Below are positions 1 to 64,000 of a stretch of 64,000 bases of DNA, piece after piece. Origin of the DNA: Loktanella atrilutea (GTDB lineage: Bacteria > Pseudomonadota > Alphaproteobacteria > Rhodobacterales > Rhodobacteraceae); NCBI RefSeq assembly GCF_900128995.1, contig NZ_FQUE01000001.1:248001-312000 (forward strand), read 5' to 3'. The notes beneath the pieces were generated by a model. The model saw only the letters and a program-made list of their open reading frames with translations. It did not search any database and was not told where the DNA came from. The translations under genes were made by a program, and so were the position numbers. Position 1 is the first letter of the stretch. Every line of letters begins with the position of its first letter.

Positions 1-1176
1 GGCATCCCGCTGGCGGTCAAGGATCTGGCCAATGCCGCCGGGCTGCCGACGACGATGGGTTCGCCCGCCATGCGCGGCAATGTCGCGCAGACGTCCGACA
101 TCATGGTGCAGCGGATGCAGGACGCCGGCGCCATCGTGATCGGCAAGACCAACACGCCGGAGTTCGGTCTGGGCAGCCACACCTTCAACCCGGTCTTCGG
201 GGCGACGCAGAATGCCTTTTTGCCCGGACGCTCGGCGGGTGGGTCGTCGGGCGGGGCCGCCGTGGCGCTGGCGGCGGGGATGATTGCCGTGGCGGACGGG
301 TCCGACATGATGGGCAGCCTGCGCAACCCCGCGGGCTGGAACGGCGTCTACGGCATGCGACCCACGTGGGGCCGTGTCCCGTCGGAACCGCTGGGCGACA
401 TGATGCTGCACCCCCTGTCCACCAACGGACCCATGGCGCGGCACCCGCGGGATATCGCCCTGCTGCTAGATACCATGGCCGGTCCCGATCCGCGCCAGCC
501 CTTCGGTCTGGACGATACCGCGCTGGCGCCGCGGATCGACGCCGACCTGACCGGCCGTCGGATCGGCTGGCTGGGCGACTGGGGCGGCGCCTTTCCGATG
601 GAGGACGGGGTGCTGGATCATTGTGCCGCGCAGGTCGCGCGGTTCGCGGACCTCGGCTGCACGGTCGAGGGGCTGGCGGCACCCTTCGACGCATCGGCCC
701 TCTGGGACAGCTGGATCACCTTGAGGTCCTTTGCCGTGGCGGCCTCTCTGGGGCCGCTTTACGACCAGCCACGCACGCGTGCCGCCCTGAAGGACACCGC
801 GATCTGGGAAATCGAGCGCGGTCGCGCGCTGTCCGCGTCAGAGGTGCAGCGCGCCAGCCTGATCCGGTCGGATTGGTTCCGCGCCGCGACCCACCTGTTC
901 GACACCTACGACGCACTGGTCCTGCCCACGGCGCAGTGCTGGCCTTTCCCGATCGATTGGACATGGCCACAGACCATCGCGGGCGAGCCGATGGATACCT
1001 ATCACCGCTGGATGCAGGTCGTGGTGCCGGTCAGCCTGATCGGCCTGCCGTCGCTGGCCGTGCCGCTGCCCCTGTCGCAAGGCCGCCCAATGGGACTGCA
1101 GCTGATCGGACGGTCGCGCGACGACCTCGGTCTGTTGCAACTGGGGGAGGGGTGGCAAGCGCTTACCGCCGTTTGA
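1..1176 (+). CDS. Amidase signature family amidase (5' partial)
   Basis: The frame is open from base 1, so the N-terminus lies outside the window; 391 codons are present. The protein hydrolyses an amide bond using the Lys/cis-Ser/Ser triad of the amidase signature family. The catalytic Lys is in IPLAVKDLA (codon 7 of the window), the glycine-serine loop is GRSAGGSSGGAA, and the nucleophile Ser lies in DMMGSLRNPAG, where most members have D-x-GGS-(I/V)-R. The C-terminal GLPSLAVPLP and PMGLQLIGR blocks are also typical. The substrate cannot be told. The stop codon overlaps the 3' end of the convergent transporter gene by 14 bases. Confidence 0.9.
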   Translation, partial: GIPLAVKDLANAAGLPTTMGSPAMRGNVAQTSDIMVQRMQDAGAIVIGKTNTPEFGLGSHTFNPVFGATQNAFLPGRSAGGSSGGAAVALAAGMIAVADGSDMMGSLRNPAGWNGVYGMRPTWGRVPSEPLGDMMLHPLSTNGPMARHPRDIALLLDTMAGPDPRQPFGLDDTALAPRIDADLTGRRIGWLGDWGGAFPMEDGVLDHCAAQVARFADLGCTVEGLAAPFDASALWDSWITLRSFAVAASLGPLYDQPRTRAALKDTAIWEIERGRALSASEVQRASLIRSDWFRAATHLFDTYDALVLPTAQCWPFPIDWTWPQTIAGEPMDTYHRWMQVVVPVSLIGLPSLAVPLPLSQGRPMGLQLIGRSRDDLGLLQLGEGWQALTAV

Positions 1177-2644
1177 TGCCGGTCGCCGCGGTGATGGCGG
1201 CCACCAGTGCCATCGCTGCGGCGATCCATGCGATCACGGCAAAGGCGGTGCCCATCGCGGTGACATGACCCGCCCCCGCCGACCGCTCGCCAAAGGTCGC
1301 GGGTCCGTCGGACAGGTTGTAGGCGATCGTGGCGATCGAGCTCATCGCCGCGACGGCGATCAGGCCGCCGATGCGGCTGATCGCGTTGTTCACGCCGGAT
1401 GCAATGCCCGACTGACCGTCCCCCGCCGCGACCATGACGGCGGTGGACAGGGGCGCCACCACCATGCTCATCCCGAAGCCGACGATGCCCATGGCGGGCA
1501 GCACGCCCAGCCAGAACTCGCGCCCCGGGATCACCAGCGCCAGAACCGCGTAGCCCACCGCGACGACGGCCGCCCCCACGGCGATCACAGGCCCCGGACC
1601 GCGCCGGTCCGCCAGCAGGCCGAAGCGTGTCGACAGCAGCGCGATGAAACCCGACAGCGGACCGAAGGCGAAGATCGTCTTGAACTCCGACAGGCCCCAG
1701 CCCGCGACGGTGAGCATCGGCAGATAGAACAGGATCGCACTCATCCCGAAATACAGCAGGAAGGTCGCGAGGTTGGCCGCGCTGAAGCTGCGATTGGCAA
1801 ACAGCCGCAGCGGCATCATCGGATGCGAGGTGCGCCATTCGTGCAGCACGAAAACCGCGAGGGCGGCAGCGCCGCCGACGCCCGTGGCCAGCGTGATGCG
1901 CACATCGTTCGTAGCCTCGAGATGGGTCAGCGTCCACGCCAGCAGGCCCAGGCCCGCCACCGCCAACGCAGCGCCGATCCCATCGATGGGCTCTCCGCTG
2001 CGGCGGGCATCCTTCGTCACGGCGCGGCGGATCAGCAGCAGGGCGATCAGCCCCAGCGGCAGGTTGATGGCGAAGATCCAGCGCCAGGCATCCTGCCCCA
2101 TGACCGACAGCAGCACGCCGCCGATCAGCGGCCCCGCCGCTGTCGTCAGGCCAGAGGCCGCCGCCCAGATGCCGATGGCTCGCCCGCGGATGTCGCGGGG
2201 ATAGGCGCGGCTGATCATCGCCAGCGCGCCGGGAATCATCAGCGCGGCACCGGCGCCCTGTGCCAGCCGTGCCCCGATCAGCCAGTCCGGTGTGGGCGCC
2301 AGCGCGCAGGCCAGCGACGTCAGCAGGAACAGCCCGACGCCAAGGCTGAACACCCGCGCCAGCCCGAAGCGGTCGCCGAAGGCGCCGCCCGTCAGGATCA
2401 GCGCCGACAGGGTGACCATGTAGGCATTGTTGATCCATGTCGCCTGATCGAGGCTGGCGCCCAGAGAGGCGCGAATCGCCGGGATCGCGATGCCGACGAC
2501 GGTGCCGTCGATGAAGCCCATCGACGACGCCAGCACGGCGGCGGCCAGCACGAAGGGCCGCTGCCGTTCCGTGCAGAAATCAGGCACGAAAACGGGCCGC
2601 GCCCGATCAGACGTGGCCCGCGAGGGTGGATTGTCGTTGTGCAA
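1163..2644 (-). CDS. MFS transporter, DHA2 (EmrB/QacA) type drug exporter
   Basis: A 493-residue inner-membrane protein with a hydrophobic pattern fitting 14 transmembrane segments, the usual number for proton-driven DHA2 exporters. Family marks are the N-terminal SSMGFIDGTVVGIAIPAI, with an acidic residue in TM1, then GGAFGDRFGLARVFSLG (motif A) and the AGPLIGGVLL motif C in TM5. A charged N-terminal tail of about 30 residues precedes TM1. It stands 2 bases from the bactofilin gene on the same strand and converges on the amidase. The family exports drugs, dyes or metabolites; the substrate here is unknown. Confidence 0.85.
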   Translation of the reverse strand: MHNDNPPSRATSDRARPVFVPDFCTERQRPFVLAAAVLASSMGFIDGTVVGIAIPAIRASLGASLDQATWINNAYMVTLSALILTGGAFGDRFGLARVFSLGVGLFLLTSLACALAPTPDWLIGARLAQGAGAALMIPGALAMISRAYPRDIRGRAIGIWAAASGLTTAAGPLIGGVLLSVMGQDAWRWIFAINLPLGLIALLLIRRAVTKDARRSGEPIDGIGAALAVAGLGLLAWTLTHLEATNDVRITLATGVGGAAALAVFVLHEWRTSHPMMPLRLFANRSFSAANLATFLLYFGMSAILFYLPMLTVAGWGLSEFKTIFAFGPLSGFIALLSTRFGLLADRRGPGPVIAVGAAVVAVGYAVLALVIPGREFWLGVLPAMGIVGFGMSMVVAPLSTAVMVAAGDGQSGIASGVNNAISRIGGLIAVAAMSSIATIAYNLSDGPATFGERSAGAGHVTAMGTAFAVIAWIAAAMALVAAITAATGIKRR

Positions 2645-2646
2645 GC

Positions 2647-3153
2647 CTAGCTCTTGGCAGGCTCTGCACCGGGGGTGCTGCTGCCCGTGGGCATCTTGGC
2701 CTTGCCGCCGGTGGTCAGCGGATCGTCCTGACGCTGCACCGAGCCTTCGAAATGGGCACCCGATTCGATGGCGATGGTCTTGTGGATGATGTCGCCCTCG
2801 ACCCGCGCGGTCGACGTCAGGCGGACCTTCAGGCCACGGACGCGACCGACGATGCGACCGTGGATCACGACGTCGTCGGCCATGACCTCGCCCTTGACGG
2901 TGGCGCCTTCACCGATCGTCAGCAGGTGGGCGCGGATGTCGCCGTCGACCTGACCCTCGATCTGGATGTCGCCGGTCGTTTTCATGTTGCCGGTGACCAG
3001 CAGGTCGGCGGACAGGATCGACGCGGGCGGCTTGGCCTTGGGCGCGCTGGCCTTGTAGTCGCCACCGGGCGCTGGGGCGGGCGACGACGCGGGAACTGCG
3101 GGCGTCTCGGTGGCCTTGGGACCGGGTTCGTTGATCTTGGATTTAGAAAACAT
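2647..3153 (-). CDS. Bactofilin (polymer-forming cytoskeletal protein)
   Basis: A 168-residue protein. Residues about 45-145 form the bactofilin core, a run of short hydrophobic/glycine repeats (for example GDIQIEGQVDGDI and TVKGEVMADDVVIHGRI) that fold as a right-handed beta-helix and polymerise without nucleotide. The flanking tails are Pro/Ala/Lys-rich and probably disordered, as usual. The start overlaps the end of the upstream M23 peptidase gene by 11 bases, so the two are translationally coupled. Bactofilins elsewhere scaffold peptidoglycan enzymes at curved or stalked cell regions, which fits the partner. Confidence 0.93.
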   Translation of the reverse strand: MFSKSKINEPGPKATETPAVPASSPAPAPGGDYKASAPKAKPPASILSADLLVTGNMKTTGDIQIEGQVDGDIRAHLLTIGEGATVKGEVMADDVVIHGRIVGRVRGLKVRLTSTARVEGDIIHKTIAIESGAHFEGSVQRQDDPLTTGGKAKMPTGSSTPGAEPAKS

Positions 3154-4453
3154 CTTGTCCAGCTTTTATGAAGGTCATCGGGTTGACAGGTGATCCGCCG
3201 ACGCGCACCTCGTAGTGAAGATGCGGTCCGGTCGAACGTCCGGAATTCCCCATATCACCGATCCGCTCCCCGCGCGAGACCCTTTGACCCACCTTCACCT
3301 TCAGTGCGTTCAGGTGGCCGTAGCGCGTCTCGATCCCGAATTCATGCTGGATCTTGATCAGGCGGCCATAACCCGATGACCAGCCTGCATGGATCACCAC
3401 GCCGTCGGCCGTCGCATAGACGGGCGTGCCGATCGGTGCTGCGAAATCGGTCCCCTCGTGCATCCGCCCCCAGCGCTTGCCGAATCCCGAAGTGAAGCGG
3501 AACGAGGCCTTCACCGGCACGTCGAAGGGGGCTTTTTCGGCCGCGATGCGGTAGAGGTTGATCTCGTCCAGGCGGTTCAGGATGCCGTTCGCGCGCGCCG
3601 CATCCGGGTCCGGCCCGCCGCCCATGGTAGAGAACGACAGCGGCGTCAGCGGGCCACCGGCGCCGGAATAGCCGCGACGCACCTGGTTCAGCATGTTGTC
3701 GGGGTTCATGCCGGCCGCCTTGAACATCTTCTCCAGCGGTTCGACGGACACGGTCATCGCTTCTTCCAGCTGGCGGAAGATGTCGTCGTTGCGGTCGTGC
3801 AGCTGTCGCAACTCGTTTTCGGTATCCGCGGCATGGTCGAGTGCGAAGCGGGCGTCCTCGGCGATCTTGTCGCGCTCGGCGGCAGTTTCGGCGAGGGCGG
3901 TGGCCAGCAGGTCGACGGTGCCTTCCTGCACCGCGGTCTGGGCGGCGGGCGTCGCTTCGCCCTCGCCTTCGGCGGTCAGGGCGGCCAGTTCCGTCGCCGC
4001 GGCCTTGCGCTGCTGCATGGTGTCGCGCAGCGTCGCCTGCACGACCTCCAGCCCGGTTTCCAATTCGCGGCGCTTGTCCTCGGTCGCCAGAAGATCGCTT
4101 TGCATGGTGGAGATCTGGGTCAGTGCCGCGCTGAACCGCGCCTGTGCGGCCACGGCCTCTGCGGCGCGGGCGTCGCGTTCCGCTGACAGGGCATTCAGAC
4201 GCGCCTCGTAGACCATCTGGTCGCGCTGCGCCTGAGCCCGGAAATTGCCGCTGCCGATGCTGTCCATCAGCAGGATCGCGGTCGAGATGATCGTCCAGCC
4301 GACGACGGCGGTCGCGACCGTCCATCCAAGCAACTGATGCGCGGGCCGCAGGCGGATGAAGCGGGTTTCCGTGTCGGAGCGGAGAAAGAGCCGCCGCTCA
4401 GGGAATCGGGCCTCGAGGCGCGTGTGGATGGCCTGCGTCAGTCGTGATCTCAT
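3143..4453 (-). CDS. M23 family metallopeptidase, membrane-anchored, with coiled coil
   Basis: The gene encodes 436 residues. An N-terminal basic segment is followed by one TM helix (about 45-68, LLGWTVATAVVGWTIIS), a long Ala/Glu/Arg-rich coiled coil (about 80-260) and a C-terminal LytM/M23 domain. The zinc and catalytic motifs are complete: HEGTD (HxxxD) and HLHYE (HxH). It should cut peptidoglycan cross-bridges in the periplasm. The frame stays open 110 codons upstream, but the ATG at 4453, which begins MRSRLTQAIHTRLEARFPER, gives the protein expected for the Rhodobacterales family with a DUF5930-like N-terminus. It overlaps the bactofilin start, as an M23-bactofilin morphogenesis pair. 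Confidence 0.9.
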   Translation of the reverse strand: MRSRLTQAIHTRLEARFPERRLFLRSDTETRFIRLRPAHQLLGWTVATAVVGWTIISTAILLMDSIGSGNFRAQAQRDQMVYEARLNALSAERDARAAEAVAAQARFSAALTQISTMQSDLLATEDKRRELETGLEVVQATLRDTMQQRKAAATELAALTAEGEGEATPAAQTAVQEGTVDLLATALAETAAERDKIAEDARFALDHAADTENELRQLHDRNDDIFRQLEEAMTVSVEPLEKMFKAAGMNPDNMLNQVRRGYSGAGGPLTPLSFSTMGGGPDPDAARANGILNRLDEINLYRIAAEKAPFDVPVKASFRFTSGFGKRWGRMHEGTDFAAPIGTPVYATADGVVIHAGWSSGYGRLIKIQHEFGIETRYGHLNALKVKVGQRVSRGERIGDMGNSGRSTGPHLHYEVRVGGSPVNPMTFIKAGQDVF

Positions 4454-4825
4454 GCGAAAAGCTCCTGTCCCGTCCCGATTCAGCGCGGCAGGTCCCACCC
4501 TGTTGTCGTTCCGCGCTGCCAGCCGTCTAGACAGCCTGCGGCGCGGGTGCAACAATTTTGAAAAATTGTGGAACAAACCACCAAGTTTGGGCAGGATCAC
4601 GCCGACCAAGCAGGGGGTCGCCTGCAGTCGGGAACCGGTAGAGCCAGAAATGCAGACTTCGGGCAGGTACAATGCCTTATCGTGCGATTCTCTACACCTT
4701 CCGGGGTCGATTGACGTGGCAACGTCGGGTCGCGCGGCGGCCAGTTGCGCGTTCACTTCTCGTCGCAAATACTTCGGGGGCATAAGGCTGGCCCTCGTGA
4801 AAGCCTGTCCCGTAGCCCCGACGGA
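4454..4825. other. Non-coding gap between bcp and the M23 peptidase gene
   Basis: 372 bases with no convincing gene. The M23 frame remains open through most of it, but the codons give a low-quality protein with scattered cysteines and no conserved start. The gap carries a short AT-rich palindrome (4552-4569) about 100 bases before the M23 start, the best candidate for the promoter/operator of the M23-bactofilin operon. No tRNA-like cloverleaf and no obvious terminator of bcp were seen. Confidence 0.6.
4552..4569. promoter_or_regulatory. Perfect 8-bp inverted repeat, possible operator
   Basis: ACAATTTT-GA-AAAATTGT is a perfect palindrome with 8-base arms and a 2-base centre. It is AT-rich in a GC-rich region and lies 99 bases upstream of the M23 peptidase start. 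The symmetry suits a dimeric regulator, but no factor can be named from the sequence. Confidence 0.35.
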
Positions 4826-5302
4826 TCAAAGCGCGCGCACCGCCTCCAACACCGCGTCGACATGGCCCGGCACCTTCACCTTGCGCCAGATCCGCGCGAT
4901 CCGGCCGTCGGGGGCGATCAGGAAGGTCGATCGTTCGATCCCCATGAAGGTCTTGCCGTACATCTGCTTCTCGCCCCAGACGCCGTAGCGTTCGCAGACG
5001 TCGCCCTCTGCATCCGACAGCAGGGGAATGGCGATCTCGCGCTTGGCCACGAACTTGTCGTGCTTGGCGACCGGATCCTTGGACACGCCAAGGACCACGG
5101 CCCCCGCCGCTGCGAAATCCGGTTGGGCGGCGCTGAAATCCAGCGCCTCGGTCGTGCAGCCGGGGGTGTCGTCCTTGGGATAGAAGTAAAGGACGATCGC
5201 CTTGCCGGAGAAATCCGACAGGCTGACCGTGCCGCCGCCGTCGCGGGGCAAGGTGATATCCGGGGCGGCGTCGCCTTCGGACGGGCCGGTCGCTGACAGC
5301 AT
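4826..5302 (-). CDS. bcp: Peroxiredoxin, Bcp/PrxQ type
   Basis: A 158-residue cytoplasmic thiol peroxidase that reduces hydrogen peroxide and organic hydroperoxides. The thioredoxin-like fold shows LYFYPKDDTPGCTTEA, with the peroxidatic Cys at 49, and the family block YGVWGEKQMYGKTFMGIERS. The resolving Cys that many Bcp proteins have five residues after the peroxidatic one is a Leu (54). This copy therefore looks like the 1-Cys form, unless the second Cys (in EGDVCERYGVWG) takes part. It is divergent from the AsmA-like gene across a 93-base gap. Confidence 0.93.
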   Translation of the reverse strand: MLSATGPSEGDAAPDITLPRDGGGTVSLSDFSGKAIVLYFYPKDDTPGCTTEALDFSAAQPDFAAAGAVVLGVSKDPVAKHDKFVAKREIAIPLLSDAEGDVCERYGVWGEKQMYGKTFMGIERSTFLIAPDGRIARIWRKVKVPGHVDAVLEAVRAL

Positions 5303-5395
5303 GGTGATCCTCCTTGCGGATACGGGACGCGTTTCACGGGTTCAGTTCTAGCCCGCGACGGGCAAAGATAAAGGCGAAGAGGCCGAAAGCAGCGC

Positions 5396-8300
5396 ATGAC
5401 CGACCCCGACCCCGTCCAAGAGGCCAGACCGCGGCGCCGCACGCGCGGCGCAAGGCGTCGCAAGCGGTGGCACGCGGCGCGGGTTCTGGCCTATCTTCTG
5501 ACGCTGCCCGTGGTCTTCGGCCTGATGGCCGTCGTGATGATGTTCGACCGCGACATCACGGCACCCGGCTGGGTCACCGATCAGGTCGCGGCGCGGGCGG
5601 GCGGGCTGCTGGGCGGCGGCAGTGTCGATTTCGGGCAGATCGCGGTCCGGCTGGGACCGGACCTGCACCCGCGCGTCCGGCTGATCGACACGGTGCTGGC
5701 CGACGCGGACGGGCGTCCGCTGGCACGCATCGCGGAAATCGACGCCACCGTCAGCCCGCGCGGCCTGCTGTTCGACCGCACCGCGCTGGTGCAGCATGTG
5801 GCGTTGCGCGGCACCGCCGTGGCGCTGATCCGCGATGCGCAGGGGCGGCTGCAGCTGGCGTTCAACCTGCCTGACGGGGACCGTGGCGCCCTGCTGGCGG
5901 ACGGGCTGCCGGGGCTGGTGCGACAGCTCGACACCCTGCGCGACCGGCCCGCTCTCGCGGCACTTGAAAGCCTGACGCTGGCGGGGCTGGACCTGACCTA
6001 TGTCGACGCGCGGGCGGACCGGCGCTGGACAGCGACCGACGGTGGCTTCCAGCTGGCGATCGACGCTGACCGCACGACGGCCTCGGCGGATCTGGCGGTG
6101 GACGGCGCCGCGGGGCAGACGCGGCTCGCGCTCGCGCTGGACAGCCCGCGCGACAGCCTTGCGGCACGGCTGTCCGTCCGCGTGGACGGGGCAGAGGCGC
6201 GCGATCTGGCCAGCCAGTCCGCAGCGCTGCGCTTCCTCGGCGCCCTCGACGCGCCGCTGTCGGCGACGCTGGACACCGCGCTCGACCCCGATGGGATGCT
6301 GGGGCCGCTGCAGGCGACCCTGCAGGTCGGGGCGGGCGCGCTGCAGCCGGCGCCGGGCACCGTGCCGCTGCGGTTCCAGGAACTGACGGCGGCGCTGACC
6401 TACGATCCCGCGGGGCAAGAGCTGACCTTCGACGACGTGACCGTGGTCTCGGACTGGGGGCGCCTGCATGCCAGCGGGCAGGCGCTGGCGCGGGATTTCC
6501 GCCGCGGCCTGCCAGAGGCGCTGGTCGGGCAGCTGACGCTCGACCGGATCGCCCTGACGCCCGGCGACCTTTATCCCGCGCCGGTCACGATCGACCGGGC
6601 GGCCATCGACCTGAGGCTGCGGCTGGACCCCTTCCAGCTGGACGTGGGGCAGGTGACGATCAGCGATCCGAATTTGCGATTGAGCGTGGCAGGCCACCTG
6701 ACGGCGACGCCGCAGGGGTGGGAGGCCGCGATCGACGCGACCAGTCCGCGCCTTGCGACGCGCGATGTCCTGCGTCTGTGGCCCGAACGTCTGCGCCCCG
6801 GCACCCGGAAGTGGTTCGCGGAAAACCTGCTTGCGGGTCAGATGCGCGAGGTGACGGGGGGCTGGCGGATGGCGCCGGGGCAGAAGATGCGGATCGCCGC
6901 CGGTTTCGCCTTCGACGGCGCTTCGGCGCGTTTCCTGAAGGAAGAGCCGCCGATCACCGGTGGTGCCGGCTATGCCACGCTGTCGGACGGCGCCTTTGTG
7001 CTGCGGCTGGATCAGGGACAGGTGATCGCGCCGCAGGGCGGAGCGCTGAATGTCGCAGGGTCTGTGCTGCAGATTCCCGACGTCACGATCAAGAACGCAC
7101 CGATGGTGCTGGACATCGCGACCGCAGGCAGCATCACGGGCACCCTGTCGATCCTCGATCAGCCGCCGTTCCGCTATCTGTCCAAGGCTAATCTGCCGGT
7201 CACGCTGGCGGATGGCCGGGCCGCGGTCGCCGCGCATGTGGAACTGCCGCTGAAGCGCCCGATCCGCCCCGATGACGTGACATTCGATGCCACCGCGCGG
7301 CTGAGCCGGGTGCGAAGCGATACGCTGGTCAAGGGGCGGTCGCTGGCGGCAAGCGATCTGGCGGTGACGGTGGATCGCGGCGGTCTGCGGGTGAGTGGCG
7401 ACGCGACGCTGGACGGCGTGCCGGTGCGCGGCGACTTCAGCCAGATGTTCGGGCCGGGGGCCGACCCGACGCAGGTTGCGGGGCAGGTCACGATCACGCC
7501 GGACGCCCTCGACCGGTTCGGCATCGCCCTGCCACCCGGATCCGTCACCGGGTCGGGCCCGGGAGAGCTGACCGTCACCCTGCCGAAGGGCGAGGCCCCG
7601 CGCTTTGCCCTGACCTCGACGCTGGAAGGCCTTGGCCTGTCGGTCCCGGCGATCGGCTGGTCCAAGGCGCGGGGCACGGCGGGGCGGCTGGAGGTGTCCG
7701 GCACCCTCGGCGCCCAACCGTCCGTCGACAGCCTGCGCCTGCGCGCGCCGGGCCTGCAGGCGTCGGGGACCGTCAGCCTGACCGACGCCGGCCAGCTGGA
7801 GGCCGCGAGCTTTTCCGATGTCAGCGTCGGCGACTGGTTCAACGGCCCCGTCACCCTGCGCGGTCGTGGCAAAGGCCGCACCGTCGGGGTCGAGGTGCGG
7901 GGCGGCACCTTCGATCTGGCCAAGGCCGATCTGGGTGGAGGCGGTGCCGGGGCCAGCGGCGGCACGGGCGAAGGGGCGCCGATCCTCGTGCAGCTGGACC
8001 GGCTGAAGATCTCCGACGCTTTGGCACTGCGCAACTTCGCCGGCAATTTCAACACGACGGGTGGGTTCAACGGCACCTTCACCGGGCTGTTCAACGGACA
8101 GGCGGGGGTCGCGGGTGCCGTCTCTCCCTCTGGCGAGCGCACGGCGGTCCGCATCCATTCCGAGGATGCAGGGGCGGTGCTGCGCGCCGGGCCGTTCCTC
8201 GACGGCGCGCTGGGCGGCACGCTGGACCTGACGCTGTTTCCCGCCGCAGCACCGGGCAGCTTCGATGGCACCCTCGCGCTGCGAGGCCTGCGCGTGCGCG

Positions 8301-8713
8301 ATGCGCCGGCCATCGCGGAACTGTTAGACGCGATCAGCGTGGTGGGGCTGCTGCAGCAGCTGGACGGGCAGGGGCTGGCCTTCGACACGGTGGACGCGGA
8401 ATTCCGCCTGACACCGCAGCAGGTCATCGTCACGGAATCGAGCGCGGTGGGGCCGGGGCTTGGCATTTCGCTGGACGGCATCTACACGCTGGCCAGCCGG
8501 GCAGTGGACTTTCAGGGCGTGATCTCTCCGGTCTACATCCTGAACGGCATCGGCAGCCTGCTGACCCGCCGGGGCGAGGGGCTGCTGGGGTTCAACTTTA
8601 CCCTGCGCGGCACGCCGGGTGCGCCGCAGGTGAGTGTGAACCCGCTGTCGATCTTCACCCCCGGCATGTTCCGGGACATCTTTCGCCGCCCGCCGCCGGT
8701 GGTGACGAATTAG
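5396..8713 (+). CDS. YhdP/AsmA-like protein (DUF3971 type)
   Basis: A 1105-residue protein. A basic cytoplasmic N-terminus of about 28 residues is followed by one TM helix (about 30-50, VLAYLLTLPVVFGLMAVVMM), then more than 1000 residues of beta-rich repeating sequence. The C-terminal part contains the AsmA-like region (GGTLDLTLFPA, SVVGLLQQLDGQGLAFDTVDAEF) typical of YhdP and its relatives. Known members bridge the periplasm as hydrophobic grooves and affect phospholipid traffic to the outer membrane; that role here is by family. It is divergent from bcp and 24 bases upstream of queA, probably cotranscribed. Confidence 0.8.
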   Translation: MTDPDPVQEARPRRRTRGARRRKRWHAARVLAYLLTLPVVFGLMAVVMMFDRDITAPGWVTDQVAARAGGLLGGGSVDFGQIAVRLGPDLHPRVRLIDTVLADADGRPLARIAEIDATVSPRGLLFDRTALVQHVALRGTAVALIRDAQGRLQLAFNLPDGDRGALLADGLPGLVRQLDTLRDRPALAALESLTLAGLDLTYVDARADRRWTATDGGFQLAIDADRTTASADLAVDGAAGQTRLALALDSPRDSLAARLSVRVDGAEARDLASQSAALRFLGALDAPLSATLDTALDPDGMLGPLQATLQVGAGALQPAPGTVPLRFQELTAALTYDPAGQELTFDDVTVVSDWGRLHASGQALARDFRRGLPEALVGQLTLDRIALTPGDLYPAPVTIDRAAIDLRLRLDPFQLDVGQVTISDPNLRLSVAGHLTATPQGWEAAIDATSPRLATRDVLRLWPERLRPGTRKWFAENLLAGQMREVTGGWRMAPGQKMRIAAGFAFDGASARFLKEEPPITGGAGYATLSDGAFVLRLDQGQVIAPQGGALNVAGSVLQIPDVTIKNAPMVLDIATAGSITGTLSILDQPPFRYLSKANLPVTLADGRAAVAAHVELPLKRPIRPDDVTFDATARLSRVRSDTLVKGRSLAASDLAVTVDRGGLRVSGDATLDGVPVRGDFSQMFGPGADPTQVAGQVTITPDALDRFGIALPPGSVTGSGPGELTVTLPKGEAPRFALTSTLEGLGLSVPAIGWSKARGTAGRLEVSGTLGAQPSVDSLRLRAPGLQASGTVSLTDAGQLEAASFSDVSVGDWFNGPVTLRGRGKGRTVGVEVRGGTFDLAKADLGGGGAGASGGTGEGAPILVQLDRLKISDALALRNFAGNFNTTGGFNGTFTGLFNGQAGVAGAVSPSGERTAVRIHSEDAGAVLRAGPFLDGALGGTLDLTLFPAAAPGSFDGTLALRGLRVRDAPAIAELLDAISVVGLLQQLDGQGLAFDTVDAEFRLTPQQVIVTESSAVGPGLGISLDGIYTLASRAVDFQGVISPVYILNGIGSLLTRRGEGLLGFNFTLRGTPGAPQVSVNPLSIFTPGMFRDIFRRPPPVVTN

Positions 8714-8737
8714 GCCCGCTGCACAAGGGGTTGCGCG

Positions 8738-9796
8738 ATGAAACTCTCGGATTTCGATTTCGACCTGCCCGACGGGCTGATCGCCACCCGCCCCGCGCGC
8801 CCCCGCACCGCGGCGCGGCTGCTGGTGGCGACGCCCGACACGATGACCGATGCCACGGTGTCCGATCTGGGCGACTGGCTGCGCCCCGGCGACCGGCTGG
8901 TCCTGAACGACACCCGCGTCATACCCGCCCGCCTCGACGGTCTACGGCATCGCAGCGGAGAGGCGGGCGAGACCGTCGCGCGGATCGAGGTCACGCTGCT
9001 GCAGCCCACGCCGGAGGGGCACTGGTCGGCCCTGCTGAAACCGCTGAAGAAGGTGCGCGACGGAGAGGAGATCGTCTTTGGCGATGCCCTGCGCGCCACC
9101 GTTACGGGCCGGGCGGAAGGGCAGGCGATCCTGTCCTTCAACCTGACCGGCGACGCCTTCGACGCCACGTTGAACAGCGTCGGCGCGATGCCGCTGCCGC
9201 CCTACATCGCCGCCCTGCGGCCCGCGGACGAGGCCGACCGCACCGACTACCAGACGGCCTGGGCGAAACACACCGGTGCCGTGGCGGCGCCGACCGCGTC
9301 GCTGCACTTCGACGCCGCCCTGCTGGACCGGCTGGCGGCAAAGGGTGTGCAATTCACCCATGTCACCCTGCACGTCGGCGCCGGCACCTTTTTGCCGGTC
9401 AAGGTCGACGACATCGCGGAACACCGGATGCACAGCGAATGGGGGCAGGTGACGCCGCAGGCGGCGGAGGAGATCAACGCGACCCGTGCCGCCGGCGGCC
9501 GCATCATCCCGGTCGGCACCACCGCCCTGCGCCTGATCGAGACGGCGGCGACCGAACGGGGTGTCCAGCCATGGGAAGGACCGACGGATATCTTCATCAC
9601 GCCGGGATTCCGGTTCCGCGCCGCGGACGCGCTGATGACGAATTTCCATTTGCCGAAGTCGACGCTTATGATGCTGGTCAGTGCGCTGATGGGACGGCAA
9701 CGGATACGCGACATTTACGAACATGCGATATCCAGCCGATACCGCTTCTTTTCCTATGGCGATGCCTCGCTTTTGCTGCCACAGGGCGCGGACTAG
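8738..9796 (+). CDS. queA: S-adenosylmethionine:tRNA ribosyltransferase-isomerase
   Basis: 352 residues, full length for QueA. The enzyme transfers and isomerises the ribosyl moiety of SAM to 7-aminomethyl-7-deazaguanine in tRNA, making epoxyqueuosine at wobble position 34. Family blocks visible are [20 protein letters not shown] at the N-terminus, [28 protein letters not shown], the HRMHSEWG motif and [21 protein letters not shown]. No other queuosine gene is in the window. The start follows the AsmA-like stop by 24 bases. Confidence 0.96.
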
Positions 9797-9887
9797 CAAA
9801 GACGACGCGGCGATGTCGTTTTCGATCCTGACGGCGGCCCCCATGCGCCGCTAGACGACCCTGACACGGACCCGAAAGGCCCCTTTG

Positions 9888-11174
9888 ATGATACAGGTTT
9901 TCGGCGCTTCATGGGCACTGTTCCTCGGCATGTTCATGCTGATGATCGGCAACGGCCTGCAGGGCACGCTGCTTGGCCTGCGGGGCGAGCTGGAGGGATT
10001 CACCACGCTGGAACTGTCCGTCGTGATGTCGGGATATTTCGTCGGCTTCCTCTTTGCGTCCAAGATGGCGCCGGAGATGATCCGCCGGGTCGGTCACGTC
10101 CGGGTCTTCGCGGCACTCGGCTCAACCATCTCTGCGGTGCTGATCATGTATCCGGTGCTGGCGGACCCGATCTCATGGACGCTGGGGCGCATCGTGATCG
10201 GATTCTGCTTCTGCGGGGTCTACGTCACGGCGGAAAGCTGGCTGAACGATGCGTCCAGCAACGAAACGCGGGGACAGGCGCTGTCGCTTTACATGATCGT
10301 GCAGATGGCGGGCATCGTGACCGCGCAGTTCATCATCACCCGCGGCGACGTGTCAGGCTTCGTTTTGTTCATCGTGCCGTCGGTGCTGGTGTCTATGGCC
10401 TTCGCGCCGATCCTGCTGTCGATCAAGCCGACGCCGGCTTTCGGTCGCATCAAGCCGATGAAGGTCGTGCAGCTGATCCGCACCTCGCCGCTGGCCGCCG
10501 TGGGCATGTTCCTGCTGGGCGGCGTCTTTTCGGCACAGTTCGGCATGTCCGCTGTCTATGGCGCGCGGGCGGGATTCAGCGTCGGACAGATTTCCGTATT
10601 CGTGTCGTCGATCTATCTGGCGGCGCTGGTGGCGCAGTACCCGATCGGCTGGATTTCCGACCGGCTGGACCGGCGTATCCTGATCATCGCCGTGGCGCTG
10701 GTGGGCGGTCTGGGCAGCCTGCTGGGCGGCTTCTTTCCCGCCTCCTACACCCTTGCCGTCATATCCGGCGCGCTGGTCGGCGGCACGTCGAACCCGATGT
10801 ATGCCCTGCTGATCGCCTATACCAACGACTACCTCGAGAAGGAGGACATGGCCGCCGCCTCGGGTGGGCTGTTGTTCATCAACGGGGTCGGCGCGATCAT
10901 GGGGCCGGTCACGCTGGGCTACATGCTGGATGGCATGGGGCCGCGCGGCTACTGGGTCTTCCTGTCGGTGCTGATGCTGGGTGTCGGCCTTTACGGCATC
11001 TACCGGATGACGCGCCGCAGCCGTGCCGACATGCCGCTGGACACCACGACCTATGCCAACCTGCCGATGACCACGACGCCGGTCGCGGCGCAGTGGGCGC
11101 AGGAGGTCTACAGCGACGCTGCCGAAAGCGATGCGGCGGCGGCTCAGAACGATCCCGCCACCGCTGCGGAATAA
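9888..11174 (+). CDS. MFS transporter, YcaD-like (UMF2) type
   Basis: A 428-residue inner-membrane protein with about 12 TM segments. The ATG at 9888 is chosen over the in-frame TTG just before it. The block TAESWLNDASSNETRGQALS in the TM4-TM5 region and the motif GWISDRLDRRILI after TM8 resemble YcaD-like transporters of unknown substrate. The last 50 or so residues are a hydrophilic tail rich in Ala, Asp and Thr. It lies about 90 bases after queA and about 60 bases before a DUF924 gene on the same strand. Confidence 0.8.
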   Translation: MIQVFGASWALFLGMFMLMIGNGLQGTLLGLRGELEGFTTLELSVVMSGYFVGFLFASKMAPEMIRRVGHVRVFAALGSTISAVLIMYPVLADPISWTLGRIVIGFCFCGVYVTAESWLNDASSNETRGQALSLYMIVQMAGIVTAQFIITRGDVSGFVLFIVPSVLVSMAFAPILLSIKPTPAFGRIKPMKVVQLIRTSPLAAVGMFLLGGVFSAQFGMSAVYGARAGFSVGQISVFVSSIYLAALVAQYPIGWISDRLDRRILIIAVALVGGLGSLLGGFFPASYTLAVISGALVGGTSNPMYALLIAYTNDYLEKEDMAAASGGLLFINGVGAIMGPVTLGYMLDGMGPRGYWVFLSVLMLGVGLYGIYRMTRRSRADMPLDTTTYANLPMTTTPVAAQWAQEVYSDAAESDAAAAQNDPATAAE

Positions 11175-11236
11175 GGCTTGTCAGGGGGCCGGGCCTCTGT
11201 TTTCCTGCATAAAACGGGCTGACCGGAGAGCATGTA

Positions 11237-11818
11237 ATGAGAACCGCACAGGACGTCCTGACCTTCTGGCTCGACGACGTCGCGCCGGCCGACTGGTACC
11301 GGCAGGACGATGCACTTGACCAAAGGATCCGCGAGACCTTTGCGGAAACATGGGAACACGCAGCCGACGGTCACCTCGGCCTCTGGCTTACCTGCCCGAG
11401 CGAGGCGCTGGCCTACATCATCCTGACAGACCAGTTCCCCCGCAACATGTTCCGCGGCAGCGGCGAGGCGTTTTCGACAGATCCGCTGGCGCGGGCCGCG
11501 GCGAAGATGGCGATCGACCGCGACTGGGACCTGCGGATCGACCCGCCGGCGCGGCAGTTCTTCTATCTGCCGCTGATGCATTCGGAAAACCTTGCCGATC
11601 AGGACCGGGCCGTGCGCCTGTTCCATGCCCGGATGCCCGATGATGCCACCGACAATCTGGACCACGCCCGCGCGCATCGCGCGGTGATCCGCAACTTCGG
11701 CCGCTTTCCCCACCGGAACGAGGCGCTGGATCGCCCGACGACAGAGGCAGAGCAGGTCTTCATGCGTGACGGGGGTTACGGGGCCATGCTGCGGCAGGTG
11801 CAGGCCGAAACCGCCTGA
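11237..11818 (+). CDS. DUF924 family protein
   Basis: A 193-residue helical protein recognised by the N-terminal VLTFWLDD, the block AYIILTDQFPRNMFRGSGEAF, the block FFYLPLMHSENLADQDR and the closing IRNFGRFPHRNEALDR. These are the conserved parts of DUF924 (TPR-like fold, biochemical role unknown). It precedes lpd by 75 bases on the same strand; there is no sign that the two act together. Confidence 0.9.
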   Translation: MRTAQDVLTFWLDDVAPADWYRQDDALDQRIRETFAETWEHAADGHLGLWLTCPSEALAYIILTDQFPRNMFRGSGEAFSTDPLARAAAKMAIDRDWDLRIDPPARQFFYLPLMHSENLADQDRAVRLFHARMPDDATDNLDHARAHRAVIRNFGRFPHRNEALDRPTTEAEQVFMRDGGYGAMLRQVQAETA

Positions 11819-11893
11819 TCGGCGCCTCTGGCCATCGGCGGTGGAATGGTTCAGTATTAAACCAGTTTTCAACGGACCCGCAGGAGAAACCTC

Positions 11894-13294
11894 ATGGCCG
11901 CCCAGAACTTCGACGTGATCGTGATCGGCGCGGGACCCGGCGGCTATGTCGCGGCCATCCGTGCCGCCCAGCTGGGACAGAAGGTCGTCATCGTCGAGCG
12001 CGAGCACATGGGCGGCATCTGCCTGAATTGGGGCTGCATCCCGACCAAGGCGCTGCTGCGCTCTTCAGAGGTGTTCCACCTGATGCATCGTGCCAAGGAT
12101 TTCGGCCTGTCGGTGGAGAAGCCCGATTTCGACCTTGCCGCTGTGGTCAAGCGGTCGCGCAACGTGGCGGGGCAGCTGTCGTCCGGCATCGGCCACCTGA
12201 TGAAGAAGAACAAGATCACCACGGTGATGGGCACCGCCCGGATCACCGCCAAGGGCAAGGTGTCGGTCAAGACTGACAAGGGCACAGAGGAGCTGACGGC
12301 CAAGAACATCGTTCTGGCCACCGGTGCCCGCGCCCGCAACCTGCCGGGGCTGGAAGCGGACGGCGATCTGGTCTGGGCCTACAAGGACGCGCTGAAGGCG
12401 TCGCGCATGCCCAAGGACCTGCTGGTCATCGGCTCCGGCGCCATCGGCATCGAATTCGCCAGCTTCTTCAACACGATGGGCGCCAAGACCACGGTGGTCG
12501 AGGTGATGGACCGGATCCTGCCCGTCGAGGACGCCGAGATTTCCGCCTTCGCCAAGAAGCAGTTCGTCAAGCAGGGCATGACGATCATGGAAAAGGCCGT
12601 CGTCAAGCAACTGGACCGCGACCCCAAGGCCGGCAAGGTCACCGCGCATATCGAGGCGAACGGCAAGGTCGAGACGAAGGTCTTCGACACCGTCATCTCT
12701 GCCGTGGGCATCGTCGGCAACGTCGAGGATCTGGGGCTGGAAGAACTGGGCGTGAAGATCGACCGCACCCACGTCATCACCGATGAGTACTGCCACACCG
12801 GGGTCGAGGGGCTGTATGCCATCGGCGACATCGCCGGTGCGCCCTGGCTGGCGCACAAGGCCAGCCACGAAGGCGTCATGGTGGCTGAACTGATCGCCGG
12901 CAAGCATCCCCACCCGGTCAAGCCCGAAAGCATCGCCGGCTGCACCTACTGTTATCCGCAGGTCGCATCTGTCGGTTATTCCGAAGCGAAGGCCAAGGAA
13001 CTGGGCTACGACGTCAAGGTCGGCAAGTTTCCCTTCATCGGCAACGGCAAGGCCATCGCGCTGGGCGAACCCGAAGGCATGATCAAGACCGTCTTCGACG
13101 CCAAGACCGGCGAACTCCTCGGCGCCCACATGGTCGGCGCTGAAGTGACCGAGCTGATTCAGGGCTACATCGTCGGCCGCCAGCTCGAGACGACGGAAGA
13201 AGACCTGATGAACACCGTCTTCCCGCATCCGACCCTGTCGGAGATGATGCACGAAAGCGTGCTCGACGCCTACGACCGCGTAATCCACATGTAA
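11894..13294 (+). CDS. lpdA: Dihydrolipoyl dehydrogenase
   Basis: 466 residues. This flavoprotein (E3) reoxidises dihydrolipoamide of 2-oxo acid dehydrogenase complexes or the glycine cleavage system with NAD. It shows the FAD-binding VIVIGAGPGGYVAAIRAAQL, the redox pair in GGICLNWGCIPTKALLR (Cys43 and Cys48), the NAD-binding VIGSGAIGIEFASFF and the C-terminal catalytic HPTLSEMMHE. A good ribosome site (GCAGGAGA) precedes the ATG. No E1 or E2 genes are adjacent, so this is either a shared or a second E3; the PTKALLR form is common in pyruvate dehydrogenase E3 proteins of alphaproteobacteria. Confidence 0.95.
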   Translation: MAAQNFDVIVIGAGPGGYVAAIRAAQLGQKVVIVEREHMGGICLNWGCIPTKALLRSSEVFHLMHRAKDFGLSVEKPDFDLAAVVKRSRNVAGQLSSGIGHLMKKNKITTVMGTARITAKGKVSVKTDKGTEELTAKNIVLATGARARNLPGLEADGDLVWAYKDALKASRMPKDLLVIGSGAIGIEFASFFNTMGAKTTVVEVMDRILPVEDAEISAFAKKQFVKQGMTIMEKAVVKQLDRDPKAGKVTAHIEANGKVETKVFDTVISAVGIVGNVEDLGLEELGVKIDRTHVITDEYCHTGVEGLYAIGDIAGAPWLAHKASHEGVMVAELIAGKHPHPVKPESIAGCTYCYPQVASVGYSEAKAKELGYDVKVGKFPFIGNGKAIALGEPEGMIKTVFDAKTGELLGAHMVGAEVTELIQGYIVGRQLETTEEDLMNTVFPHPTLSEMMHESVLDAYDRVIHM

Positions 13295-13323
13295 GCGGGC
13301 ACATGTAGGCGGCAGCCGCCCCG

Positions 13324-13797
13324 TCAGTCGGACGCGGGCGGCGGCAGTTTCAGACTGTCGATCAGCTGCTGCGGCGTATCCCGAAAGGTGAAATTGCCCT
13401 CGAAGACGCGCCAGATCGCGGCCTCGCGGCGCAGGCGGATGATCGCGATCGTCCGCTGCGGCAGCAGCCGCGTGCCCACGAGGTAACGGCTTTCGTAGCT
13501 TGCGGTGATCTCGTCATCGGTGGTGTAGGTCGCGCCGGTGCAGTGCTGATCGAAGTCGGTGACCTGATTCACGGTTATGTAGCTGCGCAATGCCCTGTAG
13601 ATCGCCTGCAGATGCGAAGAATCGTTGATCATGATGATGTCAGGCAACAGCTGCATCGTATAGGGCAGGGAAAGACCGTCGGTGAAGGTCGCATCGTCAT
13701 CGACGAGAAGTGCGGCAGAAACGCGGTTGAGCACGTCTTGAGTGACGGCGACTGGATCGGGATGTGAGTTATTCATCTTGGGATATGAATTATTCAT
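13324..13797 (-). CDS. Hypothetical protein, possibly NTF2/SnoaL-like
   Basis: About 157 residues from the ATG at 13797. The frame is open to another ATG at 13845, and a further ATG lies at 13776. The protein reads as a mixed alpha/beta domain (SLPYTMQLLPDIIMINDSS, TARYESR-like beta stretches, WRVFEGNFTFRDTP), which suggests an NTF2-like fold, but I do not recognise the family. A 21-base tandem duplication at the start makes the first residues repeat (MNNSYPK, MNNSHPD). No clear Shine-Dalgarno sequence separates the candidate starts. It converges on lpd and is divergent from uvrA. Confidence 0.6.
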   Translation of the reverse strand: MNNSYPKMNNSHPDPVAVTQDVLNRVSAALLVDDDATFTDGLSLPYTMQLLPDIIMINDSSHLQAIYRALRSYITVNQVTDFDQHCTGATYTTDDEITASYESRYLVGTRLLPQRTIAIIRLRREAAIWRVFEGNFTFRDTPQQLIDSLKLPPPASD

Positions 13798-13800
13798 CTG
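13759..13800. repeat. 21-bp tandem duplication over the start codons
   Basis: Two adjacent 21-base units (13759-13779 and 13780-13800) match at 18 of 21 positions. Read on the minus strand, each carries an ATG and codes for M-N-N-S-(Y/H)-P-(K/D), so the duplication doubled the possible start codon of the hypothetical gene. Confidence 0.8.
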
Positions 13801-13952
13801 ATATGATCTAAGCAGAGTTCTCGGGGCATACGAGGCCTTTCGCACAAGTCATCAACTTAAGTTTGCTCGCCTTTGCCAAATCGTTGCCGATGATGGCGAT
13901 GGCATGCTGACATGCCGCGAAATTCCGCGCGGCCGCAGCGATTTGCGCGCAG

Positions 13953-13967
13953 GTTCATCTTCTGTTC
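13953..13967 (+). promoter_or_regulatory. LexA (SOS) box upstream of uvrA
   Basis: GTTC-ATCTTCT-GTTC is an exact match to the alphaproteobacterial LexA operator GTTC-N7-GTTC, 70 bases before the uvrA ATG. uvrA is a classic SOS gene and lexA itself is in this window with a matching box, so DNA-damage control of uvrA is well supported. Confidence 0.88.
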
Positions 13968-14037
13968 ACGTTTCGGGGTGGCGAAATCCGCGCAGGTCGC
14001 TATCTGATGGCAATGACATGCCTATGGGGGGGCAAGA

Positions 14038-16929
14038 ATGGCCGAGCTGAAGAACATCGAAGTCCGCGGTGCGCGCGAACATAACCTCAAGAACATCGAC
14101 GTGGATATTCCGCGCGATCAGCTTGTGGTCATCACCGGACTATCGGGGTCCGGCAAGTCGAGCCTCGCCTTCGATACGATCTATGCGGAAGGCCAGCGCC
14201 GCTATGTCGAATCCCTGTCGGCCTATGCGCGCCAGTTCCTCGACATGATGGAAAAGCCCGATGTGGATCACATCAGCGGCCTGTCGCCCGCCATCTCCAT
14301 CGAGCAGAAGACGACCTCCAAGAACCCCCGGTCCACCGTCGGCACGATCACCGAGATCTACGACTACCTGCGCCTTCTCTTCGCCCGCGCCGGCACGCCC
14401 TATTCCCCCGCCACCGGCTTGCCGATCGAGGCGCAGCAGGTGCAGGACATGGTCGATCGCGTCATGGCGATGGAGGAGGGGACGCGCGGCTACCTGCTGG
14501 CCCCCATCATCCGTGACCGCAAGGGCGAGTATCGGAAAGAGTTCCTCGACCTGCGCAAGCAGGGCTTCCAGCGGGTGAAGGTCGACGGCCAGTTCTACGA
14601 GTTGGACGAGCCGCCGACGCTCGACAAGAAGTTCCGCCACGACATCGACGTCGTCGTGGACCGGATCGTCGTGCGCGAGGGGCTGGAGACGCGGCTGGCG
14701 GATTCGTTCCGCACCGCGCTCGATCTGGCGAACGGCATCACCGTGCTGGAAATCGCCGCCCCGGCTGGCGAGGACGGGGCAGATGCGGCAGAGCCGGAGC
14801 GGATCACATTCAGCGAAAACTTCGCCTGCCCGGTCAGCGGTTTCACCATCCCCGAGATCGAGCCACGCCTGTTTTCCTTCAACGCCCCCGTCGGCGCTTG
14901 CCCGGCCTGCGACGGTCTGGGGGTGGAGTTGTTCTTCGACGAACAACTTGTCGTGCCCGACGTCACGCTGAAGATCGCGGACGGCGCCCTGGCGCCCTGG
15001 CGCAAGGGCAAGTCCCCTTATTTCCTGCAGACCATCGAGGCGATCGCCAAGCACTACGGCTTTCCCAAGAACGCCCGCTGGAAGGACCTCGACCCCAAGG
15101 TGCAGGAGGTGTTTCTGCGCGGGTCCGGCAAGGAAGAGATCAAGTTCCGCTACGACGAGGGCGGCCGGGTCTATCAGGTGAGTCGCCCCTTCGAGGGCGT
15201 GATTCCGAATATGGAACGCCGCTACCGTGAAACCGACAGCAACTGGATCCGCGAGGAATTCGAGCAGTATCAGAACAACCGACCCTGCGGCGTCTGTCAC
15301 GGCTTTCGCCTGCGCGAAGAGGCGCTGGCGGTGAAGATCGGCAAGGGCAAGGACCTGCTGCACATCGGTCACGTCGTGCAGATGTCGATTGCAGAAGCCT
15401 ATGACTGGTGCCGCGCGGTGCCGGACCAGCTGAGCAAGCAGAAGAACGAGATCGCCCGCGCGATCCTCAAGGAAATTCGCGAACGGCTGGGCTTTCTGAA
15501 CAATGTCGGCCTGAACTACCTGACGATGGCGCGCAACGCGGGCACACTGTCTGGCGGGGAAAGCCAGCGCATCAGGCTGGCCAGCCAGATCGGCTCTGGT
15601 TTGCAGGGCGTGCTGTATGTGCTGGACGAGCCGTCCATCGGGTTGCACCAGCGCGACAACGACCGTCTGCTGACCACGCTGAAGAACCTGCGCGATCAGG
15701 GCAACACCGTGATCGTCGTGGAACACGACGAGGAGGCGATCCGCGAGGCGGACTACGTCTTTGACATCGGCCCGGGTGCGGGCGTCCACGGCGGCAGCGT
15801 CGTGGCAAAGGGCACCCCGGCCGAGATCATGGCCGACGACAATTCGATCACCGGGCAATACCTGACGGGCAAGAGAGAGATCTCGATCCCGCCGTTGCGC
15901 CGCAAGGGCAACGGCAAGAAACTGACGGTCGTGAAGGCGACCGGCAACAACCTGCACGAGGTGACCGCCGATTTTCCGTTGGGCAAGTTCGTCTGCGTGA
16001 CTGGCGTGTCCGGCGGCGGCAAGTCCACGCTGACCATCGAGACGCTGTTCAAGAATGCCGCGATGAAGCTGAACGGCGCACGGCAGGCGCCCGCGCCTTG
16101 CGAAACCATCAAGGGGTTCGAACACCTCGACAAGGTCATCGACATCGACCAGCGGCCCATCGGGCGCACGCCACGGTCGAACCCCGCGACCTACACCGGG
16201 GCCTTTACCCCGATCCGCGACTGGTTCGCCGGCCTGCCGGAAGCGAAGACCCGCGGCTACAAGCCCGGTCGCTTTTCCTTCAACGTGAAGGGCGGGCGGT
16301 GCGAGGCGTGTCAGGGCGATGGGGTCATCAAGATCGAGATGCACTTCCTGCCCGACGTCTACGTCACCTGCGAGACCTGCAAGGGTGCGCGTTACAACCG
16401 CGAGACGCTGGAGGTGAAGTTCAAGGGCAAGAGCATCGCCGACGTGCTGGACATGACGGTCGAGGATGCGCAGGACTTCTTCTCTGCCGTGCCGTCGATC
16501 CGCAGCAAGATGGATGCGCTGGTGCGCGTCGGCCTCGGTTACATCAAGGTCGGCCAACAGGCGACGACGCTGTCGGGCGGCGAGGCGCAGCGGGTGAAGC
16601 TCAGCAAGGAACTGGCGCGGCAGTCGACGGGCCGCACGCTCTACATCCTCGACGAGCCGACGACGGGCCTGCATTTCGAGGACGTGCGCAAGCTGCTGGA
16701 GGTGCTTCACGAATTGGTGGAGCAGGGGAATTCGGTCGTGGTGATCGAACACAACCTCGACGTCATCAAGACGGCGGACCACCTGATCGACATCGGTCCC
16801 GAAGGCGGTGACGGCGGCGGGCGCATCGTGGCCGAAGGCACGCCGGAAGAGGTGGCAGAGATCGAGGCCAGCCATACCGGCCGCTACCTCAAGCCGATGC
16901 TGAATCCCAAGCGCGTCGCGGCAGAGTAG
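14038..16929 (+). CDS. uvrA: Excinuclease ABC subunit A
   Basis: 963 residues, normal UvrA length. It is the DNA-damage sensor of nucleotide excision repair, a double ABC ATPase that loads UvrB. The first Walker A is [13 protein letters not shown] (about residue 32) and the second [13 protein letters not shown]. The signatures [12 protein letters not shown] and [15 protein letters not shown] and the Walker B regions with LDEPS and LDEPT are intact. The second zinc finger is complete (CEACQGDG and [10 protein letters not shown]); the first reads CPVS then CPAC, so one of its four usual Cys is Ser. Transcription is probably LexA-controlled through the box at 13953. Confidence 0.98.
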
Positions 16930-16941
16930 GGATTTCGGCTG

Positions 16942-16958
16942 CACCGGATCTTCCGGTG
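16942..16958 (+). terminator. Hairpin after uvrA
   Basis: CACCGGA-TCT-TCCGGTG is a perfect 7-base-pair stem with a 3-base loop, 13 bases after the uvrA stop. No clear T tract follows, so termination activity is uncertain. Confidence 0.4.
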
Positions 16959-17017
16959 GAAGTTTATCCGGTCGGATGAATGGGATACGCGTCGATCTTG
17001 ACGCGCATCCCCTGCGT

Positions 17018-17899
17018 TCAGACCGCGCCGAGGATACGGATCAGCTGCAGCAGATCGTAGGACTGGTCCGGTAGCGCGATGACCTGATTGTCGAGGACCG
17101 AATAGTTCTGGCCCGTCGCAAGGGCCGGCAGGCCATACCGCGCGATCAACTGGTCCTGCGTCAGGGCGGCATCGGGCACGATCGACACGTTCTGGGCCAG
17201 CGTCGGACGATCCGCGAGGCTGTTCAGCGTCTGCAATCGGTCGTAGTCCGCGGCATTCAGCTGCACCGGACGCCCGTCGATGATGGCGTAGCGATACCCC
17301 TCCGGAGCGGGGTCGAGGCCGAAGAGGTCGGTGATCCTCTCCTGCGTCAGGTCCAGCGGCACCTGCGTTTCGACGGGCGGAAGATCGACGAAGCGGTCGT
17401 CGAGCAGGCCCCGCAGGGCGTCGGGGTCGTAGCTGGCCCAATCATCGAAGCCGACGCCCTTCTTTGCCAGCCCCGGCGGCACGCAGGGTGGATCCTTCTT
17501 GGCCAGACCCGGCGGACAGTTCGCGATCTCTCTCAGGTCGTCGTCGGTGATCGTGGCGAAATTCACGTCGGGCGTCAGGTAGATAACGCCATTTGCGGCC
17601 GTCAGGCCGGTCACGGTGCGCAACAGGCCCTGCACCGCCTCGTCCCGTTCCACCGTCCGGCGACCGTTGCCACGGCCTGCATTCGCGTCGCGCTGGGGAT
17701 CGTGCTTGTTGCCGCCCTTTTTGCCGTTCCCATTGCCGTTGCCGTTGCCGTGACCATTCCCGTGCCCGTTCCCATGGCTTTGGGCGACGTGTTTCTTGCC
17801 GTTGCCGTTGCCGTTCCCATGGCCCTTGCCTTGGGCCGCGGCTGTAAGGGGCAGGGTGCTCAGGGCCGCGATGGCGGCGAAAGTGATCAATGATTTCAT
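17018..17899 (-). CDS. Secreted His/Gly/Asn-rich protein with PPGLAKK motifs, RcnB-like tail
   Basis: About 293 residues. A clear signal peptide (LITFAAIAALSTLPLTAAAQ) is followed by a low-complexity region of HGNG, GNGNG and lysine clusters (about 25-70). A pair of Cys-linked repeats follows, CPPGLAKKDPPC then VPPGLAKKG. The C-terminal half holds two similar units around GYRYAIIDGRPVQL and QNYSVLDNQVIAL, reminiscent of the RcnB-like domain of periplasmic metal-response proteins. The ATG at 17899 is preferred because GGA lies nine bases upstream; an ATG three codons earlier is possible. Function is unknown; metal or polyanion binding by the His/Lys-rich part is only a guess. Confidence 0.65.
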   Translation of the reverse strand: MKSLITFAAIAALSTLPLTAAAQGKGHGNGNGNGKKHVAQSHGNGHGNGHGNGNGNGNGKKGGNKHDPQRDANAGRGNGRRTVERDEAVQGLLRTVTGLTAANGVIYLTPDVNFATITDDDLREIANCPPGLAKKDPPCVPPGLAKKGVGFDDWASYDPDALRGLLDDRFVDLPPVETQVPLDLTQERITDLFGLDPAPEGYRYAIIDGRPVQLNAADYDRLQTLNSLADRPTLAQNVSIVPDAALTQDQLIARYGLPALATGQNYSVLDNQVIALPDQSYDLLQLIRILGAV

Positions 17900-17936
17900 G
17901 GCGTTCATTCCGCTGTAAGAGTTACGGACAAACGTC

Positions 17937-17961
17937 GGCCCGGAATGCGCTGTTCCGGGCC
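17937..17961 (-). terminator. Terminator of the mmsB operon
   Basis: GGCCCGGAA, a 7-base loop, then TTCCGGGCC form a perfect 9-base-pair stem 19 bases after the mmsB stop. Read on the minus strand it is followed by a short T-rich stretch (GACGTTTG). It separates the valine genes from the secreted-protein gene on the same strand. Confidence 0.5.
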
Positions 17962-17979
17962 GGAACCACCGATCGGCGG

Positions 17980-18849
17980 CTATCCGCGCGACCGGGCGGA
18001 GAACCGGGGCAGCATGGCGGAAAAGTCCTGCCCGGCCCCGTCCTCCCGGTTCACGAACTGGTCGTAAAGGGCGCGTGCCGCTTCACCGAGGGGCGTGTCG
18101 GCGTCGGCGGCCTTGGCGGCGGCCTGCGCCAACGTCAGGTCCTTCAGCATCAGGTCCGCTGCGAAGCCCGGCTTGTAGCCGTTGTCGGCGGGGGACTGCG
18201 GCCCGACACCGGGGGCAGGGCAATAGGCGTTCATGCTCCAGCTAGACCCGGAGGACGTGCTGACTACATCGAACATCGCCTGACGGTCGAGGCCGAGGCG
18301 GTCGGCGAGGTTGAAGGCCTCGCAGGTGGCGATCATCGTGACGCCAAGGATCATGTTGTTGCAGATCTTGGCGGCCTGACCGTTCCCGGCAGGGCCGCAG
18401 TGCACGACCTTCTGCCCCATGATGTCGAACAGCGGCTTGCAGGTGTCGAAGGCCGCCTGCGGCCCGCCCGCCATGAAGGTCAGCGTGCCGTTCGTCGCCC
18501 CGCCGATGCCCCCCGACACGGGGGCGTCGATGGCGGACAGCCCCGCCTCTTCCGCGGCCTGCGCGACGAAGCGGGCGGATTCCACGTCGACGGTGGAACA
18601 GTCGAGGTGAACGGCGCCCTTCCGCATCGCGGGATGAACCTCTCCCGCGACGCTCCGCAGGATCGCGCCGTTGGGCAGCATGGTGATGACGACCTCGGCA
18701 TCCTCGGCCGCGGCGGCGGCGCTGTCCGCGAGGATCATGCCGTCGGGCCGCGCCTGCGTGTCAAAGCCCGTAACGTCGTGGCCCGCCTTGATCAGGTTCG
18801 CGGCCATGGGCGCGCCCATGTTGCCAAGGCCGATGAATGCGATCTTCAT
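17980..18849 (-). CDS. mmsB: 3-hydroxyisobutyrate dehydrogenase
   Basis: 289 residues. The enzyme oxidises 3-hydroxyisobutyrate to methylmalonate semialdehyde with NAD in valine breakdown. Visible marks are the Rossmann motif IAFIGLGNMGAPMAANLIKAG, the substrate motif DAPVSGGIGGA and the catalytic Lys in GNGQAAKICNNM. The start overlaps the end of the upstream hydrolase gene by 4 bases, so it is the last gene of an operon acd-hydrolase-mmsB. Its product is the substrate of MmsA, encoded just upstream. Confidence 0.94.
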   Translation of the reverse strand: MKIAFIGLGNMGAPMAANLIKAGHDVTGFDTQARPDGMILADSAAAAAEDAEVVITMLPNGAILRSVAGEVHPAMRKGAVHLDCSTVDVESARFVAQAAEEAGLSAIDAPVSGGIGGATNGTLTFMAGGPQAAFDTCKPLFDIMGQKVVHCGPAGNGQAAKICNNMILGVTMIATCEAFNLADRLGLDRQAMFDVVSTSSGSSWSMNAYCPAPGVGPQSPADNGYKPGFAADLMLKDLTLAQAAAKAADADTPLGEAARALYDQFVNREDGAGQDFSAMLPRFSARSRG

Positions 18850-19886
18850 GAAACAGTCTCCGGTGTAAGGGCGTCCGGCCCGAGGGGGGCCGTCAGGGTG
18901 GCGATGTCGGCATCCGGCACGTTCCAGTCGGCGTGCCGCCAGCGCGGTGTGCGGTCGCGGTCGATGATCGCCGCGCGGATCCCTTCGAGGAAGTCGGCCT
19001 TTTCCATGCTGCGCGCGGTAAAGCGGTATTCATGACCAAGCGCGGTCTGGATGTCCGGATCGGCGCGGACCGCACGAACGATGCGCAGGGTGCAGGCCAT
19101 CGACAGCGGCGCATTGCGGGCCATCAGGTCCAGCGCGTGGGCGATCGGGGCGGGCGGCACCGCATCCGGCTGACTGCGGATCGCGGCAAGGTCGTGCGCG
19201 GCGAAGACGCGGTCGATGTCGGCCTGCCAGCGGGCCAGCTTTGACTGGGGGGCGGGCAGGGCGGCGCCTGCGATGGTATCGACCTTGCCCGTTTGACAGA
19301 GGCTCGCGATCAGCGCGGGCCACTGGTCCTGCGGCACGAAGGTATCGGCAAACCCCACATGGATCGCATCGCCCGCGTCCATCCGGTCCCCCGTGAGGCC
19401 GAGGTATTCGCCGAGCCGCCCCGGCGCCCGCGCCAGCAGCAGGGTGGAGCCCACGTCCGGTACGAGACCGATGCCGCACTCTGGCAGGGCGATGCGTGTC
19501 GTGTCGCCTACGATGCGATGGCTGGCGTGGCAGCCGATGCCGACGCCGCCGCCCATGGCGAAGCCCTGCATCAGTGCGACGATCGGCTTGCCGTAGCCGG
19601 CGATCACCGCATTCAGCCGGTATTCGTCACGCCAGAAGCGGCGGCCGTAACCGTAATCCCCCGCCACGCCGGTGGCATACATCCTGGCGATGTCGCCGCC
19701 GGCGCAGAACGCCTTCGACCCCGCGGCGTCGATGACGACCAGCGCCACGGTGTCATCGTTTCGCCATGCGGTCAGCGCATCATCGATGGCATGGACCATG
19801 TCCCATGTGAGGGCGTTCAGCGCCGTTTCGCGTGTCAGCGTGATGCGGCCGGCGCGGCCGTCGGTGCGGATGTTGATGTCAGTCAT
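18846..19886 (-). CDS. 3-hydroxyisobutyryl-CoA hydrolase (enoyl-CoA hydratase/isomerase family)
   Basis: 346 residues, the length of HIBCH-type crotonases rather than of the 260-residue hydratases. The crotonase core shows FCAGGDIARMYATG, then MQGFAMGGGVGIGCHASHRI, with the oxyanion glycines and the Glu in LPECGIGLVPDVG. Its place between an acyl-CoA dehydrogenase and mmsB indicates release of CoA from 3-hydroxyisobutyryl-CoA in valine catabolism. It overlaps both neighbours by 4 bases, so translation is coupled throughout. Confidence 0.9.
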   Translation of the reverse strand: MTDINIRTDGRAGRITLTRETALNALTWDMVHAIDDALTAWRNDDTVALVVIDAAGSKAFCAGGDIARMYATGVAGDYGYGRRFWRDEYRLNAVIAGYGKPIVALMQGFAMGGGVGIGCHASHRIVGDTTRIALPECGIGLVPDVGSTLLLARAPGRLGEYLGLTGDRMDAGDAIHVGFADTFVPQDQWPALIASLCQTGKVDTIAGAALPAPQSKLARWQADIDRVFAAHDLAAIRSQPDAVPPAPIAHALDLMARNAPLSMACTLRIVRAVRADPDIQTALGHEYRFTARSMEKADFLEGIRAAIIDRDRTPRWRHADWNVPDADIATLTAPLGPDALTPETVS

Positions 19887-21022
19887 GCAGATACCATGTC
19901 GCGGGCGACGATCAGGCGCATGATCTCGTTCGTGCCTTCAAGGATCTGGTGGACCCGCAGGTCGCGGACGATCTTCTCGATCCCGTAATCGGCGAGGTAG
20001 CCGTAGCCGCCGTGCAGTTGCAGGCACTGGTCGGCGACCTGGCTGCCGGTCTCCGTCACCAGCTTCTTGGCCATGGCGCAGAAGCGGGTGGCGTCTGGGG
20101 CCCCGGTGTCGAGCTTCCATGCCGCCTGCCGCAGGAAGGTGCGGGCGGACTGCAAGGCAATCTCCATGTCGGCGAGGCGGAATTGCAGGGCCTGAAACTG
20201 GTCGATGGATGTGCCGAAGGCCTTCCTCTCCGCCATGTAGGCGCGCGTCTGATCGAGGGCCGACTGCGCAGCGCCGAGCGAGCAGGCGGCGATGTTCAGG
20301 CGACCGCCGTCGAGGCCCTTCATCGCGTATGTGAAACCCTTTCCTTCTTCACCCAGCAAGTCGTCCGAGGGGATGTTGCAATCGTCCAACTGCACTTGAC
20401 GGGTCGGCTGGCTGCGCCAGCCCATCTTGTCCTCCAGCCCACCGAAACTGAGACCTTTTTCACCGTCCATCACGACGAAGGCGCTGATCCCCTTCGGCCC
20501 CGCATCGCCGCTGCGGGCCATGACGATGTAGGCGTCCGAATAGCCACCGCCCGAGATGAAGGCCTTTGTCCCGGTCAGCGCCCAACCCGCGTTCGTGCGG
20601 GTGGCCTTCGTCTTCAGCGCCGCCGCGTCGGACCCGCTGGCGGGTTCGGTCAGGCAATAGGACAGCACGGTCTTCATGGTCAGCGCGTCGGGCAGCAGGC
20701 GGGCCTTCATCTCCTCCGACCCGAACTGGTCGATCATCCGGGCGCACATGTTGTGGATCGACAGGAAGGCTGCGACAGAGGGGCAGGCCATTGACAGCGC
20801 CTCGAACACCAGCGTTGCATCGAGGCGCGTGAGGGCAGTGCCGCCTGCCGCTTCGGAAACATAGAGGCCGCCGAAGCCCAGTTCGGCCAGTTTTGGCCAC
20901 AGATCCTTGGGGATCAGCCCGTCCTTTTCCCACTGCCGCGCGAAGGGGGCGATGTGTTCGGCCCCGCAGGACCGCGCCATGTCGAAGATGGCTGTCTGTT
21001 CGTCGCTAAGCGCGAAGTCCAT
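19883..21022 (-). CDS. Acyl-CoA dehydrogenase, probable isobutyryl-CoA dehydrogenase
   Basis: 379 residues from the ATG at 21022 (MDFALSDEQTAIFDMARS); the frame is open 18 codons further up but without conserved sequence. This FAD enzyme removes two hydrogens from an acyl-CoA thioester. Marks are LSYCLTEPASGSDAAALKT, the FISGGGYSDAYIVMAR block, LQLHGGYGYLADYGIEK and the catalytic Glu region QILEGTNEIMRLI. Genomic context (hydrolase, mmsB, mmsA) points to isobutyryl-CoA as substrate. A palindrome at 21040 sits directly upstream of the start. Confidence 0.9.
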   Translation of the reverse strand: MDFALSDEQTAIFDMARSCGAEHIAPFARQWEKDGLIPKDLWPKLAELGFGGLYVSEAAGGTALTRLDATLVFEALSMACPSVAAFLSIHNMCARMIDQFGSEEMKARLLPDALTMKTVLSYCLTEPASGSDAAALKTKATRTNAGWALTGTKAFISGGGYSDAYIVMARSGDAGPKGISAFVVMDGEKGLSFGGLEDKMGWRSQPTRQVQLDDCNIPSDDLLGEEGKGFTYAMKGLDGGRLNIAACSLGAAQSALDQTRAYMAERKAFGTSIDQFQALQFRLADMEIALQSARTFLRQAAWKLDTGAPDATRFCAMAKKLVTETGSQVADQCLQLHGGYGYLADYGIEKIVRDLRVHQILEGTNEIMRLIVARDMVSA

Positions 21023-21039
21023 CAGTCTCCCCCCTGAAT

Positions 21040-21053
21040 TGAACGTCCGTTCA
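21040..21053. promoter_or_regulatory. Palindrome upstream of the acyl-CoA dehydrogenase operon
   Basis: TGAACG-TC-CGTTCA has perfect 6-base arms and ends 17 bases before the acd ATG is reached on the minus strand. The form is like operators of TetR-family regulators of acyl-CoA genes. No such regulator is encoded nearby, so the factor is unknown. Confidence 0.45.
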
Positions 21054-21095
21054 TAAAATGATGCCGGGCGCTGCATGGATTGTCAAAACGATAAA

Positions 21096-21125
21096 GCCCG
21101 CATCCGACTTGGGACGGATGCGGGC
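21096..21125 (-). terminator. Intrinsic terminator of mmsA
   Basis: An 11-base-pair perfect stem (GCCCGCATCCG and CGGATGCGGGC) with an 8-base loop. On the minus strand it is followed by TTTATCGTTTT. It lies about 180 bases after the mmsA stop and before the acd promoter, so mmsA and acd appear to be separate transcripts. Confidence 0.65.
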
Positions 21126-21302
21126 CATCCGGTCCTCTGGCTGCATTGGGGGCAACCGACGCGATGACCGAACAGTGGCGCGGGGCGATGCCCGGCCGTG
21201 TGACAAAGTCACGGCGCACCCCGCGCCAAAGTTTCGGTTTGCGATGCAGTTTGGCCGACATGGCACGATTGGCGCGCAGCTGGAAACCGCGCGCCACCGT
21301 CG

Positions 21303-22802
21303 TCAGTCCATCGGCTTGAAGTTAAAGGCCGCGCCGTCCTTGATACCTGATGGCCAGCGCGCCGTGACGGTCTTGGTCCGGGTGTAGAACTTGAAGGCGT
21401 CCGGCCCGTGCTGGTTCAGGTCGCCGAAAACCGATTTCTTCCAGCCGCCGAAGGTGTGGTAGGCCAGCGGCACCGGGATGGGGACGTTGATGCCGATCAT
21501 GCCGACGTTGACCCGGGACGCGAAGTCGCGGGCGGCGTCGCCGTCGCGGGTGAAGATCGCGGTGCCGTTGCCCATTTCGTGATCCATCGCCAGACCCAGC
21601 GCCTCCTCGTAGTCGCCTGCGCGGACGACGGAGAGGACGGGTCCGAAGATTTCCTTCTGGTAGATGTCCATGTCCTTCGTCACCCGGTCGAACAGGTGCG
21701 GGCCGACGAAGAAGCCGTCCTCGTATCCCTGCAGGCTGAAGTCGCGGCCGTCGACGACCAGCTCCGCGCCCTGATCCACACCGGAGTCGATCAGTTTGAG
21801 GATGTTGGCCTTGGCGGCGGCGGTGACGACGGGGCCATAGTCCACGTCCTTGCCGCCGGTGTAGGGGCCGACCTTCAGCGCGTCGATGCGGGGCTTGAGC
21901 TTTTCGATCAGCTTGTCGGCGGTGTCTTCGCCGACCGGCACGGCGACCGAGATCGCCATGCAGCGTTCGCCAGCCGCACCGTACCCCGCGCCGATCAGCG
22001 CGTCGGCGGCCTGGTCCATGTCCGCGTCGGGCATGATGATCATGTGGTTCTTGGCGCCGCCGAAGCACTGCACGCGCTTGCCGTTGGAACAGCCGCGCCC
22101 GTAGATGTATTCGGCGATGGGCGTGGAGCCCACGAAGCCGATCGACTGGATGACCGGATGGTCGAGGATCGCGTCCACGCTCTCCTTGTCGCCGTTCACG
22201 ACCTGCAGGATGCCCTTGGGCAGACCTGCCTCCTCCATCAGCTCGGCCAGCATCAGAGGGACCGAGGGGTCACGCTCGGACGGCTTGAGGATGAAGGCGT
22301 TGCCGCAGACGATGGCGGGCGCGAACATCCACATCGGGATCATGGCGGGGAAGTTGAACGGCGTGATGCCGGCAGAGACGCCCAGCGGCTGGCGCATGGA
22401 ATACATGTCGATGCCGGGGCCGGCGCCGTCGGTGAACTCGCCCTTCAGCAGTTGCGGCGCGCCGATGCAGTATTCGACGACCTCGAGCCCGCGCTGCACG
22501 TCGCCTGCGGCGTCGGGCAGGGTCTTGCCATGCTCGCGGCTCAGCGCCTCGGCCAGCTTGTCCATGTCACGGTGCAGCAGGTCGACGAATTTCATCATCA
22601 CGCGCGCGCGGCGCTGCGGGTTCACGGCGGCCCATGCGGGCTGCGCGGCCTCTGCCGCCTTCACGGCGGTGTCGAGGTCGGCGGCATTGGCCAGCGGCAC
22701 GCGGGCCTGCACTTCGCCCGTCGCGGGGTTGTAGACGTCGGCAAAGCGGCCGGAGGTGCCGGCAACATGTTCGCCGTTGATGTAGTGGGTCAGGTCTTTC
22801 AT
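21303..22802 (-). CDS. mmsA: Methylmalonate-semialdehyde dehydrogenase (acylating)
   Basis: 499 residues from the ATG at 22802 (MKDLTHYINGEHVAG). A CoA-dependent aldehyde dehydrogenase that converts methylmalonate semialdehyde to propionyl-CoA, the final step shared by valine and some pyrimidine breakdown routes. Visible blocks are TPFNFPAMIPMWMFAPAI, NGDKESVDAILDHP, GFVGSTPIAEYIY, the NHMIIMPDAD stretch and the catalytic Cys in GAAGERCMAIS. The frame remains open upstream through the LysR regulator, but that stretch is antisense noise. It is divergent from the LysR gene across 99 bases containing a long inverted repeat. Confidence 0.95.
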   Translation of the reverse strand: MKDLTHYINGEHVAGTSGRFADVYNPATGEVQARVPLANAADLDTAVKAAEAAQPAWAAVNPQRRARVMMKFVDLLHRDMDKLAEALSREHGKTLPDAAGDVQRGLEVVEYCIGAPQLLKGEFTDGAGPGIDMYSMRQPLGVSAGITPFNFPAMIPMWMFAPAIVCGNAFILKPSERDPSVPLMLAELMEEAGLPKGILQVVNGDKESVDAILDHPVIQSIGFVGSTPIAEYIYGRGCSNGKRVQCFGGAKNHMIIMPDADMDQAADALIGAGYGAAGERCMAISVAVPVGEDTADKLIEKLKPRIDALKVGPYTGGKDVDYGPVVTAAAKANILKLIDSGVDQGAELVVDGRDFSLQGYEDGFFVGPHLFDRVTKDMDIYQKEIFGPVLSVVRAGDYEEALGLAMDHEMGNGTAIFTRDGDAARDFASRVNVGMIGINVPIPVPLAYHTFGGWKKSVFGDLNQHGPDAFKFYTRTKTVTARWPSGIKDGAAFNFKPMD

Positions 22803-22833
22803 GAGAGCCTCCTTCAGGTTGGCCGCATCATAG

Positions 22834-22893
22834 CCTTGCATTTTTGGGGTAAAAAGCGCCAATATCTCAAAGTCGTTTTGCGAAAATGCAAGG
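22834..22893. promoter_or_regulatory. 11-bp inverted repeats spanning the mmsA/LysR promoter region
   Basis: CCTTGCATTTT (22834-22844) and AAAATGCAAGG (22883-22893) are perfect inverted copies separated by 38 bases. They lie between the divergent mmsA and LysR genes. Such spaced sites suit a tetrameric LysR-type regulator binding two half-operators, so this is probably where the neighbouring regulator acts. Confidence 0.5.
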
Positions 22894-22901
22894 ATGAAGC
22901 G

Positions 22902-23798
22902 GTGCTGAATTGGGACGACATGCGGATCTTTCTGGCCGTCGCGCGGGCCGGCGGGCTGTCTGGGGCCGCCCCTGTGTTGCGCATGGACCCGGCCACGCTG
23001 GGCCGCCGCATCGCCCGGCTGGAAGCGGCGGTGGGGGCCGCCCTGTTCGTCAAGTCGCCGCAGGGCTATGCGGTGACGGACCTTGGCGCGCGCATGACAG
23101 AGGCTGCTGCGGCGGCGGAAACCGCACTGACCGCCGCGGCCGATCTGGGGCAAAGCCCCAGCAGCGGGTTGGCGGGGCAGATCAGGATCGGTGCACCGGA
23201 CGGCTGCGCGAACTTTCTGCTGCCGCAGGTTTGCGCCGCGATTCAGTCCGACAACCCGGCGCTCGAGGTCCAGATCCTCGCCCTGCCGCGCGTCGTGAAC
23301 CTGTCGCGGAGGGAGGCGGACATGGCCGTTACCGTCAGCCCGCCCGAGGCGGGGCGGCTGACGGTGCAGAAGATCACGGACTATCGGCTTCATCTCGCGC
23401 AGCACCGGGATTTCGCCGTGCCTGCCACGCTGGCCGATCTGCGGAGCAGGGCGGTCGTGGGCTACATTCCCGACATGATCTTCGACGCGGCGCTCGACTA
23501 CATGGGCGATCTGGCCGCCGACGGGGTGCAGATGGCCAGCAATTCGGTCAGCGTGCAGGTGCAGATGCTGCGGGCGCGGGCAGGGGTCGGCATCGCGCAT
23601 GATTTCGCCTTGCCCTTCGCGCCGGAGGTGCGTCGCGTCCTGACCGATGCGGTATCGCTGACCCGGTCGTTCTACCTCGTCCGTCACACGGCGGATCGCC
23701 AGTCTGACCGGCTGCAACGCTTCGCGACCCTGCTGACAGAGGGTCTGCGGGCAGAGGTCGCGCGGCTGGAATCCTTGACAGACGCGGCGGCGGTCTGA
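22902..23798 (+). CDS. LysR-type transcriptional regulator of the mmsA locus
   Basis: 298 residues starting at a GTG (VLNWDDMRIFLAVARAGG); the CTG next to it or the ATG at 22920 are alternatives, but only the GTG gives the full N-terminal helix. The winged helix-turn-helix is LSGAAPVLRMDPATLGRRIARLEAAVGA, followed by the effector-binding region typical of the family. It is transcribed away from mmsA over a shared 99-base region with a long inverted repeat. It therefore probably controls mmsA, perhaps in response to a branched-chain amino acid intermediate (inferred from position). Confidence 0.88.
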   Translation: MLNWDDMRIFLAVARAGGLSGAAPVLRMDPATLGRRIARLEAAVGAALFVKSPQGYAVTDLGARMTEAAAAAETALTAAADLGQSPSSGLAGQIRIGAPDGCANFLLPQVCAAIQSDNPALEVQILALPRVVNLSRREADMAVTVSPPEAGRLTVQKITDYRLHLAQHRDFAVPATLADLRSRAVVGYIPDMIFDAALDYMGDLAADGVQMASNSVSVQVQMLRARAGVGIAHDFALPFAPEVRRVLTDAVSLTRSFYLVRHTADRQSDRLQRFATLLTEGLRAEVARLESLTDAAAV

Positions 23799-23833
23799 AA
23801 CGCTGAGAGACACGGTCATGAGGGAGGATAGTC

Positions 23834-24268
23834 ATGCTTGTGAAACAGATATTGGGGTCCAAGGCCTCGCAAGAGATGTTCTGGGTGACGCCCGACGCCC
23901 TTGTGTCGGATGCGGCGCGGATCATGTCCGACAACCGGATCGGCACCGTGGTCGTCAGCACCGACGGCAAGCGACTGGCGGGCATCCTGTCGGAGCGCGA
24001 CATCGTCCGTCAGGTCGGCAAGACCGGGGCTGCCTGCCTCGACAATCCGGTGTCGAGCCTGATGACCGCAAAGATCACCACCTGCACCGGTCAGGACAGC
24101 GATGTAGAGGTGCTGCAGACCATGACCGACGGTCGGTTCCGCCACCTCCCGGTGATCGAGAACGACACGATGATCGGCCTGATCTCCATCGGCGACGTGG
24201 TCAAGGCGCGGCTGTCCGAACTCGCGATGGAGAAGTCGGCCCTCGAAGGGATGATCATGGGGCACTGA
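23834..24268 (+). CDS. Two-CBS-domain protein
   Basis: 144 residues, made almost entirely of two CBS domains in tandem: about 14-65 (VTPDALVSDAARIMSDNRIGTVVVS) and about 78-130 (CTGQDSDVEVLQTMTDGRFRHLPVIE). CBS pairs bind adenine nucleotides and sense energy or SAM levels. No enzyme domain is attached. A strong ribosome site (GGGAGGA) precedes the ATG. It lies 35 bases after the LysR gene and 81 before coaD; no functional link with either is apparent. Confidence 0.9.
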   Translation: MLVKQILGSKASQEMFWVTPDALVSDAARIMSDNRIGTVVVSTDGKRLAGILSERDIVRQVGKTGAACLDNPVSSLMTAKITTCTGQDSDVEVLQTMTDGRFRHLPVIENDTMIGLISIGDVVKARLSELAMEKSALEGMIMGH

Positions 24269-24349
24269 CCGGGAATACCGGCGCGGACTTGCGGTCGCGG
24301 CGGAAATGCGGTTCTGCTGCGCCTGCGACACAAACTTGCGAGGCCGCCC

Positions 24350-24841
24350 ATGCGCATCGGACTTTATCCCGGCACCTTCGATCCCGTCACCCACGGGCAT
24401 ATCGACATCGTCCGGCGGGCCTGTTCGCTGGTCGACAAGCTGGTGATCGGGGTCGCGATCAACCGCGACAAGGGGCCGCTGTTCGATCTGGAGGAGCGGG
24501 TCGAGATGGTCCGGTCAGAGGTCGTGCCGCTGGGCGAACCGCTGGGGACGGAAATCGTCGTCCATCCGTTCGAGAACCTGCTGATCCACTGCGCGCGCGA
24601 CGTCGGCGCCGGCGTCATCATCCGGGGTCTGCGGGCGGTGGCGGATTTCGAATACGAATTCCAGATGGTCGGCATGAACCGCAGCCTCGACAACTCTGTC
24701 GAGACGGTCTTTCTGATGGCGGACGCCAAGAATCAGGCGATCGCGTCTAAGCTGGTCAAGGAAATCGCCCGTCTGGGCGGCGACGTGTCGAAATTCGTCA
24801 CGCCCGCCGTCGATCAGGCCCTGCGGACGAAACTGGCCTGA
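24350..24841 (+). CDS. coaD: Pantetheine-phosphate adenylyltransferase
   Basis: 163 residues, full length. The enzyme adds AMP to 4'-phosphopantetheine, giving dephospho-CoA, the penultimate step of CoA synthesis. It shows GTFDPVTHGHIDIV with the nucleotidyltransferase HxGH motif, the RGLRAVADFEYEFQM block and the C-terminal SKLVKEIARLGGDVS, where the usual ISS is IAS. It converges on the small YjiS-like gene. Confidence 0.97.
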   Translation: MRIGLYPGTFDPVTHGHIDIVRRACSLVDKLVIGVAINRDKGPLFDLEERVEMVRSEVVPLGEPLGTEIVVHPFENLLIHCARDVGAGVIIRGLRAVADFEYEFQMVGMNRSLDNSVETVFLMADAKNQAIASKLVKEIARLGGDVSKFVTPAVDQALRTKLA

Positions 24842-24894
24842 GCCTGTCGGTCCCGAAAGGGCCGCTACCGGCGGCGTGGGGCAGGGGGGTATCG

Positions 24895-25053
24895 TCAGCC
24901 GTAGACAGCCTGACGCGCGATCTTGGCGGCATCGTCGCGGTGGATGTTCAGGTCGAGTGCCACGTCGAGCGGCATCGCCTCGATCTCGGCCTTGGTCCGG
25001 GCGTAGACGGCGCGTTTGGCGATGGTCTCGCGAATGGTGTCGAACAGGGTCAT
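24895..25053 (-). CDS. Small DUF1127/YjiS-like protein
   Basis: 52 residues from the ATG at 25053, which has a good ribosome site (AAAGGAG, 8 bases upstream). The C-terminal half, with ALDLNIHRDDAAKIARQAVYG, matches the layout of DUF1127 proteins (a short helix, then a DIGI-like turn and an R-A-Y end). Such proteins are small, basic and often stress- or regulator-linked in alphaproteobacteria. The frame extends upstream to 25125 but without conserved sequence. Confidence 0.7.
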   Translation of the reverse strand: MTLFDTIRETIAKRAVYARTKAEIEAMPLDVALDLNIHRDDAAKIARQAVYG

Positions 25054-25176
25054 GGCGTGCTCCTTTCGGGGGCTTGATGTGCGCTCCTCTTGCACACAAT
25101 CTAGCCATGCTGCGCTGCAGCACAACAGCCAGTTCCGAAGGGCACCCTTGCGCAGGGTGCAAGGCCACCGCCCCGT

Positions 25177-25572
25177 TTACGCCAGTTTCTGCGCCACATT
25201 GACGAAATCCCACGCGGCCTGTTCGTCTTGCGCTTCAAAGGTGCGGGCGTCGACCGGGATGATGTGGTTGAAGAACGCGATCATGCCGCTGGCGCCTGCC
25301 GGCGCGCCGACGACGGCGTAGCGGGCGATATGCGTCAGGCTGCGCATCTCCGCCTTGAGGGCGGAGAGGTTGATGCCGACACCGGCGTCCGATTCGTCGA
25401 AGTCCTTGAACCGCAGCAGCACGTTGATCTTGCCGGGTTGGTTATCGAAGGCGGCGTTCAGGATCTGCCCCATTTCCCCCATGCCGGTCGCGTCGAGGTT
25501 GTCGGTGATGTCGAAGGCATAGACATGGTCGTAATCGGTGGGCAGAGGAACGACGCCGTGGATCGTGGTCAT
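25177..25572 (-). CDS. STAS/SpoIIAA-like protein (DUF3478 type)
   Basis: 131 residues. The sequence reads as one STAS-like alpha/beta domain: YAFDITDNLDATGMGEMGQIL, INVLLRFKDFDESDAGVG, ARYAVVGAPAGASGMIAFFN and a C-terminal helix with DEQAAWDFV. Proteins of this SpoIIAA-like family are small, soluble and of unknown role; no conserved phosphorylatable Ser is obvious. It is on the same strand as gap and starts about 115 bases after the gap stop, past the gap terminator. Confidence 0.85.
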   Translation of the reverse strand: MTTIHGVVPLPTDYDHVYAFDITDNLDATGMGEMGQILNAAFDNQPGKINVLLRFKDFDESDAGVGINLSALKAEMRSLTHIARYAVVGAPAGASGMIAFFNHIIPVDARTFEAQDEQAAWDFVNVAQKLA

Positions 25573-25636
25573 GGAGTGGCCTTTCGCATTGGCTTCGCGC
25601 CCAACGTCAGGCGCGGCGCCGGGGTTCCGACACGCA

Positions 25637-25665
25637 AAAGGGCCGCCCGTGACGGACGGCCCTTT
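25637..25665 (-). terminator. Terminator of gap
   Basis: AAAGGGCCG(C)CCGT and ACGG(A)CGGCCCTTT form a long stem with one mismatch at 25637-25665, flanked by A and T runs on either side. It lies 22 bases after the gap stop codon on the minus strand. Confidence 0.75.
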
Positions 25666-25686
25666 GCAGATCGGATGGAACCGCGA

Positions 25687-26688
25687 TCAGATCAGCTTGC
25701 CCATGGCGACGGCCACGTCGGACATCCGGTTCGAGAAGCCCCACTCGTTGTCGTACCAAGTCAGGATGCGGACCATGTTGCCGGACAGCACCTTGGTCTG
25801 GTCCATGTGGAACGTGGACGACGCGGGGTCGTGGTTGAAGTCCGAGGAGACCATCGGCAGGTCGGTGTAGGCGAGGATGCCCTTCATCGGGCCGTCGGCC
25901 GCGGCGCGGATCGCGTCGTTGATCTCCTGCACGGTGGTGTCGCGGCTGGCCTCGAAGGTCAGGTCCACGACCGACACGTTCGGCGTCGGCACCCGGATCG
26001 CCACGCCGTCGAGCTTGCCGTCGAGTTCCGGCAGCACCAGACCCACCGCCTTGGCGGCCCCGGTCGAAGTCGGGATCATCGACAGCGCCGCGGCGCGGGC
26101 GCGGTAGAGGTCCTTGTGCATCGTGTCCAGCGTCGGCTGGTCGCCGGTGTAGCTGTGGATCGTGGTCATGAAGCCCTTGGTGATGCCAACGGCGTCGTTC
26201 AGCACCTTGGCGACGGGGGACAGGCAGTTCGTCGTGCAGGAGGCGTTCGACACGATGATGTCGTCCTTGGTCAGCGTCTCGTGGTTCACGCCATAGACGA
26301 TGGTCTTGTCGGCATTGGTCCCGGGGGCAGAGATCAGGACACGCTTGGACCCGTTCTGCAAGTGGGCCTGGCAGGCGTCCTTGGAGGTGAAGATACCGGT
26401 GCATTCCATCACGATGTCCACGTCGCCCCATGGCAGGTCGGCGGGGTTGCGCATGGCGGTCACGCGGATCGGGCCGCGGCCGGCGTCGATCGTGTCCTCG
26501 GTCGTGGTGACGGTGCCCGGGAACTTGCCGTGCACCGAATCGAAGCGCAGCAGGTGGGCATTCGTCTCGACCGGGCCAAGATCGTTGATCGCGATGACCT
26601 CGATGTCCGTGCGTCCGGATTCGATGATCGCGCGCAGCACGTTGCGCCCGATGCGACCGAACCCGTTGATTGCGACTTTGACGGCCAT
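25687..26688 (-). CDS. gap: Glyceraldehyde-3-phosphate dehydrogenase
   Basis: 333 residues from the ATG at 26688 ([20 protein letters not shown]); the open frame upstream is spurious. The enzyme phosphorylates and oxidises glyceraldehyde 3-phosphate with NAD(P) in glycolysis or in the Calvin and gluconeogenic directions. Catalytic Cys151 is in [13 protein letters not shown], the Asp in AINDLG (NAD preference) is present, and the block [13 protein letters not shown] is reduced to [12 protein letters not shown] near the end. A terminator follows. A short membrane-protein gene lies 88 bases upstream on the same strand. Confidence 0.97.
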
Positions 26689-26776
26689 GATGATACCTCG
26701 TTGCTGGTTGACGCGGCGGTGGGCGCCGCTTTGCGGCGAACATTGCGAATTTGCGCCAAAGGTCAAGGGTGTTGCG

Positions 26777-26920
26777 TCACCGCCAGAAGGCGACCCATTG
26801 CAGCAGGTCGTAGAACTGACGGGCCAGAAACAGCGGCGCCCCCAGATGCAGGGCATAGTGATCCAGCGCGAAGAACGCGGCGATGAAGATCACGAGACCG
26901 ATGGCAAGTGTGTTCGTCAT
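26777..26920 (-). CDS. Small membrane protein of 47 residues
   Basis: An open frame of 47 codons from ATG (26920) to TGA. It begins [20 protein letters not shown], has one TM helix (about 4-22) and ends in [12 protein letters not shown], an aromatic amphipathic tail. It lies directly upstream of gap on the same strand. I recall similar 45-50-residue membrane peptides with an FxDLxxWVAFWR-like end in other Rhodobacteraceae near gap, but this was not checked. Function unknown. Confidence 0.6.
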
Positions 26921-27034
26921 GGGGGCTGTGTAATGCCTCGGTCCCGTGCTGCCTAGGCATCATCGCGGCGGTGCGGGGTTGCGGCGCGGCGCCGGTGGTC
27001 TACGTTGCATCCGGATGACGCGGAAGGAACGGAC

Positions 27035-27982
27035 ATGAGCGGCTTGTTGGCCTTGCTGGACGATGTGGCGGCGATCGCCAAGGTGGCGGCGGCCAGCGTG
27101 GACGACGTGATCGGGCAGTCGGCCAAGGCCGGCGCCAAGGCCGCGGGCGCCGTGATCGACGATGCCGCCGTCAGCCCGAAATACGTGCAGGGCTTTGCCC
27201 CCGCCCGCGAGATCCCCATCGTCTGGAAGATCGCGCGCGGATCGTTCTTCAACAAGCTGGTGATCCTGTTGCCGATCGCCCTGCTGCTGTCGGCCTTCGC
27301 CCCCTGGGCCATCCCGCCCTTGCTGATGCTGGGCGGTGCCTACCTGTGCTTCGAGGGGGCAGAGAAGATCCTGCACGCCTTCCAGCACAAGGACACCCAT
27401 TCCAAGGCGACCGGCGACCCGGCCCATCTGGAAGAGCAGAAGGTCAAGGGCGCGATCAAGACCGACTTCATCCTCAGCGCCGAGATCATGACGATCTCTC
27501 TGGCCGCGATCACGGCGCCGTCGATCTGGTTGCAGGCGGCGGTGCTGGCCGTCGTGGGGATCGGGATCACGGTCGTCGTCTACGGTGCGGTGGCGCTGAT
27601 CGTGAAGGCCGACGATCTGGGGCTGCTGATGGCGAACAAGGGCCGCTTCGCCATGACGCGGGCGCTGGGGCGTGGCATCGTCGCGTGGATGCCCACGTTC
27701 CTCTTCGTGCTGACGTGGGTCGGCACCGCCGCCATGCTCTGGGTCGGCGGGCAGATCATCGTGCACGGGCTCGGCCAGCTGGGGTGGCACGGGCCAGAGG
27801 AGGTCGTCCACGGCTGGGCCGTCGCCGTCGCGCACAACGTGCCGGAGCGCTGGGTCGGTGCCGTCGAATGGATCGTGACCGCCGCCTGCGACGGCGTTCT
27901 GGGCTTCATCCTCGGGCTGCTTATCATTCCGCTGGTCAACTTCGTCATCACGCCCCTTTACCGCGTCGTGCGGCCCGCATGA
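27035..27982 (+). CDS. DUF808 family inner-membrane protein (YedI-like)
   Basis: 315 residues from the ATG at 27035 (MSGLLALLDDVAAIAKVAA); the frame starts earlier without conserved sequence. The protein shows the DUF808 layout: a cytoplasmic helical N-terminus (DDVIGQSAKAGAKAAGAVID), the PAREIPIVWKIARGSFFNK block, then about six TM segments with GGAYLCFEGAEKILH between them. Function of the family is unknown. Its TGA overlaps the ATG of the DoxX gene, so it is the first of three coupled membrane genes. Confidence 0.88.
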   Translation: MSGLLALLDDVAAIAKVAAASVDDVIGQSAKAGAKAAGAVIDDAAVSPKYVQGFAPAREIPIVWKIARGSFFNKLVILLPIALLLSAFAPWAIPPLLMLGGAYLCFEGAEKILHAFQHKDTHSKATGDPAHLEEQKVKGAIKTDFILSAEIMTISLAAITAPSIWLQAAVLAVVGIGITVVVYGAVALIVKADDLGLLMANKGRFAMTRALGRGIVAWMPTFLFVLTWVGTAAMLWVGGQIIVHGLGQLGWHGPEEVVHGWAVAVAHNVPERWVGAVEWIVTAACDGVLGFILGLLIIPLVNFVITPLYRVVRPA

Positions 27983-28359
27983 CGAACCTTGCACTTTTGC
28001 TTGCGCGGCTGCTGATCGGCGCGCTGCTGGTGGGCGGGGCGTTGCAGAAGGCCTTCAGTCCCGGCGATGCCGGCGCGCTGCTGGTCGGGTTGGGTCTGCC
28101 CTATGCGCTGGTCTGGCCGGCGCTGGTCTATGATCTTGCGGCGGGACTGGCACTGTGGCTGGGCGTGGCAGTCCGGCCCGTGGCGGTATCGGCTTCGGCC
28201 TATTGCGCGGTGACGAGTGTCTTTCACCTCAACCTCTTTTTGACCGCGGGCGATCCGTGGCAGATGACGATCTTCGTCAAGAACTGGGCCGTCGCGGGCG
28301 GTTGCCTTGCGCTGGCGGTTGCGGGGTCGGGGCGCTGGGCGGTCAGACCCGATGCGTGA
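27979..28359 (+). CDS. DoxX-like family membrane protein
   Basis: 126 residues with four TM segments. The sequence LARLLIGALLVGGALQKAFS followed by LLVGLGLPYALVWPALVYDLAAGLALWLG and a final NWAVAGGCLALAVAG fits the DoxX/DoxD-like family, whose members are poorly characterised and sometimes linked to thiol or quinone redox. The ATG overlaps the DUF808 stop (ATGA) and the stop overlaps the ion-channel start by 8 bases. Confidence 0.8.
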   Translation: MTNLALLLARLLIGALLVGGALQKAFSPGDAGALLVGLGLPYALVWPALVYDLAAGLALWLGVAVRPVAVSASAYCAVTSVFHLNLFLTAGDPWQMTIFVKNWAVAGGCLALAVAGSGRWAVRPDA

Positions 28360-29113
28360 GACGATCCGGACGCTCTACGAAGGGGACAGCGACACCGCGA
28401 CATGGTTCCGCTACACGCTGCTGGCCTTCGACCTGCTGACGCTGGTTTACGTCATCGCGACGTCCTTCATCGCCCACGCCGACTGGCTGCTGTGGTGCGA
28501 CCTGACCTTCGGCGCGATCATCCTGCTGGATTTCGTCGCCCGCGCCTGGCTGGAGCCGAACTGGAAGAAGGCCCTGACCCGGTTGTCCACATGGGCCGAC
28601 ATCGTGGCGGTTCTCAGCTTCCTCGGGCCGCTGTTCGTAAATGGTCTTGGCTTCCTGCGGGTGCTGCGCACCCTGCGCCTGCTGAAAAGCTACGAGACGT
28701 TGCAGCGCCTGCGGTCGGACGTCGATTATTTCCGTCGGCACGAGGACGTGTTCCTCGCCGTCGTGAACCTCGGCGTCTTCGTCTTCGTCATGACCGGGAT
28801 GATCTATGCCAGCCAGGTACACGCGAACGATGCGATCGGAAACTACGCCGACGCCTTCTATTTCACCATGTCCACCCTGACGACCACGGGTTTTGGCGAT
28901 ATCGTGGCAGAGGGGCTGTGGGGCCGGCTGCTGTCGGTTTTCGTGATGATCTTCGGCGTCACGCTGTTCCTGCAACTGGCGCAGGTGCTGTTTCGACCCT
29001 ACAAGGTCCGCTTCGAATGTCCGACCTGCGGGCTGATGAAGCATGACCGCGACGCAGTTCACTGCAAGCATTGCGGCGATGTCATCCATATCGAGTACGA
29101 CGGTGCCGTGTAG
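28352..29113 (+). CDS. Voltage-gated-type ion channel with C-terminal zinc ribbon
   Basis: 253 residues. A six-TM channel subunit: S1-S3 (about 25-110), an S4-like segment with regularly spaced Arg (FLRVLRTLRLLKSYETLQRLR), then S5, pore loop and S6. The selectivity filter is TTTGFGD (about 177-183), close to the K-channel TVGYGD but with GFGD. After S6 a C-terminal tail of about 30 residues carries CPTC and CKHC (Cys 223, 226, 238, 241), which should bind one zinc. The tail could sense redox or metal, or help assembly; this is inference. Third gene of the DUF808-DoxX-channel operon. Confidence 0.85.
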   Translation: MRETIRTLYEGDSDTATWFRYTLLAFDLLTLVYVIATSFIAHADWLLWCDLTFGAIILLDFVARAWLEPNWKKALTRLSTWADIVAVLSFLGPLFVNGLGFLRVLRTLRLLKSYETLQRLRSDVDYFRRHEDVFLAVVNLGVFVFVMTGMIYASQVHANDAIGNYADAFYFTMSTLTTTGFGDIVAEGLWGRLLSVFVMIFGVTLFLQLAQVLFRPYKVRFECPTCGLMKHDRDAVHCKHCGDVIHIEYDGAV

Positions 29114-29137
29114 GACCGTCAGGCCCTGCCGCTGCGA

Positions 29138-29165
29138 TTGACGTGCCGCAACGTTCTCCTAGACT
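29138..29165 (+). promoter_or_regulatory. Probable sigma-70 promoter of the VOC gene
   Basis: TTGACG (29138), 16 bases, then TAGACT (29160) matches the housekeeping consensus at five and four of six positions. It lies about 30 bases before the VOC gene start at 29196, which would leave a short leader. Confidence 0.45.
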
Positions 29166-29195
29166 GGGCTGAATTCGGGCAAAAGGTGCAGGACC

Positions 29196-29618
29196 ATGCA
29201 ACAGCAGATCGCGGTCATCACGTTGGGAATTTCGGACCTCGACCGGTCGAAGGGCTTCTACCGGCAGGGGTTCGGCTGGGCGCCGGTCTTCGAGAACGCC
29301 GAGATCGCCTTTTACCAGATGAACGGCTTTGTCCTCGGCATGTGGCTGAAGGACGCGCTGGCGAACGACACGCGCCAGCACGACCTGCCGTCACCCGGCG
29401 CGGTGACGCTGGCCCACAACGTGCCGTCGGAAGGTGACGTGCAGAAGGTCATGGACCGGCTTGTCGCCGCCGGTGCGACGGTGTTGCGCGCGGCGGATGC
29501 CCCGCCGCAGGGCGGGCGCCGGGGCTATGTCGCGGATCCCGACGGCCACGTCTGGGAAATCGCCTATAATCCAACTTGGCCGATCGACGCGGACGGGCAT
29601 GTGACCTTCGGCATGTGA
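29196..29618 (+). CDS. VOC (glyoxalase/dioxygenase fold) family protein
   Basis: 140 residues, a single vicinal-oxygen-chelate domain of two beta-alpha-beta-beta-beta units. Visible blocks are VITLGISDLDRSKGFYRQGF at the N-terminus and the end GYVADPDGHVWEIAYNPTW, with a Glu metal ligand in the last strand. The specific reaction is unknown; related proteins include glyoxalase I-like and extradiol dioxygenase-like enzymes and small resistance proteins. It converges on tkt. Confidence 0.88.
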   Translation: MQQQIAVITLGISDLDRSKGFYRQGFGWAPVFENAEIAFYQMNGFVLGMWLKDALANDTRQHDLPSPGAVTLAHNVPSEGDVQKVMDRLVAAGATVLRAADAPPQGGRRGYVADPDGHVWEIAYNPTWPIDADGHVTFGM

Positions 29619-29674
29619 TGCGCAACAGGACATCGGCCGCCCATGTGCGATCCAGAGTCCGTCGCCCACACGCA

Positions 29675-29701
29675 ACGCAGGGGGCCCAAGGCCCCCTGCG
29701 T
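29675..29701. terminator. Hairpin between convergent VOC and tkt genes
   Basis: ACGCAGGGGGCC-CAA-GGCCCCCTGCGT is a perfect 12-base-pair stem with a 3-base loop between two convergent stop codons. It probably ends transcription from both sides, although neither side has a good T tract. Confidence 0.6.
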
Positions 29702-29706
29702 CATGG

Positions 29707-31722
29707 TCAAAGCAGGTCTTTTGCCGCCTGCGCGACATGCGCGGCGGTGATGCCGAACTTCTCGAACAGGACTTCTGCCGGGGCGGAGGCGCCGAAACCC
29801 GTCATGCCGACGAAGGCTGCCTTCTTGGCGTTGCCGCGTTCGCCCATCAGGATCATGTCCCAGGACTGGCGCGCGCCCGCCTCGACCGCGACGCGCACGG
29901 GACCGGCGGGCAGGACCTTGCGGCGGACGGCCTCGTCCTGTGCCATGAACAGTTCCATGCAGGGCATGGACACGACACGGGTGCCGATGCCTTCGGCCTG
30001 CAGGGTCTCGCGCGCGGCGAGGGCCAGTTCGACTTCGGACCCGGTGGCGATCAGGATGACCTGACGCTTGCCCTCTGCCTCTGCCAGCACGTAGCCGCCC
30101 TGTGCGGTCAGGTTCTTGTTGGTATGCGTGGTGCGGACCGTCGGCAGGTTCTGGCGCGACAGGGCCAGCACCGACGGTGTGCCCGTCGAGGTCAGCGCCA
30201 GTTCCCAGGCCTCTGCCGTTTCCACCGTGTCGGCGGGGCGGAAGACATGGGTGTTCGGCGTGGCGCGCAGCATCGACAGATGCTCTACCGGCTGGTGCGT
30301 CGGTCCATCTTCGCCAAGACCGATGGAATCGTGGGTCATGACATAGACCGTCGGCACCCCCATCAGGGCGGACAGGCGCATGGCGCCGCGGGCGTAGTCG
30401 GTGAAGCACATGAAGGTGCCGCCGTAGGGCCGCGCGCCGCCGTGCAGGACCATGCCGTTCATCGCCGCCGCCATGCCGTGCTCGCGGATGCCGTAGTGGA
30501 CGTAGCGGCCCTTGCGGTTGTCGGGCGAGAACACGCCCATGTCCGGCGTCTTGGTGTTGTTCGACCCGGTCAGGTCGGCCGACCCGCCCACGGTTTCGGG
30601 CATGATCGGGTTGATCACCTCCAGCACGTTTTCGCTCGACTTCCGGGTCGCGACCTTGGGCGCGGATTCGCTGGCCTGCTTCTTGAAGGCGCGGATCGTG
30701 GCGGCCAGCTTCTTCGGCGCCTCCAGATCAAAGGTGCGGTGGAACTCCGCCTGCTTGGCCGCCGACAGCTTGCCGAAGCGTTCGTGCCAGGCCGCGTGGG
30801 CCGCCTTGCCGCGCTCTGCGGTGGCCTCCCACTGGGCCTTGATCTCTGCCGAGACGTCGAAGCTGGCGCCGGCCCAGCCGTAGGCGTCCTTGGCGACCTG
30901 CATCTGGGCCGCGTCGGTCAGTGCGCCGTGGCCCTTGGCGGTGCCCTGTGCCGCGTGCCCGAGCGCGATATGCGTCTTGCAGGCGATCATCGACGGACGC
31001 GGATCGTCCTTGGCGGCCTTGATGGCGGCGTCGATCTCGTCTGGGTTGTGGCCGTCGATGCTTTGCACATGCCAGCCCGATGCGGCAAAGCGTGCGGGCT
31101 GGTCGGTGATGTCGGCCATACCGACGTGGCCGTCGATGGTGATGTCGTTGTTGTCGAAGAACACGATCAGGTGCGACAGCTTCTGCATGCCGGCAAGGCC
31201 GATCGCCTCCTGGCTGATGCCTTCCATCAGGCAGCCGTCGCCGGCCATGACGTAGGTGTAGTGGTTGACGATCTTCTCGCCCCAGGTCGCGCGCTGGATC
31301 TCCTCGGCGATGGCGAAACCGACGGAATTGGCGATGCCCTGACCCAGCGGGCCGGTCGTGACCTCGATCCCCTTGCCGTGGCCGTATTCCGGGTGGCCGG
31401 CGGTGCGATAGCCCCACTGGCGGAAGTTCTTGATCTGGTCGAGGTCGAAATCCTCGTACCCCGTCAGGTGCAGCAGGGAATAGAGCAGCATCGACCCGTG
31501 GCCCGCCGACAGGATGAACCGGTCGCGGTCGGGCCAGTTCGGCGCGGCGGGGTCGAAGTTCAGGTGATTGGTAAACAGCACGGTCGCCACGTCCGCCATG
31601 CCCATCGGCATGCCGGAATGGCCCGAATTCGCGGCGCCGACGGCGTCCAGCGTCAGGGCGCGGATCGCAGCGGCTTTCGTCCAGTGTTCGGGGTGCGCGT
31701 TGCGCAGGGCAGCAAGATCCAT
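29707..31722 (-). CDS. tkt: Transketolase
   Basis: 671 residues from the ATG at 31722 ([20 protein letters not shown]). A thiamine diphosphate enzyme that moves two-carbon units between sugar phosphates in the pentose phosphate and Calvin pathways. It shows [34 protein letters not shown], the TPP motif beginning GDGCLMEG and ending near [11 protein letters not shown], and the pyrimidine-domain blocks [19 protein letters not shown] and [18 protein letters not shown]. gap is about 3 kb away on the same strand but in another transcript. Confidence 0.96.
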
Positions 31723-31901
31723 GGTGTCATGTCCTGTCTTTGGCAAAATATGCGTTGCACGCGTCATAACAGGGCAGGGATCAAGATCAAGCGCGGCGCC
31801 CCGCTGTCCGCGTCGTTTGTGCGCGCCGGATGGATCGCTTAACCTTTGCCGCAGGGCACGATTCGCGCGCACCCGCGCGAGGTTGGGACAGGAACAGGCG
31901 C

Positions 31902-32360
31902 ATGGACGACATCAAGGCCTTGGAAACGCGCATCGTGAATGCGCTCGACCGGATCCGGGCGGGACTGGGCGCGCAGGCCGACGCGGGCGAGATGGCGGCT
32001 CTTCAGGCCGAGCTGGAGCGCGAACGGGCGGCCCACGCCGGGTTGCAGGACCGCATGGCACGGCTGCAGGTCCAGCAGGACGGGCGCATCGCGGAACTGG
32101 AATCGCGCTGCGGTGCGCAGGCCGATCACATCGGCGATCTGGACGCAGAGCTGCAGCAGTTGCGCGCGTCCAACGCCGACCTGACGCAGCTTTGCGCGCA
32201 ATTGCGCGGGGCGGCGACGGCGGGTGCGGCCGACCCGGAGCTGATCAACCGCGCCCTTCTGGCAGAGGTCGACGGGCTGACAGCGCAGCGGTCCGCCGAG
32301 GCCGCCGAGGTCGCCGCGATCCTGTCCGACCTGAAACCGCTTCTGCAACGGGAGGGCTGA
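31902..32360 (+). CDS. Coiled-coil protein upstream of zapA
   Basis: 152 residues from the ATG at 31902, almost entirely predicted coiled coil ([20 protein letters not shown], then [20 protein letters not shown]) with few Pro or Gly. There is no enzyme motif. It ends three bases before zapA, so the pair is an operon. Since ZapA works with a coiled-coil partner (ZapB in enterobacteria), this may play a similar part in organising the FtsZ ring; there is no sequence proof. It is divergent from tkt. Confidence 0.75.
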
Positions 32361-32363
32361 ACC

Positions 32364-32744
32364 ATGCCGCAGGTGGAAATCACGATCGGCGGCCGCAACT
32401 TCGAGGTCGCCTGCCAGGAGGGGGAGGAGCAATACCTGACTTCTGCCGCACGGCTGCTGGACGCAGAGGCGGCACATCTGTCCGCCCAGATCGGCCGGAT
32501 GCCCGAATCGCGGATGCTGCTCATGGCGGGCCTGATGCTGGCCGATCGCACCGCGGGGCTGGAGGATCAGCTGCGCGAGAGCGAGCTGGAACTGAACGGG
32601 TTGCGCGCGCAGATCGAAGAAGCGGCCAACAGGCCCGCCCAGCGGATCGAGGTGCCCGTCATTCCGCAGGAAGTCCATGACAGCATGGCCGAAATCGCCG
32701 CCCGCGCCGAGGCGCTGGCGGATCAGGTGGACGCGCAGGCCTGA
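32364..32744 (+). CDS. zapA: Cell division protein ZapA
   Basis: 126 residues. The N-terminal domain (PQVEITIGGRNFEVACQEGE, then LTSAARLLDAE) matches ZapA, which binds FtsZ and bundles filaments at the division site. A C-terminal helical part (LRESELELNGLRAQIEEAAN) is the dimer/tetramer coiled coil. Starts 3 bases after the coiled-coil gene, with a ribosome site overlapping the end of that gene (CGGGAGGG). Confidence 0.88.
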   Translation: MPQVEITIGGRNFEVACQEGEEQYLTSAARLLDAEAAHLSAQIGRMPESRMLLMAGLMLADRTAGLEDQLRESELELNGLRAQIEEAANRPAQRIEVPVIPQEVHDSMAEIAARAEALADQVDAQA

Positions 32745-32777
32745 CGACAAGCTGCGTTCCTGCAAGACGAGAGCAAG

Positions 32778-33125
32778 ATGCTGAAAACCATGATCGGTGC
32801 GGGCTGTGCAGCCCTCTGGGCAAGCGGCGCCCTCGCGGGCGTCACCTCGACGCCGCGCTATACCTGCGAGCGCGGGGTCGAGATCCCGACCGTCTACATC
32901 AATACCGAGGACGGCAGCGAGCCGGGCGTCGTTGTCCTGATGGTCGAAGGCCGGATGATTAACCTCGAGGCGACGGGCGAGGCCGCCTCCGGCGTCCGCT
33001 ACCGCTTTCCAAACGACGGGTCGGGCTACATCTGGTGGACCCACCAGGGCGAGGCGCAGCTGATCTGGTACGACGCCGAGGTGAAGGAGGAGGTGACCCT
33101 CTACGCCTTCTGCAAGGAGTCCTGA
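32778..33125 (+). CDS. Periplasmic MliC/PliC-like protein (C-type lysozyme inhibitor fold)
   Basis: 115 residues with a signal peptide cut after about residue 20 (WASGALA). The mature part has the MliC pattern: YTCERG near the start, beta strands VVVLMVEGRMINLEA, the central SGVRYRFPNDGSGYIWWT with the SG-x-RY turn, and Cys near the end (Cys30 and Cys112 likely paired). MliC proteins inhibit host lysozyme at the envelope. It lacks a lipobox, so it is soluble rather than a lipoprotein. It follows zapA by 33 bases. Confidence 0.7.
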   Translation: MLKTMIGAGCAALWASGALAGVTSTPRYTCERGVEIPTVYINTEDGSEPGVVVLMVEGRMINLEATGEAASGVRYRFPNDGSGYIWWTHQGEAQLIWYDAEVKEEVTLYAFCKES

Positions 33126-33183
33126 GGGCGCGGCGCCTGCCGGATGAAAGCGCCGCGCCGGCACCCACGGCACTGACGCGAAA

Positions 33184-33213
33184 AAGGCCGGGGCGCGCCA
33201 TCGCCCCGGCCTT
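33184..33213 (-). terminator. Terminator between the MliC-like gene and grxD
   Basis: AAGGCCGGGGCG, a 6-base loop, then CGCCCCGGCCTT form a perfect 12-base-pair stem. On the minus strand it ends in CCTTTTTCG, 27 bases after the grxD stop. It sits between convergent genes and may serve both. Confidence 0.75.
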
Positions 33214-33240
33214 CGTCCTCCATTGCCGTGTATCTGGCGG

Positions 33241-33600
33241 TCAGCCGTTCGCTTCGCGGATCTTGTCGGCGGCCGCCTTGTCGAAGGCGATGTCGTGCTG
33301 GGTCAGCAGCGTGTCGAGTTCACCGGACAGCGTCATCTCGGTGATGATGTCGCAGCCGCCGACGAATTCGCCCTTGACGTAAAGCTGCGGAATCGTCGGC
33401 CAGTCGGAATAGTCCTTGATCCCTTGGCGGATCTGGTCGTCGGCCAGCACGTTCACGTCGGTGTAGTCCACACCCATGAAGTTCAGCACCCCCGCCACGC
33501 GGGAAGAGAAGCCACATTGCGGCATGGTCTTTGTGCCCTTCATGAACAGCACGACGTCGTGGCTGGTCACGGTATCCTTGATCTGGTCGGAAGCGGTCAT
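33241..33600 (-). CDS. grxD: Monothiol glutaredoxin, Grx4 family
   Basis: 119 residues. A CGFS glutaredoxin ([18 protein letters not shown]) that binds a [2Fe-2S] cluster with glutathione and passes it on. Other family marks are [20 protein letters not shown] and [17 protein letters not shown]. It lies 67 bases downstream of bolA on the same strand. BolA and CGFS glutaredoxins form heterocomplexes in iron sensing and Fe-S delivery, so the two are functional partners. Confidence 0.95.
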
Positions 33601-33667
33601 GATCTGGTCCTTTCAGACGGGCGCATCGAAACCGGCCCGCATTTTCTGTAAAGATTTCCGCACCGGA

Positions 33668-33904
33668 TCAGTCCGGGGCGCGTGTGGTCAGGGCAAGAGC
33701 GTGCAGCTCTCCGTGGCTGCCATCCATCTTGCCCTTGAGTGCGGCATAGACCGCGCGCTGCTGCTGCACGCGGTTCTGTCCCTTAAAGCTCGGGTCGACG
33801 ACCTCGGCCGCGAAATGCGCGCCGTCGTCGCCCTGGACACTGATCCGGGCCTGCGGAAAGGCCTCGCGCAGCAGCGTCTCGATCTCGTGGGCAGTGATGG
33901 GCAT
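33668..33904 (-). CDS. BolA family protein
   Basis: 78 residues, one BolA domain: IETLLREAFPQARISVQGDD, then FAAEVVDPSFKGQNRVQQQR with the invariant RV and a final helix. The His in GDDGAHFAAEVVDP is a likely Fe-S cluster ligand when bound to the CGFS glutaredoxin encoded downstream. It lies 161 bases after purL on the same strand, separated by a structured region. Confidence 0.92.
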   Translation of the reverse strand: MPITAHEIETLLREAFPQARISVQGDDGAHFAAEVVDPSFKGQNRVQQQRAVYAALKGKMDGSHGELHALALTTRAPD

Positions 33905-33947
33905 CTGTGCGTCCTTCGGTCGGGTGGGGCTAACTTATGAACGTGGT

Positions 33948-34035
33948 CCCAAGGAGGCAAGGGGGGCGCCGAATGGCGGCTGGGGGCGGCAGGCGGCGCC
34001 CTTCCGCCGGATGTGCGGACCGGGGCCTCCTTGGG
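33948..34035. repeat. Nested inverted repeats between purL and bolA
   Basis: CCCAAGGAGGC (33948-33958) and GCCTCCTTGGG (34025-34035) are perfect 11-base inverted copies. Inside them GGGCGCCG and CGGCGCCC form a second pair. An RNA from either strand could fold into an 88-base structure. It may end the purL transcript or shape the bolA leader. Confidence 0.5.
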
Positions 34036-34065
34036 CGGCAGTCTCTCCGGCCAGGTGAATGCGGA

Positions 34066-36225
34066 TCATGCCACCGCGTCGGCGAAGGCGCTGCGGTAAA
34101 GGCCCGACAGCGGGGCCAGCGGGGCACTGTAGGCGCCAAAGGTCACCTGATCGCCACCGGCCTGACCGACGCGTGCCAAGGGCAGGCCGGCCGTGGCTGC
34201 GGCGGCCAGCAAAGCCTCGGCCTGATCGAAGGTCGCGGCAATCAGGTAGCGGGCCTGATCCTCGGCAAAGAGCAGCGCGGTGTCGTCGGTGTCGAGGGTG
34301 ATGCCCACGCCCGCGGTATCCGCCATCTCGAAGGCGGCGAGGGCGAGGCCGCCGTCGGCAAGGTCGGTGCAGGCGGTGATCTGACCTGCGTTGGCGCGGA
34401 TGAAGTCGCCGTGCGCGGCCTCGGCGGTCAGGTCCACGGGAGGCGCGTCGCCTTCGGCGCGCTGCAGGTGTTCGGCCAGCAGTGCCGTTTGACCCATGTG
34501 ACCATGGGTGTCGCCCAGCAGCAGCAGCGTGTGGCCTGGGGCGAGGGTGCCGCCGATGATCTGGGCCACGTCGGCGATCAGGCCCACGGCGCCGATGGTG
34601 GGAGTCGGCAGGATGCCGGTCCCGTCGGTTTCGTTGTAAAGCGAGACGTTGCCCGAGACGATAGGCATGTCGAGCGCCTCGACCGCCTCGCCGATGCCTT
34701 TGATCGCGCCGACGAACTGTCCCATGATGCGCGGCTTTTCGGGGTTGCCGAAGTTCATGTTGTCGGTGGTCGCCAGCGGTTTCGCCCCCACTGCCGTCAG
34801 GTTGCGGTAGGCCTCTGCCACCGCCTGCCGGCCGCCTTCGACCGGGTTGGCAAAGACGTAGCGCGGGGTCACGTCAGAGGTGAAGGCCAGCGCCTTGGTG
34901 GTGCCATGGATGCGGGTGATGCCGGCACCGGCGCCGGGGATGCGCAGGGTGTCGCCCATGACCTGCGAGTCGTACTGTTCATAGACCCACGATTTCGCCG
35001 CATAGTTCGGGCTGCCGATCAGTGCGCGCAGGCCGGCGATGGGGTCGACGGCCGGAATGTCGCCGACGGCGGCGGCGGCGGGCGTCTCTTCCCACGGGCG
35101 GTCGTATTCGGGGGCGGAAGAGGCGAGCTTCGACAGCGGCAGGTCGGCCTTGGTTTCCCCGTTATGCAGGATCAGGAAGCGGTCCTCGGCGATGGTCTCG
35201 CCCACGATGGCGAAATCGAGGTCCCACTTGACGAAGACGCCGCGGGCTTCGGCCTCCAGTTCCGGCTTCAGCACCATGAGCATGCGTTCCTGGGATTCTG
35301 ACAGCATCATCTCGTAGGCGGTCATGTCCGCTTCGCGCTGCGGCACGTTTTCCAGATCCAGCCGGACGCCGAGGCCGCCCTTGTCGCCCATCTCGACCGC
35401 GGAACAGGTCAGGCCCGCGGCCCCCATGTCCTGAATCGAGATCACAGCACCCGTGGCCATCAGCTCCAGCGTCGCTTCCATCAGGCGCTTTTCGGTGAAG
35501 GGGTCGCCGACCTGCACGGTGGGGCGCTTGTCCTCGATCGTGTCGTCGAACTCGGCCGAGGCCATGGTGGCACCACCGACGCCGTCACGGCCCGTCTTGG
35601 CGCCAAGATAGACGACGGGCATCCCGACGCCCGAGGCGGCGGAGTAGAAGATCTTGTCGGCATCCGCGAGGCCGGCAGCAAAGGCATTCACAAGGCAGTT
35701 GCCGTTGTAGGAGGCGTCGAAACGCACCTCTCCACCCACCGTGGGCACGCCGAAGGCGTTGCCGTAGCCGCCGACGCCCGCCACGACGCCGTTGACCAAT
35801 TGGCGGGTCCGCGGGTGGCCGGGCAGGCCGAAGGACAGAGAGTTCATCGCCGCGATGGGCCGCGCACCCATGGTGAAGACGTCGCGCAGGATGCCGCCGA
35901 CGCCGGTCGCCGCGCCCTGATAGGGCTCGATGTAGGAGGGGTGGTTGTGGCTTTCCATCTTGAAGACCACGGCCTGCCCGTCGCCGATATCCACGACACC
36001 CGCATTTTCGCCCGGACCGCAGATGACCTGCGGGCCGGTGGTCGGCAGGGTGCGCAGCCACTTCTTGGACGACTTGTAGGAACAGTGCTCGTTCCACATG
36101 GCAGAGAAGATGCCGAGTTCGGTGAAGGTCGGTTCGCGCCCGATGATGTCGAGGATGCGGTCGTATTCGTCAGGCTTCAACCCGTGGGCAGCGATCAGGT
36201 CTGGCGTGATGGTCGGTTCGGTCAT
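34066..36225 (-). CDS. purL: Phosphoribosylformylglycinamidine synthase subunit PurL
   Basis: 719 residues, the small PurL type used together with PurS and PurQ. It uses ATP and ammonia to convert FGAR to FGAM in purine synthesis. The sequences [53 protein letters not shown] and [12 protein letters not shown] are the usual conserved blocks. purQ and purS are not in the window. The upstream gap (36226-36396) holds a hairpin belonging to the next gene and no other feature I can support. Confidence 0.97.
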
Positions 36226-36357
36226 GGCATCCCCCGGGGTGACGTTGGCCCGCTTTTAGGCCAGCGGCGGGGCGAGGGAAAGGGCCGTGGCCAAAGCAGC
36301 ATCAGGTATCGGCTGCATCGCGATTTCCGGGCCGGTGCGTTGCGCAGGTCGCGCCGC

Positions 36358-36384
36358 GGGCGACCCCTTCACACGGGGCCGCCC
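36358..36384 (-). terminator. Hairpin after the glycine-rich gene
   Basis: GGGCG(A)CCCC, a 7-base loop, then GGGGC(C)GCCC pair at nine of ten positions, 12 bases after the stop of the glycine-rich protein. No T tract follows, so it may only stabilise the 3' end. Confidence 0.4.
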
Positions 36385-36396
36385 GGGGCGGTCGGG

Positions 36397-37308
36397 TCAG
36401 GACAACTGCTGCGCCAACTGGCCGCTGGTCAGGTTCAGCACGATCCGGTCGTTCTGTCGGGCGGAGGGGCTGAACTGGAACTGCGCGCGCTGGACCGGCA
36501 AGCGCAGCTTGGTGTTTAGCTGGACGGAGGCCCTGATCATGTTGCCGACACGGGCGTCGTCCTGCACGATGACACCCACATAGACATTGTCGCTGGTCCA
36601 GACGGTCAGCCCGGTCAGCGCCAGAACGGGCGGCGCGGTCCGGACCGCAGCGAAGGCACGGCTGCCGGATGATCCCGTCGGGGCGACACCGTTGCCCGCA
36701 AATCCTGCGCCAGACCCGCCGAAGCCAGAGCCGCCACTGGCGCCATTGCCACCGGCGCCAGTGCCGCCGCTGCCCATGCCGCCACCGCTGGCCATGCCGC
36801 CGCCGCTGCCGCTACCACCGGTGCCGCCGCCGCCGCTACCACCGGCGCCGCCGCCGCCGGTATTGCCGCCGCCACCCGTGCCGCCGCCGGTATTGCCACC
36901 CGTGCCACCGCCGGTATTGCCACCCGTGCCACCGCCGGTATTGCCACCCGTGCCGCCGCCGGTATTGCCGCCGCCAGAGCGCCCGCCGACACTGGCGCCG
37001 ACCGATGCGCTGACACCGGAGCCGCCTCCGACGTTGGCATCGGCGCCGGCGTTGAGCCCGCCACCGCCATTGCGCGAACCGCCGACACTTGCATCGGCCG
37101 AGGCGCTGACGCCACCGCCGGACCCGCCGACACCCACGTCGGCGGAGGCAGAGGTGCCGCCGATGCCGACGTCGGCGCTGACGCCGAGCCCCCCACGGGA
37201 CACCCCGGCATCGACACCGACGGAAACGCCGCCGAGATCAAGGGCCGCCACCCCCGTCGCGGGAATTGCGAAGACACAGGCGAAGCCGAAATTACGAAAC
37301 ATGGTCAT
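36397..37308 (-). CDS. Secreted glycine-rich repetitive protein
   Basis: 303 residues from the ATG at 37308 (MTMFRNFGFACVFAIPATGV), which starts a signal peptide ending near residue 20. Three regions follow: about 22-110, irregular repeats of 12-18 residues of the type VSASADxxVGGS; about 110-200, a Gly/Thr/Asn tract of repeated GGGTGGNT units; and a unique C-terminal domain (about 220-303) with VWTSDNVYVGVIVQDD and LRLPVQRAQFQF. The repeats suggest a beta-solenoid or amyloid-like surface protein. The family is not recognised. The DNA for the middle tract is a 24-base tandem repeat. Confidence 0.7.
   Translation of the reverse strand: MTMFRNFGFACVFAIPATGVAALDLGGVSVGVDAGVSRGGLGVSADVGIGGTSASADVGVGGSGGGVSASADASVGGSRNGGGGLNAGADANVGGGSGVSASVGASVGGRSGGGNTGGGTGGNTGGGTGGNTGGGTGGNTGGGTGGGGNTGGGGAGGSGGGGTGGSGSGGGMASGGGMGSGGTGAGGNGASGGSGFGGSGAGFAGNGVAPTGSSGSRAFAAVRTAPPVLALTGLTVWTSDNVYVGVIVQDDARVGNMIRASVQLNTKLRLPVQRAQFQFSPSARQNDRIVLNLTSGQLAQQLS
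36859..36984. repeat. 24-bp tandem repeat inside the glycine-rich gene
   Basis: Units beginning GGTATTGCC start at 36859, 36889, 36913, 36937 and 36961; the first is 30 bases long and the others 24. The core unit encodes GGGTGGNT on the minus strand. Copies are almost identical, so recent expansion or slippage is likely. The spacing and coding content rule out a CRISPR array. Confidence 0.85.
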
Positions 37309-37504
37309 TGAAACGTCCTCTCTGTCAAAGTGCAGCGCGTGGGGTTCGGGTTCTTCGTCAGTCTGTCGTCGTCCAAGCCTTTCGCGCCATGGTTGCAAAT
37401 TCACGTTAGAGTTGCGGTCCGAGTTTCGCGGCGTAAGAACATTTCACGCAAGAATATTGCGGGAATGCGCTATCTAGTTATTAGAAATGGAAAAATAGTA
37501 AGGG

Positions 37505-37530
37505 AACCGTTATCGTAACGTGATACGGTT
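37505..37530. promoter_or_regulatory. Imperfect palindrome upstream of the glycine-rich gene
   Basis: AACCG(T)TATC-GTAACGT-GATACGGTT has 9-base arms with one extra T. It lies about 200 bases before the glycine-rich gene start in an AT-rich stretch. This suits a dimeric regulator; which one is unknown. Confidence 0.35.
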
Positions 37531-37633
37531 TGTTGCATCGTTTCAGACAAAATCTGACGTTTATCACCTGTGTCTCGGATTGATGAACAATGCCCTTGAC
37601 CCATCGGACACAAGGAAGATGACAGGCCGGAGC

Positions 37634-37661
37634 AAAAAAAAGCCGGGCACGAAGGCCCGGC
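37634..37661 (-). terminator. Strong intrinsic terminator
   Basis: GCCGGGC, a 6-base loop, then GCCCGGC, with eight consecutive T on the minus strand. It is the best intrinsic terminator in the window. It ends either the LysR transcript that stops at 37809 or an independent sRNA. Confidence 0.85.
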
Positions 37662-37712
37662 GAAGTCCAACAGGGAGGTGAAGCGCGTGGTTCTCACCGC
37701 ATCGCTTCAAGA
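37634..37712 (-). ncRNA. Candidate trans-acting small RNA with exposed anti-Shine-Dalgarno
   Basis: Read on the minus strand: a stem-loop GAAGCG...CGCTTC (37680-37708, inner stem GGT/ACC with a GAGA loop), then an unpaired stretch of about 18 bases containing CACCTCCCTG (37671-37680), then a terminator hairpin GCCGGGC...GCCCGGC (37642-37661) followed by eight T (37634-37641). This is the standard layout of a regulatory sRNA that blocks ribosome binding sites. The 5' end is uncertain. A TTGACA-like box lies at 37757-37762 but its spacing is poor, so the RNA may instead be cut from the 3' end of the LysR mRNA. Confidence 0.5.
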
Positions 37713-37808
37713 TTGGAAATAAGGCCCGATATTTGGGCAATCAAGAAAAAAGCCGATGTCAAGATGCATTGCCGCTATGCGCCCCGCGCATGACGGGCGG
37801 TGAGCGCC

Positions 37809-38729
37809 TCAGGCGGTCGTGGCCCGGTCCACCGCCAGATCCTTCACGCTCTTGCGGTGGGCAAAGATTTCGTCCTGCACGAAGTCGCGGAACGCCATGA
37901 TCCGGCGGGACTGGCGCAGCTCCTCGGGGTAGGCGAGGAAGACCGGCACTTCGCCACTTTCGAGTTCCGGCAGGCAGCGGATCAGATGCGGGAAATCCTC
38001 TGTCACGTAGTCCGGCAGGACGCCCACGCCGAGGTTGTTGATGACCCCCTGCAGCACGCCGAAATAGTTGTTCACCGTAAAGATCGACTGGACCTCGTGG
38101 CTCAGCAGGTGATGGATCAGGGTCGATCCAGCGCTGACCTGCGTCGACGTCAGGGCCTGACAGATCAGCCGGTGACCGGAAATGTCCTGAATCGCCGAAA
38201 GGGGCGGGCGCGTGTCGAGGTATTCCCGCGTCGCGTAAAGTCGCATCCGGATGTTCATCAGCCGCTTGCGGATCAGGTCGGCCTGCGACGGCTCCTTCAT
38301 CCGGATCGCGACGTCGGCCTCGCGCATCGGCAGGTCGAGCACGCGCTCTTCCAGCATCAGGTCAATCTTGATGTCGGGATATTTCTCGTAAAGCTTCGGC
38401 AGTCGCGGCGCGAGCCAAAGGGTGCCGAAGCCGGTCGTGGTCGTCACCCGCAACTCGCCGAAGACCTCCTCCTCTGAATCGCGGATGCGGGCAGAGGCGG
38501 CTTCCAGCCTGCGGTTCATCGACTTGGTCGCATCGAACAGCAGTTCGCCCTGTTCGGTCAGGATCAGGCCGCGGGCGTGGCGGTGGAACAGCGTGGTGTT
38601 GAGCGATTCTTCCAGCGCGCGGATCTGGCGACTGACGGCGGATTGCGACAGGTGCAGCACGTCGCCCGCATGGGTCAGCGATCCCGCGTCGGCCACGGCA
38701 TGAAATATTCTAAGTTTGTCCCAGTCCAT
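37809..38729 (-). CDS. LysR-type transcriptional regulator
   Basis: 306 residues. The helix-turn-helix is LTHAGDVLHLSQSAVSRQIRALEESL at about 18-43, followed by an effector domain with ELRVTTTTGFGTLWLAPRLP and DLPMREADVAIRM. It is divergent from the indolepyruvate oxidoreductase gene, and the shared 160-base region has two nested inverted repeats (38789-38847). A role in controlling that gene, probably with an aromatic amino acid metabolite as signal, is inferred from position only. Confidence 0.88.
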   Translation of the reverse strand: MDWDKLRIFHAVADAGSLTHAGDVLHLSQSAVSRQIRALEESLNTTLFHRHARGLILTEQGELLFDATKSMNRRLEAASARIRDSEEEVFGELRVTTTTGFGTLWLAPRLPKLYEKYPDIKIDLMLEERVLDLPMREADVAIRMKEPSQADLIRKRLMNIRMRLYATREYLDTRPPLSAIQDISGHRLICQALTSTQVSAGSTLIHHLLSHEVQSIFTVNNYFGVLQGVINNLGVGVLPDYVTEDFPHLIRCLPELESGEVPVFLAYPEELRQSRRIMAFRDFVQDEIFAHRKSVKDLAVDRATTA

Positions 38730-38788
38730 CCCAGCCTCCTGTCACGCGCGTTGATCATATGCATTGAAACTTCCTTACGCAGTGCTCT

Positions 38789-38847
38789 GTCACAAATCAA
38801 TGAACGGAGATGTGGAATTAAACCCTTTGTAGGTCAGAATTTGTGAC
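38789..38847. promoter_or_regulatory. 9-bp inverted repeats between LysR and IOR genes
   Basis: GTCACAAAT (38789-38797) and ATTTGTGAC (38839-38847) are perfect inverted copies. The right copy is part of a tighter element annotated separately. The arrangement suits a LysR-type regulator with a recognition site and an activation site. Confidence 0.45.
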
Positions 38848-38850
38848 CTA
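38830..38850. promoter_or_regulatory. Compact palindrome TAGGTCA-N7-TGACCTA
   Basis: Perfect 7-base arms with a 7-base centre, 42 bases upstream of the oxidoreductase start. It includes the T-N11-A core common in LysR operators. Confidence 0.5.
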
Positions 38851-38892
38851 TGCTGAAATGATCACCGCAAGTTGCGCATGAGGAGGTGCACG

Positions 38893-41800
38893 ATGGGCCG
38901 GGAAGAGATCTCGCTGAACGACCGTTTCGATCTGGAAAAGTCGCCGGTGCTGCTGAACGGCACGCAGGCGCTGGTCCGGCTGATGCTGATGCAGCGGGCG
39001 CGGGACGCACGCGCGGGGCTGAATACGGCGGGCTACGTCACCGGCTACCGCGGGTCACCGCTGGGTGCGGTCGACATGCAGATGGGCCGGGCTGGCAAGG
39101 TCCTGACCGCGGCGCAGGTCACATTCCAGCCGGGCCTGAACGAGGATCTGGCGGCGACGGCGCTCTGGGGCAGCCAGCAGGCCGAACTGCGGGGCGAGGG
39201 GAAATACGACGGCGTCTTCGGCCTCTGGTACGGCAAGGGCCCGGGCGTGGACCGCTCCGGCGACGTGATGCGGCACGCGAACATGGCCGGCACGTCCCCC
39301 CACGGCGGCGTCATCATGGCGATGGGCGACGACCATACGGGCGAAAGCTCCACCACCTTGCACCAGTCCGACTGGGCGATGGTCGATGCCTACATGCCGA
39401 TCGTCAGCCCCGCCGGCGTGCAGGAGGTGCTGGATTACGGCCTCTACGCCTGGGCGCTGTCGCGGTATGCGGGGGTCTGGGTCGGTCTGAAGACGATGAA
39501 GGACACGATCGAGGTCACATCCGTCGTGGACGGCGATCCGCACCGGCTGTCCTTCGTGACGCCCGACCTCAAGCTGCCGGAAGAGGGCCTGAACATCCGC
39601 CTGGTCGACACGCCCGTGGCGCAAGAAGCGCGGATGATCGACCACAAGCGCTTCGCCGCCGAGGCATTTTCCCGCGCCAACAAGATGGACCAGCGCAAGT
39701 GGGGCAAGGCGGGCGCGCGGATCGGCTTCGTCGCCGCCGGCAAGAACTGGCTCGACCTCGTCCACGCCCTGTCGCTGCTGGGCATCGACGAAGGTGAGGC
39801 GGAGCGTCTGGGCATCACCACCTACAAGGTGGGGCAGGTCTGGCCGCTCGACATGGCGTCTTTCCACGAATGGGCCGAGGGGCTCGATCTCGTCGTGGTG
39901 GTCGAGGAAAAGCGCAAGCTGATCGAGGTGCAGGTGAAGGAGGCGCTGTTCGACGACACCCGCACCCGCGTCTACGGCTGGCACAAGGGCGACGAACACT
40001 CCGAAGGGCGGCGCGAGGAGGTGTTTCCGACCCGCTACGCGCTCGACCCCATCTGGATCGCGGAAAAGCTGGGCGGCATCCTGACCGAGGAAGGCTGCGG
40101 CTCTGACGGCGTGACCGCGGGCCTGGCGCAACTGGCCGAGGCGCGCCGCGCCGACAACGTGCCCGAACTGGCGGCGCGTCTGCCCTATTTCTGCTCCGGC
40201 TGCCCGCACAACACATCGACCAAGGTGCCCGACGGCAGCCGCGCCTATGCTGGGATCGGCTGCCACTACATGGTGCAGTGGATGGACCGCGACACCGTCG
40301 GCTTCACCCAGATGGGCGGCGAGGGCGCGAACTGGGTGGGCGAGGCACCGTTCAGCAAACGCGGCCACGTCTTTCAGAACCTCGGCGACGGCACCTACAA
40401 CCACTCCGGCGTGCAGGCGATCCGCTTTGCCCTCATGGCCGGGACGAACATCACCTACAAGATCCTCTACAACGATGCCGTCGCCATGACCGGCGGCCAG
40501 CACAACGACGGCGACCTGCAGGCCGACCAGATCGTGCGAGAGCTGAAGGCGATGGGCGTCAAGGACGTCCGCGTCGTCTATGACGAGAAGGAGGACGTCG
40601 ACCCCGCCCGCTTCCCCGCCGGCGTGCCCCTGTCCGAGCGGGCAGAACTGCCGCGCGTGCAGGAGGAACTGAGCAAGGTCGAGGGCGTGTCGGCGCTGGT
40701 CTACATCCAGACCTGTGCCGCCGAAAAACGCCGCCGCCGCAAGCACGGCCAGTTTCCGGACCCGGACAAGCGGGTCTTCATCAACACTGACGTCTGCGAA
40801 GGCTGCGGCGATTGCGGCGTGCAGTCGAACTGCGTCTCCATCGTCCCGGTGGAAACCGAATTGGGCCGCAAGCGGGCCATCGACCAGTCGTCCTGCAACA
40901 AGGACTTCAGCTGCCTCAAGGGGTTCTGCCCGTCCTTCGTGACGGTCGAAGGCGCCAAGCTGAAGAAGACGGCGACGGCAGAGGTCGATCTGCCCGACAT
41001 GCCCGACCCCGTGCTGCCGCAGATCGAGGGCACCCACAACGTCGTCATCACCGGTGTCGGCGGCACCGGCGTCGTGACCATCGGCGCGGTGCTGGCGATG
41101 GCCGCGCACCTCGACGGCAAGGGCGCCGGCATGATGGAAATGGCGGGCCTCGCCCAGAAGGGCGGGGCGGTGCACATCCATTGCCGCATCGCCGAGCGGC
41201 CCGAGGACATCAGCGCGATCCGCGTCGCGACCGGAGAGGCCGACGCCCTGATCGGCGGCGACCTCGTGGTCAGCGCGGGCGCCAAGACCATCGGCCTGAT
41301 GAAGACCGGCCGCACGAAGGGCGTCGTGAACGCCCACGAAATCATCACCGGCGATTTCACCAAGAACACGGAATTCCAGCTGCCCGTCGATCAGCTGAAG
41401 CTGTCGCTGGCCGCGCGGCTGCGCGACGACGTGCATCTTTTCGATGCGACGGACCTCGCCAAGGCCACGATGGGCGACAGCATCTTTTCCAACATGATGA
41501 TCTTCGGCGCCGCGTGGCAGATGGGGGCGATCCCGGTGTCGGGCGAGGCGATCCGCCGGGCGATCACGCTGAACGGGGCGGCCGTGGACCGCAATCTGCG
41601 GGCCTTTGAGCTGGGGCGCTGGGCGGTCCTGCACCCGGAGGAGGCGGGCCGGGTCGGCCAGCCGAAGATCATGGCGCTACCGAAATCCCTCGATGAACGC
41701 ATCGCCTATCGCGAGGGTCATCTGACCGCCTATCAGAACAAGCGACTTGCCAAGCGCTATCGCGCCATGGTCGATCGCTTCACCGACCCGGCGCTGAAGG

Positions 41801-42303
41801 AAGCTGTCGCCCTCGGCTATCACAAGCTGCTTGCCTACAAGGACGAATACGAGGTCGCGCGTCTGCTGAAGGACTCAGAGGCCAAGGCCCGCGAGGCCTT
41901 CGATGGCGACATCAAGGTCAGCTACCACCTCGCCCCGCCGATCCTGACCAAGGACGGCCCCGACGGTCGCCCGCAGAAGAAGACCTTCGGCGCCGGGATG
42001 GGGCGCGCCTTTCCTTGGCTCGCCCGGCTCAAGGTGCTGCGCGGCACGCCGCTCGACCCCTTCGGCTATACCGCCGAGCGCCGGATGGAACGCGCCCTCG
42101 TCGCGCAATACGAAAGCGACATGGACACGCTGGCCGGACCGGCCGCACGGGATTCCGACGCCGCCGTGGCGCTGGCCCGCCTGCCGCTGACCATTCGCGG
42201 TTTCGGCCCGGTCAAGGCCGCCAATGCCGCCAAGGCAGAGAAGGAGCGCGAGGTGCTCCTCGCCCGCCTGCGCGACGGGCCCGCGCGGATGGCGGCGGAA
42301 TGA
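38893..42303 (+). CDS. Indolepyruvate ferredoxin oxidoreductase, fused subunits
   Basis: 1136 residues. The start at 38893 is fixed by a strong Shine-Dalgarno (AGGAGG, six bases upstream); an earlier in-frame ATG lies inside that region. The enzyme decarboxylates arylpyruvates from aromatic amino acids to aryl-acyl-CoA and passes electrons to ferredoxin. It joins an alpha part (GYVTGYRGSPLGAVDMQMGR and a TPP-binding region with GIGCHYMVQWMDRDT), a Cys-rich stretch with CEGCGDCGVQSNC and FSCLKGFCPS for an iron-sulfur cluster, and a C-terminal gamma domain (VVITGVGGTGVVTIGAVLA). It is divergent from a LysR gene. Confidence 0.92.
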   Translation: MGREEISLNDRFDLEKSPVLLNGTQALVRLMLMQRARDARAGLNTAGYVTGYRGSPLGAVDMQMGRAGKVLTAAQVTFQPGLNEDLAATALWGSQQAELRGEGKYDGVFGLWYGKGPGVDRSGDVMRHANMAGTSPHGGVIMAMGDDHTGESSTTLHQSDWAMVDAYMPIVSPAGVQEVLDYGLYAWALSRYAGVWVGLKTMKDTIEVTSVVDGDPHRLSFVTPDLKLPEEGLNIRLVDTPVAQEARMIDHKRFAAEAFSRANKMDQRKWGKAGARIGFVAAGKNWLDLVHALSLLGIDEGEAERLGITTYKVGQVWPLDMASFHEWAEGLDLVVVVEEKRKLIEVQVKEALFDDTRTRVYGWHKGDEHSEGRREEVFPTRYALDPIWIAEKLGGILTEEGCGSDGVTAGLAQLAEARRADNVPELAARLPYFCSGCPHNTSTKVPDGSRAYAGIGCHYMVQWMDRDTVGFTQMGGEGANWVGEAPFSKRGHVFQNLGDGTYNHSGVQAIRFALMAGTNITYKILYNDAVAMTGGQHNDGDLQADQIVRELKAMGVKDVRVVYDEKEDVDPARFPAGVPLSERAELPRVQEELSKVEGVSALVYIQTCAAEKRRRRKHGQFPDPDKRVFINTDVCEGCGDCGVQSNCVSIVPVETELGRKRAIDQSSCNKDFSCLKGFCPSFVTVEGAKLKKTATAEVDLPDMPDPVLPQIEGTHNVVITGVGGTGVVTIGAVLAMAAHLDGKGAGMMEMAGLAQKGGAVHIHCRIAERPEDISAIRVATGEADALIGGDLVVSAGAKTIGLMKTGRTKGVVNAHEIITGDFTKNTEFQLPVDQLKLSLAARLRDDVHLFDATDLAKATMGDSIFSNMMIFGAAWQMGAIPVSGEAIRRAITLNGAAVDRNLRAFELGRWAVLHPEEAGRVGQPKIMALPKSLDERIAYREGHLTAYQNKRLAKRYRAMVDRFTDPALKEAVALGYHKLLAYKDEYEVARLLKDSEAKAREAFDGDIKVSYHLAPPILTKDGPDGRPQKKTFGAGMGRAFPWLARLKVLRGTPLDPFGYTAERRMERALVAQYESDMDTLAGPAARDSDAAVALARLPLTIRGFGPVKAANAAKAEKEREVLLARLRDGPARMAAE

Positions 42304-42317
42304 CGCTTTTGCGCGCA

Positions 42318-42332
42318 TTTACAATTCCTTAA
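42318..42332 (+). promoter_or_regulatory. CtrA-like box upstream of murI
   Basis: TTTA-CAATTCC-TTAA matches the CtrA consensus TTAA-N7-TTAA at seven of eight positions. It lies 201 bases before the murI ATG in a 230-base gap with no gene. One mismatch makes this weak evidence. Confidence 0.25.
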
Positions 42333-42533
42333 CCCCACCGTCCAATCTTACCCCGGATAAGGCGCGGGCAGGCGGCAGGCGCGTGCGCGACCGCCTGCGC
42401 CTGTCCTGAAGGCGGCACGCCGATCCGGCAAAGGACGCATGGATTTCCGCTGCGGCGGCACCTATGCTGCGGCCCAAGGCCCCGCGGCGCGAATGTGCGG
42501 GGTCATCAGTGAAGGCAAGGCAGAGGGTGCGCC

Positions 42534-43346
42534 ATGGCGGTGGGAATTTTCGACAGCGGTCTGGGCGGCCTTACGGTGCTGGAGGCGATCCGCACCCGGC
42601 TGCCCGACCTGCCGCTGGTCTATCTGGGCGACAACGCCAATGCGCCCTACGGCGTGCGTGACGCGGACGACATCTATGACCTGACGACACAGGCCACGCA
42701 GCGGCTGTTCGACGCCGGTTGCGATCTGGTGATCCTCGCCTGCAACACCGCCAGCGCCGCGGCGTTGCGCCGGATGCAGGAAGGCTGGGTGCCCAGGGAC
42801 AAGCGCGTCCTCGGCGTCTTCGTCCCGCTGATCGAGGCGTTGACCGAACGCCAGTGGGGCGACAACTCTCCCCCGCGCGAGGTTGCCGTCAAGCATGTGG
42901 CGCTCTTCGCCACCCCCGCCACGGTGCGCAGCCGTGCCTTCCAGCGCGAGCTCGCTTTTCGCGCCATCGGCGTGGATGTCGAGGCGCAGGCTTGCGGCGG
43001 TGTCGTCGACGCGATCGAGGATGGCGATTTCATCCTCGCCGAGGCGCTGGTGCGCAGCCACGTCGATGCGCTGAAACGCAAGATGCCCGACCCCGATGCC
43101 GCGATGCTGGGCTGCACCCATTACCCCCTGATGGCCGACGTGTTTCAGGATGCCTTGGGACCGGACGTGACCGTCTTCTCTCAGGCGCGGCTGGTGGCGG
43201 AAAGCCTTGCGGACTACCTGTCGCGACGACCCGCGCTGGTCGGCAGCGGCACCGAAAGCCAGTTCCTGACGACCGGCGACCCCAAGAAGGTCTCTGCCCG
43301 GGCAACGCAGTTCCTTGGGCACGGGATCACCTTCACGGCAGCCTGA
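42534..43346 (+). CDS. murI: Glutamate racemase
   Basis: 270 residues. The enzyme makes D-glutamate for peptidoglycan using two Cys as acid and base. Both are present: [14 protein letters not shown] and [13 protein letters not shown]. The N-terminal [17 protein letters not shown] and [11 protein letters not shown] are the substrate-binding parts. The preceding 230-base gap (42304-42533) has no other gene; the short frame there lacks a ribosome site. argC follows 63 bases downstream on the same strand. Confidence 0.96.
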
Positions 43347-43409
43347 CCCGCACACGGTTGCCGTCATCCGCCCGTCACCATAAATTCACCCCAAAGGGGG
43401 ATCCGACCT

Positions 43410-44438
43410 ATGACCCACAACGTCGCCATTCTGGGCGCTTCCGGCTACACCGGCGCCGAACTCGTGCGCCTGATCGCCACCCATCCATCGATGAAGATCG
43501 TCGGCCTGTCCGGCAACTCCAAGGCCGGAATGGCCATGGCCGACGTCTTCCCTCACCTGCGCCACCTCGACCTTCCGGCGCTGACCACCATCGAGGACAT
43601 GGATTTCGACGGTGTCGACCTCGTGTTCTGCGCCCTGCCGCACGCGACCTCTCAGGCCGTCATCAAGGAGCTGCCGCGTCATCTGAAGATCGTCGACCTG
43701 TCCGCCGATTTCCGTCTGCGCGACGGGGCGGACTACGAAAAGTGGTACGGCAAGCCCCATGCCGCGCTCGAGATGCAGAAGGAGGCGGTCTACGGTCTGA
43801 CCGAGTTCTACCGCGAGGAGATTGCGGGCGCGCGTCTGGTCGCCGGCACCGGCTGCAACGCCGCGACCGGGCAATATGCCCTGCGTCCATTGATTGCCGC
43901 AGGTGTCATCGACCTCGACGACATCATCATCGACCTGCTGGCCGCCGTGTCGGGGGCCGGTCGGTCGCTGAAGGAGAACCTGCTGCACGCCGAACTGTCG
44001 GAAGGCGCCCACGCCTATTCCGCCGGCGGCACCCATCGCCACCTCGGCGAATTCGATCAGGAATTCTCCAAGGTCGCCGGCCGCCCCGTGCAGGTGCAGT
44101 TCACCCCCCATCTGATCCCCGCCAACCGCGGCATCCTCGCCACCGTCTACGTGAAAGGAGAGGCGGAGGAGGTGCATCGCACACTGGCCGAGGCATACGC
44201 CGACGAGCCCTTTCTGATCGTGCTGCCGATGGGCCAGCACCCCTCGATCAAGCACATCCGGGCCAGCAACTTCTGCCACATCGGCGTGGTCAAGGACCGG
44301 ATCGCCGGCCGCTGCCAGATCATCGCGACCCTCGACAACCTGACCAAGGGTTCCAGCGGGCAGGCGTTGCAGAACGCCAACCTGATGCTGGGCCTGCCGG
44401 AAACGGAGGGGCTGATGCTGGCCCCCGTCTTTCCGTGA
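43410..44438 (+). CDS. argC: N-acetyl-gamma-glutamyl-phosphate reductase
   Basis: 342 residues, the long type-1 ArgC. It reduces N-acetylglutamyl phosphate to the semialdehyde in arginine synthesis. The NADPH motif is [22 protein letters not shown] and the catalytic Cys is in [18 protein letters not shown]-terminal blocks [18 protein letters not shown] and [11 protein letters not shown] are normal. It is followed 13 bases later by ccmE, so argC and the cytochrome genes may share a transcript. Confidence 0.96.
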
Positions 44439-44451
44439 CGGGGCACCGGCC

Positions 44452-44910
44452 GTGAAGGGCCTGCGCAAGAAGCGCCGCATTCAGGTGCTGGCGCTGTCCG
44501 GCGTCTGCATCGCCGCGGTCCTCGGCATCCTCGCCCTGCTGCCGTCCGAGTCTTTCCAATTCTTCCGTTCGCCCAGCGAAGTCGCTGCCGATCCGCCACG
44601 CGAGACGGAATTGTTCCGGATCGGCGGGCTGGTCGAGGACGGGTCCCTGACCCGCGGCGCGGGCACCGAGGTCACCTTCAAGGTAACGGACGGGGGGGCT
44701 TCGATTCCCGTGACATACACCGGCATCCTGCCGGATCTCTTTGCCGAGGGGCAAGGTATGGTGGGGCAGGGGCGTTACGTGAACGGGACATTCCAAGCTG
44801 TTGAAATACTTGCGAAACATGACGAGTCCTACATGCCGAAGGAGGTCGTCGACGCGCTGAAGGAACAGGGTGTCTATGTGGCACCGAACGCCGACGTCGC
44901 GACCAATTAA
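44452..44910 (+). CDS. ccmE: Cytochrome c maturation heme chaperone CcmE
   Basis: 152 residues with a GTG start (VKGLRKKRRIQVLAL). One N-terminal TM helix (about 10-30) anchors a periplasmic OB-fold domain. Heme is held through a His in ILAKHDESYMP (His123, with Tyr127), passed from CcmC to CcmF. Family marks RIGGLVEDGSLTR and YTGILPDLFAEGQGMVG are present. The gene is separated from ccmF by three lysis-type genes, which is unusual for a ccm cluster. Confidence 0.95.
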   Translation: MKGLRKKRRIQVLALSGVCIAAVLGILALLPSESFQFFRSPSEVAADPPRETELFRIGGLVEDGSLTRGAGTEVTFKVTDGGASIPVTYTGILPDLFAEGQGMVGQGRYVNGTFQAVEILAKHDESYMPKEVVDALKEQGVYVAPNADVATN

Positions 44911-44954
44911 CCAATCCATCCGACCCTTGCCGGCGACAGCACTGGCAGGGGAAG

Positions 44955-45569
44955 ATGATGCAGAGCGTGCAACAGATCGCCGTCGACATCGTGCGGCGCG
45001 AGGGGGGCTTCGTCGATGACCCCAACGATCCGGGCGGGGCGACGAACCACGGGGCGACGATCCACACGATGCGCCGTCTCGGCCTTGATCTGACCGGCGA
45101 CGGACGGATCGACACCGCCGACGTCCGCCGGTTGAGCGAGGCGCAGGCCGTCGCGATCTTCGTCCAGCATTACTTCGAGGCGCCGGGGATCGCGCGGCTT
45201 CCGGTCCCGCTGCAACCCAGCGTCTTCGACATGCATGTCAATGCGGGCATTCAAGCCGTCAAGATATTGCAGCGCCTTTTCAATGCCATGCGGGTCTTCG
45301 TTGACGTAGACGGTGTGATCGGGCCGAAGACCGCAGCGGCGGCAGGACATGCGATGGCGGCGGCCCCGGATCATCTGGGCGACGCCTACGGCATCGCGCG
45401 GCGCAACTACTATTACGCCTTGGCCGACAGTCGCCCGGCGTCTCGCCGCTATGCCCGGCGAAAGGACGGCGGCAAGGGCGGCTGGATCACGCGGGCAGAG
45501 GCGTTCATGGCGCCGCGCTATCGGCTGACGGAAGCGCAACATCGCGAACGGGTGGCACGATGGGGCTGA
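44955..45569 (+). CDS. GH108 N-acetylmuramidase (endolysin, GTA-release type)
   Basis: 204 residues, no signal peptide. The N-terminal glycoside hydrolase family 108 domain has the motif IVRREGGFVDDPNDPGG with catalytic Glu16, followed by ATNHGATIHTMRRLGLD. The C-terminal part resembles the peptidoglycan-binding domain that accompanies GH108 (VDGVIGPKTAAAAGH, YYALADSRPASRRYARR). It should cut the glycan chain once released through a holin. Its stop overlaps the holin start by 10 bases. Proteins of this pair serve gene-transfer-agent release in Rhodobacter capsulatus. Confidence 0.88.
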   Translation: MMQSVQQIAVDIVRREGGFVDDPNDPGGATNHGATIHTMRRLGLDLTGDGRIDTADVRRLSEAQAVAIFVQHYFEAPGIARLPVPLQPSVFDMHVNAGIQAVKILQRLFNAMRVFVDVDGVIGPKTAAAAGHAMAAAPDHLGDAYGIARRNYYYALADSRPASRRYARRKDGGKGGWITRAEAFMAPRYRLTEAQHRERVARWG

Positions 45570-46105
45570 TGGGCAGGGTGATGGGCTGGGCGCTGGGTCA
45601 GGGCGGCGGGCTGGTGCGGACGGTCGAGGCCTTCCGCGAAAATACCGAAAACGGGGCGGCGCGCGCATCCGACGAGAAGCGCGCGGCGCTGGAGCAGTTC
45701 GCGCGAGAGTTCGCGGGCCAGCGGGCGGGCCTGTTCGACAGGGTGATCGACGGGCTGAACCGCCTGCCGCGCCCAATGCTGGCGCTGGGCACGCTGGGGC
45801 TGTTCGTGTCCGCCATGACCAGCCCGGACTGGTTTTCCAGCCGCATGGTAGGCGTTGCGCTGATCCCGGAGCCCCTGTGGTGGCTGATGGGAGCGATCGT
45901 CAGCTTCTATTTCGGGTCACGCTATCAGGCGAAGGGGCAGGACTTTCAGCGCTCCGTCGCCGAAACCGTGCTGATGGGGCAGGCCTTGGCCGCTGACCGG
46001 GGGCGCACGGACCCGGCTGTCGCGCCCGCTTCGCCTGATGCACCGCAAGACTATGCCGACAACGCGGCGCTGGCAGACTGGTGGAGGCAGGCGGATGCAG
46101 ACTGA
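45560..46105 (+). CDS. Holin, GTA_holin_3TM family
   Basis: 181 residues. An amphipathic N-terminal part with an Arg/Glu-rich helix (about 30-68) is followed by two clear TM helices, about 72-88 (PMLALGTLGLFVSAM) and about 96-118 (MVGVALIPEPLWWLMGAIVS), and the motif YFGSRYQAKGQDFQ typical of the family (Pfam GTA_holin_3TM, formerly DUF3154). It should form membrane lesions that let the muramidase reach the wall. It overlaps the muramidase by 10 bases and the following small gene by 11, so the three form one translation unit. Confidence 0.85.
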   Translation: MGLMGRVMGWALGQGGGLVRTVEAFRENTENGAARASDEKRAALEQFAREFAGQRAGLFDRVIDGLNRLPRPMLALGTLGLFVSAMTSPDWFSSRMVGVALIPEPLWWLMGAIVSFYFGSRYQAKGQDFQRSVAETVLMGQALAADRGRTDPAVAPASPDAPQDYADNAALADWWRQADAD

Positions 46106-46298
46106 CTGGACCGCGACGGTCGAGAAGCGGCTGGTCGAGCTGGAGACCCACCACGCGGTGAATGCGGTGCATCGGATCAACGTGGCCGACCGGCTGCTGG
46201 CGATCGAGGATACGCTGAAATGGCTGGTCAGGCTGATCATCGGGGCACTGATCGTCGGCGGTGTGACCTATGCCATGCAGGGCGGGTTCCGGGTCTGA
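46095..46298 (+). CDS. Small XhlA-like membrane protein of the lysis cassette
   Basis: 67 residues from the ATG at 46095. A charged helix (EKRLVELETHHAVNAVHRIN, then VADRLLAIEDTLKW) leads into one TM segment (LVRLIIGALIVGGVTYAM). This layout, with the LEDTLKWLxRxxIGAxI-type junction, resembles phage and Bacillus XhlA proteins that help holins lyse cells. The start overlaps the end of the holin gene by 11 bases. No other role suggests itself; recognition is by pattern only. Confidence 0.7.
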   Translation: MQTDWTATVEKRLVELETHHAVNAVHRINVADRLLAIEDTLKWLVRLIIGALIVGGVTYAMQGGFRV

Positions 46299-46370
46299 CG
46301 CGGCGCGGCGCACGTCGATTTGTGCGCCGCCCCGTATCCCGCGCCCACGGGATGCGCTATATCCGGGGTC

Positions 46371-48338
46371 ATGTTGATTGAACTCGCGCATTTCGCCCTG
46401 ATTCTCGCCTTTGGCGTCGCCCTTGCCCAGACGATCGTGCCGCTGATCGGGGCGCACAGGGGGTGGCGCGGCTGGATGGCCTTTGCCGATCCGGCCGCCA
46501 ACAGTCAGCTGATCCTTGTCGGCTTCAGCTTTGCGGTGTTGATGCACGCCTTCATCGTATCGGATTTCAGCGTGGCGCTGGTCTATGCCAACAGCCATAC
46601 GGCCAAGCCGCTGCTTTACAAGATCAGCGGCGTCTGGGGCAATCATGAAGGGTCGATGCTGCTGTGGGTGCTGATCCTGGCGCTGTTCGGCGCCTGTGCC
46701 GCGTGGTTCGGCGGCAACCTGCCAGAGACGCTGAAGGCGCGGGTGCTGGCGGTACAGGCCAGCATTTCCGTTGCCTTCTATGCCTTCATTCTCTTTACTT
46801 CGAACCCGTTTTTGCGGCTGACAGAGGCTCCGCTGAACGGGCGCGACCTGAACCCGCTGCTGCAGGACCCGGGCCTCGCGTTCCATCCGCCGTTCCTCTA
46901 CCTCGGTTACGTCGGCCTTTCGATGACCTTCAGCTTTGCCGTCGCCGCCCTGATCGAGGGGCGGGTCGATGCCGCATGGGGCCGCTGGGTGCGCCCCTGG
47001 ACGCTGGCGGCGTGGATGTTCCTGACCGTGGGCATCGCACTGGGATCATGGTGGGCCTATTACGAGCTTGGCTGGGGCGGTTTCTGGTTCTGGGACCCGG
47101 TGGAGAACGCGAGCTTCATGCCCTGGCTGATCGCGGCGGCGCTGCTGCATTCCGCCATCGTCGTGGAAAAGCGAGAGACGCTGAAAAGCTGGACGATCCT
47201 GCTGGCGATCCTCGCCTTCGGCTTTTCGCTGCTGGGCACGTTCATCGTGCGGTCGGGCGTGCTGACCTCCGTCCATGCCTTCGCCAATGATCCGGAACGC
47301 GGCGTATTCATCCTGCTGATCCTCGGCATCTTTCTCGGCGGGTCACTGACGCTTTATGCCGCGCGCGCGGGCGTGATGCAGGCGCAGGGTGCCTTCGGCA
47401 CGGTCAGCCGCGAAAGCGCGTTGGTGCTGAACAACATATTGCTGGCGGTCAGCGCCTTCGTCGTCTTCATCGGGACGATCTGGCCATTGGTGGCAGAGCT
47501 GGCCTTTGGCCGCACGCTGTCGGTCGGTCCGCCGTTCTTCGACGCGGCCTTCACGCCCTTCATGGTGCTGCTGGCCATCGTGCTGCCGCTGGGATCGCTG
47601 CTGGCGTGGAAGCGCGGCAGCCTGAGCCGCGCGCGGTTGCCGCTGGCGGGCCTGGCTGTGCTGTCGCTGGCGATGGCGGGGCTGTTCTATGCCATCTATG
47701 CCGGGCGGTCGCTGCTGGGACCGGCGGGTGTGCTGCTGGGCGTCTGGGTCGTCGGCGGTGCCGTGGTCGACCTGTGGCTGCGTGCCGGGCGCGGCGGCCT
47801 GTCGGACCGGCTGGGCCGGGTGATGCGCCTGCCGCGCGGCGACTGGGGCAAGACGGTGGCCCATGCGGGCATGGGGGTCACGATCTTCGGCGTGGCCGCG
47901 ATGACCGCCTGGCAACAGGAGGATATCCGTGTGGCGCAGGTGGGCGAGGGGTTCGACGTCGGGGCCTACCACTTCACGCTGGATGATGTGGAGAAGGTGC
48001 AGGGGCCGAACTATTCCTCGACCATGGCGACGGTGACGGCGGCCCGCGGCAAGGGTGCGCCGATCACCATGGTGCCGGAAAAGCGGTTCTATCCGGTGGC
48101 GCAGATGGCGACGACCGAAGCCGCGATTAAGAACGGTGTGCTGCGCGATCTTTACGTCGTGATCGGCGATCCGCAGACCGACGGCGGCTATGCGATGCGG
48201 GTCTACATCAAGCCCTTTGCCAACTGGATCTGGGGCGGCGCGATCCTGATGGCGATCGGCGGGCTGATCTCGCTCACCGACCGGCGGCTGCGCTTTGCGG
48301 TCGGTGCCCGGCGTGCGTCCACGGTGCCCGCGGAATGA
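46371..48338 (+). CDS. ccmF: Cytochrome c maturation protein CcmF
   Basis: 655 residues from the ATG at 46371, normal for CcmF. A polytopic membrane protein of the heme-lyase complex that attaches heme to apocytochrome c. The tryptophan-rich WWD motif WGGFWFWDPVENASFMPWL is complete, with surrounding His-bearing loops, and the C-terminal block VGEGFDVGAYHFTLDDVEKV belongs to the periplasmic domain. It follows the XhlA-like gene by 72 bases and overlaps ccmH by 4. Confidence 0.96.
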   Translation: MLIELAHFALILAFGVALAQTIVPLIGAHRGWRGWMAFADPAANSQLILVGFSFAVLMHAFIVSDFSVALVYANSHTAKPLLYKISGVWGNHEGSMLLWVLILALFGACAAWFGGNLPETLKARVLAVQASISVAFYAFILFTSNPFLRLTEAPLNGRDLNPLLQDPGLAFHPPFLYLGYVGLSMTFSFAVAALIEGRVDAAWGRWVRPWTLAAWMFLTVGIALGSWWAYYELGWGGFWFWDPVENASFMPWLIAAALLHSAIVVEKRETLKSWTILLAILAFGFSLLGTFIVRSGVLTSVHAFANDPERGVFILLILGIFLGGSLTLYAARAGVMQAQGAFGTVSRESALVLNNILLAVSAFVVFIGTIWPLVAELAFGRTLSVGPPFFDAAFTPFMVLLAIVLPLGSLLAWKRGSLSRARLPLAGLAVLSLAMAGLFYAIYAGRSLLGPAGVLLGVWVVGGAVVDLWLRAGRGGLSDRLGRVMRLPRGDWGKTVAHAGMGVTIFGVAAMTAWQQEDIRVAQVGEGFDVGAYHFTLDDVEKVQGPNYSSTMATVTAARGKGAPITMVPEKRFYPVAQMATTEAAIKNGVLRDLYVVIGDPQTDGGYAMRVYIKPFANWIWGGAILMAIGGLISLTDRRLRFAVGARRASTVPAE

Positions 48339-48775
48339 AGCGGCTGCTGCTGGTTCTGCTGCTGCTGGCGGCGCCCGTCTGGGCGGTCCAGCCGTCAGAG
48401 ATGCTGGCCGACCCTGTGCTGGAGGCGCGGGCGCGCGAGATTTCCGAAGGGCTGCGCTGTCCCGTCTGCCAGAACGAGAGCATCGACGAATCGAATGCCC
48501 CGATCAGCCACGACCTGCGCGTGCTGCTGCGCGAGCGGCTGGTGGCCGGGGATACGGATCAGGAGGTGGTCGATTTCCTCGTGGCCCGGTTCGGAGAGTT
48601 CATCCTGCTGGAACCGGATACCCGCGGCGCGAACCTGATCCTTTGGGCCGCGGCGCCGGTGCTGCTGCTGCTGGCGCTGCTGGTGGGCTGGGTCACGATC
48701 CGGCGGCGGACCCCGGCGGAGGAACCGCTGACCGAGGCCGAGCGGGCCGAGGTGGACCGCATTCTGCGTTCGTGA
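48335..48775 (+). CDS. ccmH: Cytochrome c maturation protein CcmH (CcmL type)
   Basis: 146 residues. A signal sequence is followed by the periplasmic redox domain with GLRCPVCQNESIDESNA, whose CxxC reduces apocytochrome c thiols, and a C-terminal TM anchor (LWAAAPVLLLLALLVGWVTI). Its ATG overlaps the ccmF stop. The separate TPR partner CcmI is not in the window. Confidence 0.95.
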   Translation: MKRLLLVLLLLAAPVWAVQPSEMLADPVLEARAREISEGLRCPVCQNESIDESNAPISHDLRVLLRERLVAGDTDQEVVDFLVARFGEFILLEPDTRGANLILWAAAPVLLLLALLVGWVTIRRRTPAEEPLTEAERAEVDRILRS

Positions 48776-48844
48776 CGCGCGGTTTTCCTTTATCGCGGGC
48801 CTGACGTCGCTAGTCTGGCGCAAATCGCACAAAGGACCGCCCGC

Positions 48845-49618
48845 ATGGACTACAGCGCCATCACCGTCGACAGCCGCGACGACATCGTCACGATCACCCT
48901 GAACCGTCCCGACAAGATGAATGCCCTTGGCCGGCAGATGCGGGCAGAGCTGACGCAGGCCTTCACGGCGGCGCCGCAGATGGGGCGCGTCGCGGTGCTG
49001 ACCGGAGCGGGGCGGGCGTTCTGTTCGGGGCAGGAACTGTCGGGCGACGTGACCGCCAGCCTCGACCTCGAAGGGGTGCTGCGCGATGAATACGTGCCGA
49101 TGCTGCGGGCGATCATCGATTGCCCGATCCCGACCATCGCCGCGGTCAACGGGCCCGCGGCGGGGGCGGGGGCGAACCTTGCGCTGGCGGCGGATGTGGT
49201 GATCGCCTCGTCGGATGCCTATTTCGTGCAGGCTTTCGCCCGGATCGGCCTGATCCCCGATGCGGCGGGGACGTGGTTCCTGCCGCGGCAGATTGGGCTG
49301 GCGCGGGCCATGGGGGCGTCGTTGTTCGCCGACAACATCCCGGCGCAACAGGCGGTGGACTGGGGCATGATCTACGAAATGGCGGAAGCCGCCGATTTCG
49401 AAGATCACTGGCGCAAGCGGGCGCTGCAATTGGCCAAGGGGCCGACGGCGACCTATGGGCATATCAAGACCGCGCTGCGCACATCCTACGACAACACGCT
49501 GGACGATCAGCTGGCGCTGGAGGCCGAATTGCAGGGCAAATGCGGCCGAACGGCGGACTTCGTCGAAGGGGTCACGGCCTTTGTCGAAAAGCGCCCCGCG
49601 CGGTTCACGGGGCGGTGA
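48845..49618 (+). CDS. Enoyl-CoA hydratase/isomerase family protein (PaaG-like)
   Basis: 257 residues, one crotonase domain: ITLNRPDKMNALGRQMRAEL, FCSGQELSGDVTA, AAVNGPAAGAGANLALAADVV and the helical C-terminus. An Asp rather than the two Glu of true hydratases occupies the second active-site place (RIGLIPDAAGTWFLP), as in PaaG-type ring isomerases. The substrate is unknown. It lies 70 bases after ccmH on the same strand without evident functional link. Confidence 0.85.
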   Translation: MDYSAITVDSRDDIVTITLNRPDKMNALGRQMRAELTQAFTAAPQMGRVAVLTGAGRAFCSGQELSGDVTASLDLEGVLRDEYVPMLRAIIDCPIPTIAAVNGPAAGAGANLALAADVVIASSDAYFVQAFARIGLIPDAAGTWFLPRQIGLARAMGASLFADNIPAQQAVDWGMIYEMAEAADFEDHWRKRALQLAKGPTATYGHIKTALRTSYDNTLDDQLALEAELQGKCGRTADFVEGVTAFVEKRPARFTGR

Positions 49619-49660
49619 CGGGACACTGACAGCCAAGCGGAACAAGGGCCACGCGGGGAC

Positions 49661-49679
49661 GTTCAATCAGTGAATGAAC
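49661..49679. promoter_or_regulatory. 19-bp near-perfect palindrome upstream of the old yellow enzyme gene
   Basis: GTTCAATCA-G-TGAATGAAC matches its reverse complement at eight of nine arm positions and ends 18 bases before the ATG at 49698. This is where a TetR-type repressor (as for nemA in other bacteria) would block transcription. No regulator gene adjoins. Confidence 0.45.
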
Positions 49680-49697
49680 CACGACAGGAGACCTGCC

Positions 49698-50810
49698 ATG
49701 TCCGCCGAAACTGCCGCACAGGACGACCCGCTGTTCCACCCCACCGATCTGGGGGCGATCAAGATCAGGAATCGCGTCCTGATGGCGCCGCTGACGCGCA
49801 ACCGCGCCGAACACGACGGCGTGCCGGGCGAGCTTGCGACGACCTACTACCGCCAGCGCGCCGGCGCGGGCGCCATCATCACGGAGGCGACGCAGATCTC
49901 GCCCATGGGCAAGGGATACCTCGACACGCCGGGCATCCACACGGAGCAGCAGGCGCACCAGTGGAAGAAGATCACCGATGCCGTCCACGCCGAGGGCGGC
50001 AAGATCATCATCCAGCTGTGGCACGTCGGGCGGATCAGCCACGTGTCCCTGCTGCCCGAGGGCCGCAGCCCCGTGTCCTCTACCGACAAGCGGGCCGACC
50101 AGCAGACCTTTACCGCCAACGGGTTCGAGGATTGCTCGAAGCCCGAGGCGCTGACGATCGAGGGCATCAAGGCCACGGTCGAGGATTTCCGCGAAGGTGC
50201 GCGTCTGGCGAAGATGGCCGGCTTTGACGGGATCGAGGTTCATGCGGCGAACGGCTATCTGATCGACCAGTTCCTGCAGGACGGCGTGAACGACCGCACC
50301 GATGAATACGGCGGCAGCATCGAGAACCGGATGAAGTTCCTCGAAGAGGTCCTGAACGCCGTGGCCGATCACTGGCTGCCGTCGGAAACCGGTGTGCGCC
50401 TGTCGCCGCTGGGGCAGGCCAACGACATGTCCGACAGCGATCCCGAAGCGCATTTCGCCAAGGTCTACGAAATGCTGTCAGGCTATCAGCTGGCTTATCT
50501 GCACGTGGTCGAAAGCTTTCCGGGCAATGACGATTCCGGCGGGCGTGACTTGCTGGTGCGTCTGCGCAAGCACTATGACGGGTTCTACATCGCGAATGGT
50601 GGCTACGACGCCAAGATGGCACGCGAGGCGATCGAAAGCGGCCATGCGGAGGCCGTGACCTTCGGGCGTCCGTTCATCGCCAACCCCGACCTGCCGAAAC
50701 GCATGAAGCTGAGCGCCGAGATGAACGAGCCAGATCCCGACACCTTCTACGGCGGCGGGAAGGAAGGCTACATCGACTATCCGACGCTGGAAGAGGTGCA
50801 GGCGGCCTGA
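49698..50810 (+). CDS. Alkene reductase, old yellow enzyme family
   Basis: 370 residues from the ATG at 49698, with ACAGGAG as ribosome site; the frame opens 8 codons earlier. An FMN TIM barrel that reduces activated C=C bonds of enones and nitro compounds with NADPH. Marks are LFHPTDLGAIKIRNRVLMAPLT, the IQLWHVGRISH block, the active-site EVHAANGYLIDQFL (His and Asn that bind the carbonyl) and TFGRPFIANPDLP. A strong terminator follows. The palindrome at 49661 suggests control by an electrophile-sensing repressor. Confidence 0.92.
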   Translation: MSAETAAQDDPLFHPTDLGAIKIRNRVLMAPLTRNRAEHDGVPGELATTYYRQRAGAGAIITEATQISPMGKGYLDTPGIHTEQQAHQWKKITDAVHAEGGKIIIQLWHVGRISHVSLLPEGRSPVSSTDKRADQQTFTANGFEDCSKPEALTIEGIKATVEDFREGARLAKMAGFDGIEVHAANGYLIDQFLQDGVNDRTDEYGGSIENRMKFLEEVLNAVADHWLPSETGVRLSPLGQANDMSDSDPEAHFAKVYEMLSGYQLAYLHVVESFPGNDDSGGRDLLVRLRKHYDGFYIANGGYDAKMAREAIESGHAEAVTFGRPFIANPDLPKRMKLSAEMNEPDPDTFYGGGKEGYIDYPTLEEVQAA

Positions 50811-50834
50811 GGCAGCCAGACCTGTCCCGCCATG

Positions 50835-50859
50835 ACGCCCCGCCGGACCGGCGGGGCGT
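50835..50859 (+). terminator. Terminator of the old yellow enzyme gene
   Basis: ACGCCCCGCCG-GAC-CGGCGGGGCGT is a perfect 11-base-pair stem followed by TTCGCGTTT, 25 bases after the stop. Confidence 0.7.
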
Positions 50860-50867
50860 TTCGCGTT

Positions 50868-51395
50868 TCAGGGCCGCGTCACGGCACGGGCAGACAGGGC
50901 CCGGATGACGGCACGTTCCTCTGCATCGGGGCTGCGCCCGACGCGGCGGTAGGTCGCGCCGTCGGCTGTGCGCGTCGCCAGACCGTTTTCGATCAGGCAG
51001 CGGCGCAGCAGGACGTGGTCGCCGAAAACCTCGTTGTCACGCAGGATCGCGTTGACCTGCTTTTCGGTCAGGTCGGTGCGGGTTGGCAGGCGGGTCCAGA
51101 ACCACGCGACGCACAGCCGCTGCACGCTGGTCTTCAGCGGCCAGCGCGTCATGCGCGCCTGTTCGTCGAAGACGGCCAGTGCCGCCTTGACCCGGTTCAG
51201 CGCCTGCTTGTCGAGATCCGGCAGGGGGGCGGTGCGCGCCCGCAGGTGCTGGTGATTGCGATAGCCCGCCGCCTGCGCGATCAACGCAAGCGCGGCGCTT
51301 TGGGTCACGGGCGGGGTGGGCCAGTGGCCGCGCAGGTGGGTGGCAAATTGCGACAGGTCGTCAATGACCAGCGGGATCGGGGAATGGGACATCAT
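50868..51395 (-). CDS. DUF2087 family protein
   Basis: 175 residues. The C-terminal half (about 90-150) is the DUF2087 domain: RLCVAWFWTRLPTRTDLTEK, ILRDNEVFGDHVLLRRCLIE and the end ATYRRV. The N-terminal half (about 25-75) has ALALIAQAAGYRNHQHLRAR, a helical segment that may be a DNA- or partner-binding unit. DUF2087 domains often occur with regulators; a transcriptional role is possible but unproven. It converges on the old yellow enzyme gene. The following gap (51396-51538) shows nothing recognisable. Confidence 0.8.
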   Translation of the reverse strand: MMSHSPIPLVIDDLSQFATHLRGHWPTPPVTQSAALALIAQAAGYRNHQHLRARTAPLPDLDKQALNRVKAALAVFDEQARMTRWPLKTSVQRLCVAWFWTRLPTRTDLTEKQVNAILRDNEVFGDHVLLRRCLIENGLATRTADGATYRRVGRSPDAEERAVIRALSARAVTRP

Positions 51396-51538
51396 GTCCT
51401 CCAGTTCAGGACGCCAGATGGTCGAGAGTCGCCCTTGTCGACCGCAGCGTCGGGACTGGCGGTCAGAGGTCTTGATGGCAGGTTCAGCGTGACCCGAAGG
51501 CCGGCGACGTCTGGGCCTTCTGCCGCCCGTGGCGCGAT

Positions 51539-52069
51539 CTAAGCGGGCGCGGCGGGTCTTGGCAAGGCATAATAGGCGCTGTCGGACCAGACGCCGCCGA
51601 TGAAATAGGTGCGCGCGGCACGGTGGGTTTCGTGAAAGCCCAGCTTGCGCAGCGTCGCGGCAGACCCGGCGTTGCGCGGGTCGATATCGGCGATCAGCCG
51701 GTCGAAGTCGTGGTTGGCAAAGAGGTAGGGGATGATCGCCTGCATCGCCTCTGTCATGAGGCCCTGTTGCCAGTGATCGGGATGCAGGATGAAGCCCACC
51801 TCTCCCTCGTCGTAGAGCCCGGCGCAGCCGATGGCGCGGCCGTCGCGGTCGATCACGAAATAGCCCAGCGGCTGGTGGGTCATCATCCGGTCGAGCCGGT
51901 CCTGCGTCACGCTGCGGTCCGCGTGGGGCAGGGTGGACCAGTATTGCATCGCCCGCGGGTCAGAGAAGACGGCGAAGAGGTCGTTCAGATCGGTTTGTCG
52001 CGCACGCCGCAGGGTCAGCCGCGGCGTGCGCAAAACGGGATCAGCGCTTTTCGATGTCGACGTAGTCAC
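51539..52069 (-). CDS. GNAT family N-acetyltransferase (RimJ/RimL-like)
   Basis: 176 residues. The acetyl-CoA transfer fold shows [20 protein letters not shown] at the N-terminus, [20 protein letters not shown] (with the Q/R-x-x-G-x-A-like pantetheine loop) and [20 protein letters not shown]. Such enzymes acetylate N-termini or small amines; the target is unknown. The gene begins inside the last 29 bases of gltA on the same strand. Confidence 0.88.
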
Positions 52070-53336
52070 GCGTGGTTTCGCCCATGTAAAGCTGGCGCGG
52101 GCGACCGATCTTCAACTGCGGATCGGCCAGCTGTTCCTGCCACTGGCTGACCCAGCCGATGGTGCGCGACACGGCGAAGATCGCGGTGAAGAGCGAGGTG
52201 GGGAAGCCCATCGCCTCCAGAATAATGCCCGAGTAGAAGTCGACGTTCGGGAACAGCTTCTTCTCGGCGAAGTAGGGATCGGCGAGGGCCTGTTTTTCAA
52301 GCTCCTTGGCGACCTGCAGCGTCGGATTGTTCTCGACCCCCAGCAGGTCCAGCACCTCGTCCGCTGATTCCTTCATCACCGTCGCGCGCGGATCGAAGTT
52401 CTTGTAGACGCGGTGTCCGAAGCCCATCAGGCGGAAGGGATCGTCCTTGTCCTTGGCGCGGGCGATGAATTCGGGGATGCGGTCGACGGTCCCGATCTCG
52501 CGCAGCATTTCAAGGCAGGCCTGGTTGGCGCCGCCATGGGCGGGCCCCCAGAGGCAGGCGATGCCGGCCGCGATGCAGGCGAATGGGTTGGCGCCCGACG
52601 ACGACGCCAGACGCACGGTCGAGGTCGAGGCGTTCTGCTCGTGGTCGGCATGCAGGGTAAAGATCCGGTCCATCGCGCGGGCAAGGATCGGATCGACGTG
52701 ATAGGGTTCCGCCGGCACGCTGAAGCACATGTGCAGGAAGTTCGACGCGTAATCCAGATCGTTGCGCGGATACACGAAGGGCTGTCCTACGTGGTACTTG
52801 TAGGCCATCGCGGCGATCGTCGGCATCTTGGCGATCAGGCGGAAGGCCGCGATTTCGCGCTGCTTGGGATCGTGGATGTCGGTGCTGTCGTGGTAGAAGG
52901 CGGACATGGCGCCGACGACGCCGACCATGATCGACATCGGGTGCGCGTCGCGGCGGAAGCCGCGGAAGAAGTTCATCATCTGCTCGTGCAGCATGGTGTG
53001 ATGGGTCACGAGGAACTCGAACTCTTCCAGCTGTTCCGCGTTCGGCAGTTCGCCGTTCAGCAGCAGGTAGCAGACCTCGAGATAGTGGGAATGCGCGGCC
53101 AGCTGGTCGATGGGATAACCGCGGTGCAGCAATTCGCCCTTGTCGCCGTCGATGAAGGTGATCGTGCTGTCCGTCGACGCGGTCGAGGTGAAGCCGGGAT
53201 CGTAGGTGAACACGCCGGCCTGGGCATAGAGCTTGCGGATGTCGACGACATCGGGACCGGCGGTGGGCGTGAAGATCGGCAATTCATAGGATTGCCCGTC
53301 GATGGTCAGCGTCGCGGATTTCGTGGATTCGGCCAT
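52041..53336 (-). CDS. gltA: Citrate synthase
   Basis: 431 residues, the type II (hexameric, NADH-sensitive) length. It condenses oxaloacetate and acetyl-CoA in the TCA cycle. Catalytic blocks [35 protein letters not shown] and [15 protein letters not shown] contain the two His and one Asp region. The 3' end overlaps the acetyltransferase gene by 29 bases. An 11-base direct repeat in the upstream gap may be an operator. Confidence 0.97.
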
Positions 53337-53409
53337 AACAGTCCCTTAATGTCTGCACCTGCCGTTCTGGCACCGTGCGTGTCGTGTGTTCCCCGCGGTT
53401 CGTGACGCA

Positions 53410-53431
53410 AAAGCGTAACGAAAGCGTAACC
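53410..53431. repeat. 11-bp tandem direct repeat upstream of gltA
   Basis: AAAGCGTAACG followed directly by AAAGCGTAACC. It lies between the gltX stop and the gltA start, about 75 bases before the latter, in the position expected for a gltA control element. Tandem sites one helical turn apart allow co-operative binding on one face. Confidence 0.5.
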
Positions 53432-53432
53432 T

Positions 53433-54836
53433 CTAGGCAGAGAACGCCCGGAGCCGTGACAGGGTTTCGTCCCGCCCCAGCACCAGCATCATGTCGAAGA
53501 CGCTGGGGGAAACCGACCGGCCCGCCAGGGCCGCGCGCAACGGTCCCGCAAGTTTGCCCAGCTTGGTGTCGTGGGCGGTCGCAAAGGCGGCGATCGCCTC
53601 CTCCAACGCTGTGCGGTCCCAAGTAACATTTTGCAGGTGCGGCGTCAATTCGGTGAAGTATTGCTGCGCCACAGCATCGAGCTGCGCGGCGGATTTCTCG
53701 TCCGGGACGATGGGGCCATCGATCAGGATAAAATGCGCCTTTTCAATGATGTCCGGGAAGGTCTTCGCGCGTTCCTTCAGGTGCGGCATGGCCCGCAGCA
53801 ACCCGTCGCGCTGACGCTCGGTCAAGGGAACGGCGCCTGTCACGGCCAGATACGCCTCCAGCTCCTCCAGCAGGGCCGCGTCGTCGCTCGCGGCGATATG
53901 CTGGCCGCTGACATGTTCCAGCTTCTTGAGGTCGAACCGGGCGGGCGACTTGCCGATCCCGTCGAGGTCGAACCATGCCTTCGCCTGATCGTCGGTAAAG
54001 AATTCGTCGTCACCGTGGCTCCACCCCAGACGGGCAAGGTAGTTGCGCATGCCGGCGGCGGGAAAGCCCATCTTCTGATAGTCGGCGGCGGCGGTGGCGC
54101 CGTGGCGTTTCGATAGCTTCTTGCCGTCGGCGCCGAAGATCAGCGGGATATGGGCCAGCACCGGCTTGGCCCAACCCATCGCGTCGTAGATCATGTTCTG
54201 GCGGAAGGCATTCGACAGGTGGTCGTCGCCGCGGATCACATGCGTCACGCCCATATCGTGATCGTCCACCACGACGGCCAGCATGTAGACCGGCGTGCCG
54301 TCGGACCGCAGCAGGATCATGTCGTCCAACTGGTCGTTCGACCATGTCACGTCGCCCTGCACGGTGTCGTGCAGCGTCGTCGATCCGTCACGCGGGGCCT
54401 TCAGGCGCACGGCATAGGGGGCGTCGGGATGCGCGGCCTCCGGCACGTCGCGCCAGGGCGAGCGGAAGAGGGTGGACTCCTTGTTCCCGCGCGCCTTTTC
54501 GCGGAAGGACTCGATCTCTTCCGGTGTGCTGAAGCACTTGAACGCGCTTCCGGCGGCCAGCATCTGGTGCGCGACTTCTGCATGGCGGTCGGCCCGGGTC
54601 GCCTGACTGACCGGCTCTCCGTCCCAGTCGAGCCCGAGCCAGCGCAGACCGTCGAGGATCACCTGCGTGTTCTCGGGGTTGGAGCGGGCGATGTCCGTAT
54701 CCTCGATCCGCAGCAGGAAGGTGCCGCCGTGGCCGCGGGCGTAAAGCCAGTTGAACAGGGCCGTGCGCGCCCCGCCGATGTGCAGCGCGCCGGTGGGTGA
54801 GGGTGCAAAGCGGGTGACGGGCGGCGTCGGGCTCAT
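53433..54836 (-). CDS. gltX: Glutamyl-tRNA synthetase
   Basis: 467 residues from the ATG at 54836; an upstream in-frame TTG is discounted. A class I synthetase charging tRNA-Glu (and, in many alphaproteobacteria, tRNA-Gln for later amidation). The signatures [20 protein letters not shown] (HIGH-type) and [14 protein letters not shown] (KMSKS-type) are intact. The C-terminal anticodon-binding domain is complete. It is divergent from comEC across a short region with a CtrA-like box, and gltA follows 96 bases downstream. Confidence 0.97.
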
Positions 54837-54842
54837 GGGCAA

Positions 54843-54857
54843 TTAACCTTTGTTTTA
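54843..54857 (+). promoter_or_regulatory. CtrA-like box between gltX and comEC
   Basis: TTAA-CCTTTGT-TTTA matches TTAA-N7-TTAA at seven of eight positions; both half-sites are followed by CC as a near-repeat (TTAACC, TTTACC). It is 61 bases before the comEC GTG. CtrA controls comEC and other DNA-uptake genes for gene-transfer-agent capture in Rhodobacter, which raises its likelihood. Confidence 0.4.
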
Positions 54858-54918
54858 CCGATCGGGCGCAGTGTGGGCGCGTTGCAGCCGGGATAGGCAA
54901 AGCGGGGGGCGGAAACAA

Positions 54919-57093
54919 GTGCAAGCGGCGCTGCGCGAGACCCTGCTGGCGCAGCGGGGCGGCTTGATCGGCTGGCTGCCGGTCTGCCTCGGCACCGGGA
55001 TCGGCATCTATTTCGCGCTGCGGTCAGAGCCGGGTGCGGCCATCTGGGGCGGTCTGGCGGCGGGCGCCTTGGTGGGGCTGGCGCTGTCGCGCTGGGTCGA
55101 GGTGGCGTGGCGGCCGCTTCTGCTCGGGCTGGCGCTGGTGTGCTGCGGCATGCTGCTCGCACGCGGAGAGGTGCTGCGGATGATCCAGCCGGTGCTGGGC
55201 TTTCGCTACTACGGCCCGATCGAGGGGCGGGTGGTCGACATCGACCGGTCCGCCAGCGACGCGGTGCGGCTGACGCTGGACCGCGTCAGGCTTGACCGGA
55301 TGGCCCCGGACCGGACGCCGCGACGGGTCCGCGTTGCCCTGCACGGGGCAGACGACGCGCGGTCCGTGACCGACTGGCGCCCGGGCGAGGTGCTGATGAC
55401 GACCGGCCACCTGTCGCCGCCCGGCGGTCCGGCAGAGCCGGGGGGGTTCGATTTCAGGCGCTACGCCTTTTTCGAGGGGCTTGGCGCCGTCGGCTATACC
55501 CGGACGCCGGTGCTGCGCCTGCACGCGGCGACGGGCGGCGCGTCCCTGTGGGTCTTTACCCAGCGGATGCGACTGTCGCGCGCGATCCAGACGCAGCTGC
55601 CCGGAGAGGTCGGCGCGTTCGCCGCCGCCGTCGTCACCGGCGACCGGTCCGGCATGGGGCGCGACAGTCTGAACGCGCTGCGCGCGTCGAACACGGCGCA
55701 TCTGCTGGCAATTTCCGGGCTGCACATGGGGCTGCTGACCGGTGTCGTCTTTGCCGTGATCCGCGTCGGCCTGTCGCTCTGCCCCGCGGTCGCCCTGCGG
55801 GTGGCGGTCAAGAAGATCGCCGCCGTCGTGGCCCTGCTGGCGGGGGCGGCCTACCTATTGCTGTCGGGGGGCAATGTCGCGACGGAGCGGGCCTATATCA
55901 TGGTCGCCGTGATGCTGGTCGCGGTCTTGCTGGACCGGCGGGCGCTGACCCTGCGGGCAGTCGCCATGGCGGCGACGATCGTGCTGGTCCTGCATCCGGA
56001 CGCGCTGACCGGACCGGGGTTCCAGATGTCGTTCGCCGCGACGACGGCACTGGTGGTGGTGTTCCGGCTGATGCGGGGAATGGCACTGGGGCCGCGCTGG
56101 ATGCGCCCCATCGCGGCGGTCGTCGTCTCGTCTGCGGTGGCGGGCGCCGCGACGGCGCCCTTCGCCGCCGCGCATTTCAACCAGATCTCTCATTACGGGC
56201 TGATCGCGAATCTGGCGAGCGTGCCGCTGATGGGGGTGCTGGTCATGCCGGCGGCGGTGCTGGCGGCCTGTCTGGCACCCTTCGGCCTTGAAGGAGCGGG
56301 GTTCTGGCTGATGGGTCTTGGCCTGCGCTGGATCCTGTTCGTGGCGCAGACGGTCGCGGGGTTCGACGGGGCCCTGTCGCACGTCAAGTCGCCGGGCGCC
56401 GCGGTGCTGCCGCTGCTGACGCTTGGGTTGCTGTGGCTGATCCTGTGGTGCGGGCGGCTGCGGTTCGCGGGGTTGCTGGCGGTCGCCGCGGCGCTGGTGC
56501 TGTGGGTGCAGACGCCGCGGCCGCAGGTTCTGATCGCCGACAGCGGCGGGTTGATCGGCGTGCTGGGACTGCAGGGGCGCGTTCTGTCGTCGGACAAGGG
56601 GGACAGCTTCGTCGCCGGTATCTGGCTGGAGAATGACGGCGCGCCGGTGCCGCAAGATGTCGCGGCGTCCCGACCGGGGCTGGTGCGGGACAACCGGCAT
56701 GTCACGGCGACACTCGGCCCCTTCCGCATCCTGCAGCTGCGCGGCAAGGTCGCGCTGGCCAGCGTGGCGGGCTGCGGCGGGGCGGATATCCTCGTGACCA
56801 ACCAGATCGACCCTGTGGAGGACCGCGGGCCCGCGGCTTCAGTAACGATGCCCGCCGCTGCGGCGCAAACCATGGGTCGCAAGGCCGACGCGGGCTGCGA
56901 GGTCTTCGACGCGGCCCGACTGCGGCAGACGGGGGCGCTGGCGCTGAACCTCGATCCTGCGGGAAATCTGGTGATCACCACCGCCGCGGGCGTGACGGGC
57001 ACGCGACTGTGGAGCGGCCCCAGCCGGAACCGGCGCATACAGGCCGCCGCACCATTTCGGATCACCCTGCGCGCGGCAGCGACCGATCAGTAG
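54919..57093 (+). CDS. comEC: ComEC/Rec2-type DNA uptake channel
   Basis: 724 residues from a GTG at 54919 ([19 protein letters not shown]); the frame continues 23 codons upstream to a TTG without conserved sequence. The N-terminal OB-like region is followed by the competence channel domain with about ten TM segments and the motif [18 protein letters not shown]. The C-terminal part (about 530-724) is where many ComEC proteins have a metallo-beta-lactamase domain, but the HxHxDH motif is missing, so the nuclease domain seems degenerate. The stop overlaps the convergent lexA end by 7 bases. Confidence 0.9.
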
Positions 57094-57785
57094 GTGCGGA
57101 TCAGCCCGACGAGCTTGCCCTGAACCTTGACCAGTTCGTCGGGGTAGACGCGGGTTTCGTAGGCCGGATTCGCAGCCTCCAGCGCGATGGAGGAGCCGGA
57201 GCGGCGGAACCGCTTCAGCGTGGCTTCCTGATCCTCCACCAGGGCCACGACGATATCGCCGTTCTCTGCCGTCGTCGTTTCGCGGATCACGACGACGTCG
57301 CCGTCGTTGATCCCCGCCTCGATCATCGAGTCGCCGCGCACTTCTAGCGCATAATGCTCGCCACGGCCGAGCATGGACTGCGGCACGGCGACGGAATGGG
57401 AAACCTCCGATATCGCGGCGATCGGGACACCGGCGGCGATCCGGCCCATGACGTTGAGTTCGACAGCCGCCACGGCAGTCACCGGCTGCGCCGCCGGCGG
57501 CACGCTGTCGGGGCGGTCGCCATCAATGACCTTTGGCCTGAACCCGCCGCGGGCGTGCTTTTCAGCCATCGCATCGGGCAGCTTCACGATTTCCAGTGCC
57601 CGGGCGCGGTGGGCGAGGCGACGGATGAAGCCCCGCTCCTCCAGCGCGGTGATCAGGCGGTGGATGCCGGATTTCGACCGCAGGTCGAGTGCTTCCTTCA
57701 TCTCGTCGAAGGAGGGCGGCACGCCGTCGCGCTGCACCCGCGTATGGATGAAGTTCAGCAGATCGAGCTGTTTCTTGGTCAGCAT
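57087..57785 (-). CDS. lexA: LexA repressor
   Basis: 232 residues. The winged helix N-terminus is [20 protein letters not shown], then [20 protein letters not shown]. The cleavage site is Ala118-Gly119 in [12 protein letters not shown], with the Ser153 (RGDSMIEAG) and Lys191 (EATLKRF) dyad. The linker is longer than in E. coli, as in other alphaproteobacteria. It represses SOS genes; boxes for it lie upstream of itself (57819) and of uvrA (13953). It is the last gene of a minus-strand run from trpG. Confidence 0.97.
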
Positions 57786-57818
57786 GTCGGGCCTGTCAGC
57801 AAGTGCATTTCGCCTTCT

Positions 57819-57833
57819 GTTCTAGGCCTGTTC
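57819..57833. promoter_or_regulatory. LexA (SOS) box upstream of lexA
   Basis: GTTC-TAGGCCT-GTTC is an exact match to GTTC-N7-GTTC (GAAC-N7-GAAC on the lexA strand), 34 bases before the lexA ATG and just after the moeA stop. It gives lexA its own autoregulated promoter within the operon. Confidence 0.88.
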
Positions 57834-57850
57834 CCCTTTTGTGTCAAACA

Positions 57851-59020
57851 CTAAAGTGTGATGATCGAGACCTGTTCGCCCGATTGCCGTGGACCGTCGT
57901 CGACGGGGCGCACGACCAGCGCGTTCGCTTCGACAAGAACCGAGAGCAGCGAGGAGTCCTGACGGCCGCAGACCGTAACCTGATCGCCGTCCAGTATTGC
58001 CCGCATGTAGTGTTCGCGCGGGCCGTTCGCGGCAAGCGGTCCGGCAAGGGTTGCTGTGCGCCGCGGGGCGGGGGCGTCGCCGAGGCCCAGCATCCGGCGC
58101 AGCATCGGCAGCAGGAAGACATGACCGCAGACCATGGCGCTGACCGGGTTGCCGGGCAGGCCGATCATCGCGGCCTCGCCGATCCGGCCCGCCATCAGCG
58201 GTTTGCCGGGCCGCATCGCGACCTTGTAGAAGGCGCGGTCCATCCCCTGCCGGTCCGCTGCCGCGGAAACAAGGTCGTGGTCCCCGACCGAGGCGCCGCC
58301 GATGGTCACGATCAGGTCGGCATCGGCGGCGAGGCGAAAGACCAGCGACAGGCTTTCATGGTTGTCACGCGCGATGGGCAGGAGGCGGGGCGCCGCGCCG
58401 TGCTGCGCCAGAAGGGCGGCCAGACCGTGGGAGTTCGAGGCGATGATCTGGTCGGGGCCGGGGTCTTCGCCCGGTTGCACCAGCTCGTCACCGGTGGCGA
58501 TGATGGCGACGACGGGCCGTCGGGTCACGGGGACGGTCGCGACATTCATCGCGGCCAGCAGTGCCACCTCGTTCGGGCCGATCAGGCGGGGCGCGGTCAG
58601 CAGCGCGCCTGCGGTGAAGTCGCCGCCGGCGGGGCGGACATGCGTTGCGGTGTCGAGGGTGTCGCCAAGGATGATCGTGTCACCGTCGCGGTTCACATCC
58701 TCCTGTATGATGACGCGGTCGGCGCCGTCGGGCAGGGGGGCGCCGGTGAAGATGCGAACGGCCTGCCCGGGCCCGACGGGTCCATCGAACCGGTGACCGG
58801 CGGCGGATTCGCCGATGACGGTGAACCGCGCGCCGGTCTGCGCCGGGCCTTTGACGGCGTAGCCGTCCATTGCGGAGGCAGAGAAGGGGGGCTGGGTCCG
58901 GCGCGCTGCGACATCGCGGGCCAGCACGCGGCCGTGGGCCTGTCCGAGCGGCACGTCCTCTGCCGGCAGGGGCGCCACGAGGGCGAAGATCGCGTCGAGG
59001 GCCTCTGCGACCGAGATCAT
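57851..59020 (-). CDS. moeA: Molybdopterin molybdenumtransferase MoeA
   Basis: 389 residues from the ATG at 59020 ([20 protein letters not shown]), which overlaps the moaC stop. It inserts molybdate into adenylated molybdopterin to finish the cofactor. Blocks seen: [64 protein letters not shown], the domain 3 motif [11 protein letters not shown] and [11 protein letters not shown]. Confidence 0.96.
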
Positions 59021-59490
59021 TCCGCGGTGAACCGGCCGGACTTGCCGCCGTCCTTCAGCGTGACGCGGATGCCGCCGATGACCATGTCCTTCTGCACCGC
59101 CTTGACCATGTCGTGCACAGTAAGCGCGGCAACGGATACGGCGGTCAGCGCCTCCATTTCGACCCCGGTCTGTCCCGTCGTCTTGACCGTGGCGGTGATG
59201 CGGACGCCGGGCAGGGCGGTGTCGCAGGTCAGGTCCAGCGACACCTTGGTGATCGGCAGGGGATGGCACAGCGGGATCAGGTCGGCACAGCGCTTTGCAC
59301 CCATGATGCCGGCGAGCCGGGCGGTGCCCAGCACGTCGCCCTTGGCGGCGCGGCCTTCCATGACCAGGGCCAGCGTGGCGTCGGACATCGTGATGTGTCC
59401 CTCTGCCACCGCGATGCGGGCAGTGACGGGCTTGTCGGACACGTCGACCATGTGGGCGCGGCCCTGATCGTCGAAGTGGGACAGGGCCAT
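59017..59490 (-). CDS. moaC: Cyclic pyranopterin monophosphate synthase MoaC
   Basis: 157 residues. It completes the rearrangement of GTP to cyclic pyranopterin monophosphate, the first part of molybdenum cofactor synthesis. The N-terminal [36 protein letters not shown] and the active-site [20 protein letters not shown] with Lys are typical. It overlaps moeA by 4 bases and follows trpC by 3, so a Trp-Moco operon continues here. Confidence 0.97.
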
Positions 59491-59493
59491 GGA

Positions 59494-60306
59494 TCAGAAC
59501 CCCGCCGGTTTCATCGGGTTGGCCAGCAGGTTGCGGGTCGCGGCGGCGACATCGGACTGCCGCATCAGCATCTCGCCGATCAGGAAGCAGCGCGCGCCGT
59601 AGCGCGCGAGGTCGGCCAGATCCGCAGGGCCGGTCAGACCGCTTTCGGACACGATGGTCTTGCCGGCGGGAACGTGCTTGGACAGGGTCCGCGTCGCGCC
59701 GAGGGTGGTCTCGAAGGTCCGCAGGTCGCGGTTGTTGATGCCCAGAAGCGGTGCCGCCAGATGCCCCGCCCGGTCGAGTTCGGCGCGGTCGTGCACCTCG
59801 ACCAGCACGTCCATCTTCCATTCCGTCGCGGCAGCCTCCAGTTCCAGCGCCTGTGCATCGCTGACGCTGGCCATGATGATCAGGATCGCATCCGCGCCCC
59901 AGGCGCGGGCCTCTGCCACCTGATAGGGGTCGTAGAGGAAATCCTTGCGCAGCACCGGCAGGTCACAGGCGTCGCGCGCAAGTGCGATGTTCTCGGGCGC
60001 GCCCTGAAACGAGGGCGTGTCGGTCAGGACGGACAGGCAGGCGGCGCCGCCCTCTGCATAGGCGGCGGCGATGGCGGCGGGATCGAAATCCGGGCGGATC
60101 AGACCCTTGGAGGGGCTGGCCTTCTTGACCTCGGCAATCAGGCCATAGCCGTCACGGGCGGCCATCTGCAGGGCGCGGGTGAAGCCGCGGGTCGGGCTGG
60201 CGTCGCGGGCCTGCGCCTCGATCGCCTCCTGGCTGACGGCCTGCTTGGCCGCCGCGATCTCGTCCAGCTTGTAGGCCTTGATCTTGTCGAGGATGGTATC
60301 GGTCAT
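59494..60306 (-). CDS. trpC: Indole-3-glycerol phosphate synthase
   Basis: 270 residues from the ATG at 60306 ([20 protein letters not shown]). A TIM-barrel enzyme forming indole-3-glycerol phosphate in tryptophan synthesis. Visible motifs are [70 protein letters not shown] and [11 protein letters not shown]. It is a stand-alone TrpC without the fused TrpF. Its start overlaps the ung stop by 4 bases. Confidence 0.97.
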
Positions 60307-60959
60307 TTTCTGCCTGCCCAGTCGATTGGTGCTTGTCCCTGCTCTGTAAGCCACGCGTTGACGGTTGAAAATGGCCGCGACCCGAAAAACCCTTGCCGGG
60401 CAGAGAGCGGCGAGGGATGTGCCGTGCGGATCACCAGATCGCGGGGCCGGTCGGGGGCGAAGTTCTGCGCGTGACGGCCCCATAGCAGGTAGGCCCGCGG
60501 CCGGTCGGCCAGACGCGTGATGACCTGCCGGGTCAGCCTGTCCCAACCCAAGCGTGCGTGACCGCCCGCGCGGCCTTGCGGAACGGTCAGGGCGGTGTTC
60601 AGCAGCAGGACACCCTGATCGGCCCAGTCAGAGAGGTCGGTCCGGCTGCGGGTGATATCAAGATCGCTCTGCAACTCCTTGAAGATATTGCCGAGGCTGT
60701 CGAGGCGGCCGCCGAAGTCCCGTGGGATCGAGAAGGCCAGACCATCGGCCTTGCCGGGGGTATGATAAGGGTCCTGCCCGAGGATCACGACCTTCGTGTC
60801 GGCGGGCGGGGTCCGTTCGAGGGCGGCGAGGATGCGATCGGGGGGCGGGAAAACCGTGGCGGTTTCGGTCCTCAGGGCCTGCGCGATGCGGGGCCAGTCC
60901 GTTGTCCAGAACGGCAGGTCGGCCCAGCCGCCCAGCCGCGACAGGTCGAGGTCCGTCAC
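60303..60959 (-). CDS. ung: Uracil-DNA glycosylase
   Basis: 218 residues starting at a GTG (60959) that overlaps the trpD stop. It removes uracil from DNA to begin base excision repair. Family 1 motifs: [20 protein letters not shown] with the catalytic Asp, [20 protein letters not shown] and [19 protein letters not shown] with the His loop. It lies between trpD and trpC with 4-base overlaps on both sides. This position in a trp operon is unexpected, and expression should follow tryptophan synthesis. Confidence 0.95.
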
Positions 60960-61972
60960 GTGCCCGAGGTGATGCGGGCGACGGTGTCGACGGCCTGCCG
61001 CGCCATGCCGCTGTCGATGCTGGCGGCGGCGATTTCCGCGCCTTCGGTCAGCGATGCGGCACGGTCCGCAACGACGAGGGCGGCGGCGGCGTTCAGCAGG
61101 GTCGCGTCGCGAAAGGCGCTTTTCTCTCCGCCCAGAAGTGCACGGAAGGCGGTGGCGTTCTCGGCCGGGGTGCCGCCGAGGATCGCCGCGAAGTCGTGGA
61201 CCGGCAGGCCCGCGTCCTCTGGGTGGACTTCGCGCTCCGTCACGGCGCCGTCCTTCAGTTCGGCCAGCCAGCTGGGGCCGGAGATCGCCAGTTCGTCGGT
61301 GCCGTCGGACCCGTGGACCAGCCATGCGGCCTCCGATCCCAGGGCCAGCAACACCTCTGCCATGGGGCGGATCAGATTGCGGCGGTATGCGCCGGTCAAC
61401 TGTCGGGTGACGGAAGCGGGGTTCGTCAGCGGTCCGAGGATGTTGAAGATCGTGCGCGTGCCGAGTTCCGTCCGGACCGGGCCAACGTGGGCCATGGCCG
61501 GGTGGTGCATCGGCGCCATCATGAAGCCGATCCCGGCCTCGGCCAGACAGCGTTCCACCACCTCGGGCCCGACCATGACGTTGACGCCCATGGCGGTCTG
61601 CACATCGGCGGTGCCGGATTTCGAGGACAGATTGCGGTTGCCGTGCTTGGCCACCGGCACGCCGGCCCCGGCCACCACATAGGCGGTGGCGGTCGAGATG
61701 TTGAGCGTGTGCTTGCCGTCGCCGCCGGTGCCGACGATGTCGATGGCGCCTTTCGGCGCCTTCACCGGCAGGCACTTGGCGCGCATCACCGCGGCGGCGG
61801 CGGCGTATTCGTCCACCGTCTCGCCCCGGGTGCGCAGGGCCATCAGCAGGCCACCGATCTGCGCCGGGGTCGCATCGCCGTTGAACAGGATGCCGAAGGC
61901 CTGTTCCGCCTGTGCGCGGGTCAGCGGCCCTTCGGCCGCGGCGGCGATGAGCGGTTTCAGTGCATCGCTCAT
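60956..61972 (-). CDS. trpD: Anthranilate phosphoribosyltransferase
   Basis: 338 residues from the ATG at 61972, overlapping the trpG stop by 4 bases. It joins anthranilate and PRPP. The motif [20 protein letters not shown] (PRPP binding), [17 protein letters not shown] and the N-terminal [20 protein letters not shown] are as expected. Confidence 0.97.
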
Positions 61973-62550
61973 GCTGCGACACCCGCTATGTCGAGGAAGT
62001 TCTGCAGCATCCGGTGACCGTGTTCTGACCGGATGCTCTCGGGGTGGAACTGGACACCCTGGATCGGCAGGTCGCGGTGCTGCAGGCCCATGATCGTGCC
62101 ATCCTCCAGTTCCGCCGTCACCTCCAGCACATCCGGCAGGGTGGCGGGGTCGACGACGAGGGAGTGGTAGCGCGTGGCGCTGAACGGGTTCGGCAGGTCG
62201 CGAAAGACGCCCTGACTGCGGTGGTGCATGACGCCGGGTTTCCCGTGCACGATGTCGTGGCAGCGGATGACGGTGCCGCCGAAGGCCTCTCCGATGGTCT
62301 GGTGGCCGAGGCAGACACCCAGCAGGGGGATCCGCGCATCCGCCGCCGCCCGCGTGAGGTCGAGGCAGATACCGGCCTGTGCGGGGGCCTTGGGTCCGGG
62401 AGACAGGACGATGGCGGCGGGATGCAACGCCATGGCGGTGGCGACGTCCAGCGCGTCGTTGCGGCGCACGGTGACGTCGGCCCCCAGATCGCCCAGATAA
62501 TGCACGAGGTTGTAGGTAAAACTGTCGTAGTTGTCGATCAGCAGGATCAT
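61969..62550 (-). CDS. trpG: Anthranilate synthase component II (glutamine amidotransferase)
   Basis: 193 residues, a class I glutamine amidotransferase with the triad Cys in [18 protein letters not shown] and His/Glu in [14 protein letters not shown]-terminus [20 protein letters not shown]. It supplies ammonia to anthranilate synthase; in bacteria with one copy it may also serve 4-amino-4-deoxychorismate synthesis. It heads the run trpG-trpD-ung-trpC-moaC-moeA-lexA, all on the minus strand with 4-base overlaps or very short gaps down to the moeA-lexA junction. trpE is not in the window. The 142-base gap to the divergent last gene should hold the promoter. Confidence 0.96.
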
Positions 62551-62692
62551 GCGGTCCCCGCTTTCGGGTCAATTAGGGGCTACCGATCCGGGCGCCGGTC
62601 ACGGTATGGTTGGCACGATATGGGGCAGGACGCGGGCAGGCGTCAAGGCCGCGATCGGCAAACCCGCAGAGACGGACAGGGACGACAGGCAT

Positions 62693-64000
62693 ATGACATT
62701 TCTCAAGGGCGCGGTCTGGGGCGTTGTGGTCGGCGGCGCGGGCGTGGTGGCAGCGTCGCTGCTGGCCCCGCAACCGGCGGGCCCCGTCCCGCCAGAGGCG
62801 CCGCTGATGGCCGGGCCAGCGGCCCCCGCGACCCCGGCGCCGGAAGAGCCCGCCGCCCCGCCCGCGCCTGCCGCGGATGCGGCACCCGCGACGGTGGACA
62901 GCATGCCTGCCGCACCGGCAGCGCCTGACGCGGTAGCGACGCCCGAGGTGGCAGCGGAAGCGGCCCCCGCCGCAACGCTACAGGACGCCGCGCCGGTCGT
63001 GCCGCCGGCGCCCGAGGCCGAGAGATCGGCGGATGTGTCGGAGGGGTCTGCCGAACCTGCACCCGTGCAGGCGCCCGCCGCCGCGATGCCCGACCCTGCC
63101 ACCGATGGCGGCACGGCGGCACCGGACACCGCTCCGGCCCTGCGCCCCAGCCCCGACCTAGCGCCGTCGGAACCGACCGCGCCCGGTGACCTGTCACTTG
63201 CACAGGAGGCGCCCGCGCCGGAGGCGCCGGTCCTGCCCAGCCTGCAAAGCCGCGCCCCTCAGGTCCCCGCAGGGGAGGCCGACATCGTCGTGCAGACCGC
63301 GCCACCGCCCCCGGTCCCGTCGGTTGCCGAGGATGGAGAGACCGCGGTGATCGTGGAGGACGATCCGTCCGACACGGCCACGGCGGATGACGGTTCCGAT
63401 GCCGTGGCAAGGAACGACGACGGCGGCACGGCTGCGGGCGGAAGCGCGACGACCCAATCCGCTGCAGACAGCGGTGCCGATCGGACAGAAGCCTCTGGCG
63501 GATCCCTCAGGACCCGTCCGGACGGCGCACCCGGCCCGGCCCCGGCCGACGGCGAAACCGAAGCGGCAGACGGTGCGCCCGTGACGGCTGTCCCTGCCGA
63601 TACGGCGGCGCAGGTGGCTGCGGCGACGGCGACGCCGGTCACAATTTTGGACGAGACGCCGACCGAGGCACCGGCGATCACGGACACCATGGGCGAGGCT
63701 GCACGCCAACCTTCCGGAATGAACGAAGGCGCGACTGTGAGAGTGACCACGCCTGAAACGCGTCTGACGGTGCGTCCTCCGGCGTCGGCCGCGCCCGCGG
63801 GCACGGTCGGTGCGCCCTCCGGCCCGATGGCCCCGGCACCGGCGGGCACGCCGGCGCGGCCTTCGGTCGTATCGATCATCGACGCGCCCGCCAGCGGACT
63901 GCCCGGCGCTGGCCGGACCGAGATCATTCGCCGCGACGCCCCGGCGTCGACCCCGGCTGCGGACCGCGTCATGCCGGTCGTGGATGAAGATGCGCCCGCG
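62693..64000 (+). CDS. Ala/Pro-rich anchored protein, 3' partial (possibly divergent polysaccharide deacetylase)
   Basis: The frame runs from ATG 62693 for 436 codons to the window end without a stop. An N-terminal TM helix or uncleaved signal (MTFLKGAVWGVVVGGAGVVA) is followed by more than 400 residues of low-complexity Ala/Pro/Glu/Thr-rich sequence, probably extended and disordered. Towards the end the sequence becomes more ordered (SVVSIIDAPASGLPGAGRTE, EIIRRDAP). In other Rhodobacterales such leaders precede a YibQ-type (DUF610) polysaccharide deacetylase domain; that domain, if any, lies beyond the window, so this is a guess. Divergent from trpG. Confidence 0.6.
   Translation, partial: MTFLKGAVWGVVVGGAGVVAASLLAPQPAGPVPPEAPLMAGPAAPATPAPEEPAAPPAPAADAAPATVDSMPAAPAAPDAVATPEVAAEAAPAATLQDAAPVVPPAPEAERSADVSEGSAEPAPVQAPAAAMPDPATDGGTAAPDTAPALRPSPDLAPSEPTAPGDLSLAQEAPAPEAPVLPSLQSRAPQVPAGEADIVVQTAPPPPVPSVAEDGETAVIVEDDPSDTATADDGSDAVARNDDGGTAAGGSATTQSAADSGADRTEASGGSLRTRPDGAPGPAPADGETEAADGAPVTAVPADTAAQVAAATATPVTILDETPTEAPAITDTMGEAARQPSGMNEGATVRVTTPETRLTVRPPASAAPAGTVGAPSGPMAPAPAGTPARPSVVSIIDAPASGLPGAGRTEIIRRDAPASTPAADRVMPVVDEDAPA

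What the first reader, a model, noticed from the sequence alone, without database searches (positions are those of the whole stretch)
44955..46298. Three-gene GTA-type lysis cassette nested between ccmE and ccmF
A GH108 muramidase, a holin of the family named for gene-transfer-agent release and an XhlA-like membrane protein overlap each other and sit inside a cytochrome c maturation cluster on the same strand. In Rhodobacter capsulatus an endolysin/holin pair of these families frees GTA particles by lysing a few cells, and it is encoded away from the GTA structural genes. Here no other phage gene is present, so the cassette is probably a domesticated release module. Its placement would tie it to transcription of ccm genes unless it has its own promoter.
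Basis: partly seen in the sequence, partly recalled or inferred. Interest (0 to 1): 0.7.

Follow-up and report, generated by a model that had tools for sequence, protein, structure and literature searches.

The report
Gated lysis cassette inside ccm locus
Three genes of the kind that burst a cell to release virus-like gene-transfer particles sit inside a housekeeping gene cluster in this bacterium and, for the first two genes, in most relatives examined, apparently kept silent by a small RNA hairpin that hides their start signal unless a dedicated switch upstream is turned on.

Summary
In detail: a GH108 muramidase, a GTA-type holin and an XhlA-like protein overlap each other between ccmE and ccmF. 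The genome has a GTA head-tail cluster on the same contig (capsid gene frame broken) and one GafA-type gene. The placement is the family norm: of 149 genomes 144 have the muramidase, 127 of these directly behind ccmE. New here is the leader. An activator-type promoter pattern (CGNRCG, TTAACC, AnnnT) overlaps the end of ccmE, and a hairpin with unconserved but compensating arms hides the muramidase ribosome site; its 5' arm lies between the -10-like box and the predicted start, so only ccm read-through RNA should form it. That is the layout of the phage T4 lysozyme gene e gate. I infer a gate that lets a suicide cassette live inside a housekeeping operon. Against a purely GTA role: 14 of 15 genomes without a GTA portal keep muramidase and holin. 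The start was not measured, and the phylogeny-controlled hairpin test is underpowered.

The parts
44452..44910 (+). ccmE (host gene whose 3' end carries part of the promoter pattern)
   Evidence: CcmE domain E 2.8e-31
44885..44890 (+). CGNRCG box (here CGAACG), 22 bases upstream of TTAACC; activator-site candidate
   Evidence: present in 41 of 45 anchored loci where it lies inside ccmE and 11 of 16 where it lies after the ccmE stop or away from ccmE; background 0.2% of 6710 positions
44907..44912 (+). TTAACC, CtrA half-site-like, overlaps the ccmE stop codon
   Evidence: TTAAC 30-80 nt upstream of the muramidase in 61 of 79 loci; in 1 of 30 viral copies
44922..44927 (+). -10-like hexamer GACCCT (A at position 2, T at position 6)
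   Evidence: A at +16 with T at +20 from TTAAC in 55 of 61 anchored loci; next best offset 5 of 61
44924..44933 (+). 5' arm of the hairpin (overlaps the -10-like box, ends before the predicted start)
   Evidence: RNA fold -21 kcal/mol, z -3.86; arm-swap test
44934..44941 (+). loop; predicted transcription start about 44934
   Evidence: inferred, 27 bases after TTAAC; not measured
44942..44951 (+). 3' arm of the hairpin, contains the Shine-Dalgarno stretch GGGG
44955..45569 (+). N-acetylmuramidase, GH108 + PG_binding_3, 204 aa
   Evidence: PF05838, PF09374; NF040573
45560..46105 (+). holin GTA_holin_3TM, 181 aa
   Evidence: PF11351 E 1.8e-24
46095..46298 (+). XhlA-like small membrane protein, 67 aa
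   Evidence: PF10779 E 2.8e-9; phrog_1193 hemolysin
46371..48338 (+). ccmF
   Evidence: CcmF_C E 5.4e-111
48335..48775 (+). ccmH
   Evidence: CcmH E 2e-47

Best explanation
This is the Rhodobacteraceae GTA-release lysis cassette (the rcc00555/rcc00556 kind) at its usual, probably ancestral place behind ccmE. Shown: gene content, place, conserved leader elements, compensating hairpin arms. Inferred: when the cell is not making GTA, RNA polymerase reading from ccmE towards ccmF copies the whole leader; the RNA folds a hairpin that buries the muramidase ribosome site, and the holin and XhlA genes, which overlap head to tail, are not translated either, while ccmF can still be transcribed. When GafA and phosphorylated CtrA are active they fire a promoter at the ccmE end whose start lies in the hairpin loop; that RNA lacks the 5' arm, its ribosome site is free, and muramidase, holin and XhlA are made and lyse the cell. 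It works like the phage T4 lysozyme gene e gate.
For: Leader elements at fixed spacing. Hairpin: median z -2.41, 61 of 78 loci below -1, against medians 0.22, 0.05, 0.14 and -0.38 (9-31% below -1) at four control places. Own arms pair better than swapped arms in 50 of 55 loci, p 2.7e-9; control place 29 of 55. Median cost of opening the ribosome site 15.1 kcal/mol in read-through RNA, 6.4 from the predicted start, 61 loci; gap over 3 in 84%, controls 23-33%. Hairpin median z -2.33 where the cassette adjoins ccmE (106 loci), -0.13 where it has moved (23), p 1.8e-4 without phylogenetic correction; viral copies -0.30, 30 of 33 loci. Muramidase-holin overlap of 10 bases in 73 of 79 loci. Published: GafA binds the lysis promoter and CtrA is needed for endolysin induction (PMC6363796, passages); putative CtrA half-sites at all three late RcGTA loci, GafA sites at two (PMC9638019, passages); endolysin and holin in the RcGTA co-expression module (PMC4158056, passages).
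Against: No transcription start was measured; the -10 assignment rests on conservation alone, and the consensus scanner finds no sigma-70 promoter. TTAACC would lie between -35 and -10, an unusual place for CtrA (recalled). The phylogeny-controlled test has only 4 supported pairs (at the z threshold of -1: 2.2 agree, 0.0 oppose, 1.8 do not differ; other thresholds 0.8-1.3 agree, 0.1 oppose) and is not significant. 7 of 23 detached cassettes still have z below -1; in one genus three detached genomes (two of them alike in the leader) have -4.3 to -5.4; and about a fifth of the loci next to ccmE have no clear hairpin. The strict promoter pattern was not found at the GTA clusters or gafA region scanned. 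TTAAC is missing in 18 of 79 loci.
Confidence: 0.6

Rival explanations
1. Same cassette and own promoter, but the inverted repeat acts otherwise: as an attenuator, an mRNA-stability element, or a brake on the dedicated transcript itself (start upstream of the hairpin), to time lysis late.
For: Start site unmeasured; 7 of 23 cassettes detached from ccmE keep z below -1.
Against: Hairpin is weaker on average where the cassette has left ccmE and in viral copies; no T-run follows it in the window and the two terminator-like hits lie inside ccmE and inside the holin gene. The conserved A and T place the predicted start after most of the 5' arm.
Confidence: 0.25
2. The cassette is no longer, or not only, a GTA-release device but a GafA-linked programmed-lysis module kept for another benefit (nutrient or DNA release). 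It can hold together with the RNA gate.
For: 14 of 15 genomes without a GTA portal keep the muramidase, 14 of 14 of these keep the holin, 15 of 15 keep the GafA-type gene; muramidase dN/dS 0.04-0.11 among three GTA-portal-less genomes of one genus. The window genome's own capsid gene is frame-broken.
Against: Most genomes sampled have both; 3 genomes have GTA genes but neither muramidase nor holin; the GTA losses in the held genomes could not be checked in an independent copy.
Confidence: 0.25
3. Remnant or recent capture of prophage lysis genes.
For: 33 viral contigs encode relatives at 37-70% identity, 21 of 33 with a holin match beside it; one group of three viral rows branches with four chromosomal rows (84/74); Sulfitobacter phages carry an XhlA relative at 49%.
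Against: Place conserved in 127 of 144 genomes; window protein in an all-chromosomal clade; muramidase distances follow argC, Mantel r 0.42, p 0.001, 65 loci; no viral locus held (up to 3 kb flanks) has ccm genes.
Confidence: 0.04

Closest known systems
RcGTA endolysin/holin rcc00555-rcc00556 of Rhodobacter capsulatus (Dshi_1756/1757 in Dinoroseobacter shibae)
   Same: Muramidase plus holin pair apart from the GTA head-tail cluster, in a genome with a GafA-type gene.
   Different: Third XhlA-like gene, nesting between ccmE and ccmF, promoter pattern at the ccmE end and ribosome-site hairpin are not in the passages I saw. R. capsulatus and D. shibae were not compared by sequence.
Phage T4 lysozyme gene e translational gate
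   Same: Long transcripts form a helix that hides the ribosome site; transcripts from promoters immediately upstream lack the 5' part and are translated; guards against premature lysis (PMC3014915, passages).
   Different: Here on a bacterial chromosome, in a housekeeping operon, with an activator-type promoter pattern instead of T4 late promoters; no sequence kinship tested.
XhlA/XhlB lysis modules of Bacillus PBSX (recalled)
   Same: XhlA domain protein beside a holin and a cell-wall hydrolase.
   Different: Holin matches GTA_holin_3TM, not XhlB; the XhlA gene is found by tblastn in 28 of 79 loci only.
LypABC of Caulobacter GTA
   Same: Dedicated GTA lysis control (PMC13236601, passages).
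   Different: CARD-NLR-like immune-type system; that paper reports no holin-endolysin homologues in Caulobacter.

Membership tests
GTA-type lysis cassette (rcc00555/556 kind) | GH108 muramidase of the holin-associated type | tested here: met
   NF040573 342.2 bits, cut-off 240
GTA-type lysis cassette (rcc00555/556 kind) | adjacent holin of family PF11351 | tested here: met
   E 1.8e-24
GTA-type lysis cassette (rcc00555/556 kind) | GTA head-tail cluster in the same genome | tested here: met
   terminase, portal, protease, capsid, connector, head and tail genes to the TIM-barrel protein in order; capsid frame broken
GTA-type lysis cassette (rcc00555/556 kind) | GafA homologue in the genome | tested here: met
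   one DUF6456 protein, 359 aa; N-terminal HTH matches below their cut-offs
GTA-type lysis cassette (rcc00555/556 kind) | controlled by GafA and CtrA | tested here: inconclusive
   CtrA half-site-like TTAACC and a second conserved box; binding not testable
GTA-type lysis cassette (rcc00555/556 kind) | needed for GTA release | not testable with these tools
   needs a knockout
T4 gene e-type translational gate | helix over the ribosome site in long transcripts | tested here: met
   (prediction and compensation, not probed)
T4 gene e-type translational gate | dedicated start inside or after the 5' arm | tested here: inconclusive
   predicted from the conserved A and T; median 77% of stem pairs have their 5' base upstream of the predicted start, 61 loci
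T4 gene e-type translational gate | large drop in translation of the long transcript | not testable with these tools
   needs reporters
XhlA/XhlB lysis module | XhlB-type holin partner | tested here: not met
   only PF11351 matches the holin at E 0.01

The most novel reading that the evidence does not exclude
A T4 gene e-style RNA gate has evolved, and turned over in sequence many times, on a chromosomal suicide cassette so that it can live inside a housekeeping operon; in lineages that lost the GTA particle genes the GafA-linked cassette is kept under purifying selection as a stand-alone programmed-lysis module.
Probability: 0.35. Interest if true: 0.8.

Novelty: new variant of a known kind. 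Interest (0 to 1): 0.6.

Why it matters
It offers a concrete, testable answer to how a lethal lysis operon can stay silent inside a transcribed housekeeping operon, and suggests that GTA release is gated at the RNA level as well as by GafA and CtrA. It also questions whether GafA plus lysis genes exist only for GTA release, since both outlast the particle genes in the genomes examined.

Tried and rejected
Prophage remnant: rejected by place conservation and muramidase tree. Intrinsic terminator between ccmE and the muramidase: none in the scan, whose two hits lie inside ccmE and inside the holin gene, 1.0 expected by chance. Same promoter pattern at the GTA cluster or gafA: no match to the strict pattern in the pieces scanned; the own gafA upstream region has a TTAA-N7-TTAA site. 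The strict pattern matches 6 of 14 cassettes of GTA-portal-less genomes; others show looser TTAA boxes. GTA presence predicting cassette presence: failed. Phylogeny-controlled hairpin test: underpowered. A first box count used a wrong offset and gave zero; corrected. Fused terminase/tail junction in viral contigs: nothing. Papers not held: Hynes 2016 and Westbye 2013. Scripts that failed: and after part of its output; rerun.

Full report
Observation. Muramidase 44955-45569, holin 45560-46105, XhlA-like 46095-46298, all on the + strand between ccmE and ccmF, with ccmH after. NCBIfam already has an equivalog for the muramidase, 'holin-associated N-acetylmuramidase'. The holin matches no PHROG and no NCBIfam model at E 0.01.

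Genome. The window lies on a 1.06 Mb contig. The GTA_TIM gene is on the same contig; around it lie terminase, portal, prohead protease, capsid, connector, head completion, tail completion, tail tube, DUF2460, hub and TIM-barrel tail genes in order, with two open frames that match nothing above cut-off; the terminase is about 267 kb from the cassette. The capsid gene reads as two overlapping open frames, both matching PF05065, with the break near a short G run; a sequencing error is not excluded, and whether this strain can make particles is open. One DUF6456 protein of 359 aa, with N-terminal HTH matches below their cut-offs, is the GafA candidate; a TTAA-N7-TTAA site lies upstream of it, in line with CtrA control of gafA in R. 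capsulatus (PMC6363796, passages). G144, marked as the same genus as the window, has the same GTA_TIM place as the genome holding locus L004, Loktanella salsilacus, so the window is from that genus.

Placement. Among 149 genomes drawn from the order (completeness at least 95; all in the window's family), 144 match the muramidase model, 143 above its cut-off, and 148 have ccmE. In 127 of the 144 the muramidase match starts less than 2 kb downstream of the ccmE match on the same strand. Of 81 loci with named or own records (80 best of at least 518 relatives, plus the own genome), ccmE was found in 76 and ccmF in 51; some pieces are cut by contig ends. So the site is widely shared and probably ancestral; ccmF is next door in part of the family only. 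In 79 measurable loci (2 of 81 ran off an end) the muramidase is 204 aa in 78 and overlaps the holin by 10 bases in 73. The XhlA-like gene is found by tblastn in 28 of 79, each with ccmF downstream; in six loci (L052, L061, L068, L072, L079, L081) the third slot holds another small membrane protein, with a sub-threshold BhlA match for the one tested.

Leader. TTAAC occurs 30-80 bases upstream of the muramidase in 61 of 79 loci. Anchored there, a CGNRCG box sits 22 bases upstream: in 41 of 45 loci where that place is inside ccmE and in 11 of 16 where it is not, against 0.2% of 6710 background positions. As it survives outside the coding region it is a DNA element, and the ccmE tail seems partly written by it. 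Downstream, A at +16 with T at +20 is present in 55 of 61, the next best offset having 5: the signature of a -10 hexamer. The start is predicted near +27. That TTAACC is a CtrA half-site and CGNRCG a GafA site is inference; published work reports putative CtrA half-sites at all three late RcGTA loci and putative GafA sites at two of three (PMC9638019, passages), but I could not see its figure.

Hairpin. In the window the RNA folds 44924-44933 with 44942-44951, -21 kcal/mol, z -3.86; the Shine-Dalgarno stretch is in the 3' arm. Over 78 loci the median z of the 39 bases before the start is -2.41, with 61 below -1; four control places give medians of 0.22, 0.05, 0.14 and -0.38, with 9-31% below -1. 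The arm sequences differ widely between loci, yet own arms fit: -16.3 kcal/mol against -10.9 when 3' arms are swapped, own better in 50 of 55 (the anchored loci next to ccmE with usual spacing), p 2.7e-9; at a control place inside the gene 29 of 55. A median of 77% of stem pairs have their 5' base upstream of the predicted start (61 loci). Opening the ribosome site costs a median of 15.1 kcal/mol in read-through RNA and 6.4 in RNA from the predicted start (61 loci), a gap over 3 in 84%, against 23-33% at four control places.

What the hairpin goes with. Detached means not within 2 kb in the 149-genome set, or more than 200 bases away or without ccmE in the named loci. TTAAC is present in 89 of 106 and 14 of 23. 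Among 65 ccmE-adjacent loci with enough sequence, those with ccmF downstream have stronger hairpins (47 loci, -2.98) than those without (18 loci, -1.86; p 0.024). In 30 of 33 viral copies (the rest too short upstream or duplicates) the median is -0.30 and TTAAC occurs in 1. Related loci are not independent: a tree-based test found only 4 well-supported independent pairs, about 2.2 in agreement, 0.0 against, 1.8 alike, not significant, and weaker at other thresholds. Three detached genomes of one genus, two with the same leader, keep strong hairpins.

Mechanism. The simplest reading is insulation. Read-through RNA from ccmE hides the ribosome site of the first gene, and the overlapping holin and XhlA genes depend on its translation; a start in the loop frees it. 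The T4 lysozyme gene e works this way, with a 100-fold drop from long transcripts (PMC3014915, passages). Shown here: elements, predicted pairing, compensation, association with ccmE. Inferred: start site, activators, translational coupling, and that ccm read-through exists.

GTA dependence. GTA_TIM matches occur in 143 of 149 genomes, 11 of them weak (E 1e-25 to 1e-39), none in 6. I checked 25 genomes for the GTA portal, including those 17: 15 of the 17 lack it apart from one 23% match. Of these 15, 14 keep the muramidase, all 14 of these keep the holin and 15 of 15 keep the GafA-type gene; g12 was absent in all 15, but also in G001, G091 and G145, which have a portal match. Conversely G081, G141 and G145 have GTA genes but neither muramidase nor holin of these families; G013 lacks the muramidase and also ccmE, so a gap is likely there. 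Among three portal-less genomes of one genus muramidase dN/dS is 0.04-0.11. So the cassette is not strictly tied to the particle genes. The caveat is that I could not check these losses in an independent copy: L005 resolves to the same data as G102. In that of 20 genomes reached through named loci had no GTA_TIM match (those of L010, L014 and L074).

Relatives. In the annotated phage set 360 records match the muramidase, all below 60%; the 15 listed are at most 34.6% identical. The holin has no match there and XhlA has 49% in Sulfitobacter phages. In IMG/VR 33 contigs carry closer copies, 37-70%, none with ccm genes in the up to 3 kb flanks held. In a tree of 72 rows (40 of 79 chromosomal, 32 of 33 viral) the window is in an all-chromosomal clade of 23 (95/85); viral and chromosomal labels need 4 changes against 23.7 when shuffled; one viral trio branches with four chromosomal rows (84/74), and the backbone is unresolved. 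Muramidase and holin distances follow argC (Mantel r 0.42 and 0.39, p 0.001, 65 loci).

Literature. No held paper joins 'gene transfer agent', 'ccmF' and 'holin'. The 3 papers with 'ccmE' and 'endolysin' are on other subjects by title; so are two of the 3 with 'gene transfer agent', 'endolysin' and 'hairpin', the third being a holin and spanin review that I did not open. Of two papers with 'cytochrome c maturation', 'gene transfer agent' and 'lysis', one lists ccmE among 14 families whose translational-efficiency trend follows GTA genes and explains it by stress expression (PMC9765227, passages); physical linkage to the lysis cassette, seen here in Rhodobacteraceae, is another possible reason, untested. 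Many subscription papers are not held, so absence here is weak evidence of novelty.

Noticed in passing
A tree of 28 rows places them with full-length copies of their own genus in the five genera where I had both (8 changes, at least 6 forced), so the same large loss seems to have recurred; short imperfect similarity exists at both ends. Natural recurrence or a data artefact is undecided.
   Followed up: partly
L083:8868-10050 (own genome, GTA cluster): The GTA major capsid gene reads as two overlapping open frames, broken near a short G run; sequencing error not excluded.
   Followed up: partly
L052, L061, L068, L072, L079, L081, after the holin: The third slot holds a different small membrane protein (sub-threshold BhlA match for the one tested), so the accessory gene differs between lineages.
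   Followed up: partly
L086 about 5000-8500 (outside the window): Downstream of the gafA candidate a minus-strand open frame shows a repeated peptide pattern, suggesting a tandem repeat array.
   Followed up: no
window 44452-44910 and relatives: The C-terminal tail of ccmE appears shaped by the promoter box inside it; ccmE is also in a published list of families with GTA-like codon-bias trends.
   Followed up: partly
G081, G141, G145: GTA genes present but no muramidase or holin of these families: another release mechanism is implied.
   Followed up: no
Paracoccus records H23-H27: Muramidase at 62-63% identity on large Paracoccus replicons listed as plasmids.
   Followed up: no
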